Source: Hydnum rufescens UP504
Taxonomy: Eukaryota > Basidiomycota > Agaricomycetes > Cantharellales > Hydnaceae
Length of the DNA stretch: 64,000 nt
Assembly (NCBI GenBank): GCA_014904985.1
Contig: MU128915.1
Location: 131,415 to 195,414, forward strand
Direction: 5' to 3'
Under the pieces are notes generated by a model that was not told where the DNA came from, did no database searches, and saw only the letters and a list, made by a program, of their open reading frames with translations. Position 1 is the first letter of the stretch. Every line of letters starts with the position of its first letter. Both the position numbers and the translations under genes were made by a program. Below, in pieces: positions 1-64,000 of the stretch.

Positions 1-738
1 TTTTCGCCACCCCAGGGCATCGCGCCAAATCAATCATCCGTTTCAGGAATGCCTCCTTAAGCTCCTCTTTGACGAACACGGCCGCGCGTTGCAAAATCGA
101 TGTTGAAATGACGTTCACCGGGTTCACATCAGATCAGGGACAATGGTGGAGAAAGACGCCACCCTAGCTGAAAAAGCGGTCATCCTCCCTTCTATACCAT
201 ATCCCAACTCAGCATCTAACGCAGTATGTCCGGAACTTGAAACCAACAAACGCCTGTCAAAAGACTGGCAACTCGACGGGCGAACGATCCCTCACAAAAC
301 CGGCCACAGAACATCATTCTATGTAAGCAAAGTACAACCCCCCCACTTCTGCGTACGCAAACCATTCAAATCACTCTCGCGAAAAAATCATTCAGCCGAC
401 TAGTCAATGCCGTACGGAACGCCTTCATAGGCCAATACTATAAACGTTTTGTACCAGACGAAAACGAGACATCTGCTGCGGGGAATGCCTCGAAACAACG
501 AACACATCTCCTAGACCTGTACGGATGACTGGAGACCCCTACTCTGACTCAGAAGGTACATTAACATCACTGATCTCTTGGAACCCACGCGGATCTGAGC
601 GCACTCTAAGTCATTGACCTCAGTGGGCTGTACAGAAAAAGTCATCCGAATAACAATTCCCTACGCACAAGACAACCCGCGACGAGGCTGCTTCAATCTC
701 GGCTACGATCCGTCGACGAAAGTGTGAAGCGGACACAC
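1..738. other. no gene recognised upstream of AKR fragment
   Basis: I see no coding exon, RNA gene or repeat that I can support here. Short open frames exist but have no recognisable motif and no convincing splice structure. The AKR homology seen further right stops abruptly near position 738, inside what would be AKR intron 7, so this stretch is unrelated sequence joined to an AKR 3' fragment. Confidence 0.5.
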
Positions 739-782
739 ATATCCTTCCCGAATCGGTCCTGAAGTGTTTATATCTCACTCAG

Positions 783-1268
783 CGTTGTGGCGTTCTCGCC
801 AACTGGTCGAGGATTGGCTACAGGCAGATATGTTGAGTATCTGAGACTTCTCCCCGGGCATCAATTCCCAACTTACCGACAGTACCCAAATAGAAATCCC
901 CCGACGACTTCGTCGAGAATGATATGCGCCGCAGGCTTCCTCGATACAGTGCCGAAAACTTCCCCCGTATCATCGAAGCCGTTAATTACCTCCAGGAAAT
1001 CGCCACCACCCACAATGCCACTGCCGCGCAAGTGTGCATTGCTTGGCTACTGGCTCAGGGAAACGACATCATCCCAATCCCGGGAAGCAAGCAGATCAAG
1101 TACGTGGAGGAGAATTGGCTTGCCAAAGACATTCATCTTTCTACGGCCGAGATTGGACGCATCCGGGAGCTCGTGGATGCGACAAACGCTCACCTAGGCG
1201 AAATCCCTCGCTACCCAAAGGCCCTCCAGGATCAGACCCTTGAAGAGACCCCCCCTCTGGTGAAGTAG
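783..1268 (+). pseudogene. aldo-keto reductase copy 1, 3' fragment (last two exons)
   Basis: This is the 3' end of an aldo-keto reductase like the three copies downstream. Exon 8 (783-831) encodes the [21 protein letters not shown] segment and exon 9 (894-1268) begins KSPDDF and ends ...EETPPLVK-stop. Both match the other copies in length (49 and 375 nt), and the intron between them (832-893, GTTGAG...TAG) is kept. Everything upstream is missing: homology ends around 738 inside intron 7, so the catalytic Asp, Tyr, Lys and His, which lie in exons 3-5 of the complete copies, are absent. The remaining exons are open, which suggests the truncation is recent or came by unequal exchange within the array. 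It cannot make a full enzyme. Confidence 0.85.
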
Positions 1269-3180
1269 CCTGCGATGCATTTGGCCCAACGCCTTGGAAG
1301 GAGTGGATCCGTAATGCTCTTTTTTTTTTTTTTTGGAAATGTACGCATAGTAAACATTCACTGAGATCCTCCCAAAAGCTTCTCTCGCCGTGTGCGCTGA
1401 AAACACCTGAAGTTTCTCCAATCGGGTGGATCATTGGGAAAGACAGAGAAAAAGGCCCAGGAAGGGGGATTGCATGCAGCACAAAACATTAGTAACCTAC
1501 TTCTGTGCATTTTATGATACCATATTTTCTGACTTACACACCCCTCACCTTGGGCCAGTGTTGAGTTGTGGCCCCGAATTTTCAGGTTTTGCTTCCCGTT
1601 ATCCCTGGCTGATTTTCAAATGCATTGAGTTCAGCTTTGGAGGCACTCAGCACCTTTCTCAACTAGGGATATCGGGTCCTTTCGACCTTTCAGGACTATG
1701 AGACCTTTGCAATCCCGGACTCTTACGTTTACGTAAGAGAGGTTTTAGAGGGAATTTCGTCGTCACGAGGACCATTTTCGATGTCCATGGCTGTGTCGTC
1801 CATGGCTGTGCATCCACAGCAGAGCATTGAGGCATCTCTGCAAAGAGGGGATCCGCTGACGGAGACGAGAAGTACGTGGATGCCATATCCAGAGATCACA
1901 TTTCGGCTGGAGAACCCGGAAAAGCTGCGCCGACATCTCTCAATTGGGCTTTTGGCATGGACGCCAGTATCATCCAAGCTAGTCGACCTGGTGTCGCAGA
2001 TTCCATTGCACTCAATGATGAAGCCTGCTCTATGATGCTCTGCTTCGGGAAGGGAGGACGTCTGACGCCGCACGGATGGCTGTCAAGCTTGGAGACATCT
2101 CCGCTCGCTTAAATCATAGCGATACTGCCATTGGCTAGCTGTCGAACTAATAGGGGTCCCAGAGTCCGTGTATACTGGGATCGATACAACTGAAGAACCG
2201 AAGGCTATGATCAACAATCCCGTGCCAAAGGACGCCTCGTCCAGGGACTCTGAAGATACCTTCCACGCTTCCCGTACTCTCAACGAATCTGAATGTCCGC
2301 ACTGGTCTAGCTATCAGGGACAATATGCAACTTCTCGTAAATTTCGGACGCTCTGGCAACTGATTTGCAATGTTACATAACTCCTGACTGTGGTGAGGCG
2401 TTAAACCCTCATCGCCCGCCCTATCCTCTGTCAAGGGATCAAAGAGTCTTCAGTATTCTTTTATTCTTCACCGTGACGCTCTGCTTCGCATTCATGCCAC
2501 AGAAGTCTTTTACGCGCTCCGTGATCCCTTCCATTCCAGTGACGCGTCGTTTGTATCTAAGCCACCATTCCTTCGGCGCCTCCTTGCCTTTATCAGAATC
2601 TCCTCCACCTACCTCCCACCGAACCAAGTCCCGTCCCTCTGTACTTGACATCACTTCAAACTGCCAAATGAAGAAAACCTGGAATGCTATGTCCCTCCCT
2701 GTCTACCCCCGCGTCGTACCACCACGCAGCAACACCCGAAATCCCCGCCAACGGCTTTAGAGTCGGGGATAGGCGCTTGTCGCCGCTACCGATGAGCAAT
2801 CACTGGCTCAAGCTCACAGCATGAATCATCGTTAGCAGTAACGTAATTTTCATTCCAAAATCAGCCAAAGTATTCGTCAGCTCTGGAAGCATGCTCCCCA
2901 CTCCACCCCACACCCTCTGTCAAGAGGGTCTGTCTGGCTGCGAGACTACTACCTGAAGCTTTGCAGTGGCTAAATGCGTGGTCAGGCTGATATATTAATG
3001 GGAAAGGACTGGGTGGACGGTTGATGTGGATGGTCAGAGGTCCCGTTCACGGATTTAAGGGAAAATGCCGTCTGGTCTTCAGTCAATTAGAGCATTCGCG
3101 GGTCCAGCTTGCGTGTTCGCCCTCCACTCCGGCGAAAATTGAGAGATGCAGAAGAACGCAATAAAGATGATCCATGACTA
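1269..3180. other. intergenic spacer between AKR copies 1 and 2
   Basis: Positions 1300-1480 resemble the 3' flank of AKR copies 2 and 3, including a T tract near 1320-1335, so the flank was duplicated with the gene. A block at about 1583-1697 recurs at about 9365-9485. Positions about 2890-3010 recur upstream of copy 4 (about 9483-9590). The remaining open frames (for example near 1781-2035 and 2365-2760) have no recognisable motif and I do not call them genes. Confidence 0.5.
1583..1697 (+). repeat. dispersed direct repeat, copy A
   Basis: About 115 bp are nearly identical to positions 9365-9485, with only scattered substitutions. The block starts near TTGCTTCCCGTTATCCCTGG and ends in CGACCTTTCAGGAC. 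Both copies are in AKR-array spacers but at different distances from the neighbouring gene, so this may be a remnant of a larger duplicated unit or a separate element. Confidence 0.7.
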
Positions 3181-3183
3181 ACA

Positions 3184-3226
3184 TGATATATAATCAAAGA
3201 CAGGCGGAATCATTCCCCTCGAAACC
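3184..3226 (+). promoter_or_regulatory. conserved AKR promoter block (copy 2)
   Basis: A TATA-like stretch (ATATATAATCAAAG) followed by ACAGGCGGAATCATTCCC lies just upstream of the copy 2 start codon. The same block occurs upstream of copy 3 (about 6324-6362) and copy 4 (about 9767-9800), each time 10-20 nt before the ATG. Its conservation in all three 5'-complete copies, against more diverged spacer, suggests a core promoter and 5' leader. Function is inferred from position and conservation only. Confidence 0.5.
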
Positions 3227-3238
3227 CTCTATCTCATC

Positions 3239-4719
3239 ATGTCCGCAACTCGCAAGATTGGAGACGCCGAATTCGCAGGTGAGCTGTTTCCTAGGTCTCC
3301 TATGCATGCACTCAGCGTTGGAAACCCCATTCAGCAATTGGCTATGGTGCCGGGGGTATCGGTGGTGTGGGGTACGGTCCTGCAGGAAGCGACGAAGAGC
3401 GCTTCAAGGTCCGCGATACTGAACAATGAAAGAGAAAGCCCTTGACCTTGAAATCAATAGGTACTCGACCGCCTTTTTGAACTCGGTTGCCGCCACTGGG
3501 ATACTGCCTCCATTTACGTTTGTCCGGAGTTTATCTTTACGATTCTGATATGCGTGCTCATGATGTCTATTCAACAGGGAGATAGCGAAGAGCTCATTGG
3601 TAAATGGTTCGAGCGTACGTTTCCTCCGCTTTTCTCCATCTAAATGTCCCCGAGTTCGAGATATACTGCACATCTGCAGGTACTGGAAACCGCGACAAGA
3701 TATTCCTCGCCACAAAATTTGGATTTACTCCCGAGTTCATCCTTCGTGGCGACCCCGAATTCGTCAAATCTGAGTGTGAGAAATCCCTGAAGAAACTTAG
3801 AACGGATCGCATAGATCTGTACTATCAGCATCGTCCCGCTCCAGATACACCGATTGAAATCACCGTTGGGGCGATGGCAGAACTAGTCAAGTCCGCTGGA
3901 AGCCCTACACCACGTTTGCAAACATCTAACTATTCCTTACAACCCTCGATCAGGGAGGGAAAGGTTAAATATCTCGGGCTATCGGAAGCACCCCCTAATG
4001 CGATACGCCGTGCCCAAACGGTACATCCTATTAGCGCCCTTCAAGTCGAGTGTGTAACTTCTATGTTTCCCCATATATATTGCTGATGTCATGTCTTTCC
4101 AGATTCTCACCATTCGAACTGACTCTGGAGAAGCCAGGGGGTGCTCTGGAGGTGGCTCGTCAATTTGGAATCACGTGAGGTCACCGTTCGTATGTCCTTC
4201 CCGAATCGGTCCTGAAGTTTTCATATCTCACTCAGCGTTGTGGCGTTCTCGCCAACTGGTCGAGGATTGGTTACAGGCAGATACGTTGAGTATCTGAGAC
4301 TTCCCTGGGCATCAATTCCCAACTTACCGACAGTACCCAAATAGAAATCCCCCGACGACTTCGCCGAGAATGATGTGCGTCGCATGCTTCCTCGATACAG
4401 CGCCGAAAACTTCCCCCGTATCATCGAAGTCGTTAGCCACCTCCAGGAGATCGCCACCGCCCACAACGCCACTTCCGCGCAAGTGTGCATTGCTTGGCTG
4501 CTAGCTCAGGGAAACGACATCATCCCAATCCCGGGAAGCAAGCAGATCAAATACGTAGAAGAGAACTGGTTCGCCAAGGACGTTCATCTTTCTACGGCTG
4601 ATATTGGACGCATCCGGGAGCTCGTAGATGCGACGAACGCCCACCTAGGCGAAATCCTTCGCTTCCCGAAGGCCCTCCATGATCAGACCCTCGAGGAGAC
4701 CCCCCCTCTGGAGAAGTAA
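3239..4719 (+). CDS. aldo-keto reductase (AKR13-like), copy 2, full length
   Basis: This is a predicted cytosolic NADPH-dependent aldo-keto reductase that would reduce aldehydes or ketones; its substrate cannot be told from sequence. Nine exons join in frame to 336 residues, the normal family length: 3239-3278, 3335-3408, 3461-3517, 3578-3614, 3680-3890, 3954-4049, 4103-4174, 4236-4284 and 4345-4719. The catalytic tetrad is visible: Asp in HWDTAS, Tyr in IYGDSEE, Lys in LATKFG and His in YYQHRPAP. The NADPH-binding motif IPIPGSKQ is near the C terminus. The usual GYGAMG near the N terminus reads GYGAGG here. Two introns use the donor GTCCGC, shared with the sister copies. The start [12 protein letters not shown] is conserved between copies 2 and 4. 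It belongs to a tandem array and appears intact. Confidence 0.9.
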
Positions 4720-4761
4720 CCTGTGTGGGGATTACGCTCGGGTCGGTAGACAAAGACATAC

Positions 4762-4894
4762 ACCGTATATATACAAGGACAATGGGGAATAAAGGCCGGG
4801 GTTGTGCAAGACAGAATCAAACAAGTTCAATGAATCTACCGTAAATATACAAGGACAATGGGGAGTCAAGGCCGTAAGACAGAATCAAACGGAT
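4762..4894 (+). repeat. short tandem duplication, two copies
   Basis: Two imperfect copies (about 4762-4829 and 4838-4894) share ATATACAAGGACAATGGGGA and a following AAGACAGAATCAAAC segment. The first carries a small extra segment between those two parts. It lies in the 3' flank of AKR copy 2. Confidence 0.7.
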
Positions 4895-5796
4895 TACATA
4901 TCCAAATCCCTACAACCTGTGATGGATTTGGCCCAACCTAAGGATGGATCGGTAAGGCTTTTTTTCCGTAAATGCACACATAATTCGCGGGGGTCCTCCC
5001 AAAAAGCTTCTCTCGCCGCGTGCACCAAGAATATCTTAAGTTTTGAGTCCGATTGGATGGGTCACTGGGAAAGGGGGAGAAAAAGGCCAGAGAAGGGGTT
5101 CACCACAGACTCGTAGTTAGACAAGCGGCGGAGCGATTGAGTCACGTGTTCTCGACTGCCCTCAATCCACTCGACCTCTTCTCCTCTATCGCTCTCAATG
5201 GTTAGTTTTGCATTAGTTTTTTCTCCCTATTGAATAATGGGCCTGATGCAGGGCCCTTCACAGTTGTGTAGCCTACATCCTGCGCTCCGGGGTTCCAGTC
5301 CATTCAGCCTGATCCTCGGCAGCATCCAGTGTTGAGTTCATTGTAACCTGCTTTCTACCAAACTTGGAATGGGTGAAGCTTCATAATAGAGGTCATGTGC
5401 TGCCCTTTGATGTCTCACCAGAACCAAACAAGACATTTTTGAATGTTCGACATTCTCTGGCTTTTTCTTCCTTTCCGTCCAGAGTGTCTATGCAAGTACC
5501 ATCCCCCAAATTGAAGATTACAGTAATGCTCACACTTCGTACTTGAGTGATTCATGACTTATGTAATATTTCCAAATATGGCCAAATCTTGACTAATAGG
5601 GTATAGAGGCAGTCAGACGGGCCCTAGAAGGCCTGGGACACTTAGCATGGTCATATAAACCATGGGGAGTGGCTCTGGTATATTGATATTGGTGAAATGA
5701 AGGTGCTTGAGCATATGTGCGCACACACGGCACACACATGAATTGCTGACACACACAGCGGCATCCGGGCCGCCACACACATGGACTGCTGACACA

Positions 5797-6127
5797 CAGT
5801 GTTGCATTCACCTCGTTCAGACCGGGGTCTGATCTGGTCAAGGTCTGACCCGGGTCAGAAGTGAGACTGGGCACGTGGGGGGTCAAAGGTGGTTTGATCC
5901 AATAGGGATAATCACGGAATATTATGTAATGGAAGTTATCCCAAAGCAGGCCATGGTGTATCACATAATATAGGGTTTTTGCAGAATTAGGAGGGATTCA
6001 AGGGAAACTCCGCTATTCGGGTCACATGATTTGTGGCCCGCATTGACCTGGGTCTGACTCTTACATAATTGGGTCAGACTGTCAGACCCGGGTCAGTGAC
6101 TTTTCTGCATGGTCAGATGCAACACTG
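5797..6127. mobile_element. non-autonomous hAT-type MITE, 331 bp
   Basis: The element has perfect 11-bp terminal inverted repeats, CAGTGTTGCAT at 5797-5807 and ATGCAACACTG at 6117-6127. It is flanked by a perfect 8-bp direct repeat CTGACACA at 5789-5796 and 6128-6135. An 8-bp target duplication with CAGTG termini is the hallmark of hAT transposons. Subterminal regions carry GGTCTGACCCGGGTCAG-like motifs in opposite orientation near both ends, as expected for transposase-binding sites. There is no coding capacity, so it needs a transposase supplied elsewhere. The perfect target duplication suggests a fairly recent insertion. Confidence 0.85.
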
Positions 6128-6374
6128 CTGACACAAACAGAAAACTTATTCGAGTCTCAAGGGTACTCGGCGTGATCAATAAGCAGATCAAAGTAACTAG
6201 ACTCGAATGAAAGGTGGTGTCAGCCATGCTCGTGATAAAGGGGCAAAATTGTGCCAAAAAGCTACTTTTTTGCATCAGCTTCAGCTCGCCGGGGACCTGG
6301 AAGAACGCAATAAATATGGCAGCATATATAATTGAAGACAGGTGGAATCATTCCCCTCGAAACTCTATCTCATA

Positions 6375-7860
6375 ATGTCCTCAACTCGCAAGATTGGAGA
6401 TGTTGAACTCGCAGGTGAGCGAATTGATGCATTTCCCATGTGTACACTCTTATAGTTGGACAACCCATGCAGCAATTGGCTATGGTGCCATGGGTATCGC
6501 CGGTAAGGGTTATGGTCCTTCAGGCAACGATGAAGAGCGCTTCAAGGCTAGCAATCCCACGCAATCAAAGACAAAGCTCCTTGACCTTGAAATCAATAGG
6601 TACTCGACCGTCTTTTTGAACTTGGTTGTCGCCACTGGGATACTGCCTCCGTTTATGTTTGTCGAGGGGTTCTCCTGACAATTCTGATATGCGAGCTGAG
6701 GACGTTTATTCACCAGGGCGATAGTGAAGAGCTCATCGGTAAATGGTTCGAGCGTACGTTGGTCCACTTTTTTACCACACAAGGTCTCCCGAGTTCGAGA
6801 TACGCACCTACAGGCACTGGAAACCGTGACAAGATATTCCTCGCCACAAAATTTGGAATTGTCGCTCCCGGGGTCATTCGTGGCGACCCCGAATTCGTTA
6901 AATCTGAATGCGAGAAATCCCTGAAGAAACTTAGAACGGATCACATAGATCTGTACTATCAGCATCGTCCTGCTCCAGACACCCCGATTGAAATCACCGT
7001 TGGGGCAATGGCAGAATTAGTCAAGTCCGCTGGAATACCTCATCCATGTCTGCGAACACCTAACTATCGCTTACAACCCTCTATCAGGGAGGGAAAGGTT
7101 AAGTATCTCGGGCTATCGGAAGCACCCCCTAATGCAATACGCCGTGCCCAAACGGTGCATCCCATTAGCGCTCTTCAAGTCGAGTATGTAATTTATGTTT
7201 CCAATCCACGTATATATTGCTGATGTCATGTCATTCTTTCTAGATTCTCACCATTCGCCCTGACTCTGGAGCAACCAGGGGGTGCCCTTGACGTGGCTCG
7301 CCAATTTGGAATCACGTGAGGGCACCGTTCGTATGTCCTTCCGAATCGGTCCTGAAATTTTCCTATCTCATTCAGCATCGTGGCGTTCTCGCCAACTGGT
7401 CGAGGATTGGCTACAGGCAGATATGTTGAGTATCTTAGACCTCGCCCGGGCATCGATTCCCAACCTACCGACCGTACCCAAATAGAAATCCTTCGACGAC
7501 TTCGATGAGAACGATGTGCGTCGCAAGCTTCCTCGATTCAGCGCCGAAAACTTCCCTCATATGATCGGAGTCGCCAACTACCTCCAGGAAATCGCCACCG
7601 CCCACAACGCCACTGCTGCCCAGGTGTGCATTGCTTGGCTGCTAGCTCAGGGAAACGACATCATCCCTATCCCGGGAAGCAAGCAGATCAAATACGTGGA
7701 GGAGAATTGGTTTTCCAAAGACATTCATCTTTCTACGGCTGAGATTGGACGCATCCGGGAGCTCGTGGATGCGACGAACGTCCATCTAGGCAAAGTCCCT
7801 CGCCTCCCAAAGGCCCTCCTTGATCAGACCCTCGAGGAGACCCCCCCTCTGGAGAAGTAA
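6375..7860 (+). CDS. aldo-keto reductase (AKR13-like), copy 3, full length
   Basis: This copy has the same nine-exon structure as copy 2, and the exons join in frame to 336 residues: 6375-6414, 6473-6546, 6600-6656, 6717-6753, 6814-7024, 7088-7183, 7244-7315, 7376-7424 and 7486-7860. The catalytic residues are kept ([27 protein letters not shown]), as is the NADPH-binding IPIPGSKQ, and this copy retains the canonical GYGAMG. The intron 2 donor is GCTAGC instead of the GTCCGC of copies 2 and 4. If GC donors are used here, as other genes in the window suggest, the gene is functional. If intron 2 is retained, translation stops soon after in exon 3 sequence. The promoter block is conserved, with fewer flanking similarities than copies 2 and 4. 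Confidence 0.85.
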
Positions 7861-8208
7861 CCTGCGATGTATTTGGCCCGACCCCTTGCAAGGGGTGGAT
7901 CTGTAATGCTCTGTTTTTTTTTTTTTTTTGGAAATGTACGCATAGTAAACATTCACGGAGGTCCTCCCAAAAGCTTCTCTCGCCGTGTCCGCCGAAAATA
8001 CCTGAAGTTTCTCGAGTCCAATCGGGTGGATCATTGGGAAAGGCAGAGAAAAAGGCCCAAGAAGGGAGCACATCAACTAGCCCTCTCGGGGTGTCTCAAG
8101 GTTCAGCATAAGAACAAATCGAACCAGGCTCCCCAAATGAAAGGTGATGTCAGCCATTGTTTTTCGGCGCAACCGGATGCAAACACCACTCAATGCCGGA
8201 CCTCGTGA

Positions 8209-9091
8209 TAGTGCTGCCGTGGACTCAGACTTAAGCCGACCTGCCAGTCCGTTTCAAGTCAATATATCTGCGGTGAAATAACATAAACTTGAGCTTCATG
8301 CATAGCTAGAGCACTCCACAGTGAAATAGGCATGTTACTGCTACCTACCCTGGTGGTGATGAATATCTCGATATTTAACCTGCAATATATGTATATTGCT
8401 GCAAAGGTTTCTGGATACTTATAGATTCATGCAACACCAACAAATCAGTGTTTGATGTTTGAGCATCGATCCAAGCGAGTCATGTACAGTGTTCGGACCG
8501 TTCTTGCCTCCGCATGTTGGAATAAACTCGGTGTCGGTGGACGGTTACAAATCAGCGGGAAACTATACGACGTATGTACGGTAATATAAGGTTAACGGCG
8601 ATAGAGCGCCGAGGAATATAGTGCGGCAGATGCACACAATACGAGTAAAAATGAAAGCGCCGATAACGCGGATTGAAGCCAGGTCGATCGACTCGACAGC
8701 GGACTTATTTCTCCAACACGGCAGCCTACTGCAGTATATAAAGCAGAATTCCTCCATCCAAGCAAGAGAAGTGTCGGATCATCCCGAGAAACATGCGCTG
8801 GTTAGGCATCAAGTTCGCCGTACTGCAGATCAATAAGGGCATAGAGAGATGGCAGAAACTTACCTTGCAGTGGATTGATGGAAATGTCTCATTTCCACAT
8901 CATTATCATTGGTGAGACTAAGCTTGACGTGGATGATTCCAATGTTTGTACCTATTCTGCCCTAAATTTGACTTGATGACTTGAGCTGACGAGCAGTCGG
9001 GCCGAAGTCATGTCAATGGTTTGTAATCAATCAACTTGACTCGCTTGACTCGAACTTGAGCCAACTCGAAGCCCAAGTCACGGCAACACTA
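8209..9091. mobile_element. possible terminal-inverted-repeat element, degenerate
   Basis: TAGTGCTGCCGTG at 8209-8221 is matched by an inverted CACGGCAACACTA at 9079-9091, with weaker complementarity extending inward through CTTGAG/CTCAAG-rich sequence. No matching 8-bp flanking duplication is visible, and I see no transposase motif inside. It may be an old hAT-like insertion or a chance pairing. Confidence 0.3.
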
Positions 9092-9364
9092 GTAGGGTAT
9101 ACGTGGGGTAAAATAGTACATTGTCTTTTGCGTTGCCCTGGTTCGAAACCTGCCTAAGTCAAGAGATCAAATTAAGCGCCCATCCCAATGCTCCAGTGTG
9201 AAGCACGCAGGACGTTCGGGTAATCTCCTTATAGCTTATTCCAGACATTTTCTCAATACCCCATTCATCCCACAAACCACCTTTGCGTGCACGAGAAGTC
9301 AGAAATTCCCTTTTTTGGAATTTTTGATTATCCGGGACTTCTGAAGAGTCGGCGTCAAATTTTC

Positions 9365-9485
9365 AGTTTTTGCTTCCCGTTATCCCTGGCTGATTTTGAA
9401 ATGCGTTGAATTCAGCTTTGAAGGCACTCAGCTCCTTTCTCAACTAGGGATATCGGGTCCTTTCGACCTTTCAGGACTTTTCATT
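9365..9485 (+). repeat. dispersed direct repeat, copy B
   Basis: This is the second copy of the roughly 115-bp block at 1583-1697. It is followed directly by sequence matching the upstream region of AKR copy 2, so blocks are juxtaposed differently around the two AKR units. Confidence 0.7.
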
Positions 9486-9821
9486 CCACCCCAGACCCTC
9501 TGTCAAGAGGGTCTGGCTACGAGACTACTGCCTAAGGCTTTACAGTGGCTAAATGCGTGGTCAGGCTGATGTATTCATGGGAAAGGACTGGGGGTGGGAC
9601 AGTTGATGGGGATCAACCCGCTCACGGATTTAGGGGCAAATGCCGTCTGGTGGATCAATGTTCAATCAATTAGAGGATTCGAGGCTTGCGTGTTCGCCTC
9701 CCACTCCATGGCGAAAATCGACATAGAGACGCGGAAGAATGCAATAAAGATGATCCGTGGCTGGCATGATATATAATCAAAGACAGGTGGAATCATTCCC
9801 ATCAGAACTCTCTATCGCATC

Positions 9822-11305
9822 ATGTCCGCAACTCGCAGGATTGGAGACGCCGAATTCGCAGGTGAGCTGTTCCCTGGGTTTCCTATGCATGCACTCAGTG
9901 TTGGAAACCCTATTCAGCAATTGGCTATGGTGCCGCGGGTATCGGTGGTGTGGGGTACGGTGCTGCAGGAAGCGACGAAGAGCGCTTCAAGGTCCGCGAT
10001 ACTGCACAATTAAAGACAAAACCCCTTGACCTTGAAATCAATAGGTACTCGACCGCCTTTTTGAACTTGGTTGCCGCCACTGGGATACTGCCTCGGTTTA
10101 TGTTTGTCGAGACCTTTTCTTGGTGATTCTGATACGCATATTGAGGATGACTATTCCCCAGGGTGATAGCGAAGAGCTCATTGGTAAATGGTTCGAGCGT
10201 ACGTCATCTCTACTTTGTACCATCCAAAGGTCCGCGAGTTTCGAAATATGCATCTCCAGGCACTGGAAACCGCGACAAGATATTCCTCGCAACAAAATTT
10301 GGACTTACTCCTGGCGTCCCTCGTGCACGCGGCGACCCCGAATTCGTTAAATCTGAATGCGAGAAATCCCTGAAGAAACTTAAAACGGATCGCATTGATC
10401 TGTACTATCAGCATCGTCCCGCTCCAGATACCCCGATTGAAATCACCGTTGGGGCGATGGCAGAACTAGTCAAGTCCGTTGGGATCCCGTATACCATGTT
10501 TGCAAACGTCTAACTATTCCTTACAACCCTCTACCAGGGAGGGAAGGTCAAATATCTCGGACTATCAGAAGCACCCCCTAATACGATACGCCGTGCCCTA
10601 ACGGTGCATCCCATTAGCGCGCTCCAAGTCGAGTATGTGATTTTTATGTGTCCAGTCCCCATCGTATGTTGCTGATGTCATGTCTTTCTAGATTCTCGCC
10701 ATTTGCCCTGACCCTGGAGCAGCCAGGGGGTGCTCTGGAGGTGGCTCGTCAATTTGGAATCACGTGAGCGCACCATTCGTATGGTGTTCCCGAATCGGTC
10801 CTGAAATTTTCGTATCTCCTTCAGCGTCGTGGGGTTCTCGCCAACTGGTCGAGGATTGGCTACGGGCAGATATGTTGAGTATCTGACACTTCCTCCCCAG
10901 GGCACAAACTTACCGACAGTACCCAAATAGAAATCTCCCGACGACTTCGGTGAGAACGATCTGCGTCGCAGGCTTCCTCGATTCAGCGCCGAAAACTTCC
11001 CGTATATCATCGAGGTCGTCAACCGCCTCCAGGAAATTCGCCGCCGCCCACAACGCCACTGCCGCCAGGTGTGCATTGCGTGGCTGCTAGCTCAGGGAAA
11101 CGACATCATCCCAATCCCGGGAAGCAAGCAGATCAAATACATGGAGGAGAATTGGTTCGCGAAGGACGTTCATCTTTCTACGGCTGAGATTGGACGTATC
11201 CGGGAGTCCGTGGATGCGACGTACGCTCACCTAGGCAAAATCCTTCGCTACCCCCAGCCCATCCTTGATCAGACCCTCGAGGAGACGCCCCCTCTGGAGA
11301 AGTAA
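9822..11305 (+). pseudogene. aldo-keto reductase copy 4, frameshifted
   Basis: All nine exons of the AKR structure are recognisable: 9822-9861, 9918-9991, 10045-10101, 10162-10198, 10260-10473, 10538-10632, 10692-10763, 10825-10873 and 10931-11305. Exon 5 is three bases longer than in sister copies, in frame. Exon 6 is one base shorter: GGAGGGAAGG replaces GGAGGGAAAGG at about 10538-10548, which shifts the frame before LGLSE. Exon 9 carries a +1 change near 11036 and a -1 change near 11066. These cancel and turn about ten residues (ATAHNATAAQ in the sister) into an Arg-rich stretch. The uncorrected exon 6 shift would truncate the enzyme. It is either a pseudogene or contains a homopolymer sequencing error; the changed stretch in exon 9 favours real decay. 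Confidence 0.75.
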
Positions 11306-12560
11306 TCTGCCGTGCATATGGTCCCAACACCCCAACACCTTGGGTGCATAATGTATCATTGTTGTAAATGTACGTATAGTGAACTCGCAACGCATCGAGA
11401 AGCAGGATGAGCGCTTGGGCATGTTTCGCTCCTAACTGATTATGTGTCTCCCCGTCATCCATAAGACATAACAATTAAAACCATGATGTTCGTAAATAAC
11501 ATTGTGATTGGTGATTCCCACTATGGTGATTCAAATGCGATCCTATCCCTCATCCCGCTCCTCATCCCAGGAATTATCCTCGAATCATGTCGAGGACTCC
11601 ACAGCGCCGCCAGTCGCAGTAAGACAGGTCTCCATTTCCTAGTTTTTGAGATCAACCACGAGCCACAAAGTGTCAGTCGCCTGGGCGAGTCTAGCGCAAT
11701 TGTGACATTGGCGTATCAATACGCAACTGTTTCCGTCTCTCCCATGCCTCACGGAGCTCAGATCCTTTGGATACTCCACCTAGAGCAGTATCTTGGGGTT
11801 TGACAGCGATTGGGGACCAGCCTTGAACACCATAAACACCAAGGGCTTCAATATGAGCATCCACGACAGCCTCCAAAGCATAATTCGGGACAATAGGAGC
11901 CAAAACATCTAGATTTTTTCGGCACGTCGGACATGTCGGTCTTCTCCTCTGGAGTGGAGTGAAGAGTGAATGAAGTTGCGAAAAAAAAACAAGGGAGGGA
12001 GAATAGATAGAGCCATCAATAACTATTCCCCCAAGCGATCAGATATGGGGACTAGGAACACGCTACCTGAGACGGTGTTCTCATCCATAATGTGATACAT
12101 TCAGCACAGAATGAATGCCCACATGGGACGGCCACAGTGGGGCAAACACTGGAATATTGGATAATACAATTCAGCTATCTGGGTCTCAGGAGGCGCGTAT
12201 AACCAGGATTGCGCTCAGATTAAACTCACTAATAATCGGAACAACTAGGAGACAACACAAGGGTAATTCAGTCTGGTCCACAAGGAAAGAACCACTCAAG
12301 GAACAGAGGGAAAGCCGCACCCACTCACATAGTACATGAAAGGGTATCTTCAAAGTCTCCTAGAACTTTCTTAGTTTGACTTGGTGCCGGCGGAGGCGCT
12401 AAAGATTGTAATGAACAGGTACACCAGGAACTTCTTAGTTTTATGAACAACACACACTAGAGGGAGTCTTTGACAGGCTCTGTGCGGAGACAGATAGTGG
12501 AGGATTCACTCTACTTGAAGATCCCCCCACTGGACAGTCAAGTGAGTATCGGGCACTCAT
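11306..12560. other. gene-poor spacer
   Basis: There is no recognisable gene. A minus-strand open frame (about 11691-11903) with APIVPNYALEAVVDAHIEAL looks protein-like in composition, but I recognise no family and no flanking exons. The AKR similarity ends about 11380. Confidence 0.4.
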
Positions 12561-12569
12561 TTACAAGAC

Positions 12570-12867
12570 CTACTCACATATAGCATCTGAGTGATCCTGT
12601 TCAAACCGTGTCAAGGATGCCTCAAGTTCAGCCAAAAATGAGGCATTTTCAAGGTCGGCATCAGAAATCATCCCAGGAGGGAAGGGAGCAGCTGCACGAG
12701 AGGTGGCTGAGCTAGTAGAAGCAGCAGAAACGCTCGCTGGTACTGGAACATTGTCGTGTGAAAGATGTATGGAAAGGCTCGGGATGGTGTCTAGCTCTGC
12801 TTCACTGAAATCAAACTCTAGATCACTGAAATCGGGCGAGCCTGACATTTGATGTATGACAACATGC
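12570..12867 (-). CDS. possible first exon of an unrecognised protein
   Basis: An open frame starting MSGSPDFSDLEF is rich in Ser, Ala, Asp and Glu. It has an acidic N-terminal segment and a predicted helical stretch (SFLAELEASLTRFEQDHS) just before a good donor (TGTGAGTAG, about 12566-12574 on the complementary strand). The composition and the donor suggest a real or relic first exon of an acidic, mostly disordered protein. I could not find continuing exons in the 600 bp downstream, so it may be a gene fragment. No function can be assigned. Confidence 0.3.
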
Positions 12868-13816
12868 ACCGGCAAATCCCGGAGGAGTACTCCACAATAG
12901 GGGCCGTCATAACTAATCCAAGCCATGTTACATAGCACAATGCTGAAAATCTTTATTATTACGTCGTTAGTCTTTTCGACATTTACTGGACCACCCTAAG
13001 TCAAGAGGCGCAAAGAAAACTGGAGCGAAGGTGCGAAAAGCAAGGCGTAGCTAAGCAAAAAGACCATTGGTAGTAAAGAAGCCCCAGTATCATTAATGGA
13101 GGGCACGGAAATGCCAGGAAATAGCGAAGTGGACAAGGGGCTTTGGGGTATGACGGTTGTCTGACGACTCGTTAATACATGAAAAGGGATCCACATCGGG
13201 AGGGTATGGGGTATGTAATGACGACAGAGGCCGAGGTATTGATCATGTGATTTTGGGGCTATATACGCTAGGTAGTGATTCAATTACGATTACCTGAAAC
13301 CATTGGAGAAAAAGGAGAGGATTTAGAAGGTGTATCTCCAGAGATACCCAGATCAGGAAAGAAAAAATACAAACTTCATTGGGGTCATCACTGGGGTTCG
13401 CCACTCGAAAGTTATGATCCCTCGGGAATAACGGGATGGTGTTATTCGGAGGCAGCATCCTTGGTCCAGTCAGGGCACTCTCGGATTGTGTTTCACCTGC
13501 GGTCTGGAGAATATTCAGAACTAGCTAGAAAACCGGATAACGAGAGACTGGAGGACCGACCGTGGCGCTCATCTCGACAAGTTCAGAAGAATGATTTCGA
13601 TCTTTAGTCCAGGAGCCTCTGAGGTTGAGACTGCATGCAATCAGCGGGCTGCAACTGATGATAAAAGGGGGACCAGTGACACACGAGGCCAGTAGACAAT
13701 TAGAGTACACGCGCGACAAGACTTCAAATTGTTCCACATCAGTCATGAGGCAGTTTCTCTATGAATGGAAACACTTAGCGTACTGAGAGTAATACCAAGA
13801 GACACCATTGTGCCGT

Positions 13817-15423
13817 TCAACGCGTAGAACTAGAAGTAAAGAAAGTAACATCTAGTGATGGAAAACAGTTCACTGGGAAAATACGAACGGCAACAATTGT
13901 GAAGAGGGCTGTAACACTGTTCCAGAGCGTCTTTAGTGGGCTAAGATCGTGAAAGCTGCTTACGACTGACCAGGATATAGCGCCCGTGGAAAATGTATAT
14001 GTCACCAGTCTTCGTATCCCTTTATCCATTCTGCTATCTGGTAAGGCGGTGCACAATAAAATTAAAAGATCGAACGCACGCCTTATATCCTGTCCGCGGC
14101 CCTCGAAGGGAAGAAATGACGGAGTATGTAATAAGGATGTCAGTGATTGCAGAACACCCCAGCCACATTATCTCGACTGTAGGCTTGTGCTTTGAATACG
14201 AGGCGAATGTATCGGAACGGAACCTACAACATAGAGGCGTTAGCAACTAGAAGAGCATTGGCTTATGACCCACGTTATGGAGGTGATAACTAAAGTGAGG
14301 TGAGTCAGATGATAACCAATAAAACACCTATGATACGAGAGACCTACTCAATCCGGCAACTGCGGAAGATCGAACCAGATTGCTGAGCACATGGGCTATC
14401 TATCCCATGTTACAGGAAATCTTGCTCACCGCACGACCAGATAGCCAGCACCAACTATGCGAAGAAATTTAGTATTGGCTTTGTGTCTTATTGATGCGTC
14501 ACGGACTGCTATAAGTGAAATGGGCCATTGCCTTCGATTCACTGGAAGTAGAGGCAGGAAACCTTAGGGTGAAAATTCATCCGCAGACGTATTCTGACTC
14601 ACACAGCCAACTCCGCCTCGCAAAGAAGCTGTGGAACGAGAATGTTAGTGCAGCGAAAGTGACGGAGAATGGATAACATACACTTGCACCACAAAAGCTA
14701 ACAAAGTCTAGAAATAAATCGTGGAGGCGTTCTAGTCACGGCCCGTGCAAATGAAGATCCGGCCAACGTACCTCGAAGCAAACGACAAGCTGAGGATTGC
14801 AACGCGTCAACATCAGCTATAGTTGTTTAAACACTAGCATATACCTACACCGACAGGCCTGCGAAAAAGAGGACAGTAAGGGATCAAGATTTATATAAAG
14901 AATTGTGTGCACATCGCAGAATATTTTGTCGGTACGAACCAATGACTGATTCCAAGGTTTGGATAGTCTCCAAAATGGGACACCTGCAAAGTGACATCTT
15001 GTAACGCCAAAATCATGGCAGATCCGGCTGGGCTCACGGTATAGTAATACGCCGTCCAAGTGCCAAATATCTGTGAGGCAACTTCCATCACGCTACATCG
15101 AAGGATAAATAAAAAGAAGCTGAAGGTGAGAGCAGAATCCAGAATCCAGACGCACCAAGTCAAAAGAACCTGGCGCAGCAGATGAATCAGCACGGTCCCC
15201 TCAAGGCTATTAAAGGGGCTCACCGTTGCCCGCAAGATTAGTGGGTCATCAGGGAACCTGCAGAAATAAGTGATGGCCTGGTGCGATGTCCAGTCAGGAG
15301 AGTATCAGGTCCCAAAATTATGGGATGTACCTGGATGGTCAGTACACCGAGGAATGACGAGCCAGCCATCACAAAGCAGAGGAGACCGCCGAAGGTATTA
15401 TCGAGGGTCGCCTTGATGGCCAT
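13817..15423 (-). CDS. DUF6534-type multi-pass membrane protein; 3' half unclear
   Basis: This resembles the basidiomycete DUF6534 membrane protein family, whose function is unknown. Four exons join in phase 0: 15331-15423 (MAIKATLDNTFGG..., first membrane segment ending LTIQ), 15224-15277 (AITYFCRFPDDPLILRAT), 15038-15169 (LLTWCVWILDSA..., further membrane segments ending TAYYYT) and up to 14983 (VSHFGDYPNLGISHW...CTQFF). Near the 3' end, 13817-14056 reads KGIRRLVTYTFSTGA and later LKTLWNSVTALFTIV then PVNCFPSLDV, which fits the conserved C-terminal DUF6534 region. Between about 14060 and 14890 I could not connect exons: the expected donor after CTQFF is missing and only very short exon-like pieces appear. 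It is either a decayed gene or one with micro-exons I failed to resolve. Confidence 0.55.
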
Positions 15424-16951
15424 AGCCCTCCGAAGACGCGTACAGATAGGAACGACTGGGTAAGAGTAGTTCGCTGGCAGACGATCGCGAAATTGGGAAA
15501 GGACTGCCTATGCAGAAGCACCGACGAACTTGGAGTGCTCAATTGTAACAGACCTTGACCCACTACTCACTTCAGTACTGCAGCCAACTGACAGAGGCTA
15601 GCTGCAGATAGAAAAAAAGAGCCCGTGAGTAGGGAGAGCGAGGGACGTTCCTGAGCTACCGGGGAGTGGTTAGCCCACCTGTTCAAATACATCCTGCCCC
15701 ATACAGGGACTGTCAGTTTCAATTACTACGCTATTATCAAAATTGCTTCCGGTCGCGGCCACACGACTGTTGGCCACCGTTTTCTCAGTAACAGTCCAAG
15801 TAGAATTACGTCGCGACCATCGAACAGACAATTCAGACCCTGAAACTTTACTATTTTGCCAAATTACGTGGGTGTCGGCAGGGCACCAGCTGTGGTCTCG
15901 ATCGGCCCTTCAGCAGTCATGACTACCATCACCTGGATACGACTGGAATTGCGTCTCCTTTGGTCCCACCTTCCACCTCGACCTACTTATACGTGGGTAG
16001 GCCAGTGTGGCATGTCCGCGACTCGGATCACCCTGGTGTGAAATACCGGGGAACCAACGTGTGAACGGGGATGAAATAGCTTCCGTCTGGGGAAATCAAG
16101 ATCATTGGAAATAGTGTTATAGCCTAAACTTCCTATTTCCCGACAAGGGCCACAGCAATACTCATATCGATAGCGAAATTCATTTTTTGTGGCTGATTTG
16201 ACCCGAAACGTTTTTGAGACTCAGCGAGGGTATCCGGGGTCCATATGAAATTTAAGAGGTCATGTGCTGTAACGGAGAATGCCGATCTCCACGTCACCAA
16301 CTTCTCATCTCTGGATACTCGCGTCTGCACTTTACAACCCACGCCTGAAAACTGTCGCCACACTCCTGACATTGGAGTCCCTTGGGGGTGACGCTGGAGC
16401 TGGTCAGCCATTGTGGCTGCGTGGGGTGGTTGGTTCACAAGTACAGTCACGGGGTGGGACCCCGGACAATAACTCATGAATTCTATTGCAACTTCCCTAT
16501 CATATTGCTGAAATGTCATCGTACTCTTCTCTAGGTGATTCCCAGGATACATCTAGGTGCTTGGGATCATCTGGTTCGCGATCAGAAAGAGATGAGGGTT
16601 GTACTTGGCGAGCTTCTATTCGTGTTGATCGGAGTATAGGTGATTGGGTTAGCCTGTCAAAGCAAGCTCCCACCGCCTTGCAGCTCTGGGAGTCGTAATC
16701 ATACTATGCTGTGTGGAGACACAGGCGTGATGCTCAGGGAATGATGATAAATTATGCTATTTGGACCAATTCTTTCATCTACCATGACCCCAGACTTTGC
16801 AGTCTCGTGAATGTAGTTAAGCTAGAATGGAAATTACGTGCCAGAGTCTGGACGAGCAATTATCTAACGTGGAAATTGAAATGAACACCGGGAAAGGATT
16901 TTAAATCTGATCAACATCACCGAAAAGACCGAAACTTAGGGCAGAGATAAG
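15424..16951. other. spacer, no supported gene
   Basis: A minus-strand open frame at about 16133-16552 (139 codons) is the longest, but I recognise no motif in it. The base composition resembles the neighbouring gene-poor block. Confidence 0.4.
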
Positions 16952-18240
16952 GCAACACTTGTAAGCCTAACCCATCCGAAACCTCCGAACGCTCTTCCAT
17001 TGCAAACCATGCTCTGAGAGACTGATCCATACATGAATCAATGCTAATATATAGCATGTCATGAACATCACCTTCTCCCAGCTTTGTGGTAGATAACCAA
17101 TATTATCTGATATAATGAGGTGTGGGCGGCAACGGGAGGTATAGTTTATCGATCGGTGACATGTGACCGCGGGAAACCTTCAGATTAGGAAGGGGTAACT
17201 TGAGCTATCCTATGCACAATGGTGGGACATTTGGAGAATTCAGAGGTTTCTAATAGGGCTATTACAGTGTTTCCAGTCGTGTGTGGGTGGTTATCTCTGC
17301 CCTAAGTTGGTCTTTTCGGCGACGTTGATCAGATCTAAAATCCTTTTTTTGGATTTTATCTTTAATTTCGGCCGGAGTTATCATCAATTTCCGTTCTAGG
17401 TTCACCCGCGTGACTCGGAGTCCCGGATAGCCATAGTAGAACGAGCGGTAGCTATAAGGCGCCTAGGGCGGTCCTTGCACATCGCGTAAGGCTAAATCTT
17501 CTATCGTGTCCCCCCTTCTCGTCATCCTCACGCTAAAAATTACCATTTCAGGTGATAAAATTGCTGAAAGAAAATCACTCAAATTGGTGAAAATCTCATC
17601 GGGATCGGATACACCGTTCAAGGTCACTTGATGGCCTTTGTTCTATCGTCCGACGATGACCGCCGCTTCTGTGGCCTCATGCCAAGAGATACATGACCTT
17701 CGTCCTATCGAAGACCGAGCATATCTATTTTGGTATGCCTGGGCTACCGTGCGGCGCAACTCATTCGTGCCCAATCTCTGTTGGGCTGTGGATCAGCTGG
17801 ACATGGCTCAGGAAGCTGGTGACCGTAAATCAAATACTGAAGTGTCCCTTCCCCCAAGATTCGCCATGGCCTCGGAAGGGGACCTGAGCAGCAGCAAGAA
17901 ATTTGTCGGCCAAATTTTCCCTAACGTGGCAACGAAACAAATCGCGCCAAGACCAGTGCCAGAGATCCTTAAAATAGGGATCCATGCACATTTTTTTTAC
18001 CGTTTGGAGTCTACGATCAGCTACAGGTTACCGTACCGCCGAGTCTGGATGTAGGCCAGCCGATCCCGTCTGGCGGCCGATACCGGGTACTCAGGCTCGG
18101 TTGCCCCCGAATTTTCTTGTGGATACCGGGGCGTATTCTACTATAGACCATCGATATCAGGGGTCCCGAAGTATCCATCTGACTACTATGGTAATTCATC
18201 CTGAAAAATTCCTCTGTGCGTCTGGCGACTGCCTGAGTAA
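16952..18240 (+). repeat. 1.29-kb direct tandem duplication, unit A
   Basis: The unit begins GCAACACTTGTAA and ends TCTGGCGACTGCCTG. It is followed immediately by unit B (18241-19527), nearly identical over its whole length. The most diverged part is the first 120 bp. Elsewhere most differences are single-base length changes in short homopolymers (for example GCCTAGGGCGG versus GCCTAGGCGG). Each unit contains FLVDTGAYSTI-like coding potential near its 3' end, but frames are broken differently in the two units. Confidence 0.9.
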
Positions 18241-19527
18241 GCAACACTTGTAACCTACCCATCCGAAACCTCCGAACGCTCTTCCATTGCAAACCATGCC
18301 TCCTGAGGACTGAATCCATAACCCATGAAACAAATGGCTGTGTACCAGTAATATACCATTGTCATGAACATCACCTTCTCCCAGCTTTGTGGTAGATAAC
18401 CAATATTATCTGATATAATGAGGTGTGGGCTGCAACGGAGGTATAGTTATCGATCGGTGACATGTGACCGCGGGAAACCTTCAGATTAGGAAGGGGTAAC
18501 TTGAGCTATCCTATGCACAATGGTGGACATTTGGAGAATTCAGAGGTTTCTAATAGGGCTATTACAGTGTTTCCAGTCGTGTGTGGGTGGTTATCTCTGC
18601 CTTAAGTTGGTCTTTCGGTGACGTTGATCAGATCTAAAACCTTTTTTTGGATTTTATCTTTAATTTCCCGGAGTTATCATCAATTTCCGTTCTAGGTTCA
18701 CCCGCGTGACTCGGAGTCCCGGATAGCCATAGTAGAACGAGCGGTAGCTATAAGGCGCCTAGGCGGTCCTTGCACATCGCGTAAGGCTAAATCTTCTATC
18801 GTGTCCCCCTTCTCGTCATCCTCACGCTAAAAAATTACCATTTCAGGTGATAAAATTGCTGAAAGAAAATCACTCAAATTGGTGAAAATCTCATCGGGAT
18901 CGGATACACCGTTCAAGGTCACTTGATGGCCTTTGTTCTATCGTCCGACGATGACCGCCGCTTCTGTGCCTCATGCCAAGAGATACATGACCTTCGTCCT
19001 ATCGAAGACCGAGCATATCTATTTTGGTATGCCTGGGCTACCGTGCGGCGCAACTCATTCGTGCCCAATCTTGTTGGGCTGTGGATCAGCTGGACATGGC
19101 TCAGGAAGCTGTGACCATAAATCAAATACTGAAGTGTCCCTTCCCCCCAAGATCGCCATGGCCTCGGAAGGGGACCTGAGCAGCAGCAAGAAATTTGTCG
19201 GCCAAATTTTCCCTAACGTGGCAACGAAACAAATCGCGCCAAGACCAGTGCCAGAGATCCTTAAAATAGGAATCCATGCACATTTTTTTTACCGGTTTGG
19301 AGTCTACGATCAGCTACAGGTTACCGTACCGCCGAGTCTGGATGTAGGCCAGCCGATCCCGTCTGGCGGCCGATACCGGGTACTCACGCTCGGTTGCCCC
19401 CGAATTTTTCTTGTGGATACCGGGGCGTATTCTACTATAGACCATCGATATCAGGGTCCCGAAGTATCCATCTGACTACTATGGTAATCATCCTGAAAAA
19501 TTCCTCTGTGCGTCTGGCGACTGCCTG
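18241..19527 (+). repeat. 1.29-kb direct tandem duplication, unit B
   Basis: This is the second copy of the 16952-18240 unit. In this copy a 180-codon frame (18933-19475) runs through most of the right half and ends soon after IFLVDTGAYSTIDH. That resembles the Asp-Thr-Gly-Ala active-site motif of retropepsins, though Tyr follows Ala where small or polar residues are usual. The rest of the frame shows no reverse transcriptase, integrase or Gag motif. The unit could be a retroelement relic or an unrelated duplicated segment. Confidence 0.85.
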
Positions 19528-20818
19528 GGAAAAAGGCATGAGCGTTCAACTAGTACTCTCCACGGAGCAGCCCCCCCCGGATACTGCCCTGATCCTACGG
19601 TGTTGTAGTATGGGAATGTTAACTCGGCAAAGCCTTACTATAATAATTTCGCAATAGATCCTCCTACAAATCATGACCATAATCATCCCAGAATGATTCT
19701 TCCGTAGGCCTGGCTCGACGAATTAAACATTCATGCTGATGTTATTCACTCCTAACGCCACGACCCACTATTACTGTAAAATGATTGCAATTCAGACTTA
19801 TATACTTCCTTGAAAGGTATAAGAACTTAAAGATGTGGTGTTAGGTGTGGAAACGAGGCCCAACGGTCCAAATTATAGCCTGAACCACACCTACTCAGCT
19901 CATCCTAGGCCATATTCGTTTTGGTACATCTCGGCGAGACCTCTCGTTCGCCTTCATTCATTCATTCATTATTTTATTAAGTCTCAACATGAGACTCTCA
20001 ATTTCGCCAGGGAAATAGATCTTCCATGTACCTGACGAAGATAATTCAGGGGAGAGTAGTGGCTACGAGCTTGCTATTTATGATTCTCCTACCCGTCGAA
20101 CGCCTTCGACGGCATCCAAACCACGCAAATCATGATTGGATTCGGCCTCAGTAGAAATGCACTTAACGAGCGTATGCGGCCCCACAATCGATTTCGTAAC
20201 TCTTCTCAGACGTTTTCTATAAGTAGGGCTGGGCAATCTATCTGCATCAGAATATGTGGCGCCAATGCTTCGATTTGATTTCCTACCACAGCTTCGGGGT
20301 CCCCCCTCTAAATCCGATGCACAATCGCACGACAGGGGCCTTCGCAACGGCCTGAACGAACCATTAATATTGATATTTGTCACCGTCTGCAGCGCTGGCC
20401 TGAAGCTTGTGGCACCTCGGCATGGTTTCTATTGCCAGCACAATCGTCTCTTCGAGACGAGCAGGCTCCAATAGGTATCCCATAACCGGGCATCGGCCCA
20501 ATATGAAGTAGGCGTCGAAAAATACCGGTTTGACCTCCCCCAATTACAGAAAATTCAAGATTGACACCAGTTCATCTACGACGAATGTAAAGTTTTTGAA
20601 GGGCATATCAGCACACCCAGGGTGGCAAATCGGGGAAGATACTCTTTACGTCTTCTGTGGATGCGCACAAGGGTCACTGGAGAACCATGAGACCGAAACG
20701 AGGCGATGAGCAACCAGGCCACGCGCCGCTCCGAGCATATATTGAAAACTGAAAATATGATGGTATAAACGACGAGCGCGTTGAAGCTGTGTTGAGCCGA
20801 ATATTGAATAGAACCCCC
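19528..20818. other. spacer, no supported gene
   Basis: Several short frames exist, the longest on the minus strand at 20078-20383 (101 codons), without recognisable motifs or splice context. A short ATTC microsatellite lies near 19955-19970. Nothing else can be supported. Confidence 0.45.
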
Positions 20819-22971
20819 TCACTCTTCCCATTCGTCAGATCCCTCGGGAAGGTTGTGTATCATGTACCTGAAGTGGTCGAAGGTCAATGAGGCCCCTCCA
20901 ACATTGCGATAAGGACTTACTGGATCTCAGCCCTAACATCCACACAAAGACGGTCTAGCAGCGTGCTGGTCAGTATATAATGGAGAGACAATACAATGGG
21001 CCATATATACCCAAAGGCAGGTCGTAGTAGTCCGTTCCAAACGGCATCTCGATCTCGTCCGCGATACCTCGATACCCATCAAAGTGAAGCTCACCACAGT
21101 AACGACTATCGTAGGGAGCGAGATAAGGGAGAATTAGAACAGTACTTCTCATTATCTCACCAGGAACCATAAACCACTGAAGCCAAAATGAGTGATTGAT
21201 TATAGACTAAGAAAGAGGGCTTACTCTCAGATCGGCCACCAAAGTGAATGGAAGCGTGAACAGATCTACAGAAAGTAAAATCAGAGTGGCTCCCACAGGT
21301 AAGAAGACCCATTACAGAGCGTAACGCATTGTTTCAAATGTATGCCATCTGGAATGAATGAACCAAAGGAATCTTGTCAGGGGGTGCAAGTCGTCGTCAG
21401 GTCTCTGGTACGCACAAGAGGCAGGTATTGGAGTGTTGGAGACTCGTTCCATCTGTCATACATCATGTCATTAAGCACACCCTACGACCTCAGCTATCAT
21501 CGTACTTTTGCAAGCTGATTGATCATTGATTGAATCCTAAGGATGGAGATAAGATTCTCGATTGCAAATTCCCTAGGCAAGATTCACGCACAAACCGTTA
21601 ATGGCATTGGCGCCTACACCAATCATACACGTAAACATCACAGAACGGACAACATAATAGGGCCAGTACTCGCCTGGAGGTCCTATAGAGTCCAAGCACC
21701 CCTGCGCTCTGAACCTATGAACTATACGGGTGAGCTCATGGGCAATGCTAAGATATGATGAGGCCGATGAGCTTCCAAGCGTTTTGAATGTTCCTTTCTG
21801 GTTCGCATCACTTACAGCAAAGGCAGACTCGGTTGGGAAGGCGGCGCATACGGGTGGAAATGTATAGTGTGGTGCTGGTCTTTGGCGAGGAGTGGGGTAC
21901 GCTGGTCACTGCTGCTCTGGTGGTGGCTTGCACCCGTGACCCTCGTAACTACAGGCGACTCATGTCCACTCGTGAGCGGGGACTCGAACCCGCCCGCATG
22001 CTCGGGTGTCATGCTAGCGGCGCTAGAGGCAATGTCGTACTTGGAAAACGACTCCGGGAGGAGTCCGGCCATATCATCATAATGGACACCAACCTCATTT
22101 CGAAGATGATGCTTTACGGCGAACAGAAAGGCAGAAACCAGATGAAGAGCTCTAATTTTATGCTCACGGACAGACGAAGCAGTGAGTGGTTCTGCCGAGC
22201 TGGCTTTCGATCTAGTCACCCCCGCCTTGACTGGTGCGATCTTGGGTGGTACGGTCACACTGACCCATAACTGGCGAGAGAGATTGCGCACATCGGAGAT
22301 GCTGCTTTCCCAATCCTTGCTTCCTTCATACCTACGAGAGAAAATGAACAAAACAGCATGTACAGAACGACATGTATTTCCCACCATCGATCATAGCTTG
22401 TTCTGGCAGATCCACAGAAATATTTAGAGGGGAAACAGTACTGATCAAGAGCCAAGCACGAACCCATTTCTGCGGAGGGAAAATGTGAGAGGGATTAACC
22501 GGGCAGTTCAAATATGTACTATCATGTTTCGCACCGGAATACCAAGATCAGACCAACGACGACAGACAATAATGGGACAACGTTATTCGTGAGGGATATA
22601 TGGTAGTCGTACACCTGGAAATGTGAATAAAACATAGACGACTATAACACGCGCGTTGTATTAGCCACATACAACCCACAATATGAATAACTGCGATCGC
22701 TGTGGCAAAGAGTGTGCACGTAAGGACTGGGCCAAGTATCCGGCTCGTAATCTGTTGAGAAAAAAAAACCGCTACGAATTGAGTGCAAGGTGGCTGCAAA
22801 TACTTGGATCAGATGAAGACCAACGCAGGCAACGGACTGAACATCCACTTACAAAATACTGAGGCGTACGCTGTCTTTAATGCTATAAATTATTTTCATT
22901 AGTAACGTTCGAAATCTCAGCCCAGAAAGGGAGGATGTATACCGAACAATGTCGAAAAGCCAGCTGTACCT
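20819..22971 (-). CDS. bestrophin-type chloride channel (UPF0187-like), 5' end unresolved
   Basis: This is a predicted membrane anion channel of the fungal bestrophin family. Exons read on the minus strand give, in order: YSWLFDIV (about 22950), a 13-nt micro-exon encoding IKDS, ITSRILGPVL with a membrane helix, SLTNNVVPLLSVVVG (about 22540-22600), SYDRWWE, SRQLWVSV and AFLFAVKHHLRNE (about 21820-22360). The 3' part gives IAHELTRIVHRFRAQG, MERVSNTPIP, YGIHLKQCVTLYLF, LPFTLVADLR, IADEIEMPFGTD and a last exon MIHNLPEGSDEWEE-stop (stop at 20819-20821). NTPIP and the IADEIEMPFG-type stretch are family signatures. The frame breaks by one base near 21067 (GAGGTATC where GAGGGTATC is expected), and the exon around 21580-21620 does not join cleanly. 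It may be decayed or contain sequencing indels. The N-terminal exon with the start codon was not found. Confidence 0.75.
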
Positions 22972-24581
22972 AAATGGGCCAATATCGAGAATTAAACCCC
23001 CCACGTGAGACAACTGTTCACTACTCACCGGCTGAGTCTCTCTCTCTCGGGGATAGTGGTCAGTAGCCCCGAAACGGAGCGAGAGAACACGGGAGGCATG
23101 TCTGTCGTTGCAATACGAAAATGATGGGCAACACGCCGATCCGGATGCAAAAAGCCTATTGCCCAAACTGCCACTAATTTTCCGGAGATATCCCACCTGG
23201 TAACGGCTTTTGGCACATGAGATCCTGGGGGGCGTCAATGGAATGAACCCAAGAGTGTTCTCATGTACGTATCTACCTCAGTGCCCCCAACGGTGCTAGT
23301 AAAATTACGGGAGAAATTGGGACGGCGGAGACCCGGTGGTGCTAGGTGTCTTGGCCAACCATACTACGGATGACTTTGTACGTCCCTGTGGGTTGAGGGG
23401 GTCCAAGGTATTTCGCCACAATGGACTCATACTGTTTTGTTTGAGTAGGGATGCTATGTAGGCCCCACCAGCGAGGTTGATACCTTTTCTTTCTTTTCGT
23501 GCATATTCCTCGTGGTACTTGACTTTCGAATGACAGCAAGATCAAGATTCCTGATGGGTATCGTGTCTGCTTCCTTACACAATTTGACCTACCATATAGA
23601 GCTGTGTTCGAGTCTTTGCATCTATTCCTTCTTTCTCTGGAGTCATATTGCATTGGGATACTTGCCCAGCGGCCGAATACTTGGAAAAGAACTGGATTAT
23701 CGGTGGAGCTGTCCAAAAGTTGTCGTATTCACAGCATAATCGGCCTTCCTCTTTCTTGCTCTTCGTCTCGGTGCTCTTCTCTGGTTGTCGAATCATTTGA
23801 ATTGCAATTTCAACACCAGCGCAATCGTTCACCCCCAAAATCATCCGTTCTTCCCTTTCGCTTTCCCCATCGATAGCCAATCGCTATTGTTCGCAGTCTG
23901 GCCCCCGCTTTTGTCCCCTAGTCATCAATTATTTCGACCTGTCTCTCCAAAGACAGGGCCTCTACCCTAACGTGGGAGGTTTGTAGAGGAGTGTCTTCAT
24001 CTTCTCTTATCCGATACTCATGCTAATGCCGAGCATTGCGTTCCCAACACGGATACATTATCGTCGGAATTGATCCACATGGGAAGCCAGGTGCGCTTCA
24101 CCAATGGTTTCCAAGGAACGGGTGCACAGCGGCCCTATGCTTTCCTCAAGGAGATTCACGTCAACCGCGAACAGTGCATGACCGTGAGGAGCGACAAGGA
24201 GGGTCCCCAAAAGGGCGAAGGAATCCTCGTCACCTGTGGGAATGATCGGCGGAATAGTTCGCCGAGAACTCTACTGTGCTTATAGATGGGGCCATATGGT
24301 CCCTGCCTAGTTATGTACATCAGGCGCTCGCTGGGCGCGAGTGCGTTCTCAATGGGCATATATCGACCAGATTTGGGGGATACAGACCTGTGAGTTTGAG
24401 CCCAAACTCGCAGAGTAGGTAGTACATAGCTCCCTGAGGCAGATGACCCATTCCACTCACCGCCAGCGTTTGGTGGGAGATCTCTAGGCGTGACGATCAA
24501 GGTCTCCTCGCGTTCCTTTGTTCCAACAGTTGCTGCCAATCATTATGCATAGTCTGTTATTCGATGAGAGCCATGCTAAAT
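22972..24581. other. spacer with an unidentified coding-like island
   Basis: Most of this region has no supported gene. On the plus strand, about 24000-24285, one frame stays open for about 95 codons with protein-like composition (IHMGSQVRFTNGFQGTG, then YAFLKEIHVNREQCMTVRSD). I recognise no family and see no convincing splice partners, so it may be a relic exon. The missing bestrophin N-terminal exon should also lie in the left part. Confidence 0.4.
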
Positions 24582-25946
24582 TCATGGCGCCGTCGGTGAT
24601 TGTGCAGTGGTCAATCCTGTAACACCTGTACGAAGCGCAAATGATCATCAGCAAGGGATATCCCAGCCTTAGCAGAGCACTCACGCTTCTTCTTCTTCTT
24701 TATTGGCCCCCTTTCAGCAGCGGGCGTCCCCGCATCCAAGGACGTAGGGGTAGACACTTGGGTACCGGGAGTTGTCACTTGTCTTGCGGTCGTGTGCGGA
24801 ACGTGGGTATCAATGGAGAGATTCATTCCATCGGATGGGACCGATTTCTGCCCTGAGGCTCCGGGGGGATCACTCAGTGATTCGTTGGATTTGGGAACGA
24901 GCGAACCAGTTGATGTTGAACCAGCGGCAGTCTGAGAGTCAAGTGCAATCTCCATGGCATTTCGTATTAGCACGTTGTCCACCTGCTTGAGTCGTAGGAG
25001 GGTAGGGTGAAATTGCATTCATATGTGCTGCTGTGGTCCGTATCGCGTGGAGGAGAGGGATCGTGAATTGTACTTGAGTGGGGATGTCGTCTGATCGAGC
25101 AGTGGATCGATTCGGCGGCTGGATGCTTCCCCCCCGCATCGTGGCAGGTGTCCCACCCCCCGCGGGCGTTTCGGAATCGATTGGCGCGTCCTCCGCAGCC
25201 ACACCGGAAGGCTTCTTCGAGCTTATGAAGGCGGAGGTGGGGTCAAAGGCCACGGGCCAAACATGCCCTTTCGTTGGGGTGTAAGTCGGTCGGTGCGTGC
25301 GGAGGGTGGACATCGAGGAGGTGAGGTTATGGAGAGAAGCATTCTTTGGGATCGGGTTAAGTGCTGGGGACGTTAAACATCTTGAGAGCTTACGAGTCGG
25401 TTGCACAGTAACGAATATAGGTCTGGAGACTGTTGTATTCGATTGTTTATGATATAGTACGCTTCCATAGGGCCTTACTGAGGGACTGGAGTGAATTTCA
25501 AAACGGAGGTCAGGGAAGGTGAATACCTTCGTTGGGAGATATTCGTTCGCGTTTTTGAATAACAAAGAAGGAAGGTGCTTGATCGTGAACGACAGCAAAT
25601 TCAATTCCAGTAAATTTCCTGGAGGAGAAAGTGGTGTCCCGAGGTTGTCAGTCAGATGAGGTAGGGCGAGAGGCAGTGGGCATATACCTGAGTTCCTCTA
25701 CTTCGTCAATCTGAACGACATCCATCCCAGTGTTTTGCATGCGAAGGATCTGATTGTTTGATGGTGGTTCTGTGCGATACCACGGGGAATAAGTGAAATA
25801 CTCCAGCGCCATGCGGGAGTCAAGAGGGGCCATCGCCTGCATCGTCAATCAGCCGCCATTCCACTTCAATACCGAGGCATGCATGCCTTGATAAATTCCG
25901 GGAAGAAGAAGGATTGCTCGCTGTGGTCGTCCGCTGGGGTAGCCAT
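24582..25946 (-). CDS. MED6: Mediator complex subunit 6
   Basis: This encodes a head-module subunit of Mediator, acting in the nucleus between transcription factors and RNA polymerase II. The minus strand reads MATPADDHSEQSFFFPEF (start at 25944-25946), then PLDSRMALEYFTYSPWY and SNNQILRMQ, the MED6 signature. Later exons read FTGIEFAVVHDQAPSFFVI, SPNEG, MEAYYIINNRIQQSPDLY, then TLRTHRPTYTPTKGHVWPV, a disordered Ser/Thr/Pro tail with KKKKKR, and QSPTAP-stop (24582-24584). Introns are short with GT-AG borders. Two joins are not clean: the N-terminal exon to PLDSR would need an intron of only about 35 nt, and a one-base shift is needed near 25010 (MNAIS to LLRLKQVDNV). Its start codon is 42 bp from that of the divergent V-ATPase gene. 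Confidence 0.85.
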
Positions 25947-25988
25947 AGTGGTGTTGAGTCGCGTTGGACCTTCACGTGATTTGGCCTC
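25947..25988. promoter_or_regulatory. 42-bp divergent intergenic between MED6 and VMA7 start codons
   Basis: Only 42 bp separate the two start codons. Both 5' leaders and core promoters must therefore overlap this gap or the opposite gene's first exon. No TATA-like motif is evident inside the gap. Confidence 0.6.
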
Positions 25989-26566
25989 ATGGCCCAGAAG
26001 GAGAGAACACTGTTCGCCATCATCGGTGACGAGGTAAGGCACAAAAACTCTACAACATGAGAAAAAAGGCAAATGCTTATGTGCGTAGGACTCCGTGACG
26101 GGCGTCCTTCTCGCCGGGATTGGACATCTCAACGAACACCAAAAGAAGAACTTCCTCGTTGTTGACTCCAGTACGTCTCCTATGTTCCGGGTGCAAGAAC
26201 ACTGTCTCACCGCTGGAGTGTCTCTAGAGACTCAGATATCAACGATAGAATCCGCATTTCAAGACTTCACAGAACGAAAGGATATCGCAATTCTTCTTAT
26301 TAACCAGGATGTGCGTACCGTACGCTCTGAAATGATAGGAGCCTATATTGAGCGTCTGTACGTTGTATCTATAGATTGCCGAGAAGATACGACCCACAAT
26401 CGATCGGTACAACCAGGCGTTCCCAGCGCTACTAGAAATCCCGAGCAAGGACCGGCCATATGGTGAGCAAAATGGGTATATCTCGCGATCGTGCGCTCAC
26501 TTCTCCCACACAGATCCTTCAAAAGATTCAGTGCTCAAACGTGTGCAGAAATTAGCTGGGGATTAG
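25989..26566 (+). CDS. VMA7: V-type proton ATPase subunit F
   Basis: This is subunit F of the V1 sector, part of the central rotor stalk of the vacuolar proton pump. Five exons join exactly to 116 residues plus stop, the usual family length: 25989-26033, 26089-26170, 26228-26310, 26375-26462 and 26514-26566. The product reads [63 protein letters not shown] and [15 protein letters not shown]. These are the expected conserved blocks, including IGDEDSVTGxLLAGIG and DIAILLINQ. All introns are GT-AG and 47-64 nt. Start choice is supported by length and by the conserved IGDEDSVTG running across intron 1. It is divergent from MED6. This is the cleanest gene model in the window. Confidence 0.95.
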
Positions 26567-28135
26567 ACCGGATTAAGCTATTATAATCTGTTCTATTCTC
26601 TGGACTCCTTTAAATCTAATATCTCAGACAAGCGCCAAATGGACTGATACTCTTTGCCGCTCAGAGCGCTCGATCCGTGATACCCTCATTCTCCTATGCA
26701 ACGTGTGCTTCTCGAAGCCTAGACAGAATAGCCCCCAGGTGAATCCCGAGTGTGCGTTGGCCACGGCAGACCCGATCGTCTTTAAAGCCATGCTGCCATA
26801 GCATATATTTCATCAAGACCGACTCGTGCTGTCATGTCTGGAGTGAGCCAAGTGTTGGCGGGATATTGCTTGCCAGGGACTTCTGAATCTCGACCGAATC
26901 TAGTAAGTCATTTTCTGCCTCATTTCGGCTGGCATCATGATGTCCCGGGGTGGTCTGAAATAACCCAACGAAGGGTTCACGTTCCCGTAAGCCTAAAGCA
27001 GTGTAATGGCTACAGTTTGATATCGGTATGTTGTACGAAAGATGAACAAAAGATACATGTATACGGTGGGATATGTACGCGTGATGGCGTAGTATAGCGC
27101 GCAATGAGATGAAACAGATGATATGAAGCTAAGGATTGGCCACACGGCCGGAACACGGCATTTGCTTTCACCCAAATTGAAGTGCACAATACCGGAAGGA
27201 GAACGTTTGTGAGTGGAGATACTGGAATCTGCAGTATACAGTAGGGTGTCCTCTAGCAGCGTTCTTGTCGACAGGTATGTTTCGTTTTGTTGCTTTACAC
27301 GGCTCTACCTACGGAAAGGGACTGAGTGGGTAGTTGGTCGGTTCACCTGAGGCTGTCAGTTCCAAATAGGTCGAGCCGCGGGTCTGCGAAAAACGGTGCT
27401 TAGGAATATGGAAGATAGTACGGGTGGAGAGTATTTTAGTCACTATTGCCGAAGATATTATAACTCACCCGATAGAGCCTATCATTGTGGTAATCTGTGT
27501 GGAAAACACTGAAATAGCTCGAGGCTGAGATCCCTCGCTCAATTCCGGTGTGAACGTAGATAAGACAAGAACCCCGAGAGCAGCCCAAAATAAGCAATCC
27601 AAGGTGGCGACTAATGGGAATGAGAGTGCATGCCTAGGATGGGAGAGAGAACTTCTGGAGTACAGGGGTATTTCGGCTGTTGTTAGGGAATGAAAAGTTT
27701 ACTCGAGAGATCAAGCTGAACAGAAACGGAGGTCAATGGCTTGGAGACTATCCAATAGCGTTGGCGACTGTTGTCATGCCCTGGCGCTGGCGTTCCGGAG
27801 TATGGCTCGGTCGGCTAAGTCCGTGATCCAAATATATAGTTCCTATTTCTGCATGGTCTTGGCGCTCTGGACACGACTGCTCCTTGGGGACTTGCTGCTG
27901 GACGAGCCTCTCGCTATCAAATACGATGAGGCTGTCGACTCACGGCTGATGTTTCCGAACTGTTTCGTACCGAAAATGAGTGGACTGGGGTGAGAAAACG
28001 CAAGGTTGTACCTGAGTGCTATTTCTTTCTCGTGCCAAGAGCATTGGTGGAATTCATACTTAAGAGCCATCACCAGTTCATTCTTCTAACCCATCTTTCC
28101 CCCATGAATGCGGAACTCCCATACATCTCTCAGGT
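26567..28135. other. spacer, possibly containing 5' exons of the next gene
   Basis: No recognisable gene. The 5' end of the gene at 28136-28920 probably lies in the right part, but I could not define its exons. The open frames at 26834-27097 and 27736-27993 show no motifs. Confidence 0.4.
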
Positions 28136-28920
28136 GTGCAGTGGCTTCGAAGCCCTTGCACTCGTGCTGTGAAAGGGACTGACTCACTCCGATTGGTTCA
28201 GCCCCTACCCCCTAGCGTCAAGGAAATCTTGTCTGCCTACGCGGCGAAGGGCGATGGTGATAGGGACGTTTTACTCGCTATTCTTCATGCGAAAGCTGCA
28301 GAAGATCAGGCATGTCACATCTTGGTCCGCTGGCATCGACATTGTCCTGACACCTCCCACAGCGCATAGCAGCTATAGCTACTCTTAATGACCATGTTAT
28401 ATTACTACAACGTCAAGCGCTCGAAGCTTCCCTCCGTCAGCACACGCTCCACCAGTGCCACCACCCCCTCGAACCTTCAATGTCATACGCATCTAACTCC
28501 CGAAGCCATAATCACGCACCCCCCTCCCCGCCCATCTCTCAAGCCCAATCTCCTTCCCCTCGCCCCCCCTCCAGCCCGGGGCTGTCTCGTAAGCGTAAAC
28601 AGTCCGAGTACGATGGAGAGGCTCGTCATCGTCCACAGCGATCGTTCGACCAAAACCGCGGAAAATCAACTCTGCCCCTCTCTCCGTTTCCAATAGCTAC
28701 CCCTCCCTCTTCCTCTTCGCGATCTTCATGTTCCCTGGGTCCGTCATCACGACGTGGCTCTGAAACAGGGGCATCGGCGTCTGAATTGACCACGCCTTCA
28801 TCATCACGGCGTCCCATGGATATACACAACATGCTGGGCCCGCCCCTTTCTCAGTCACCTCCCCGCCACCCTGGCGCATCGACGTCACCCCACGGCAGCT
28901 TAGACCAGAGTTATTCTTGA
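28136..28920 (+). CDS. unrecognised protein with short helical domain and disordered tail (5' partial)
   Basis: The left exon contains PPSVKEILSAYAAKGDGD, then LAILHAKAAEDQ. It joins through an intron (28310-28362) to RIAAIATLNDHVILLQRQALE, which together look like a short alpha-helical or coiled-coil module. The rest (about 150 residues, 28480-28920) is Ser/Pro-rich and disordered, with a basic RKRKQ patch, and ends HGSLDQSYS-stop. The intron starts GCATGT rather than GT, with acceptor CCCACAG. The reading frame and helix continuity across it make this a convincing GC-AG intron. The start codon is not identified. Composition suggests a nuclear regulatory protein, but this is inference. Confidence 0.55.
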
Positions 28921-29589
28921 CTCTTCGCGAGTCGTTTTTGCATACGATTTTGGGCTCTTGCTGTGTCTCCTTGTTATGTGCATCCTGTCAAACTCACTGT
29001 GCCATTTGTTGTGTATGATACGTTCAATACTCTGTCACTTTTTACAAACCTTGAAAAAACCACCGGCCGTCCCGAACGACTGGGCACGAGACTATTACTT
29101 CGCTAATTCGACTTACGTGTTGAGTCTTCCAGGGGCAACTTCAGGGGATGTGCCCGTCAGACCCTTCAGGCACGCCTGTCATTACAGTAGCTCGCATTTT
29201 TTTTCCCTGGAGCTCCCATGATCTCGGCTGTCCTCATTGCTTCGTCAGCAGCAAGGTTCTCGGGATGTACCGAACGGTTCAAACATATGTCCCTGAGCTT
29301 GTTCTTGCGGCTGCCATCAGGCACAATAGTGACTCGACGCGGATACAAAACCCATAACTCGCATCGACGCAGGAACCTGCGAGCACTCGACCAGCCGGTA
29401 CTTTGAGGGCGATTTTTGATCCCCAAAGGACAAGGATTTTGGGTCCTAAAATACTGTGGTTAAACCCTACAAAAATGTGCCAAAACTACTTGCAGCCGGC
29501 AGAACCTTCACATCCAGAAAAACGAATGCTACTTTTTAACTCCCCAGAGCTAGGGAAGTTCTCCCACCACAGAGCCATTTTCCACTCTT
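28921..29589. other. spacer between the 28-kb gene and the hairpin array
   Basis: I see no gene. Sequence from about 29590 onward belongs to the inverted repeat that brackets the array. Confidence 0.5.
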
Positions 29590-29630
29590 GACTTTCCGCC
29601 CTACCCGGATGTAAACCGAGAATTCGGCGC
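29590..29630 (+). repeat. left inverted repeat bracketing the hairpin array
   Basis: GACTTTCCGCCCTACCCGG followed by ATGTAAACCGAGAATTCGGCGC is the reverse complement of 31492-31540, apart from an 8-nt insertion (TCTCAGTT-type) and one substitution in the right arm. The two arms face each other across about 1.9 kb that contains the whole exon-intron array. Confidence 0.8.
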
Positions 29631-29917
29631 AACAATAGTGTAGGTGGCACGTGAGTTGACCATCCAGATTTGCTTCCTGTGTTTGTTTACTTGATGCAAA
29701 GACATGCACCGCGGCCAGCTCCCGTGCACCCGTGATGTGACCAACGCCGACAATGGGACGAACGGTAATCCCATCAGTTGTCATTATGACCCGTTGCGGG
29801 TCCTGCGACCGGTACAACCGAAGAATAGGAAGATCGAGACCGCTGGCGACATAACTAGGATACCGCCTAGAAAGGCAAGCAGACGACCACACCCGCAACA
29901 GCGGGTGTGGTCCAAAG

Positions 29918-30025
29918 GTGAGTTTTTCATTGGTAGTAGATACAACGGCACAAAAAGAGCGGCGAAAGCTGCTCTTTTTGCGCTACTTTGAATTTCTTTA
30001 CTGACCACCTTTTAATTCATTCTAG
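29918..30025 (+). other. intron-like segment 1 with internal hairpin
   Basis: Donor AAG|GTGAGT, acceptor TTCATTCTAG|GT. Inside, CAAAAAGAGC (29951-29960) pairs with GCTCTTTTTG (29971-29980). Length 108 nt. Confidence 0.7.
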
Positions 30026-30251
30026 GTCATGGCATGGCATCAAATGAAACCCCCCCAAACGACGAGACCTGGTCGGCCAGGGCCCCAGCGGCAACACGGA
30101 ACCGAAACCACGCGAAACGAAACCGAGCCAAACGAAACCACGCCAAACCAATGGAACAGCGCCAAACGAAAACGCGAGAGGTGGCCACGCACCACCCGAG
30201 TGGCCCCGTGAAGCACACACCTGCTGCGGCAGGTGTGTGGTTCTATGTAAG

Positions 30252-30344
30252 GTAAGTGCACCCCCAACGGCGCACAAAGAGCAGCATTTGCCGCTCTTTT
30301 TGCGCCGGTTTTAATTTATTTAACTAATATATCTATTATTCTAG
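30252..30344 (+). other. intron-like segment 2 with internal hairpin
   Basis: Donor AAG|GTAAGT, ACTAAT near 30323, acceptor TATTCTAG|GT. The hairpin GGCGCACAAAGAGC with GCTCTTTTTGCGCC has one mismatch. Length 93 nt. Confidence 0.75.
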
Positions 30345-30503
30345 GTGGCCACAAATGAAGACCGGTGAAACAAACCCGCCCGAAATGGTAACCTGCCCGC
30401 AAAGCGAATCCCACAAACGATGACGCACCAAACGAAGACACGAAGCGACGCCAAACCATATGAACCCCACACCCGCTATCGCGGGTGTGTGGGTCTATAC
30501 AAG

Positions 30504-30593
30504 GTAAGTAATCCGCCCCCAACGGCGCAAAAAGAGCAGCCCTTGCCGCTCTTTTTGCGTTCATTTTAACTAACGCATTGTTTATTATCCTAG
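30504..30593 (+). other. intron-like segment 3 with internal hairpin
   Basis: Donor AAG|GTAAGT, branch-like TAACTAAC near 30567-30574, acceptor TATCCTAG|GT. A perfect 12-bp hairpin pairs CGCAAAAAGAGC (30526-30537) with GCTCTTTTTGCG (30548-30559). Length 90 nt. Confidence 0.8.
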
Positions 30594-30791
30594 GTTATCG
30601 CCTCAACCACCCGCCAAACGAATCCCTCCCCCCCCCTGGAAATCATAACACCTGGCAAACGAGAGCCACAAACACGACCCGCCCAGGAACATCCGCCAGA
30701 CGAAACCCGGGAACGGGAACATACGACGCAAGACCGCAGGGACCCCAGACGAGCCACACACCCGCCAAAGCGGGTGTGTAGTAATTTTAAG

Positions 30792-30888
30792 GTAAGTATG
30801 ATCCTGCAAAAGGAGCAGCGTGTGCTGCTCCTTTTGCGTGGCTTTCTTTCCCCTCCCTTTTTTACTAACACATTATTTATTATCCTAG
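30792..30888 (+). other. intron-like segment 4 with internal hairpin
   Basis: Donor AAG|GTAAGT, branch-like TTTACTAACA, acceptor TATCCTAG|GT. A perfect 14-bp hairpin pairs GCAAAAGGAGCAGC (30806-30819) with GCTGCTCCTTTTGC (30824-30837) around a 4-nt loop. Length 97 nt. Confidence 0.8.
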
Positions 30889-31080
30889 GTTTTCATCTGA
30901 AGCACAACCCCGACCAACCCCCAATCAAGATCCGCGGCCCCGCTGAGCAAACACACGAGAACGGCAACCCACCCCCCAAACGAAATCCGCGAACGGCAAC
31001 AAAGTTGAAAACACGACACAAGACCACAGAAACCCCGGACAAACCCCACACCCGCTGAAGCGGGTGTGGTAATTTTTGAG

Positions 31081-31203
31081 GTAAGTATTCACCGTCTATA
31101 AGTATGATCGCGCAAAAGGAGCAGCGTGCGCTGCTCCTTTTGCGTGGTTTTTCTTTTTTACTAACTTATTATTTGTGATCATGGGTATTTTTCTGAACCC
31201 ACA
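31081..31203 (+). other. intron-like segment 5, conserved acceptor lost
   Basis: Donor GAG|GTAAGT and branch-like TTTACTAACT are kept. The hairpin is the longest: CGCAAAAGGAGCAGCG at 31111-31126 pairs with 31129-31144. At the place of TATCCTAG the sequence reads GTGATCATGGG, so the conserved 3' splice site is gone. The next plausible AG is CCCACAG at 31197-31203. About 17 extra bases follow the donor. Confidence 0.65.
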
Positions 31204-31491
31204 GCCCGCACCAACCCCCAACCAAACCCTCTCCCCCGACCCAAAACTCACACAAACCGCCAAACGAAAATGCGTGACCCCGGGTGATGGGAGGATATGT
31301 AGAAGATAATAATTGTAATCATGAATGAATAATTATAAACAAAACACACCACTCCAGAGGGCTCCATTTTTTTTCACATAGAGTCTGACTTCGTGCCCGA
31401 TTGTGAACTTGGATTTTGGTTAGAGATACAGGATGGATTTAAATTTAAATTTATTTATTTATTTCTCTACACTTGCGCTGAGCGGTGTTGA

Positions 31492-31540
31492 GCGCCAAAT
31501 TCTCGGTTCTCAGTTTTACATCCGGGTAGGGCGGAAAGTC
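31492..31540 (-). repeat. right inverted repeat bracketing the hairpin array
   Basis: This is the reverse-complement partner of 29590-29630. It reads GCGCCAAATTCTCGG, a short insertion, then ACATCCGGGTAGGGCGGAAAGTC. It lies about 280 bp beyond the last array unit. Confidence 0.8.
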
Positions 31541-31815
31541 CTCAACTGCCATTTTCGCGTTGCGGCTAATTCCGGATCGTGGGATATTGCCTTTTATGTG
31601 TTGAACCACTTCACTTAGGGCTCGCAGGGGTCCTATCGTCGCTGACACCGGTCAGGGCTCATACCTTCTGTCACAATCATCTCAAGTATCTCATTTCTAG
31701 CTTTCTCCTAGGGGGTACCCGCCGCCTTCACATCGAACAGCAATTTCTGGTATCGAATTTACCGTACGCCTTCACTTCGCACGCGCGCCCGCTTCGTGTT
31801 CCGAGTCAGGACATC

Positions 31816-32271
31816 ATGATGTCCAAGATCAGGCATAAAATTTGGAGCGTGGGGAAAGGGTCATCATATCGAACCATTGTTCTCGTCGTCGGGGAGCCGC
31901 TTGTGAAAAAGAACAACACACGAATGTGTATACGTATCCTTCCCGACGGCCACCTGGAGTGCTTCGCGCTCAACATGCCCGTGAAAGGCACCGGAAAGGC
32001 CTCCCATGGTATCTACGTGGAATCTATAGAGAACCTGGGTAGCGTAGTCTCGGAGGAGGGATCGAATTGGACAGACATGGAAAAATTGGTCCTAAGTGTG
32101 ATAGAGGCCGAGCTTGCTTCTACCCTCAGAGAGGTCGATGGTGACGAAGTCGTGCTGCGAAGGGCAGTCTACGCTCTCTTAAATAGGGGACATGTGGGGA
32201 CGGGTGGTGTGGGGCCTCCCTATCCTCTCATCTTGGCGCACATCTCATCTAGGGGTAGCCAGGGATGGTGA
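31816..32271 (+). CDS. hypothetical protein
   Basis: A continuous frame of about 150 codons starts at MMSKIRHKIWSVGKG (an upstream in-frame extension of up to 80 codons is also open). It reads TIVLVVGEPLVKKNN, CIRILPDGHLECFALNMP and MEKLVLSVIEAELASTLRE, and ends SSRGSQGW-stop. Composition, codon usage and an amphipathic C-terminal helix suggest a real exon, but I recognise no family. It begins about 280 bp right of the inverted repeat bounding the hairpin array, so it could belong to a gene disturbed by that element. Confidence 0.45.
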   Translation: MMSKIRHKIWSVGKGSSYRTIVLVVGEPLVKKNNTRMCIRILPDGHLECFALNMPVKGTGKASHGIYVESIENLGSVVSEEGSNWTDMEKLVLSVIEAELASTLREVDGDEVVLRRAVYALLNRGHVGTGGVGPPYPLILAHISSRGSQGW

Positions 32272-32580
32272 GCTAGTGAACGAAGACCACTTGAGCACCG
32301 GCCAGTGGTTTTGACCTCGCATGGGCCCCGACGCTTCCAAGGATATTGGAGCAGAAGTCATCTGTAATGATTCAGTATATAATCACAGCTCCATCGCAGA
32401 TGTGTTCCCTGGTATTACAACTCGTCTCTGCACCCCTTCATCGTCGATGTGTGGACAAAGCGACACACTCCGCCATCTCTGGATGCATTGACCTAAAGAG
32501 CCGGACTAGATTGGCGCGACGTCCAGCGGGGCATCTTTCATTCACCGTGTAGTATACCCTGGATTGTTGTTGTTTGACTT

Positions 32581-34391
32581 GTGGCTGTCCGGCTTGTCCC
32601 GCTCCATGTTTCTCTCTATGTCATGTTAAGATCCACCCCAGCAATTGTGACCATCTTGACCCTCCACGGTCTTGCCTCGTTCTTTCCCAGGGAAGATCAC
32701 CCCCATCCGGGAACAATCACGAATGTCCATCTCCTGAAACGCCGGTCGCTGGGGATCGTCTTCGCAAGTTTTTTCTCCGTTCCAACATCACCTTTGTCTC
32801 TACTTCTCGCAACATACAATACATTCGTGCTATTTGCCACTGTGAATCCACCAGCACTCAGTCTCTCCAAAACAAAAAGTCAACTTCGTACCGTTGGTAT
32901 CTGGTGTGTCATTGCCCTTGCCATACTCTACGGAAGAGTATCCCTTGGGTTCGCTTTCAGTCGCGGCACTGGCTGGGCATATCCTCGATTCTTCTTTAAT
33001 GACTCCATCCATGAGGTCTCACGGGGTGGGCGTTAAATGGATTTTGTTAAATCCGTATTTTGCTTAGATACTATTGGAATAGGATTGTCACCAATTATCC
33101 TCTATACTATTTCCTATCTCGCGTATTTTTCGGAAGGGGATGCTCGTTTCCCTTCGACGAACTTTCCATTTCTCCCTACTGCGCTATTATTATGGCTTCC
33201 GAACGCTTTCCAAGGCCCTATCTTCTTTTGGTCATTCCCCGCTCTGTCTGTATCGGGGTCCAACTACTAATCTCGCTAATAAAATCCGATAATGTGTCCC
33301 CATCATGGGCGATCTCTCACATTCCCTCTGCCGAAAAGGTCCATAGGCATTCGCACCGAAGGCCTACTCGCCTGGGACGCTTAGGCCGTAGCCTCAAAAT
33401 ATATATTACACTCGTCATATTGGTTACTGCAATTTCTTATCTTCACTCGATTCGATCAGCTGCGATTCGCCGCGCACATGCGCGTTCAGTCTTTATGCTT
33501 CCTCGGCCTGTCCTTGTAGACTTCCTTATCCTTTCCGCACCCCGACAAGGCGGCGACCAAATCCTCCACAATACCCTCTCATCATACCTCACTCTTCCTG
33601 ACCGATTTACTATCACTCCATACACCACCATTTCCGCGCCGCACACATCGCTCATTTGCTGTCGAATCAGCCAACGCAAAATACCGCCCTACTTCCCGAG
33701 AAGGTCTGGCTCCAGTGAAATTCATCGTGGACGACATTCATCCTTCTCGTTCCCCGTACATCTCCTCCCGTCGGCCCCAGGCCTCAGATCTCTTTTCTGC
33801 TCTGTCTTGGATGATGAGTAACACGAATCCTCGAACGACTGGCTGGATTGGCATCATGGAGGACGACTTCGAATGGTGTGAGGACGGACAGCAGGCTCTC
33901 CAAGCTCTCATTTGGGAAGTCGCAGTCGCAGAATCTCAACTATCAAACTCTCCTGGAGGCGGAAGTGAAAATGAGGAGGACGAGGACGAGGACGAGGGCA
34001 GATTCTGTGGCATATTCATCGCGACAGGTGGCAGTGGTATCATCGTGCGGCCCTTCGTCGTCCCAGCGATTCTCGAAGCGCTCTCGTCAGCAGCGGCTGT
34101 ATTTGAGCCTACGGATAGGGTCCTCCAGCGGTGTCTCCTGGGCCACCCATTGTATCCTTCTTGTGCGCGATGCGCCTCAGCTTCATCTGGCCGCGGGATT
34201 CCCTCCGCCTCTGCCTCTCCGTCGAAGAAGCTGCTTCCCGAAGCCAGACTCGCAGCTAGCCGACGATTGTTGCTTAGACACACGGGATCTATGGCTAGTA
34301 CGTATGCAGGTCGGATCTATCCCGAAGAACGCTGGCAATGTGGTTGGAGACAGCCTTCAATGGCGAGCCAGGCGTATGGGTGCCTTGATTA
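32581..34391 (+). CDS. glycosyltransferase-like multi-pass membrane protein, frame disrupted
   Basis: The N-terminal third has several membrane segments (around LRTVGIWCVIALAILYG and GIGLSPIILYTIS). A short membrane anchor (IYITLVILVTAISYLHSIR) is followed by LSAPRQGGDQILHN. The C-terminal part reads HRSFAVESANAKYRPTSREG, SALSWMMSNTNPRTTGWIG, IMEDDFEWC and IFIATGGSGIIVRPFVVPA. The EDD motif in a W-I-G-I-M-E-D-D context resembles the metal-binding motif of fungal PGAP4-like/GT-type enzymes; LADDCCLDTRDLWLVR follows in another frame. An acidic DEDEDEDEG insertion sits near 33980. Coherent segments occupy different frames, with a stop at 33034-33036 and shifts near 33050, 33640 and 34000-34150. 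This is either an eroding gene or residual indel errors. Substrate and membrane location are inference. Confidence 0.5.
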
Positions 34392-34982
34392 ATTGTTATG
34401 GCATGAATGTGGTCAGGCAAATCATATCTGGGTCCTCTCGTCTCCTTTTTGATGGGTGTAATTGTCTTATTTTATTTTTCTGCACGCCTTTCTGCTGCTG
34501 TAACGTCCACATGTGCATCATCCTTAGAACTCTTCCTCTGATGGGCGGCCCACGACAATCCAGGCTATGGACCCTCTTAGGCATATTGAGCAAGCAAGCA
34601 TGATTTGGCGAACTTTGGGATATTTTTTTCTCGGTCCTCCGGGCGTCCGTGACCATATTAGCAATGCAAAGGGCTGATACTCCTTATCTGCGCGCGTCTT
34701 GTCTATTCACAATTGACGCTTGCCCTCTACTCGCGCTCACGGTCACGTGACGTGGACCTGCCCACGCTATTCTGGCTGGTGGAAACGAGCCGCCTGATGC
34801 GATCCAGTGGGAAGATCTCCCTCCTAGTTTATCCGCTATCAATAAGTCCCCAACCTCGCGCTTCAGGAACTTGGTTTCGTTCTAGTATATGCAACTTTGC
34901 TTGCTAAAAACAATTACCCTATCCATTATGAAGAGAAGCGAAAAAAAAAAAAAAAACAGGGCCTTCTTTTCCAAGCTCCCCA
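34392..34982. other. intergenic between convergent genes
   Basis: The 3' ends of the glycosyltransferase-like gene (+) and the RING-CH gene (-) face each other. A 15-nt A tract lies near 34941-34956. No other feature is supported. Confidence 0.5.
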
Positions 34983-36581
34983 TTAGTCCATGTGAAGATG
35001 CCACACATGTTGGCGGGCGCCACCCCAATCCCACTCCCTCCATCGCCTTGGGTCCCAAGCCACTGCCGTCTCTACGACATACTGCACAAGAGCACGGCGA
35101 ATCTTTTCCATTAGAGGTGCACCGTCGTCTTCTGTGCCAGGAGTAGGATGGGCCATTCCGTCCACATCAAGTATCGCAGTCTCAGCGCGTGAAAGGATGA
35201 GCCGTGCCAAATAGGTAGTTACGCGGTATACCTGCATGATGGCCCTGGACATACAAAGTCCAGGAGTTACATCAAGGGACTAGGATAGCTTATCACAATG
35301 TAATCTCACCTAAAAACACCAATAGCCACAAATAAAACAATGAGGATTGTCCCTATACCGTCCGAGACACCGTCCCCTCTTCTCCTTCTAAACCATGTGC
35401 TTCTTGCAATCTGCAATGGTGCAAAGAGCGACATGGATATCAGGAGCTGCAAGAAGCTCACGATACCGAGTGCCGATAATCCCAGCATGAAACGTTTCAA
35501 TGTGCGCGCGAGAAGTCCAGGAGGTGTTAGGGCCACATCTGCAGGATCGCCATTCTTTTTGACTCGCACAGTTCGCTTAAAACGCCCTCCAGTCCTGGCA
35601 GCCACCATGCGCTTTGGAGAACCAGGTGAAGCAGGTTCTAGTATTGTATCTTTTTCCCGAGGATCCCGATCTCTGGTGGGTGGGAGAACGTCGATATCGA
35701 CGTCTGCGAAAGTGGCGACTGCCATCCGGATCAAGTCCGAAACAACGCTTGGGATGGAAGAGTAAGAAAAATCATAGGAATGAAACTCGATGAAAGAGCC
35801 TGCGGTCGTTGGCTGCTGTTGATAGTTGGTAGGTTTGGAGAGGGCCACATCGGGAAGAAAAAAGGATACAATGCCAGAAGCAAGGAATGTAAGAAATATG
35901 AACAGGATAATGGTAACTGAGCCGATTGCGACTGGGATGGACGAGTCGTGTTAGTGCATCAGGCCAATAAAGTTGGCGATCACAACACACGTTTAGATGT
36001 TGCCAGACCCAATGCCCGTGTTCGAACAAATGCATATTTGAAAGTGGCACTGCGGGCACTCCCAGAAGGCACTTTTGGAAGCCGATTGGGTCCTCCAGGT
36101 GGTCAAGCATCGTACGTGGACGAACTGCGCACCCGTCAGGATCATGCAGTTTGGAGAGGACACGATTAGAATCGTTCCGCACGCACTTTAATAGAGCCCT
36201 TGCATTTGCAGGGTCTTATGAGAGGACCCAACTCCTCCTCTTCTGTCGGATCCTGCGAGACAGATTCTGCATTGACATTCATCCGCAGTTGGTATGTCAG
36301 GAAGTGTCGCATTTTGGGGCGCAGAAGACGGAGTGGTGATATCGTCCGCGACCTCCGCGGGTTCTTGTTCCTGAGGTGAAGGGTAGCCACCAGGATGCCT
36401 CTGCCTTTCCGAGTACGATTCCTGACTGGATACCTTAGAGTATGCATCATTCGTAGAAAGACAATCATCCCATGTTTCTCTCTTGGGTATTCATTGTTTG
36501 CTCCTGGGGCAAGAATGGGCCACCGTCGCTGTCCGCAACGGTGGCGGGGCTGTTGGTGTCCGTCGTCCTCACGTCATCCAT
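34983..36581 (-). CDS. RING-CH (MARCH-like) membrane E3 ubiquitin ligase
   Basis: This is a predicted membrane-anchored E3 ligase. On the minus strand it starts MDDVRTTDTNSPATVAD (36579-36581). After a disordered region it reads ECQCRICLAGS, EEEELGPLIRPCKCKGSIK, then VHVRCLTTWRTQ and FWECPQCHFQICI. That is the C4HC3 RING-CH order (Cys pairs, CxC, His, Cys, CPQC). A membrane segment (VTIILFIFLTFLASGIV) follows, then a cytosolic stretch, a second hydrophobic segment (GLSALGIVSFLQLLISMSLF) and a third (IGTILIVLFVAIGVF). The last exon runs from AIMQVYRVTTYLA to WHLHMD-stop (34983-34985). Frame shifts of one base are needed near 36250 (within RICLAGS-PTEEEE) and about 36480. Both RING halves are otherwise perfect, so these may be sequencing indels. 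Confidence 0.8.
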
Positions 36582-36877
36582 AGAGCAACTGTCTCTCGGA
36601 ATTTACCGTGACAGCCTTCTCCATCATCACCTACGGCCTGTTAATATAACATTCGTTCTTTTCCTTGCGGTCCTTAATCAGGATCCCACCGTCTCAGCAA
36701 TCGTGGTACGGCAGAAATAGGGAGCCTGGTTTGGTCATACACGTTAGTACGTACAGCGCATATATTGCGGCTGTCACTCCCGGATGCGGCCACCACAACT
36801 AATTCACACTTAACGTACAGGCTAGAGACCACCAGCTCCCACGAACATCCCAAAAATTATAGGTCATCCGCGACAGC

Positions 36878-38471
36878 ATGATGTTCCCTGGCCTATCAAT
36901 CGTCTCGTCCATACTATTGGTGATATTAGTTGCTGCGGCGCGATTTAGCTCCGCTGTTCCGTTTGGCTTCTCCTATAATCCGCCCAAACAGTGCGGCAAT
37001 TTTACCGTGACGTGGAACGGCGGCAGCCCTCCCTTTGAGCTTTTAATCACTCCTGTGAGTTCCGCTTTCTTCGACAGTCCATTATCATTTAGTTTAGTAA
37101 TGGGATTCATCAGCGATTGGGCCTCCCTCAAATATTCTCCCTACCAAACGGCACGTTCGACTCCCGCTCCAATGAAGGCTCCTTTAGTACTACGTTGAAT
37201 ATTTCGAGTCAAACCATCTTTCTGATGACATTGTCTGATTCCGCTGGATTCGGATCAGGGGGAACGACGGCTCAACTCACCGTCGGTAATACTTTCTTCT
37301 ATCCACCTCCCGTTCGTTGCATCGTCGCTCACGTGGGGCTTGTAGGGAGCGGCGATTCCTCCTGCACAACAGACAATCGTTCTGCCGATTTTTCATTTCA
37401 ATACAATGCTACCGTCCAGCAGTGCAAAGATTTTTTTCTGTACAATTATGGAAATGCTGTCCAAGTAAGTTGTCACCATTCACGGCCCTTTATGTATGTG
37501 TTGGTTAAATGAATCTGTCAAGCCATTGACTGTATACGGCTTGATACCTCAAGGCAGCTCATTCGTCTTACACCCTCCTGATGGTTCTTCCTCATACGCA
37601 TGGGATGCTGCGATCGCTGCTGGAACTAATGTCATGTTCACCATGGTTGATTCAAAGCAACGCTTAGGCGGAACTACCGACATTATTCCCGTTGGATACT
37701 CGACCGATACTTCGTGCTTGAATTCGACTAGTCCCACTAGCACAGGACATCCGGCCCTCACAAACCGGTACGCCTGGACATGGTGGCTCCTCAAATGGAG
37801 CAGCTATCGGTGGCGGAGTCGGGGGAGGGATTGCCGCCCTCCTTCTTGCACTGGGCCTCCTCTTCTACATCGTAAGACGGCGCAAGCTCCAGGCGTTGCG
37901 TGAGGGCGACTCCAAATTGGCGAACGGAGGAAAGAAACCCGCAGTGAGGCGCATGCACAATATAGACCTGCTTCCTGAACGTGGCGATCGGGCGGCGCAA
38001 TATCCTTTGAATACCCATCCCCTGGTATCAAACGAGAACGAGGGCCCAAGCGATTACGAGCCGGTCCCATATGTGCTTCCCCCGCCAGTGACAGAGGTTT
38101 CCGAGGGAATGTTGCTGGAGTCTGGACTTGACAGAGGGGATAGTGAGTCATTCGATGCTGGGGGTAGTTCAAGTGCGAGGTCCAAGGCTGCCATGGCAAG
38201 CCAAGATCGTTCAAGCACTGCTGTGCCCCCCAATGCACCAGCACGGTTTGTGGTGCATACCGATGCTGGATCGGTGCTAGATGAGGATGAAGAGGACGAA
38301 GAGGGTTACGCAGAACTTCCACCGCAGTACACGAGCCTCGGGGTCCTCATCACACCACAGCGTCAGCCGTCGCGGAGGCAGTCCCAACGCCACTCTAGAC
38401 CGCCAGCGGAAACCGCCACATCCACTAGTTCACAACCAGCGGAGCTCGGACCATCATCATCCCACACTTGA
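36878..38471 (+). CDS. type I single-pass membrane protein with disordered cytosolic tail
   Basis: A signal peptide (ILLVILVAAARFSSAVPFG) starts a secreted ectodomain with QCGNFTVTWNGGSPPF, several N-glycosylation sites (NFT, NGT, NIS, NAT) and paired Cys. A glycine-rich membrane segment (GAAIGGGVGGGIAALLLALG, then LLFYIV) is followed by a basic stop-transfer RRRK and a long acidic, Ser/Pro-rich tail ending LGPSSSHT-stop. Exons: 36878-37054, 37114-37285, 37346-37464 and 37523 onward, all with GT-AG introns of 58-60 nt. One base must be removed near 37755 (GGCCCTC run) to join PVGYSTDTSC to the membrane segment. This architecture is common in basidiomycetes. A wall-sensing or adhesion role is possible but not shown. 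Confidence 0.75.
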
Positions 38472-38854
38472 TGTCCTATACTATGTGGCGGACAATTATT
38501 TATGACTCTTGTATATCGTGTCAGGTGGATTATATAATGTTACATCTCTCAGCACTGCTACATGTATCTCCTGTCGGGGAGCCAGACGCAATGTACAGCG
38601 TGTTGCCCGTCTTACAACATAATGCAATACGGGATTGGAATGCACTAACCAGCAGTGGCCCCCATCAGATAGGCTGCAGGTTTATCGTGGATCAGGAGGG
38701 AGATAAGGGCCCGACACCAGACACAAATTCCGAGGGGTGACCTGGACGTTAATGATGGGTGTTCTTTTCGTCGGAAAGGTCGCCAACAAATCCACGCTGT
38801 AGACACGTGGACCGTCAATACAGAGGGAATTGGAGGACGATAAAAATAAGGGTC
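38472..38854. other. intergenic, no feature seen
   Basis: Short spacer between convergent 3' ends of the membrane-protein gene and TAF5. I see no additional gene. Confidence 0.5.
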
Positions 38855-41824
38855 TCACGTTTGCTCCTTCCCATCATCCTTCTCATCCAGCGCACCGTCC
38901 GGTAAGACACCTTCCTCAACGCGGCCACCAGGTCTCTGCAATTTCGCTTTTGGCCCTCCCGGACTCTTCACATCCCAACACCTTACAGTCCAATCTGCAG
39001 AACCGGAAATGAGCATGGTTGTGCATGCGCTGAAGGTGAGAGTGTTAATTGGTGCTGTGTGCCCAGTCATGGACTTAATTCGCCGGCCTGAACTAAGATC
39101 CCACAGGTTGATGGACAAATCAGTAGCTAATGGAAGATATGAGAAAAGAAGTTCTGTTGAGATAAAGAAAAGTACGAACAGGCACTTGCGAAATATCGGC
39201 CGTCAGGACTGGAAGCGATTGCCGTGATTGGCCCTTGATGCCCAATGAAAACTCGCATGCAAACACCTCGCTGAACATCCCAGAGGCGACAGGTAGTATC
39301 ACTTGAACCGGTTGCAAGGTATAACGAATTCGGGTGGAATTGCACGCACTAGACCTTGATATGAGATCAAACGAGGTATGCCACGGTCCACACGCACTCA
39401 CATCCACGTCGCTAACATGACCAGCGAACACTCTCAACGCATTCATTCGTTCCGAGCTCCATAATCTAGCAGTCCGATCCCGACTTGCAGTAGCGAAGTA
39501 TGTTCCCATGGGACTCCACTGGACGTCCCAGACGGGATTGCTGTGGCCCCGATATGCTACGACATTTGTCATGGTCTCCAAGGACCACAGACGAGTGGTA
39601 TGGTCTGCTGAAGCAGATAGGAGGTATTTCGGTGGTGCAGCAGTCCCGCCAATAGGGTCAAAGGAGAGTGCAAAGACAGGTCCCGAATGACCTACAAGTT
39701 TTCGCGTGGAACTGCCGTGCTTTTCCCGTATCTTTTTCAAAGACGTCGCTGAGACAGAGAAGACCACATCAGCAAGTCGGATTGATGCATCGAGGAATAA
39801 ACATACGGTCCGAAACCTGCCCAATATTGAAGTCGCTTCGCAGACCTTTAAGCTTCTCCTTCTTGAGACTCCACAATCGAACATAGCTCTCGGAGAAGCC
39901 AGTAGCCAGCAATGACGAATCCTCAGAAAACTTGGAACAATTGACCCTGCGTGTATGAGGTTGGATGAGAGAGTGATGCACCTAAATTTGGTGGCTCACC
40001 CGTCGAGGGCATCATGAAACGTATATGCGCAGATACTGGGTAATGCTGAAGCCGGAAACCTCGATGATAAAGCCGAAATTCCAGGATGGACGAATCCGTT
40101 GGTTTCCCGCCCCGAATCCGCGAAAAGCATCGATGGATCCAGCTTTATTCGTTTTCGGGCGTCACGAACTTTCTCGACCTCTCTTTTCACATCCACTGAA
40201 CGAAATGTTGGCGGTTGGGGTAGGAGGTCTGCAGTTGTGGGGGCAATGAGGCCGCTAGAAGTGGTGCTTGGCGTCTCTCCGAAAGGTTTTACTTCTTCAT
40301 CTTTCCCATCGCGCTCGCGTTCCTTTACGTCTCCGTTCCCATTGGTGTGTGCAGAATTGTCGGCCACATGTCCGGATTCGTCAGGTTCCTCCTTGAGAAC
40401 ACGCTCCGTCTCTTCCCTCAGCGAATCCGAAAGAGGAGCAGGGCCGAGCTTGAGGTCCCCTTGCTGTGCGTTGAAGGCGTTAGGATCGTATGTAGATAGT
40501 TTCCCGTTAACAGTCTTCGCAGCGGCAAGGTTGGAAGCCACAGGTATTAACGAGCCAATGAGCCCTGTGTTCTCTTCCCAAGTTCTGGAAGAAACAGAGC
40601 TGGTATTCGACATCGTAACTTTTGCCATATGATAAGTTGAGAATTTCACGACAAACAAATAATGCCTCACCATCAAACTTCAGGCGACCATTGACGACTG
40701 TGAGCACAGTCATCCGGGCCCTCCTACCTGCCCCTTCCCTGCTACCGTACAAGCCTTCACCGGAACCAGTTGGCTCACCGCCCGTGCCTTCTGTAAGCCA
40801 ACCGACTAACAAAGAGAAGCCTGATCGGCTCATGCGGACGACATACTTTTCGCTTCGGAAGCGGTTTGCAAGTGGTGAGGATGATACGTGTTGAGGAAGA
40901 AGGAGGGTGGATAATTCGTGGAGCTCTGCAGCGTGCCGTTCCCGTAATGCTGGAGCGTGGGTATCGAAAAATGATATGGCTACAAAACATAATTCTCTGA
41001 GTCCAATAAATACTTAATATTAACAAACGTTCACACCGGAATCCTTGAAGCCTTGCTGAACGAGTTCAAGATAGAAATGGCAAAATATTGGGAAAAGAAG
41101 GGGACGAAATTCATGCTAGAGCATAAAGCGGGGATTAGAAGAGATAGGATTATATTTAGTGGGATTGACACCAACCCTGTACATGTCTAACCCGCCGTCA
41201 ATCCAATCCTCCAGTTGCTTGTACCCAACAAGGTTGTCCAGAGGATCGGTGAGTAGAATGTCATTAACGTCCGCCGACCCTGTTGCATCTATTGATGACA
41301 ATAGATCACGAGCAGTAACAGTGGTGGGAGCAGAACGTGTCGGAATCCCTTTCTTCCCCTTGGCAGATTTTGCAGCGACATCGGCGAGCTTTGAGAGATT
41401 ATTGGGGTCGCTTAAGGGTCCTGGAGTACCACCGGGAGATGACGGACTGGTTCGTCCCGCTGATGACGCAGGAGCATTAGTCTTCTTGGAAGCGCGCTTC
41501 GTTGTCGTCGGAGGAACAACCGGCGCGCTCTTCTGAGCAAGATTCCGAACACTTTCAGCTTTCGCAGCTAATCGCGTCGACGTTCTTCTGGAACCCGCGG
41601 TTTCCTTTACGCGGTCTTGGATCAATATCCTGGGACATGTTGGCAAAACTGTGGCTCACATTATCCTTCCTGTCTTCGTCGTCGCCCCCTCCATCTTCCT
41701 CGGCTCCCGAGCCTTCCGACTCTAGACCTGACGTTTGGACACGTACATTAGGGCGAGAAGTGCCACCAGACGGATGTGGTGTTGCAGATTGGGAGCGATT
41801 AGTTGAGGCTGGCGACGAAACCAT
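38855..41824 (-). CDS. TAF5: TAF5, WD40 subunit of TFIID (and SAGA)
   Basis: This is a scaffold subunit of TFIID shared with SAGA in many fungi. After a low-complexity N-terminus (start MVSSPASTNRSQ, 41822-41824), the NTD2 region reads DLLSSIDATG, LLTDPLDNLVGYKQLEDWI and DGGLDMYR. Across an intron it continues HEFRPLLFPIFCHFYLELV, RHAAELHELSTLLLPQHV and NRLKFD-like sequence. A linker has LGPAPLSDSLREETERVLKEE. Six WD repeats follow: CSKFSEDSSLLATGF, VGHSGPVFALSFDP, YRGHSNPVWDVQWSP, FAGHVSDVD-CVQFHPNSL, FIGHQGPITAIASSP and MTGHTAPINTLTFSA, each closing with RLW or an equivalent. A basic tail ends DDGKEQT-stop. A typical LisH motif was not found at the N terminus, where frames overlap around 41550-41650. 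Confidence 0.9.
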
Positions 41825-42272
41825 TACAAGGTTCTCGGCGATTGCCGAGGTCTGCCCTGAAACCCTTAAATTAGTTGCGATCAGGGATCAAGTCAGGACC
41901 CAGTTGGGTTGACACCCATCCCATAACCGTGAGGACGTCCTAGGGACTTAAAAATCCCAAAAAATCCCCCATCATCGCAAAGCATGTCTGAGCCACTCAT
42001 CTGTTCATAATTCATCGCCACATTCATCATTGCTTTCATCCGCTTGATGGGGTAACTCTTAGCCCCTCTTACTTTCTTATTCTTGTCAAGGTCTCAGCAA
42101 AATGGCTGGAGGAAGTGCGGAATAAGATCAGGCACCAAAACACAAAACAGAAAAGACGGGATTGATATTGGGAACCTCCGGCGTGTTCTGAAGCCGACTT
42201 CCATTATCACAATGTCCTCGATTACTAGTTGTCCGTAAAAGTGATAACAAGGCACGAGATCGACAATACCAA
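41825..42272. other. intergenic upstream of TAF5, no feature seen
   Basis: The region lies between the TAF5 start and the 3' end of the cupredoxin gene on the same strand. It presumably contains the TAF5 promoter. No motif stands out. Confidence 0.45.
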
Positions 42273-43246
42273 TTAAGATGTGATGCACAAGACACCAAGA
42301 AGAATCGCGGCGAAGTAAGGGAATCCCGCCACAGGGACTGTGCACGCACCACTCGAACGGGTTGTAGTGGGCGATGATGTGGAGGGAGAGGTCGATGAGT
42401 GGATGGTCGTAGTACGATCGGACGATGTGGGAGACAGCGTCGAGGTCTGAGAAACCGTGGAGCCCGAGGACGCCGTAGAACTTTCAGGAGGGACAGAAAC
42501 GGACAACGACTTCCCAGCCTGAATGGATGCATCGAGATACTTCGCCGCCGTTTCGTCTCCGGTCAATGGGGGATTGGCAGAGCTATTGGAAGTCGCATGA
42601 GCAAAGGATCGCAGAAAGAATAACGATGAACTATACAAAACGCCGCCGAGGCCACACTGATTGGGTGCACCATCATAGAACCTGGGTGAGAAGAAATAAG
42701 ACTGTATTCTAGCTAGGAAGACGGGGTACGTGCCAAAGAGGAGATGAATCCGCAACTTGGAAGGATTGTCGGGGACCTGTCTGTTCTACAGGGGTACCAT
42801 CAGGGACGGTAACATCGCCACTATTGAAACCTCCGTTGAGAGGAGTGCATGGGTTCTGAAAAGATGTTTCTGGAGAGGTATTGGGAAAATGTGATCATGA
42901 CTCGCATGCCACCCGCGGAAGATATGTACATGTACGTACGAATCACACTGAATGCATGCGGTGAGGCGATGGGCAAAAGACAGACGAAGAAAGGCAGATC
43001 TCACCTGTGGGTACCAGCATGGAATTCAAAAGTAATGGTATCTCCAGGGACGGGCCTGATGGAGCTGGGGTCAAAGCCTGTCTTTTCATGAGAAACTCTG
43101 AAAGTGTGACATTGGCAGGCTGCACAATACCAACCGACTCCATTATGACCGGTGTTCTCATCCTTCCCAACTCCGACTAGATACTCGAAAGCGAGAGAGG
43201 CAGGTGCCAAATAAAAGAGAGTAAGGAGGAAAAGGAAGGATGTCAT
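42273..43246 (-). CDS. extracellular cupredoxin-like, Ser/Thr-rich, probably GPI-anchored
   Basis: A signal peptide (SFLFLLTLFYLAPASLA) precedes FEYLVGVGKDENTG. Across a short intron this joins GFDPSSIRPVPGDTITFEF and HAGTH, the start of the cupredoxin fold with its His. The next exon reads NPCTPLNGGFNSGDVTVPDG, with the usual Cys, and SPLWH; then YDGAPNQCGLGGV. The C-terminal third is a Ser/Thr linker (TASSGSTVSQTSTLSPTSS and similar) ending in a hydrophobic FPYFAAILLGVLCITS tail typical of GPI anchoring (stop 42273-42275). Whether all copper ligands are present is unclear, as in many fungal members of this family. The intron between SPLWH and YDGAP does not join in frame as read. Location is inferred to be the cell wall or plasma membrane surface. 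Confidence 0.75.
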
Positions 43247-43344
43247 CCTAGTGCTTGTTGTTCTACGGAAACGTCTTCAAGAGGTCATAAGACGATATTA
43301 TAATGCAAGGTCTTGACGCCAACAAACGTCAACAGAACTCCCAA

Positions 43345-45079
43345 ATGCCACCCAGTTCCGGATTGGGACCCCAAGGTATACCTCATACACATCCAACAGA
43401 GGCAAGTAAATTGGCCACCGTGCAGACGGGATCTGACTGGTCCCAATAGGTCTTTGCTCTTCGAGCGTGTCCGTTGGACTTGGCCTCCGACCTCCTCGCT
43501 ATCGGGGGCGAGTCCTTTCTCGAAATTCTACAACAGGCATGTCTCGTGCGTGCTCTGTGATCGATCTCTAAGTGGATTTATTGCAGGATCAAGTATCAGA
43601 CACTCTTGCATATAAACTATTTGCTTCAGTACACCTCGGGGCCCGTGTGACAGCGATCGCCTGGTCACCCGTACTCAGTCTCCATCTTCTAGTCCTCCCG
43701 ATGCGTGGTTCTGGGAGTGAGTGCTCTCTCGCGACACTTCTTCCTATCCGCCACTGAAAATCCAACCGAAAGGATCGCAGTCTCCTGTACTGACAGTAAA
43801 TTAAGAATAGTCTCCCAAGCTGCGAACCAAACCATCTCCATTACCACATTTGGTGGCGATGCCGCTGGCCATAAGGGAAAAATAAATGACATTTGTTTTT
43901 GTATTGCGGGCGATGCAGAGGGAAAATATCTCGCAAGTGTGGGAGGTGAGTGGGCGCATTTTCCACATCTCTCCCTAGTATTCTCTAGGTTGATTTGTCG
44001 GGAAGATGATAAGGCGTGTGTATTATGGGATCTGTACCCCGCTCATGCCAAGGAAGATTATGCCCAGGAATTCGCAGAGGACGCTGTATCGCTCTCACCC
44101 GCCGACATAGCACAGTCCTCCAGCCCGTTTGCTTTTCGAGCTGAAGGCGATGCTCCCACATCCAATTCTCCGCTCGCATATCCAATATATTTTGGAAAGC
44201 CCTTGCATACTGTGTCTTCGCATCCCGCAAATGCTCGTTCTATTCTGGCAAGTCACCCTTATTTGGTACTCTATAGAGGCAAAATAGGGTTCCATTCATA
44301 TTTCATTGTTTTCTTGTGGCTAGGTATCAGATGCCGGTGGTACAGTCTCACTGATAAATTGGATGGATCTCGAGAGCGAGCTTGAGCCCAGTATCGGCGT
44401 CTATGCTGAGGTCTGGCGTGGACACCGCGTGACGGAGTTCATCGACCCCAATGCACTGGCGCGAAATGTCACCGGAATGCGATCTACGTGGGGAGGAGGC
44501 GCCAGTTGGAAGCACAGTGACCCTGATCTGTTCGGTGCCACCTACGGTCCAAATTGGCTTGTATGGAGCCAGAAACGCTCCCAAGGCGGTAAGCCCCTTA
44601 TAGTCGGTGAGGGATTCCTCGAAGGCGGCCATCGATTCCGGTGGGTTCGCTTGTCACATTCTTCGCACTCATCTGTCTTTTCTTTCGCTCTTTCTTGTTT
44701 AACGTCTCAGGGTGTGGTTAATATTTCTTTCTCCCTTAGATGGTGTCCTACAAATTCGAGACTTTTTGCCATCTGTACCACATCCCCTGCACAAGGCGCC
44801 GTGATCAAGTCATTTGACTCGGACTTTCCAACCGGTCAGTAGACCCTTTATCCCCCCTGAGTCCTGCGACATTCCAGCTGATGCACCATTTGCCGGTCAT
44901 CGACACTCTTAACAATATGAATAGCCCCGCGAACCCACGTCCTTGCACCACGACCACATAGGGTTCGAGACTTTGACTGGATCGGGTCTGAGGCAGAAGA
45001 CAGCCTCGACAGCCCGGCGTGGATGGCAGTGGCCGTTGGTAAACGTGTGTTGTTCCTTGCAGCCGGATATACCGATCAG
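43345..45079 (+). CDS. WD40 nucleoporin, Nup37-like
   Basis: This is a beta-propeller protein resembling fungal Nup37 of the nuclear-pore Nup107-160 complex. The N-terminal exon starts MPPSSGLGPQ. Next comes LDLASDLLAIGGESFLEILQQ, joined by a GC-AG intron (43537-43586) to DQVSDTLAYKLFASVHLG and ARVTAIAWSP. Later blocks are ERIAVSCTDSKLRIVSQ, HKGKINDICF, KACVLWDL, the long VYAEVWRGHRVTEFIDPNAL insert, LRWCPTNSRLFAICTTSPA and the C-terminal APRPHRVRDFDWIGSE, ending FLAAGYTDQ-stop. Propeller repeats are degenerate, as in Nup37. The family name rests on overall pattern and C-terminal motif, so a different WD protein is possible. The first intron phase does not match cleanly. Confidence 0.6.
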
Positions 45080-45390
45080 TAGGTATCCCCTGTGTTTGCG
45101 CAACGCACCACATGGTGCGTACTCGGTGAATTGCTGGACGTCAGAAGGAAAAGTCCCCTCGCAAGGAGGTGGGGTTTTCGTGTACTACAACAACGAGGGA
45201 TTCTTAAGTTATCATGAAAAAAAGCTAGTGCCCGAAAAACAGCAGGAAAACAAAACTATACTAGAGGTCTGTCTGGCGAGAATAATTTAGGGATCTATCC
45301 AGGAGTTTGGGATAACCCCAGCATATCCAGACAAGCGCGAAGAATTAGAAGAGAAAAAGTAAAAGCAGGGGGTGTGAAGAAATCCGATCC

Positions 45391-48300
45391 TCATTGACCA
45401 GTCCCAAACCCAAGACTGACAAACATATGCCGCCAATAATTGATGTCAGCATCAGATACACCATTAAGCTGTTGATACTCGGGTTGTCCAAATGTGTCCG
45501 CGAGACTGGGATTCTGCTGATCCCAAGAGGAATTAGGCGGATATTGTCGAAACTCGACGGAACCACCACCATTCTGCTGTGACCCACCAGGCGTCCGTGC
45601 ACCCGGATAGGGGGAGGAAAATTGAAATGAGTGTTCCCGCACCGGTATCGGGGCTGCGAGTGCCGACTGAAACGTTCTTTCGGGAGTCTGCACCTCGACC
45701 TTCATATTCCCGTAAGAATCCGGTGCATTTCGGCTGTGACTGAATTGCACACTGCTGCTGCTGGTACCTTCGGTAGGCGAAGGCATTGACGGGGTGGTCG
45801 AGCCCACATCGGCCGAGTGGAATTGGGCCTGCAGAACGGACGGATGGCAGGAGGGTGGTACGAGGGGATAACATTGGAGGGGGATGGCAGAAGGGAGGGT
45901 GAGGAGGCATTGATGGAGCTATTATTGGATTCAACATCACGGGCTTTGCTTGCCCGACGCTCGGCTGCGCGAGCCTTATCTGCAAGGTCCTTCGCTACAA
46001 GACTGCGCAAAAAACGCGCATGGTACCCTGCAGAACCGGAGGATGATGCCATCAAGGCAGCTTCCTGGTACACGTCAGCCGTCTGCGATATTAAATCGTA
46101 TATCTTCTGCGTGGCCTCTTCATGGAGGTCGGATAGAGTAGCAGAATGTCGGAGCAGCTATGAGCGGACGAACTTCATTATGATAGTAAACATGAAATGC
46201 ATCAACGCACTCACCCTCAACAAGAAGACCGCAGAATAAGCAGTCATAACGGTAATCGACTCCTGCACGTAACGCTGGATAGAACTAGGGTCATCGTAAG
46301 TTATTATAAACCCAACGAGCGAGCCTACCAGCATTCCGATCGGTGCGAATTCGGCAGTGACGATTTCTAAAGTCTGTAGCGCACTAGTGTAACAGTTCGA
46401 AAGTGCTTGGAGGCTGGGGGTCTCCCGGCTTGCTGTATGCATGGAGGAGTGTAGGCCGAAACTGTTGAGGAATAATCTGACGTGCAAACGGAAAAATGAC
46501 AGCGTCGAGCTGTGGAAACTCTGTCCTTCGGCTATCAAATCAAAAGGCATTAGATTCGGGCTCTCAACACAAGTTCAGTATGAACCTTTGACAAGTTCAG
46601 CGTGCCATACATGCGACCAAGCCGTAAGCTTGGCATTACATGCACGAAGTAGAATCTCGTAATTGATGTCAGAATACAGCATGCCGGGTTGCCCCTTGTG
46701 CAAGTAGAACACATCAGTAGTCTCGGCCTGTCAATCCCATTGTAAGTGGGCATCCACTGTGTGCAGAGTCATAAACCCAAGCTGACCGCTAACCGTCGTA
46801 ATTGCACCTGGGCGGCGACAATGACATCCTCAGGGCGGAGGTGTGAGCTCTCGTGCCATGTTGGCGAGTTCCGGATCAGGTCGTCTTCGGGCAGCATCCA
46901 ATGTCGCCCAGTTTGGGTGCTGAGACTTCTATCATGCACGAAGAGGACTAGGTAAGTGCGTTCGCGATCGCGTCGTTCTCGATAGGCCTTGTCACTCTCA
47001 TCAGCCGGCGGATTGGGGACGTGTCTGTTGAGACCAAGTTCCACCGCCATGCGACATGCATACCCAACGTAAGTCCAAGTATTCTGGTGTCGTTTATTAG
47101 AATGCATGTCACAGAAGGAAGGCCTCAATATACAGGTACCTGGTCATCAGGTTCTTTCCAGTAGGTCATGCATGCGAACGACTGGATGATACCCACACTC
47201 TTAAGGCCGTATTGAAAGACTTTTACACATGTGTCGGCGGCAAGTTGTTGGCAGGCTGGATACAAGTGTGGTTTCCAAAACTTGCAGCCCGCCATAATCA
47301 AGCACGTGAAGAGAAAAGGGCAGGTTGATCGCACATGCTCGACCGTGTGCAATACCGGATCGAAAAGGCAGATGAATGGATTTAAGCGTAGGAAGAAACT
47401 ATGAATGAAATCCAAGGATCAGATGCGGGGCCCAAAGAGAACGTAAATGTACTGACAGCTCGAAGAGCGTCTTGGCGTCGTCTTCGGTGATCAGGCCGGC
47501 TGTTATGGGGTCTTCGAATTCGGGCATCTTCTTGGGTCTCATGCCAAAGCTGCTGTTGCCATGAGGCCCATTTGCGCCATTTGTGGGGGGACACTCCGTT
47601 CCACCACTTGAAGAAGTAAAGCTGGGACCCCGAGTTCCTTTTGCGAGTCTTCCTTTATCACTACCACTTTGGCCACTGCCATTTGGGGTCGGGGACTCGG
47701 GACCCGCCGGGCCGAGCACCGTGTTGAAAAACGAATTGCGCTTGTTCTCCTCAGCCAGCAAGTGAGCTGGAAAGAGATTATAATCAGAAGAGTCCTCGAC
47801 CTTTCTATCCTCCTCTTCTTCGGATGATGGGTCCTGTTCTGAGTCATCCTCTGATCCACGGACATTGGAAACAGGACGATGTGCCAGCCGTTCGTCTTCC
47901 TTGTCGTCTGGGGATCGCGAGCGACGTTTGCGGGAGGGTTGGATGGGGCAGATTGGGGCCCAGCTACGCTGGCCGAGGCGACAGAAGAGATCCCCTGGGA
48001 AGCCTGGTACTCGGGAATGGTAATATATTGGATCGGTTGCTGAGTGCCAGAAGCATGTTGTTGGGGGAGCTTTGCCATTGTGGGGCAGATGCAAATGCGA
48101 GAGTGCTATTAGAGCGACCAGGCTCGTGCGATCCCTCAGGGTGTAGCGCAGAACGACTCATTGACCCAGGAAAAGATCGTGAAGAGTCAACGGCACCAGC
48201 ACTACCATTGGGGCTGTATTGCATTTGTGCACTCGCTTTGGCTGTAGTAAGGCCTTTCTCGAGACGGCGAAGCATCTTGGAGGCCTCAGATAGTCTTAAA

Positions 48301-48749
48301 AAATACGTATGCTAACTTGGTGCAAGGCGGGTATAGCCAAGGTCAAGGGAGACGTACTTGGAGCCAGGCTTTCGCCCTCTTCTGTGCTTTTCGAATACGC
48401 ATCTGGAGAGAGGTGTGAGATCGACGTGGCTGGAGAGGGAAAATGAACAGACTCTGTATTTTGTTTCTTACAGCGATTGCATGGCTCGCCATCCTCAGCA
48501 CCCATGCAACGCATCTGTGAAGGGAGAGACGTCAAGACGGGGAAATCAGTGGGCCGGGATGGATTAGTCAAGGTAGCGCTTGCCTTGGCAGCACGACAGA
48601 CGGTACATGCTCTGTCGGATTCAAGCAGAGAAATAAGGGACAAGCAGATGACGGTAAGAAAGCGAGAGAATGACGAACTTTGCGCTTCGGACGACGGGCG
48701 GCTTGGTGGGTGGCGGGGGAGGGAGAGAGGAGGGGCCGGACTCGTCCAT
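45391..48749 (-). CDS. Zn2Cys6 fungal-specific transcription factor with MHR domain
   Basis: On the minus strand a start at 48747-48749 (MDESGPSSLPPPPP) leads to the zinc cluster RACTVCRAAK-MRCMGAEDGEPCNRC-KKQNTECVFEKHRRG, assembled over three exons. The spacing fits a Zn2Cys6 binuclear cluster followed by a basic linker. Intron 48515-48583 begins GCAAGC, a GC-AG intron inside the zinc cluster. Next come a coiled coil (MLRRLEKGLTTAKA), a disordered acidic region (DDSEQDPSSEEEEDRK), YNLFPAHLLAEENKRNS and the fungal MHR domain (FDPVLHTVEHVRSTCPFLF, YVGYACRMAVELGLNRHV, RTYLVLFVHDRSLSTQTGR). The C-terminal tail ends MFVSLGFGTGQ-stop. The domain set matches basidiomycete PriB/ProA-like regulators. 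Target genes are unknown. The join before RACTVC is not clean. Confidence 0.85.
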
Positions 48750-49995
48750 GGGGCGAGAGAGGGTGATTCCAAGGCAGAGGATATTCGCGGCTTCTTTCTT
48801 AGATGCTATAAGAGGAGAGAAGAAACATCAAGGTCAGTGGACAGATTTGGAGTTCCCAGCTAGTGAGCTTCGCCTGTAAATTCCCACGCACGGGTGGGAA
48901 GGCTTACTGAGAAGCGAACAAAGATATTGCCTGTCCCTCGCACGAAATATTTTTAGGGTCGCGGACAGCGAGTAGCAGCGCACCAGCAACCATGGCGCTA
49001 ACATAGTAACAAGGCGCTACAGGAAACCATCTAATTATTTTCTTCTATCGTCCACTCCTTGCGCCCACTTTCGAGGGGACAAATCCCCCGACCCTGCCTC
49101 TCGTATGCAACCACTAGTGCACTCGTACTTACGCCCCGACGCTCAGAGGCGGGGTCGCATGCCCATCGAATTTCTGGGAACCATCCTTGGGTAATCACCT
49201 TCTTCGTTGTGCAGGTACTAATTGACAGCTGCAGAGTGTTTGGTGCTCATCTGCTCATGCCTGGAATACCAAGTGTTGTTGCGTGTTGTATCGATTTCTT
49301 CATAGGTACTCGTCAGTCATGCGGTATTGGTGCATTTCTCGCAGAGCGCTTGTAGAAGGAATCATCGGGAGTACGAGAGGATGCAGGGTGGGTTAACATA
49401 TCCTAAATATTTCTGGCTGTTGTGTATATATAGAGTATGTACGCGCATACAGCCACAACCAACAAGACTACCTCGCAAGGGTATCCGATAACTCAAGGAC
49501 CAGGGGTTCTAGAGCGATCATCGTCGCTTCACAGTCTATATTATGGTTGCCCATTCTTTTATGAACCTGATCCCAGTATCATTGCGGGTATGGATCCCTA
49601 GATCTTCCTGCACTCGCATAAAATGGAGTGAGTAAAATCGCAGTGCGCAGTGCAGGTGTGACCCGATCAAGTTCCGGTCAGACCATGGTCAGACCATGGC
49701 AAACCCTGACAGTTACAGAACCTCATGAACGACCCAAGTCGTCGTGGTAACAGTTAGTTTGTGCACAGCCAGTCGGGAACGACCGGCGGAATTTAGCGGT
49801 AAGCTGAGCTTGTTTCGACTCGCGACTCTCGAGTCTTTCCCGCAGTAGTTGCGCCTCGGTGCGTTTTGGAGACATTTTCCAATGATAGCTGTGATTGAGG
49901 CCTGAATCCACCCACTACAGACTCCCTCGCACGCCATCTCGAAGCATTCACTTGCTTCTCACTGTCCATCCGTACATATTTGACCAGACCCAGAC
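48750..49995. other. divergent intergenic region between Zn2Cys6 factor and eIF2A
   Basis: About 1.2 kb without a supported gene. A cluster of GGTCAGACCATGGTCAGACC direct repeats at about 49675-49700 resembles the subterminal motifs of the hAT MITE at 5.8 kb. No terminal repeats or target duplication were found, so it may be a MITE remnant. It presumably holds both promoters. Confidence 0.45.
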
Positions 49996-52632
49996 ATGGC
50001 ATCGCCGGTGAACACACCCACTGAGCAGGAGCAATACGCTTGTACGATTCTTGGCTCTCATCTTCTTTCTCTCGTAAACCCGTTGCCCTCTTAGTTCGCG
50101 CTCAAAAGCAGCTTGGTATTGTTCGTGGAGCGCCCAGCTACGAGATTGTCCCAGGCCTCAGGTATGACACCTTGTTTTTTAAGGAAAGCCATCGCATCCA
50201 GATAGTCGATGACGGTCTTTCAAATCTACCCTAGCTCTGATGTTCCTACTCGAGTGTACCTCTACAGCAAAGATGGCTCGTTCTTTGCGTATGCAATACC
50301 TGGAAGGTCGGCAGATTCGATTCATACACTGCCCTCCGCACCAAATTGTATATATGTCTCCATAGCGTCCGTATTTTCGCCTCCGATGGCCACAAGCCAC
50401 TCAGAGAGTTGCAGATTCCAAACGCCATTGAGATTAATTTCTCCCCCCTCGGCACCTTCATATCTACTTGGGAGCGCGTTGGTGGGTCTCCAGCCCGATT
50501 GTTGCAGTAGTGAATGTTCTCTTTTAATCTCCAATGTAGTCAAGCTCGAGGATGGATCCCAGCATAAGAATCTGCGGGTGTGGTCCGTGGCTACCGGTCA
50601 AGAAGTGACCTCGTTTACCCAAAAGTCACAAGAGGGATGGTAAGCGGTCTAATCCCTTTCCCCTCTGGTACAGGCATTCCAAGTCTACTATTTGTGTGGG
50701 GATTTAGGGATTTGCAATACACCCCAACGGAATCTCACGCCGTTCGACAAGTTGGGTCAGATATTCAAGTGTTTCATCCATCTGACTGGGAAAAGGGCGT
50801 CGTGGATAAACTTCGCGTCGAGGGACTGTCAAGTATCTCCCTAAGTCCCGGCCGCAACCCTCGCTGGCAGTTTTCGTCGGCGAGCGCAAGGTCCGTCACA
50901 GCATCATATCTTGCTTGGAAGACCGTGACCTCACCACTCAAGCTTCAGGGGGCCCCCGCCAGCATTCGCATTTACAGCTTGATTAGTCTTCGCGGTGCCC
51001 CCACCTGCCAGAAGTCTTTTTACAAAGCGGATCAGGCCACACTAAAATGGAATGCCCTTGGAACCCAAGTTCTTCTTATGACGCATACCGACGTGGACAA
51101 GTCGAACAAGAGTTATTATGGAGAAACGGGGCTTTTCCTTATGAGTGCCGCTGGGAACTTTGACTGCAGGGTTACCTTGGGTATGGCAGCCTCGCTCTAC
51201 TCACGACATTATGATGTGCTGATGTCATTTCAGACAAAGAAGGCCCGATTCATGACTTTGCGTGGAGTCCGAATTCGAAGGAGTTTGGTGTTGTGTATGG
51301 CTGTACGTACTGTTCATTCTAGCCAAGTTCATCGGCATCCTCAGACCTCTTCTGGTCCAACAATTCCTCAGACATTCCATCCAAAGCGGTGTTGTTCGAC
51401 CAGCGTGTGAATGTCACGGCGGACTTGGGATCCCAACCTTTCAACTTCATTTCTTTCAATCCCCAGGGCAGACTCGTTGCTTTAGCTGGATTCGGCAATC
51501 TTGCTGGAAGGATTGACATCTTCGACCGCCGGTCGTTGGGCAAAGTCTGCTCCATTGATGCGCCCAACACGAGTCATTGTGAATGGAGCCCTGATGGTCG
51601 CTACCTCCTCACCGCCACACTTAGTCCTCGCCTCCGTGTGGATAACGGCATCAAGATCTGGCATTGCACTGGTACACTTTTACACGTTCACCTCATCGAA
51701 GAGCTGTATCAGGTACATATTCCCATGTGCCTCCCCATTCATATCTCACGTCATTTCTTTGATGAATTAGGCTTCATGGAAACGGGGTTTGGTAGAAAAG
51801 GCACCACCATTTCCAAACCTTCTTCCAGTTCCGCCTTCCCCCTCTCCTACTGTGCTTGCAAATGCATCTACAATGCCAACTAGCAAGTCTTCCTTCCATA
51901 AATCGATTCGCTATCAATTTTCTAATTGAACACATGACTTGTTCAGCTCCCAAACCTGCAGGGCATATCGGCCGCCGGGTGCGCGTGGATTAGCAACCCC
52001 GTCGATCTTCAAGCGTGAGGACGAAGGCGGAGTCTCCCATACGCCGACAAATGGCGCCTCCACACCTCCCCGCAACGGCTCGGCCTCTAATGTACATCCG
52101 AACAACCAGTACAACAATGGCGGGAATAAGCAAAATGGCGTCCGTCAGCGCCACGTCCCAGGCGCCCCTCCGGCGGCTGCGACGTCTCCCGACGCTGACG
52201 CTCGAAAGGGCCAAGGGAGACGAAAGAGGGATAAGACGCGGAAAGACAATGAGGAGGGTGCCGAGGCGCAAGACAACGCACCCGCGTCGACGACTGTTGC
52301 TAACGAACGACCGGCCAACATCGCGATACGCGGGGCCCCTGTTGGTAGCGTGGAGATGGATTCTCCGGCCTTGGAAACCCCGGTGATTGATGGACTCGAT
52401 CCCGTCGCTAAGAAGATCAGAAACCTAAACAAGAAGGTATGTTGGTGACTGTCTTGATCGGACGTGGTTTCCGTGTTCAAATGATGGGATTGTGACTTCC
52501 CAGTTGAAAGCGATCGAGGAGCTCAAGGAAAGAGTTCAAAAGGGGGACAGGCTTGAGGCGACGCAATTGAAGAAAATCGAGGCCGAGGCTGAGATCAAAA
52601 AGGAACTCAAGGGTCTTGGTGCTGCACCCTAG
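49996..52632 (+). CDS. eIF2A: eukaryotic translation initiation factor 2A
   Basis: This is a non-canonical initiator-tRNA-binding translation factor acting with the 40S subunit. Exon 1 (MASPVNTPTEQEQYA) joins FRAQKQLGIVRGAPSYEIVPG. Beta-propeller blocks follow: VKLEDGSQHKNLRVWSVATG, DLQYTPTESHAVRQVGSDIQ, SISLSPGRNP, GAPASIRIYSL, CQKSFYKADQATLKWNALGT and YYGETGLFLMS. Later blocks are AVLFDQRVNVTADLG, NFISFNPQGRLVALAGFGN, HCEWSPDGRYLLTATLSPRL and GIKIWHCTG. The C-terminal part has AYRPPGARG, an Asn/Gly/Pro-rich basic region (KGQGRRKRDKTRK) and a helical tail with LKAIEELKERVQKGDRLEA, ending LGAAP-stop (52630-52632). One base appears to be missing near 50858 (NPS-LAVFVGERK expected after SLSPGR). 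Length and block order match the family. Confidence 0.9.
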
Positions 52633-52869
52633 TACGAGTACTGTTGCTTCCCTCCCTTACGGTAGTTTCTTTGCGGGTAATTCAGGGATTATTGGAGGGT
52701 TCCTGTCCAGTCATAGTTGTGCCAGATAATCCACACATTTCTCTATATGCATATCAAACGCAGGGGGAGGGTTGAGCCAAGGTTAAAAGGTATCTAAAAC
52801 AGGTGGACCTATATCGGGTCCGAGAAAGAAGAAGGGAATGTTCAATTGACCTACAGAGCGCAGAGGGGA

Positions 52870-55385
<2,516 letters not shown>

Positions 55386-55472
55386 AGAGTTGGAGGAGTG
55401 ACCAGCGCAAGTTGCCGAAAGAGTGTTTGTATGAAATATACTATTCCCACTAATTTCTAGTCCCCCTGAGAT

Positions 55473-56860
55473 ATGGCGCCTAACCCAACTGACAGGCCTA
55501 AAGTCACACAAAAGTCCTCGGTGTGTCCTTTGTTCTAGCTCCGCATGACTTCCACTGATATAGGGATCCCAGATCTTTGTCGACGGCGACGAGCCCATCA
55601 AGTTCTTCCTTCAGCAAGATACTGGCCAAACCTTCCTTGCATGGCTTTCACACAAAATCGAGGTAATTATCTTTCTCCACATGCAGAGGTGTATCTCATG
55701 CAAGAGTGTCAGGAACACGGCGGGATTGTGGTTTCAACCGTTCCTATCAAGGGCTATGTCTTAATAGACCCCGACACTGAGAAAGGCTCTCGGCTTGTCG
55801 AAAGATGGCAAGTTCCTGATAAACCCAATCGGCACGTTGTGTGTTATACGTTCGTGCGCGCGTGCATAATTGCAGGCCAACGGATTCCTCCCTCAACCAT
55901 GAAAGATATCCATCCCTTTTTCAAGCACCATAATATGCCCGTCGAAATATTCCTACATGCTTCACTCGACAGCACTGCGTCTCGAGATATTGCGATTGAA
56001 ATCGAGGTAGAATTCCCCCTGTCAATGCATTTTGCGGCCTAACTGTTTCGTGTAGAAGGCAGGAGGTGTGACTGAAACGACTGAGGAACGGGCTCGTGTG
56101 ATCATCGTTCCCCGAAAATCCAAACAAGAGGCAGTGCTGTTCAAAGATCTGACCTTCCGATACGAGCACAACCCGGACAAATTCGTAGAAGACCTGGATT
56201 GGGTACGGAATTGTCTCGCTCAGAAGAAATATGAGAATTCGCCTCCGATGCGGCGTAATATGGGTGGGAGAAGGCCCGGATCGGCGTGAGTTATATTGGA
56301 TGGCATAGACTATGAGACATCTAACTCTATCTAGCCGTACGGAATACACTGCCGAAGACGACGAAAACCTAGTAAAATATATCGGAAGGCGGATACCTAA
56401 TGCAGCCCTCGGTGGACGACTTGGCAACAATCTTTATATCGAATTGACTGACAGGGTAAGGGTGACGATATCGGACCGCTCATGAATAATCTGACAAATC
56501 TTGTGACAGGCGGCTGAATACCCTTGGGCTCAGCGGCATACATGGCATTCGTGGCGGAATCGGTACAAGACACGTCAGCTCATCTTTGACGTTGCAATTG
56601 ATCGATGGCTTCAAGCGAATCCTCAACCAGAAGGGCAAAAGGGCCAAATGTTGTTTGTGCGTTTACCGGCCGAAAGCATGAATGACGAGCCAGAGGGGGC
56701 TGCGAATGACGAGAATGCTGCACCATCGATGCCCAGGAAACGAAACGGTCTACCTCGGAAGGTGAATGACAAAACGTCGGAAACGACAGAGAGCCTCTCT
56801 CTCGAACCACCCCCAGCCAAACGGTTGAGAACTGCAGAGGACACGCGGGAAGAAAGGTAG
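55473..56860 (+). CDS. RAP1: RAP1-like telomere protein (BRCT + Myb)
   Basis: This is a predicted shelterin-type protein binding telomeric chromatin. Exon 1 (MAPNPTDRPKVTQKSS, 55473-55520) joins exon 2 (55573-55662) IFVDGDEPIKFFLQQD, continuing HGGIVVSTVPIKGYVLIDPD and HVVCYTFVRACIIAGQRI, a BRCT-type N-terminal domain. A middle block reads VIIVPRKSKQEAVLFKDLTF. The Myb-like domain reads TEYTAEDDENLVKYIGRRIP, GGRLGNNLYIELTD and EYPWAQRHTWHSWRNRYKT, with the conserved tryptophans of RAP1 Myb domains. The C-terminal region is disordered and basic (PRKRNG, PPPAKRLR) and ends DTREER-stop (56858-56860). The C-terminal RCT domain of larger RAP1 proteins is not apparent. All introns are GT-AG and about 45-55 nt. 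Confidence 0.85.
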
Positions 56861-56944
56861 TGTACTGGCAGTTGCTGTGTATGGCGGGTGCAATGGATAG
56901 TATAATGCCGACATATGGCTTGTTCCTGCTCGTAATAGCCCCAC

Positions 56945-57687
56945 ATGAGTGCCAACAGTATAGGTTGTTCCCTTGGAGTCGAAGACTGTAGATCGTGGTT
57001 TACAGCACTCGATTTCGGGGATCTGACTCTGGAGGCAATGGGTATCCATCAGTATATTTTACGTGGAGCTGTACTTAGGAAGTTGAAAGTCTTCTCGTTG
57101 GAGCGGCAACGTACCACCATCCTTTGGCACCTGTCACTGTGCCCTATGGGTTTTCTTCATTTTGCACTTTAATCGTAGCTAACCATGTGGTCGCTCACCG
57201 ATTGGCCTTCCCGCACAATCCCCCCATCCTGAACGTTCTGCACACATGCCCTAGCAAGAATGCTGTACTCAATTGGCAGGGCTGATTTGTGCATCCAGTC
57301 TCGTCCTCGGCTTCTTCACCTGACGTTGCCATTGATGCGACTGGACGGGTCCTCCAGCTCACCAGGGACGATTGGGCCAACCTGGAGGCACTTGCGAAGC
57401 CATCCACGGCGGACACTCTGCCCAAGCAAGCCAGGCGGATTCAGGAATCAGTGGAGAACAGTGCGCCCAGGATCGAATTCCCCTATTTATTGACTCCAAG
57501 GTGTCATATGTACGGGGGAGGCAATACTCTTGAGGTATCGGTCCATGGATATTCCAAGGACACCACAGCATTGATTAGAAGTCCTCACGGGCTAATGAGT
57601 GAGCTTCCAGACATCCTCCAAGAGGCATTTGGTGTATTAGACGAGGGGCGCAAAGTGATGGGTAAGGAGACGGGGATCCTGCTCTAG
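56945..57687 (+). CDS. unrecognised protein, interrupted by an in-frame TGA
   Basis: The first exon-like segment reads MSANSIGCSLGVEDCRSWFT, ALDFGDLTLEAM. After a probable intron ending CTTAG near 57080, one frame reads EVESLLVGAATYHHPLAPV, VPYGFSSFCTLIVANHV, LAFPHNPPILNVLHTCPSKN and AVLNWQG. A TGA follows at 57283-57285. The same frame then continues FVHPVSSSASSPD, LTRDDWANLEALAKP, IEFPYLLTPRCHMYGGGN and ends GKETGILL-stop. I do not recognise the family. The stop could be a sequencing error, a decayed codon or lie in an unseen intron. It is co-oriented with RAP1 and starts 85 bp downstream of it. Confidence 0.4.
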
Positions 57688-58124
57688 TGGGGGTCGTTGT
57701 CGATATTGTCATCAGCGTGCGTACATTGCTTTGACCATGCCTTGGTTTAGAGTATGCCTTCTTTATAGGGCTGAAGCTGAAGGCAACAAGCGTGTTCCCT
57801 TAGAAGCCTGTAATATTGTCGTAATAATCGACTCTCTCCTATTAGAATCAACCCTCATGGGCAGTGGCTTTGCGCACAAAGGGAACGGGGGAAGTCGGCA
57901 CAGTAGAAGAAGCAGAACAATGAGCTTGGAAGCACAAAAGAAGATCCACCTTGCCGTTGAGATTGGGTGAAAACGTCAGGAAAGGGTGCAAAAATTAGAG
58001 ACCCAAGAATGCGCGCATCCGCGAAGTGACCTTGCTGAGAGGGGTATGGTCACCTAGATCGAGTGATTGGTGCGGCCCGTGGGTAGGGAGATGCCGAGGT
58101 GGACGGTGAAAAAATTCAAAAAGC
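57688..58124. other. intergenic, no protein gene seen
   Basis: No coding region is supported. The right end contains the T-rich (on the minus strand) pol III terminator region of the adjacent tRNA gene. Confidence 0.5.
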
Positions 58125-58205
58125 TAGCATCAACTGGTCTCGATCCAGTGACTTATGGGTGCACCTCTTATGGGCCCATCGCTCTTCCACCTGAGCTATG
58201 ATGCT
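58125..58205 (-). tRNA. initiator tRNA-Met (CAT) with 8-nt intron
   Basis: On the minus strand the acceptor AGCATCA pairs with TGATGCT over seven base pairs, giving the A1:U72 pair typical of initiators, with A73. The D arm is GCTC-AGGTGGAA-GAGC. The anticodon stem ATGGG/CCCAT supplies the three G:C pairs diagnostic of initiator tRNA. The anticodon CAT is followed, after position 37, by an 8-nt intron (AGAGGTGC). The T arm is ACTGG-ATCGAGA-CCAGT with A54, again initiator-like. Position 33 is C rather than the usual T. Internal promoters are TAGCTCAGGTGG (A box) and GGATCGAGACC (B box), and a T run follows the 3' end. The mature length is 73 nt before CCA. Confidence 0.9.
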
Positions 58206-59442
58206 GTTATAACTATGGGCCAAATCCTCCCACTTTATTGAGATTGGCTCTTGCACAAACCAAGGGGGAGTCGCGTGACCGAATCAGTACATACGACATT
58301 CCCTTCTGGATAAGCGTTTGTCTGCTGCGTTAATCGTCATGCTGACTTTGGAGTGCGATATTTGATTCATAGCTGCATCCTTCCCCGGTTAAAAGCCCAA
58401 CACACCTCCTGGCGCTTCCTCAATTTTGGGATATGAATCCAGGCGTAAGTGGTGTGACAGCACGAGAAGCGATATGGCTAGGCCCAAAGACAGGGCATAG
58501 ACAACGGTTTGATGGTTCCCGGCCCTCGCTTTCTTGCTTCAACGATGGCAAATTGCAGGTACATCCCCGAATCTATTGGGAAGGCTGGTGAAACCATCCA
58601 GACCTACCTCGTTTGTCTTCCGTCCATCCATGCTTCCTATAAGGATCGTACGCGGATCGCGCTCGCTTTGCTTAGATCTCCCTCACCGCCGCCTCCTGCG
58701 ATCACCTACGGTACAACCCCAATCGTACTACCCCCGCCCTTACATTCTACATAGGTACAATCTTGCAGTGCGGGGCACGAACATGTTCCGATTTAATGAG
58801 TTCTTCACTGTCTAGTTCAGTGCCCGACGCTACAGTGAAATTAGGGGGCGTTGCTGCAGCTTCCGATGAACAGTGAAACTCGCGAGCCGCGTTGTTCGTC
58901 GCTATCCGAAGGTTCAGGTGCAAAGCCCCTCTCTCGCCGATGACTACGTAGTGGTGTTGTACGGCTTCGGATTGCGAAATTGACGTATCGATGTTCAAGT
59001 ACTATATATGGTGGGTTGCCTTCTAGTCGAATACGAGGGTCAGGTTTTCATTCCCACCGATATCTCTTCTAACACCACCCTTCCTCCATCTACACATTCA
59101 TATATTATCGATATTGACCTATGTATCCACTACCAAAAATATACGAAGGGTGCATTGGAGAGCAAAAGTGTGTCGCGCGTGCTTATCGATAGCCTTCACT
59201 GGATAAAGCCATTCCCAAGGTGCCCAATTTACCCTGACGAGGGCATGCAATTTCTTTTGAATTAGGAAGATGGGCTAAGCTATTAATCTATCAGCAAATT
59301 GAAAATCAAACTAAGGTAGAAGGAGCGTAATTGAAGGGATACAAGAGGCTGATGCAGGTGCTAGTCCGATGCAAATGGTGGTACATGGCTGTATCTAGGA
59401 AATGCCCTAATTAGGCCTAGTAAGGATAGAAATGAAAGTCCG
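58206..59442. other. intergenic, no supported gene
   Basis: About 1.2 kb. A minus-strand frame at 58747-58998 (83 codons) and a plus-strand frame at 59008-59265 show no motif. I do not call a gene. Confidence 0.45.
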
Positions 59443-60653
59443 CTAAAGAGAGGAAGGGAGTGCATCGATTGCATCCTTGATGTAACCTAATTTATGTTGT
59501 GCTCGAGCGGAGAGATACTGGTCCGGGCAGGTTCTGCACCTCTTCGATGCCACTCTACAACACACTGCGAGAAATGCAGGCGAAAATAGAATGTCGGTTG
59601 TGGGCCGTGCTCTGAGCTCCGTGCGACTCCTCTTGATTACTTCAAGCCACCACTCAGCCACGCCATCTTCACAGTATTCCCCGGACACGTCAATCCCTCG
59701 ATCGACGCATCGGAAATGATGGCAAGGGCAGCAGCGGCACGGCGCGAATGCAGGTGGACGAGTGCTTTGATCTGTGCCGGATGGCACTCCGCGAGATCGC
59801 GGGACACATCTGCTTTCGAAAGATCGATGCGCAGCGTTTCGCGCGAGGTATGTTTGACCTCGGCCGGGAGGCTGTGTTTGCATGCGAGGCCGTAGGCGCG
59901 GAGAGGCTCAGTACGGGCTAATGACTGGAGATATCTGGCGCAGAGAAAATGAATGCCATGCGCAATTTGATACCGCTTGCATAGAGCGAGGAGGTGATCC
60001 AATTCCTCGGAGGTGGTAATTTGTGGCTTCCGAACATGCGGATAGATGAGCCTTAGCATGGCCTCTATCAATTCGGCCGGCTCGTCTATCTGAACCACAT
60101 TCACAGCGCGTACGAGACCGGTAGGGTGTGTTCCTAACTGCGAAGCACGAAATCGCAAGACAGGAGATGCATCGAACACAATCTGGGAATCGACGTAAAA
60201 ATCGCGATGAACGCCGTCGTTGCTCCGGAACACAAGGTCACTGGACGCTTTGGGCGTGAAAATTATCCTCGAGGCGTTAGATCGACGAGAAGGGGTGCTA
60301 GTATCGGACCAAACTGCTGAAGACGAAAAGATGACATTCCTGGGCGAGGGTCCAGGAGTCATGGGTTCAAACAGTACGCCAGTGGGCGAGGGCAGGTCGG
60401 TCGCCCTCTCCTTCTGCTTTAAGTCAGGGGAGCCGGGCGGTGGTACTGGAGCGGACGTAGCGGCCCTCGGACGTTTCTTGACATGGCCAAGAGCGTCGCG
60501 GGTTGATGAGGAAATGGATTCAGAACGCAGTCGTTTGACAGTGCCCTTGGATTTTATGGGGGATGAATGGGACTGAGCCACGCTGGGTGGAATTGGTGCG
60601 CTTGGTCGAGGTGGCAGAATATGGGATATGAAATGCTCGACTGAGGAGCCCAT
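59443..60653 (-). CDS. BTB/POZ domain protein
   Basis: This is a basidiomycete BTB-domain protein of unknown partner, probably an adaptor or chromatin-associated factor. Start MGSSVEHFISHILPP (60651-60653); a longer in-frame extension exists but is hydrophobic and unlikely. A disordered Pro/Ser region with KKRPRA follows. The BTB fold begins SDLVFRSNDGVHRDFYVDSQ, VFDASPVLRFRASQLG, then VVQIDEPAELIEAMLRLIYP and LDHLLALCKRYQIAHGIHF. The C-terminal module reads LRAYGLACKHSLPAEVK, RETLRIDLSK, then after a one-base shift GEYCEDGVAEWWLEV, ELRARPTTDILFSPAF, CRTCPDQYLS and DAIDALPSSL-stop (59443). The shift falls at a four-C run, 59679-59682, where one more base restores the typical C-terminus, so a homopolymer error is likely. 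Confidence 0.85.
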
Positions 60654-61245
60654 GACAGTGAGGAAGCGAGTGAACTTGATGGCGAAAGAGGGTGATGAAG
60701 TTGCGCCTGAGGGAAGAGTACTAGTGAGAATGAGACTGAGAAAAAGGAGGGAAATGATCATCAAGACGGAGAGAAACGACTTTCTCCAACTAAAGCAGCT
60801 ATATACAGTACGAGGCACGCCATGTTTGCCACAAAGGCAGTATTATCGCCGCAGATCAATTCCTTTCCAAATTGGGGCAGTGGCAGGAAATAGCGGCAGT
60901 TTCACTCATCCCCAGTGGGGAATAAAGGCCGCTGAGAGTGCGCAGGCAGCATACAGTCACCGATTTCACAAGCACCAGACAACAAAATCAATAGATAGTT
61001 GTCGCTGGAATCGGCAATCACCGACTATCCTTGGGTGGCAAAATCGATGGTGAGGATCTTTGAGGTTGAGGAGTCGAAAAAATGGCCCTCCACCTGGATG
61101 CCCAATCCTGAGGGATTCCTGGAATTAGTACTTGTACAATCCTTCCAAGAATGGGTCACTATCTTCCATACCAGCCCAACAGAGTAAATTATTCGGAAAG
61201 GCCTATTATGTCGACTTGCGAGCAAATCCACACGATAGATACATA
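60654..61245. other. intergenic upstream of BTB gene
   Basis: Between the BTB start and the 3' end of the translin-X-like gene, both on the minus strand. A TATATAC motif lies near 60800. A short CAGTGGGGAATAAAGGCCG stretch near 60913 resembles the AKR flank near 4782. No gene is supported. Confidence 0.45.
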
Positions 61246-62477
61246 TCACAGGGTACACATAGTGCCTACATGCGTGGTGAAGAAGGTAGGGATACAGGTT
61301 GTGAGTATACTTCGAAGTGAACCATCATTCTCTCCTTCCCCATCGTCCCCCGGACCTTCACCGTGCCTACCTCTTCTGCCATCAAACCCCGACTCTCGCG
61401 CGTGGACGTCCAACCAGACATCCCGTCCAGCGTCTGGATACTCACGTCCTCTTATTGCAATTGTATACGCCGCTGGAGGGTGGACATTTGAATAAAAATT
61501 TCAAGACCGCCAAGAAGAAACAGCGAAACGCGCGATGGACGTACCAAATTCGATCTTCTTGAGTGACTCGGTTGTAATTCCTTGCTTTCTGGAGAGGCCC
61601 CGGACGTACGGAGTCAAGGCTTCGATATCTACGGTCGTAAACGACAATAAATAAGCGACCGCGGTGTCATTCAGAAGACCAGGCTCGATAATGAAATGGG
61701 TAAAGCGCACCAGCTGAACACGTCCGAACGAATGTGCATACTTCTGTGGCCTTTTGTCGACTCGGGCCATCCACTCCTATAGCTGAAATAGCCCAACGCA
61801 AGAGCTCCCCCGTGAGGTCTGATACGCCAAGGAGGTAGTCTGAGTACGGAAGAGGTATAATCTTTTACTCGAGAATTTAGCAACTGCCATATTTCCGAGT
61901 GTTGGAAAATAGTGCACAAGCTCACAGGGGGAAGGTAGGACTTGACTTCGTTATATGATATTAATACCTTGTGGCGCAAGTAGTGGGCGAAAGACAATGC
62001 CTCGATGTACTCCTGCAGTCCAGGAGATCTACCCCTAAAAGTGTGAGAACAAAACTGCGGAGAATTCATCTAGAGCACCTCTGACATCATTGCAGAATAT
62101 CTTTCGACTTCCTGCCCCTGTAGTTGCTCCGACATTGCTTGAAGGAGCTTTTTCATACCCTCCAGCTTGACGTAAGCTTCATCTGTCCCCCCTATATTGG
62201 AAATTCCTCTTTCACCGACGCCATTGGGACCATGATTATGGCCAGGAATAGGAATACGGTGCAGCAGAAAAATAATACGTTTAGAAAGAACAGTGATATC
62301 GCGCGCGATCTTTACTAGACGTTCCTTTCGATCATTATGATCATCGAGAGTTGTAGAAAAGTCCTTGAAGATGGTGAGAATGTGGTCCCTGGACGCTGCT
62401 ACCATTCTCTCGAACCGCTGGTGACTTTCTGAGGTGGGGGCAACGGAAACTGCCGATGTTTGTATAAGGATGTGCAT
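61246..62477 (-). CDS. translin-associated factor X-like protein
   Basis: A translin-family protein, the likely catalytic-type partner in the translin/TRAX (C3PO) RNase complex. Read on the minus strand: MHILIQTSAVSVAPTSES, FKDFSTTLDDHNDRKERLVK, IARDITVLSKRIIFLLHRI, ALSFAHYLRHKVLISYNEVK, SDYLLGVSDLTGELLRWAI, ATEVCTFVRTCSA, then DIEALTPYVRGLSRKQGITT and ESLKKIE. A later exon (about 61247-61466) begins AAYTIAIRGREYPD, joined in phase through an intron starting GTACGTCC, and ends in an acidic disordered tail and TMCTL-stop (61246-61248). Glu in the TGELLR motif is part of the family's catalytic set; GGSPGLQEYIEA-like sequence precedes ALSF. The annotated start may not be the true one, since a short 5' exon is possible. 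Its start is 57 bp from the divergent HIT gene. Confidence 0.85.
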
Positions 62478-62534
62478 TCGTTTTGAAGCGGGAAATTCCA
62501 GGGCAGGAACTGCATTTCACATACATAACGAAAC

Positions 62535-63853
62535 ATGCCTGTGCCTCATCAATTCGCTCCTCGGCCGGGATGTCCGCTCTGCAGCATTGTGGCCGCGCCT
62601 CTTCCCCCCCGCAGCGACCGATTGCTACTGCCGGGTGGCCCCCGCAGTCCTTGGAGGAGAGATAGTGACAATACTAGCCTCAGCTCCAGTACTGGCCCTT
62701 CTTCACCATCTCCAGATTCTGCAAGCAGTCAGGACAGCGTCATTCTCTATAGGGATGCAAATGTCACGGCCTACCTGGAGAAAAAATATCCCGTTTCCAG
62801 CAAAGGCCATATTATCATTGTTCTCAAGTACGTCTTTTGTGCCCATTGGTTTTAGGGGTGAAACCTTGCTCACATCAGCACTTGGCTTTCTGAAGTCTTC
62901 ATGTCCCATCAATATACACTCTTGTGAGTCCTCCACACAAGCTGTTTGCTCAACGATGCCTGACATAGCGCTTGTAGTCCTCTAACGATATTCCTTTATT
63001 GAACCATATCCAATCGCTTGCATTCCGCCTCCTGAAATCGCTGAACCCCCCTGCTCCAATGTCGCCATCACCGTTCGCATCCCAGGAGACGCTTTCTTCT
63101 AACCAAGTACCGCTTCAAGGGCAAGAGCCGCCTATGCATGTTGGGTTCATAACGCCTCCATTCCGGGACAGCAAAATCCCCATTACCGACCACTTACATG
63201 CCCATGCATATCTTGGCGCACCCGATCTTGCTGGCTGGTGGCGTGGTACGGCGTACGGTTCCCTGGCGTGGTATTCTGTGCAAGATCTGATTGCAGAGAT
63301 TCGGTGCGTTTTACTCGCGTCGCAGATGACGCTTCCTGTGACTTACAACTCAGTTGTTAGAGAATCAACTTCAAATAATCGCGTGAAGTCGGGTTACACC
63401 AACCGCGCCACAGCACCCATCGATTTGGTCCCCGGGGCGGGCGCATTGAGCGGAAACGCGGATGGGACTCAGGCGCCTCCTGCAGCTCTTCCGTTCCAAG
63501 TGAACAAGGCGCACATCAGTCCAGTCAGTAGTCCTACACCAAATGTGATGGTCTCGAAGCCCAGCGAAGATACCGCGGCAAGCTCTAGTAGCGTGGGAAA
63601 ATCACCAGCACGAGCCGAATTTGAAGCAGTCATCTCTGGGAGTGTGGATCTCGGTTCAGGACATGCCGCGGTCTCCCACATATTACCGCGCTTGGGAACC
63701 AGTTCACCGACGAGAGGGAGGGGGCGATATCGTGAAAACGAGAATGTTGGGGGGCTGGAAGATGCAGAATGGGATGATACTGTTGTGGCGGGCAGGTTTG
63801 AAGGTGAGGCAGGCCCTTCGACAGTGCGCACACTGAAGGGAGTGACAAGCTAG
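62535..63853 (+). CDS. HIT-domain (histidine triad) protein
   Basis: A nucleotide hydrolase/transferase-like HIT protein. It starts MPVPHQFAPRPGCPLC (a CPLC pair as in aprataxin/HIT N-termini), a Ser-rich linker, then VILYRDANVTAYLEKKYPVS and GHIIIVLN. After two GT-AG introns it reads LHVPSIYTL, SSNDIPLLNHIQSLAFRLL, and MHVGFITPPF, with the histidine triad DHLHAHAYLG (H-x-H-x-H). A GWWRGTAYGSLAWYSV block and DLIAEIR follow, then RESTSNNRVKSGYTNR across an intron. The C-terminal 150 residues are disordered and end LKGVTS-stop (63851-63853). The triad sits later than in small HIT proteins because of the linkers. Substrate unknown; aprataxin-like or Fhit-like roles are possible. Confidence 0.8.
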
Positions 63854-64000
63854 CGGTGCGCGCTTGAATTGACGCATCCCTTATGCCGCGGGTAAATATT
63901 GTATATTGTTGCTATTTTCCACGTTCTTGAAGTCCCTTAATCATTTTCGTGTTCATGGTCCAAGATATCCCTTGAGGTTTCTTCCTGCTCTGTATTCGAA
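63854..64000. other. 3' flank, no feature seen
   Basis: The window ends 147 bp after the HIT gene; only its 3' untranslated region is likely here. Confidence 0.5.

Follow-up and report, generated by a model that had tools for sequence, protein, structure and literature searches.

Hairpin-marked exon-intron units on a MULE-like transposon of Hydnum rufescens: a candidate spliced noncoding RNA gene

Multi-exon noncoding host genes, for example those of snoRNAs, combine fast-changing exons with one conserved structured element per intron. Introners are spliceable introns tied to DNA transposons, and introner families can have inverted ends and target duplications of 3–9 bp, as outlined in PMC9860276. 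The symmetrical stwintrons of the Hypoxylaceae are, in the account outlined in PMC8469720, proliferating introns within genes, with terminal inverted repeats of 45–55 nt and without flanking duplications. Non-autonomous MULEs, finally, have terminal inverted repeats, a 9-bp target duplication and a transposase element (PF10551) with related ends.

We analysed a window of 64,000 nucleotides (C7:131415-195414) from the hedgehog mushroom H. rufescens UP504, a species named in PMC7550596, in which positions 29887–31203 hold five tandem exon-intron-like units. The array resembles snoRNA-type host genes in its apparently noncoding, fast-changing exons and in the conserved structured element of each intron, but differs by a second hairpin at the exon ends, by its transposon carriage and by its thousands of units. 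It shares with introners (as outlined in PMC9860276) the link between spliceable introns and DNA transposons, whereas here one transposon holds several introns together with their own exons instead of a single intron. With stwintrons (PMC8469720, to the extent outlined there) it has in common that fungal introns holding inverted sequences multiply; here, in contrast, short hairpins lie inside the introns of transposon-borne arrays. The carrier shows the MULE hallmarks listed above, but its cargo is an ordered exon-intron-like array, and related arrays also occur between other ends. Thus, the carrier is of a known transposon kind and the novelty lies in the carried array, which matched no described family; among the open-licence PMC papers retrieved by our searches, none describes such arrays in its title or the start of its abstract. 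We propose, from the sequence and with a probability of roughly 0.55, that the window copy is a non-autonomous MULE-like transposon carrying a noncoding multi-intron RNA gene which would be selected for splicing and for its hairpins.

Architecture of the array and its carrier

Each unit starts with an exon-end hairpin, S1 (CACACCCGC, 4 nt, GCGGGTGTG, or a close variant), which is followed after 5–13 nt by a donor, the intronic hairpin S2 (core GAGCAGC, 4 nt, GCTGCTC, or a close variant), a site resembling a branch point and an acceptor, the latter present in four of the five units (Table 1). The original prediction of five consecutive units in this order was borne out. Its assignment of ACTAAC to units 2–5 holds for units 3–5, unit 2 having ACTAAT, and its TCTAG/CCTAG acceptor is present in units 1–4 and replaced in unit 5 by CATGG, a variant also found in L009 and L010 at a position occupied by CATAG in most relatives. 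Exons 2–4 contain 10% T and introns 1–4 34%. The S2 pattern, fitted to the window, gave five matches compared to a shuffle mean of 0.03, which excludes chance, and the predicted RNA folding of the five units is 5.5 to 8.8 SD below that of dinucleotide shuffles (100 each).

Table 1. Positions of the transposon and array features in the window; intron-like segments begin with the donor GT and, in units 1–4, end with the acceptor. Positions in the last row refer to the loci named.
Feature	Position	Strand	Details
Whole non-autonomous MULE-like transposon	29583..31547		inverted ends, 9-bp target duplication, same ends in other copies
Left target-site duplication gccattttc	29574..29582		
Right target-site duplication gccattttc	31548..31556		
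Left terminal inverted repeat CACTCTTGACTTTCCGCCC...	29583..29632	+	
Right terminal inverted repeat ...GGGCGGAAAGTCCTCAACT	31492..31547	-	
Leader-like stretch CCGCCTAGAAAGGCAAGCAGACGA	29863..29886	+	directly before unit 1; similar before many other arrays
Unit 1 exon-end hairpin S1	29885..29912	+	12-bp arms, 4-nt loop; core from 29888
Unit 1 intron-like segment	29918..30025	+	GTGAGT; S2 29951-29980 (core from 29957); ACTGAC 30000-30005; TCTAG
Unit 2 exon-end hairpin S1	30210..30243	+	core from 30216
Unit 2 intron-like segment	30252..30344	+	GTAAGT; S2 30273-30302 (core from 30279); ACTAAT 30323-30328; TCTAG
Unit 3 exon-end hairpin S1	30462..30495	+	core from 30468
Unit 3 intron-like segment	30504..30593	+	GTAAGT; S2 30528-30557 (core from 30534); ACTAAC 30569-30574; CCTAG
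Unit 4 exon-end hairpin S1 (core)	30757..30778	+	
Unit 4 intron-like segment	30792..30888	+	GTAAGT; S2 30806-30837 (core from 30813); ACTAAC 30864-30869; CCTAG
Unit 5 exon-end hairpin S1 (core)	31047..31068	+	
Unit 5 intron-like segment	31081..31184	+	GTAAGT; S2 31113-31142 (core from 31119); ACTAAC 31160-31165; acceptor mutated (CATGG)
Last exon-like stretch and A/T-rich 3' end	31203..31361	+	
Short array-less elements	L016 1235-1883; L019 2953-3545; L020 1183-1818; L021 2034-2674; L022 1708-2334		

The array sits inside an element of 1,965 bp that has inverted ends and is flanked by a perfect 9-bp target duplication. L009 and L010, two further array copies, share the ends of the window transposon and have perfect 9-bp duplications of their own. 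Related arrays lie between non-window ends in L015/L016, L024/L025 and L028/L034, with perfect 9-bp duplications in L015, L024 and L025. Among the twelve array-bearing copies whose ends were displayed and read by eye, six have a perfect 9-bp duplication and six are truncated, nested or unclear. Array-less short elements of ca. 590–650 bp, whose ends resemble the window transposon's, are also present, and all five have a perfect 9-bp target duplication.

The genome search for PF10551, the MULE transposase, gave 13 matches. The best of these (39.7 bits, one stop inside) lies at C39:59486-63669 (L042), where the ends are 80% like those of the window transposon over 46 bp and the duplication matches at 8 of 9 positions. 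An end of the L024 type adjoins a second PF10551 match (L040), for which no matching right end was found within the 3.2 kb examined. In eight MULE loci (seven places), the unit profile detected no units beside the transposase. Because of the inverted ends, the 9-bp duplication and the PF10551 element with related ends, the carrier of the window array is, by the features tested, classified as a non-autonomous MULE-like transposon.

A first reading, derived from the copy L010 on C78, saw in the array the 3' terminus of a tyrosine-recombinase retrotransposon. It was rejected: the 4.8-kb coding stretch of L010 is a nested insertion, because it breaks the transposon near a site corresponding to window position 29692, where the window copy is continuous. 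This retrotransposon (L010 3628-8453, minus strand), inserted in another copy of the window transposon, has open reading frames with an RT-like xxDD motif (by eye) and for a 422-aa recombinase, whose relatives are named DNA breaking-rejoining enzyme. The C9 copy, in a part absent from the window copy, contains a tandem-repeat region of about 1.3 kb (L009 3050-4365).

Conservation of splice signals and palindromes

For the analysis of constraint, 124 units from other loci were aligned according to their best match to window units 1–5 (32, 24, 19, 26 and 23 units, respectively). The mean column conservation is highest in S2 (0.92), followed by branch (0.88), donor (0.86), S1 (0.85), acceptor (0.84), the other intron positions (0.75) and the exons (0.67). 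Each of the six non-exon classes exceeds all 10,000 resamples of exon columns, a comparison which ignores kinship, and descent from recent common masters may account for some of the conservation. The most conserved columns are thus those of the hairpins and splice signals, and related arrays align with the window array in unchanged order (e.g. L015–L018 and L023–L027), both in support of the earlier suggestion of an intron-carrying module amplified in tandem. The profile yielded 130 unit matches, a few on the wrong strand, of which 120 remained without near-duplicates and 14 failed the hairpin parse. Among the 106 parsed units, the donor reads GGTAAGT or GGTGAGT in 67 and the branch ACTAAC, ACTAAT or ACTGAC in 91. 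A strand-blind search around 137 S2 cores in 30 loci found 77 cores accompanied by exact donor and branch motifs on one strand (115 with one donor mismatch permitted) and none with motifs on both strands; the corresponding numbers for 1,474 random positions are 0 and, with the mismatch, 13. It should be considered that 27 of the 30 loci were chosen because they resemble the window array or its ends, and that the copies are related.

The most serious alternative to an RNA gene is that the palindromes act as DNA. S1 and S2 would then be binding or cruciform sites for the transposase or a host protein, and the intron-like motifs would be a remnant or would only splice the element out of host messages. 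We consider this possible, although not the preferred solution. Several properties agree with it. The stem cores of S1 and S2 are conserved in sequence, and spacing is nearly fixed: when loops of 0–20 nt were searched between exact arms in the 30 loci, 90 of 100 S2 hairpins had 4 nt (8 had 3 nt and 2 had 5 nt), as did 52 of 55 S1 hairpins (2 with 5 nt, 1 with 10 nt). Paired changes keep the pairing in both stems at some positions. At pair 8 of S2, A-T is found in 81 and G-C in 46 of 134 units, with 129 paired compared to a shuffle mean of 70, and pair 10 of S1 is paired in 94 of 112 compared to a mean of 60. Such changes fit RNA hairpins and DNA palindromes alike. Mismatches in S1 are about equally G-U (44) and A-C (42), and RNA pairing is therefore not favoured for this stem, whereas the first 14 pairs of S2 have 68 G-U against 45 A-C, a modest excess in a count that ignores kinship. 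Hairpin pairing was consequently dropped as a proof of RNA, since the mismatch ratio does not separate the two options for S1 and does so weakly for S2.

Moreover, the loops are exactly inverted between close copies in 14 of 124 hairpin pairings, which in our own reading correspond to at least five separate events. Examples are TGAA/TTCA and ACAC/GTGT between L024 and L025 (unit 5), and AACA/TGTT and GAAA/TTTC within the group of window, L009 and L010 (units 1 and 5). As loop flips are DNA-level events, the palindromes must, at least sometimes, form hairpins or recombine as DNA, and a DNA-level role is for this reason a live rival. However, palindromic sites alone leave unexplained why conservation of the splice signals about equals that of S1, why these signals vary as splicing tolerates (GTAAGT/GTGAGT, CTAAC/CTAAT/CTGAC, YAG) and why they do so on one strand only. 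We consider it probable that the array is transcribed and spliced.

Paired arrays, array borders and public gene models

Clear arrays on both strands are present in seven loci (L023, L028, L030, L032, L034, L044 and L045), a call from which ambiguous or lone weak matches, e.g. in L031, L032 and L033, were left out. In each locus a '-' array precedes a '+' array, head to head; tail-to-tail neighbours occur in addition in L030 and L044. The interval that separates the first S2 of one arm from that of the other spans 330–989 bp and is matched by its own reverse complement at 70–97%; the match covers the full interval in five loci and a section of it in L030 and L045. In a loose test (up to 4 edits in 15; several doubtful), 21 of 26 array starts are preceded by a leader-like match to CCTAGAAAGGCAAGC, which is missing before L024, L026, L030(+), one L044(-) and L045(-). 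The motif GGCAATTGCC (up to 1 mismatch) was found upstream of 15 of the 26 starts, none of them in the window group. Between the head-to-head arrays of L028 and L034 lies a palindromic centre, in which GAGCTCAATGAGGCAT flanks a few bases on both sides. Located beside A/T-rich boxes and GGCAATTGCC, this centre is a candidate two-way promoter.

At the opposite border, an A/T-rich stretch recurs after the last unit in many loci; in L033 and L044 extra S1-type hairpins lie between the last unit and this 3' end. Among nine arrays with other ends that match through unit 5, the similarity to the window ends at 31352–31362 in six and at 31247, 31326 and 31464 in the remaining three. The prevalent stop point is situated inside the element, before the right transposon end, and the putative transcription unit rather than the transposon looks like the conserved entity.

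The head-to-head layout might also indicate a source of double-stranded or small RNA, long inverted transcripts feeding or blocking RNA silencing. The orientation of the arms and their self-complementary centre in seven of seven two-stranded loci are compatible with this idea, but the window copy is single-armed and splice signals would be unnecessary for such a role, which makes it improbable.

Even less likely is a protein-coding gene family with repeats. Four public H. rufescens gene models are similar to the array; three of them were mapped to array loci on C7, C418 and C244, and the fourth, BS47DRAFT_1365402, was found by similarity. BS47DRAFT_1336547 maps to the window with 184 of 191 residues and contains precisely the introns of units 2 and 3 (30252–30344 and 30504–30593), while it joins the unit 4 donor to an acceptor at 31029 and the unit 5 donor to one at 31204, and its further intron 30388–30437 corresponds to no unit intron. 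BS47DRAFT_1369411 (194/194 residues, L025) uses two unit introns and BS47DRAFT_1368058 (227/227 residues, L011) one unit intron with both borders; their remaining introns share one unit border or none. Hence, five introns in the three mapped models have both borders at unit borders, although a predictor that keeps the reading frame could also choose them. The spliced window exons contain an open frame of 173 residues over two junctions, but exons poor in T are expected to give long frames by chance. The window exon lengths (226, 159 and 198) alone decide nothing. The models depend on non-unit introns, and a Pfam domain was found in none of the four. Of the 201 exon indels, only 36 have a length divisible by three, so that coding constraint is absent, and the exons are the least conserved part of the unit. 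The protein-coding reading was rejected on the basis of these indel lengths, by which the frame is not kept across copies.

Genomic abundance and a possible role

In the assembly of 63.2 Mb, exact S2 cores with loops of 3–5 nt occur 5,299 times compared to once for the reversed pattern; if one mismatch is permitted and the loop is fixed at 4 nt, the numbers are 6,409 and, for the control, 29. Exact S1 cores amount to 1,473 (reversed control, 0). An exact GGTAAGT precedes an S2 core in 487+433 = 920 matches and an S2 core precedes CTAAC in 1,287+1,257 = 2,544, both with backward controls of 0; these are numbers of matches, a few CTAAC sites entering twice or from both strands. Given a unit length of about 280 bp, the units would constitute ca. 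2% of the assembly or more. Two scans of viral contigs with the exact hairpin patterns gave no match. In the first look, 40 of 1,494 candidates were scored.

A mere satellite, or copies devoid of splice motifs, would have spoken against the amplified module; most examined copies keep the motifs, and they are dispersed and bounded by transposon ends. The tandem-repeat finder shows only a patch with a 15-bp period, and the units are ordered and unlike each other. Rfam, searched at the gathering score, has no match in the window, and an assignment of the intronic RNA to a known family was discarded. An introner-type element seeding introns into genes, the other option of the original prediction, is the least probable reading: the full splice signals of the units and the inverted ends with duplications in the range outlined for introner families (PMC9860276) would suit it, but the units are arrayed and bring along exon-like stretches of their own, the array is enclosed by the transposon ends, which do not coincide with intron borders, and the two seemingly isolated exact S2 cores that were examined, a small sample of 2 among 5,299 sites, are both located in diverged arrays. 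Judged by its sequence, the array thus fits neither an introner (given this small sample), nor a satellite, a known Rfam family or a coding gene.

The prediction's alternative of a noncoding structured-RNA host gene, on the other hand, fits the array anatomy, and we infer that the constraints as a whole are explained most economically by a noncoding, multi-intron transcription unit that transposons move. The array would behave as noncoding host genes of intronic RNAs do. Against an RNA gene stand the public models, which are treated as proteins, and their several introns with one unit border or none. In a scenario for this RNA gene, RNA polymerase II would transcribe the array from the leader. 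The introns would be removed, S2 shortening the distance between donor and branch site and leaving with the lariat, and an S1 hairpin would close each exon. S1 hairpins strung on A/C-rich linkers would consequently make up the mature RNA, and a set of S2 hairpins the lariats. Since the stem cores are conserved in sequence beyond the demands of pairing, we propose that a host or transposon protein might bind them, the RNA serving as multi-site platform or decoy. That such a protein-bound RNA helps its carriers to persist is a speculative extension, and we regard it as rather doubtful.

Splicing-coupled silencing of transposons is a topic of research in Cryptococcus. More tentatively than for the window copy itself, the arrays may represent a hitherto undescribed class of selfish noncoding RNA genes, ordered and hairpin-marked, often paired from a palindromic two-way leader and transported by several kinds of transposon ends. 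The spliced RNA and the hairpin-bearing lariats would then be the product, acting for instance as a decoy for splicing-coupled silencing or as a protein platform; the link to such silencing is a guess.

The arrays would explain odd repeat-rich gene models in H. rufescens, and with more than 100 variant hairpin-intron units they offer a natural library for splicing studies. If the proposed reading is correct, non-autonomous transposons can carry and spread a selected, spliced noncoding RNA gene, with thousands of units in this one genome, and would permit a direct test of why a transposon needs introns, be it for avoiding or capturing splicing-linked silencing, for protein recruitment or for expression.
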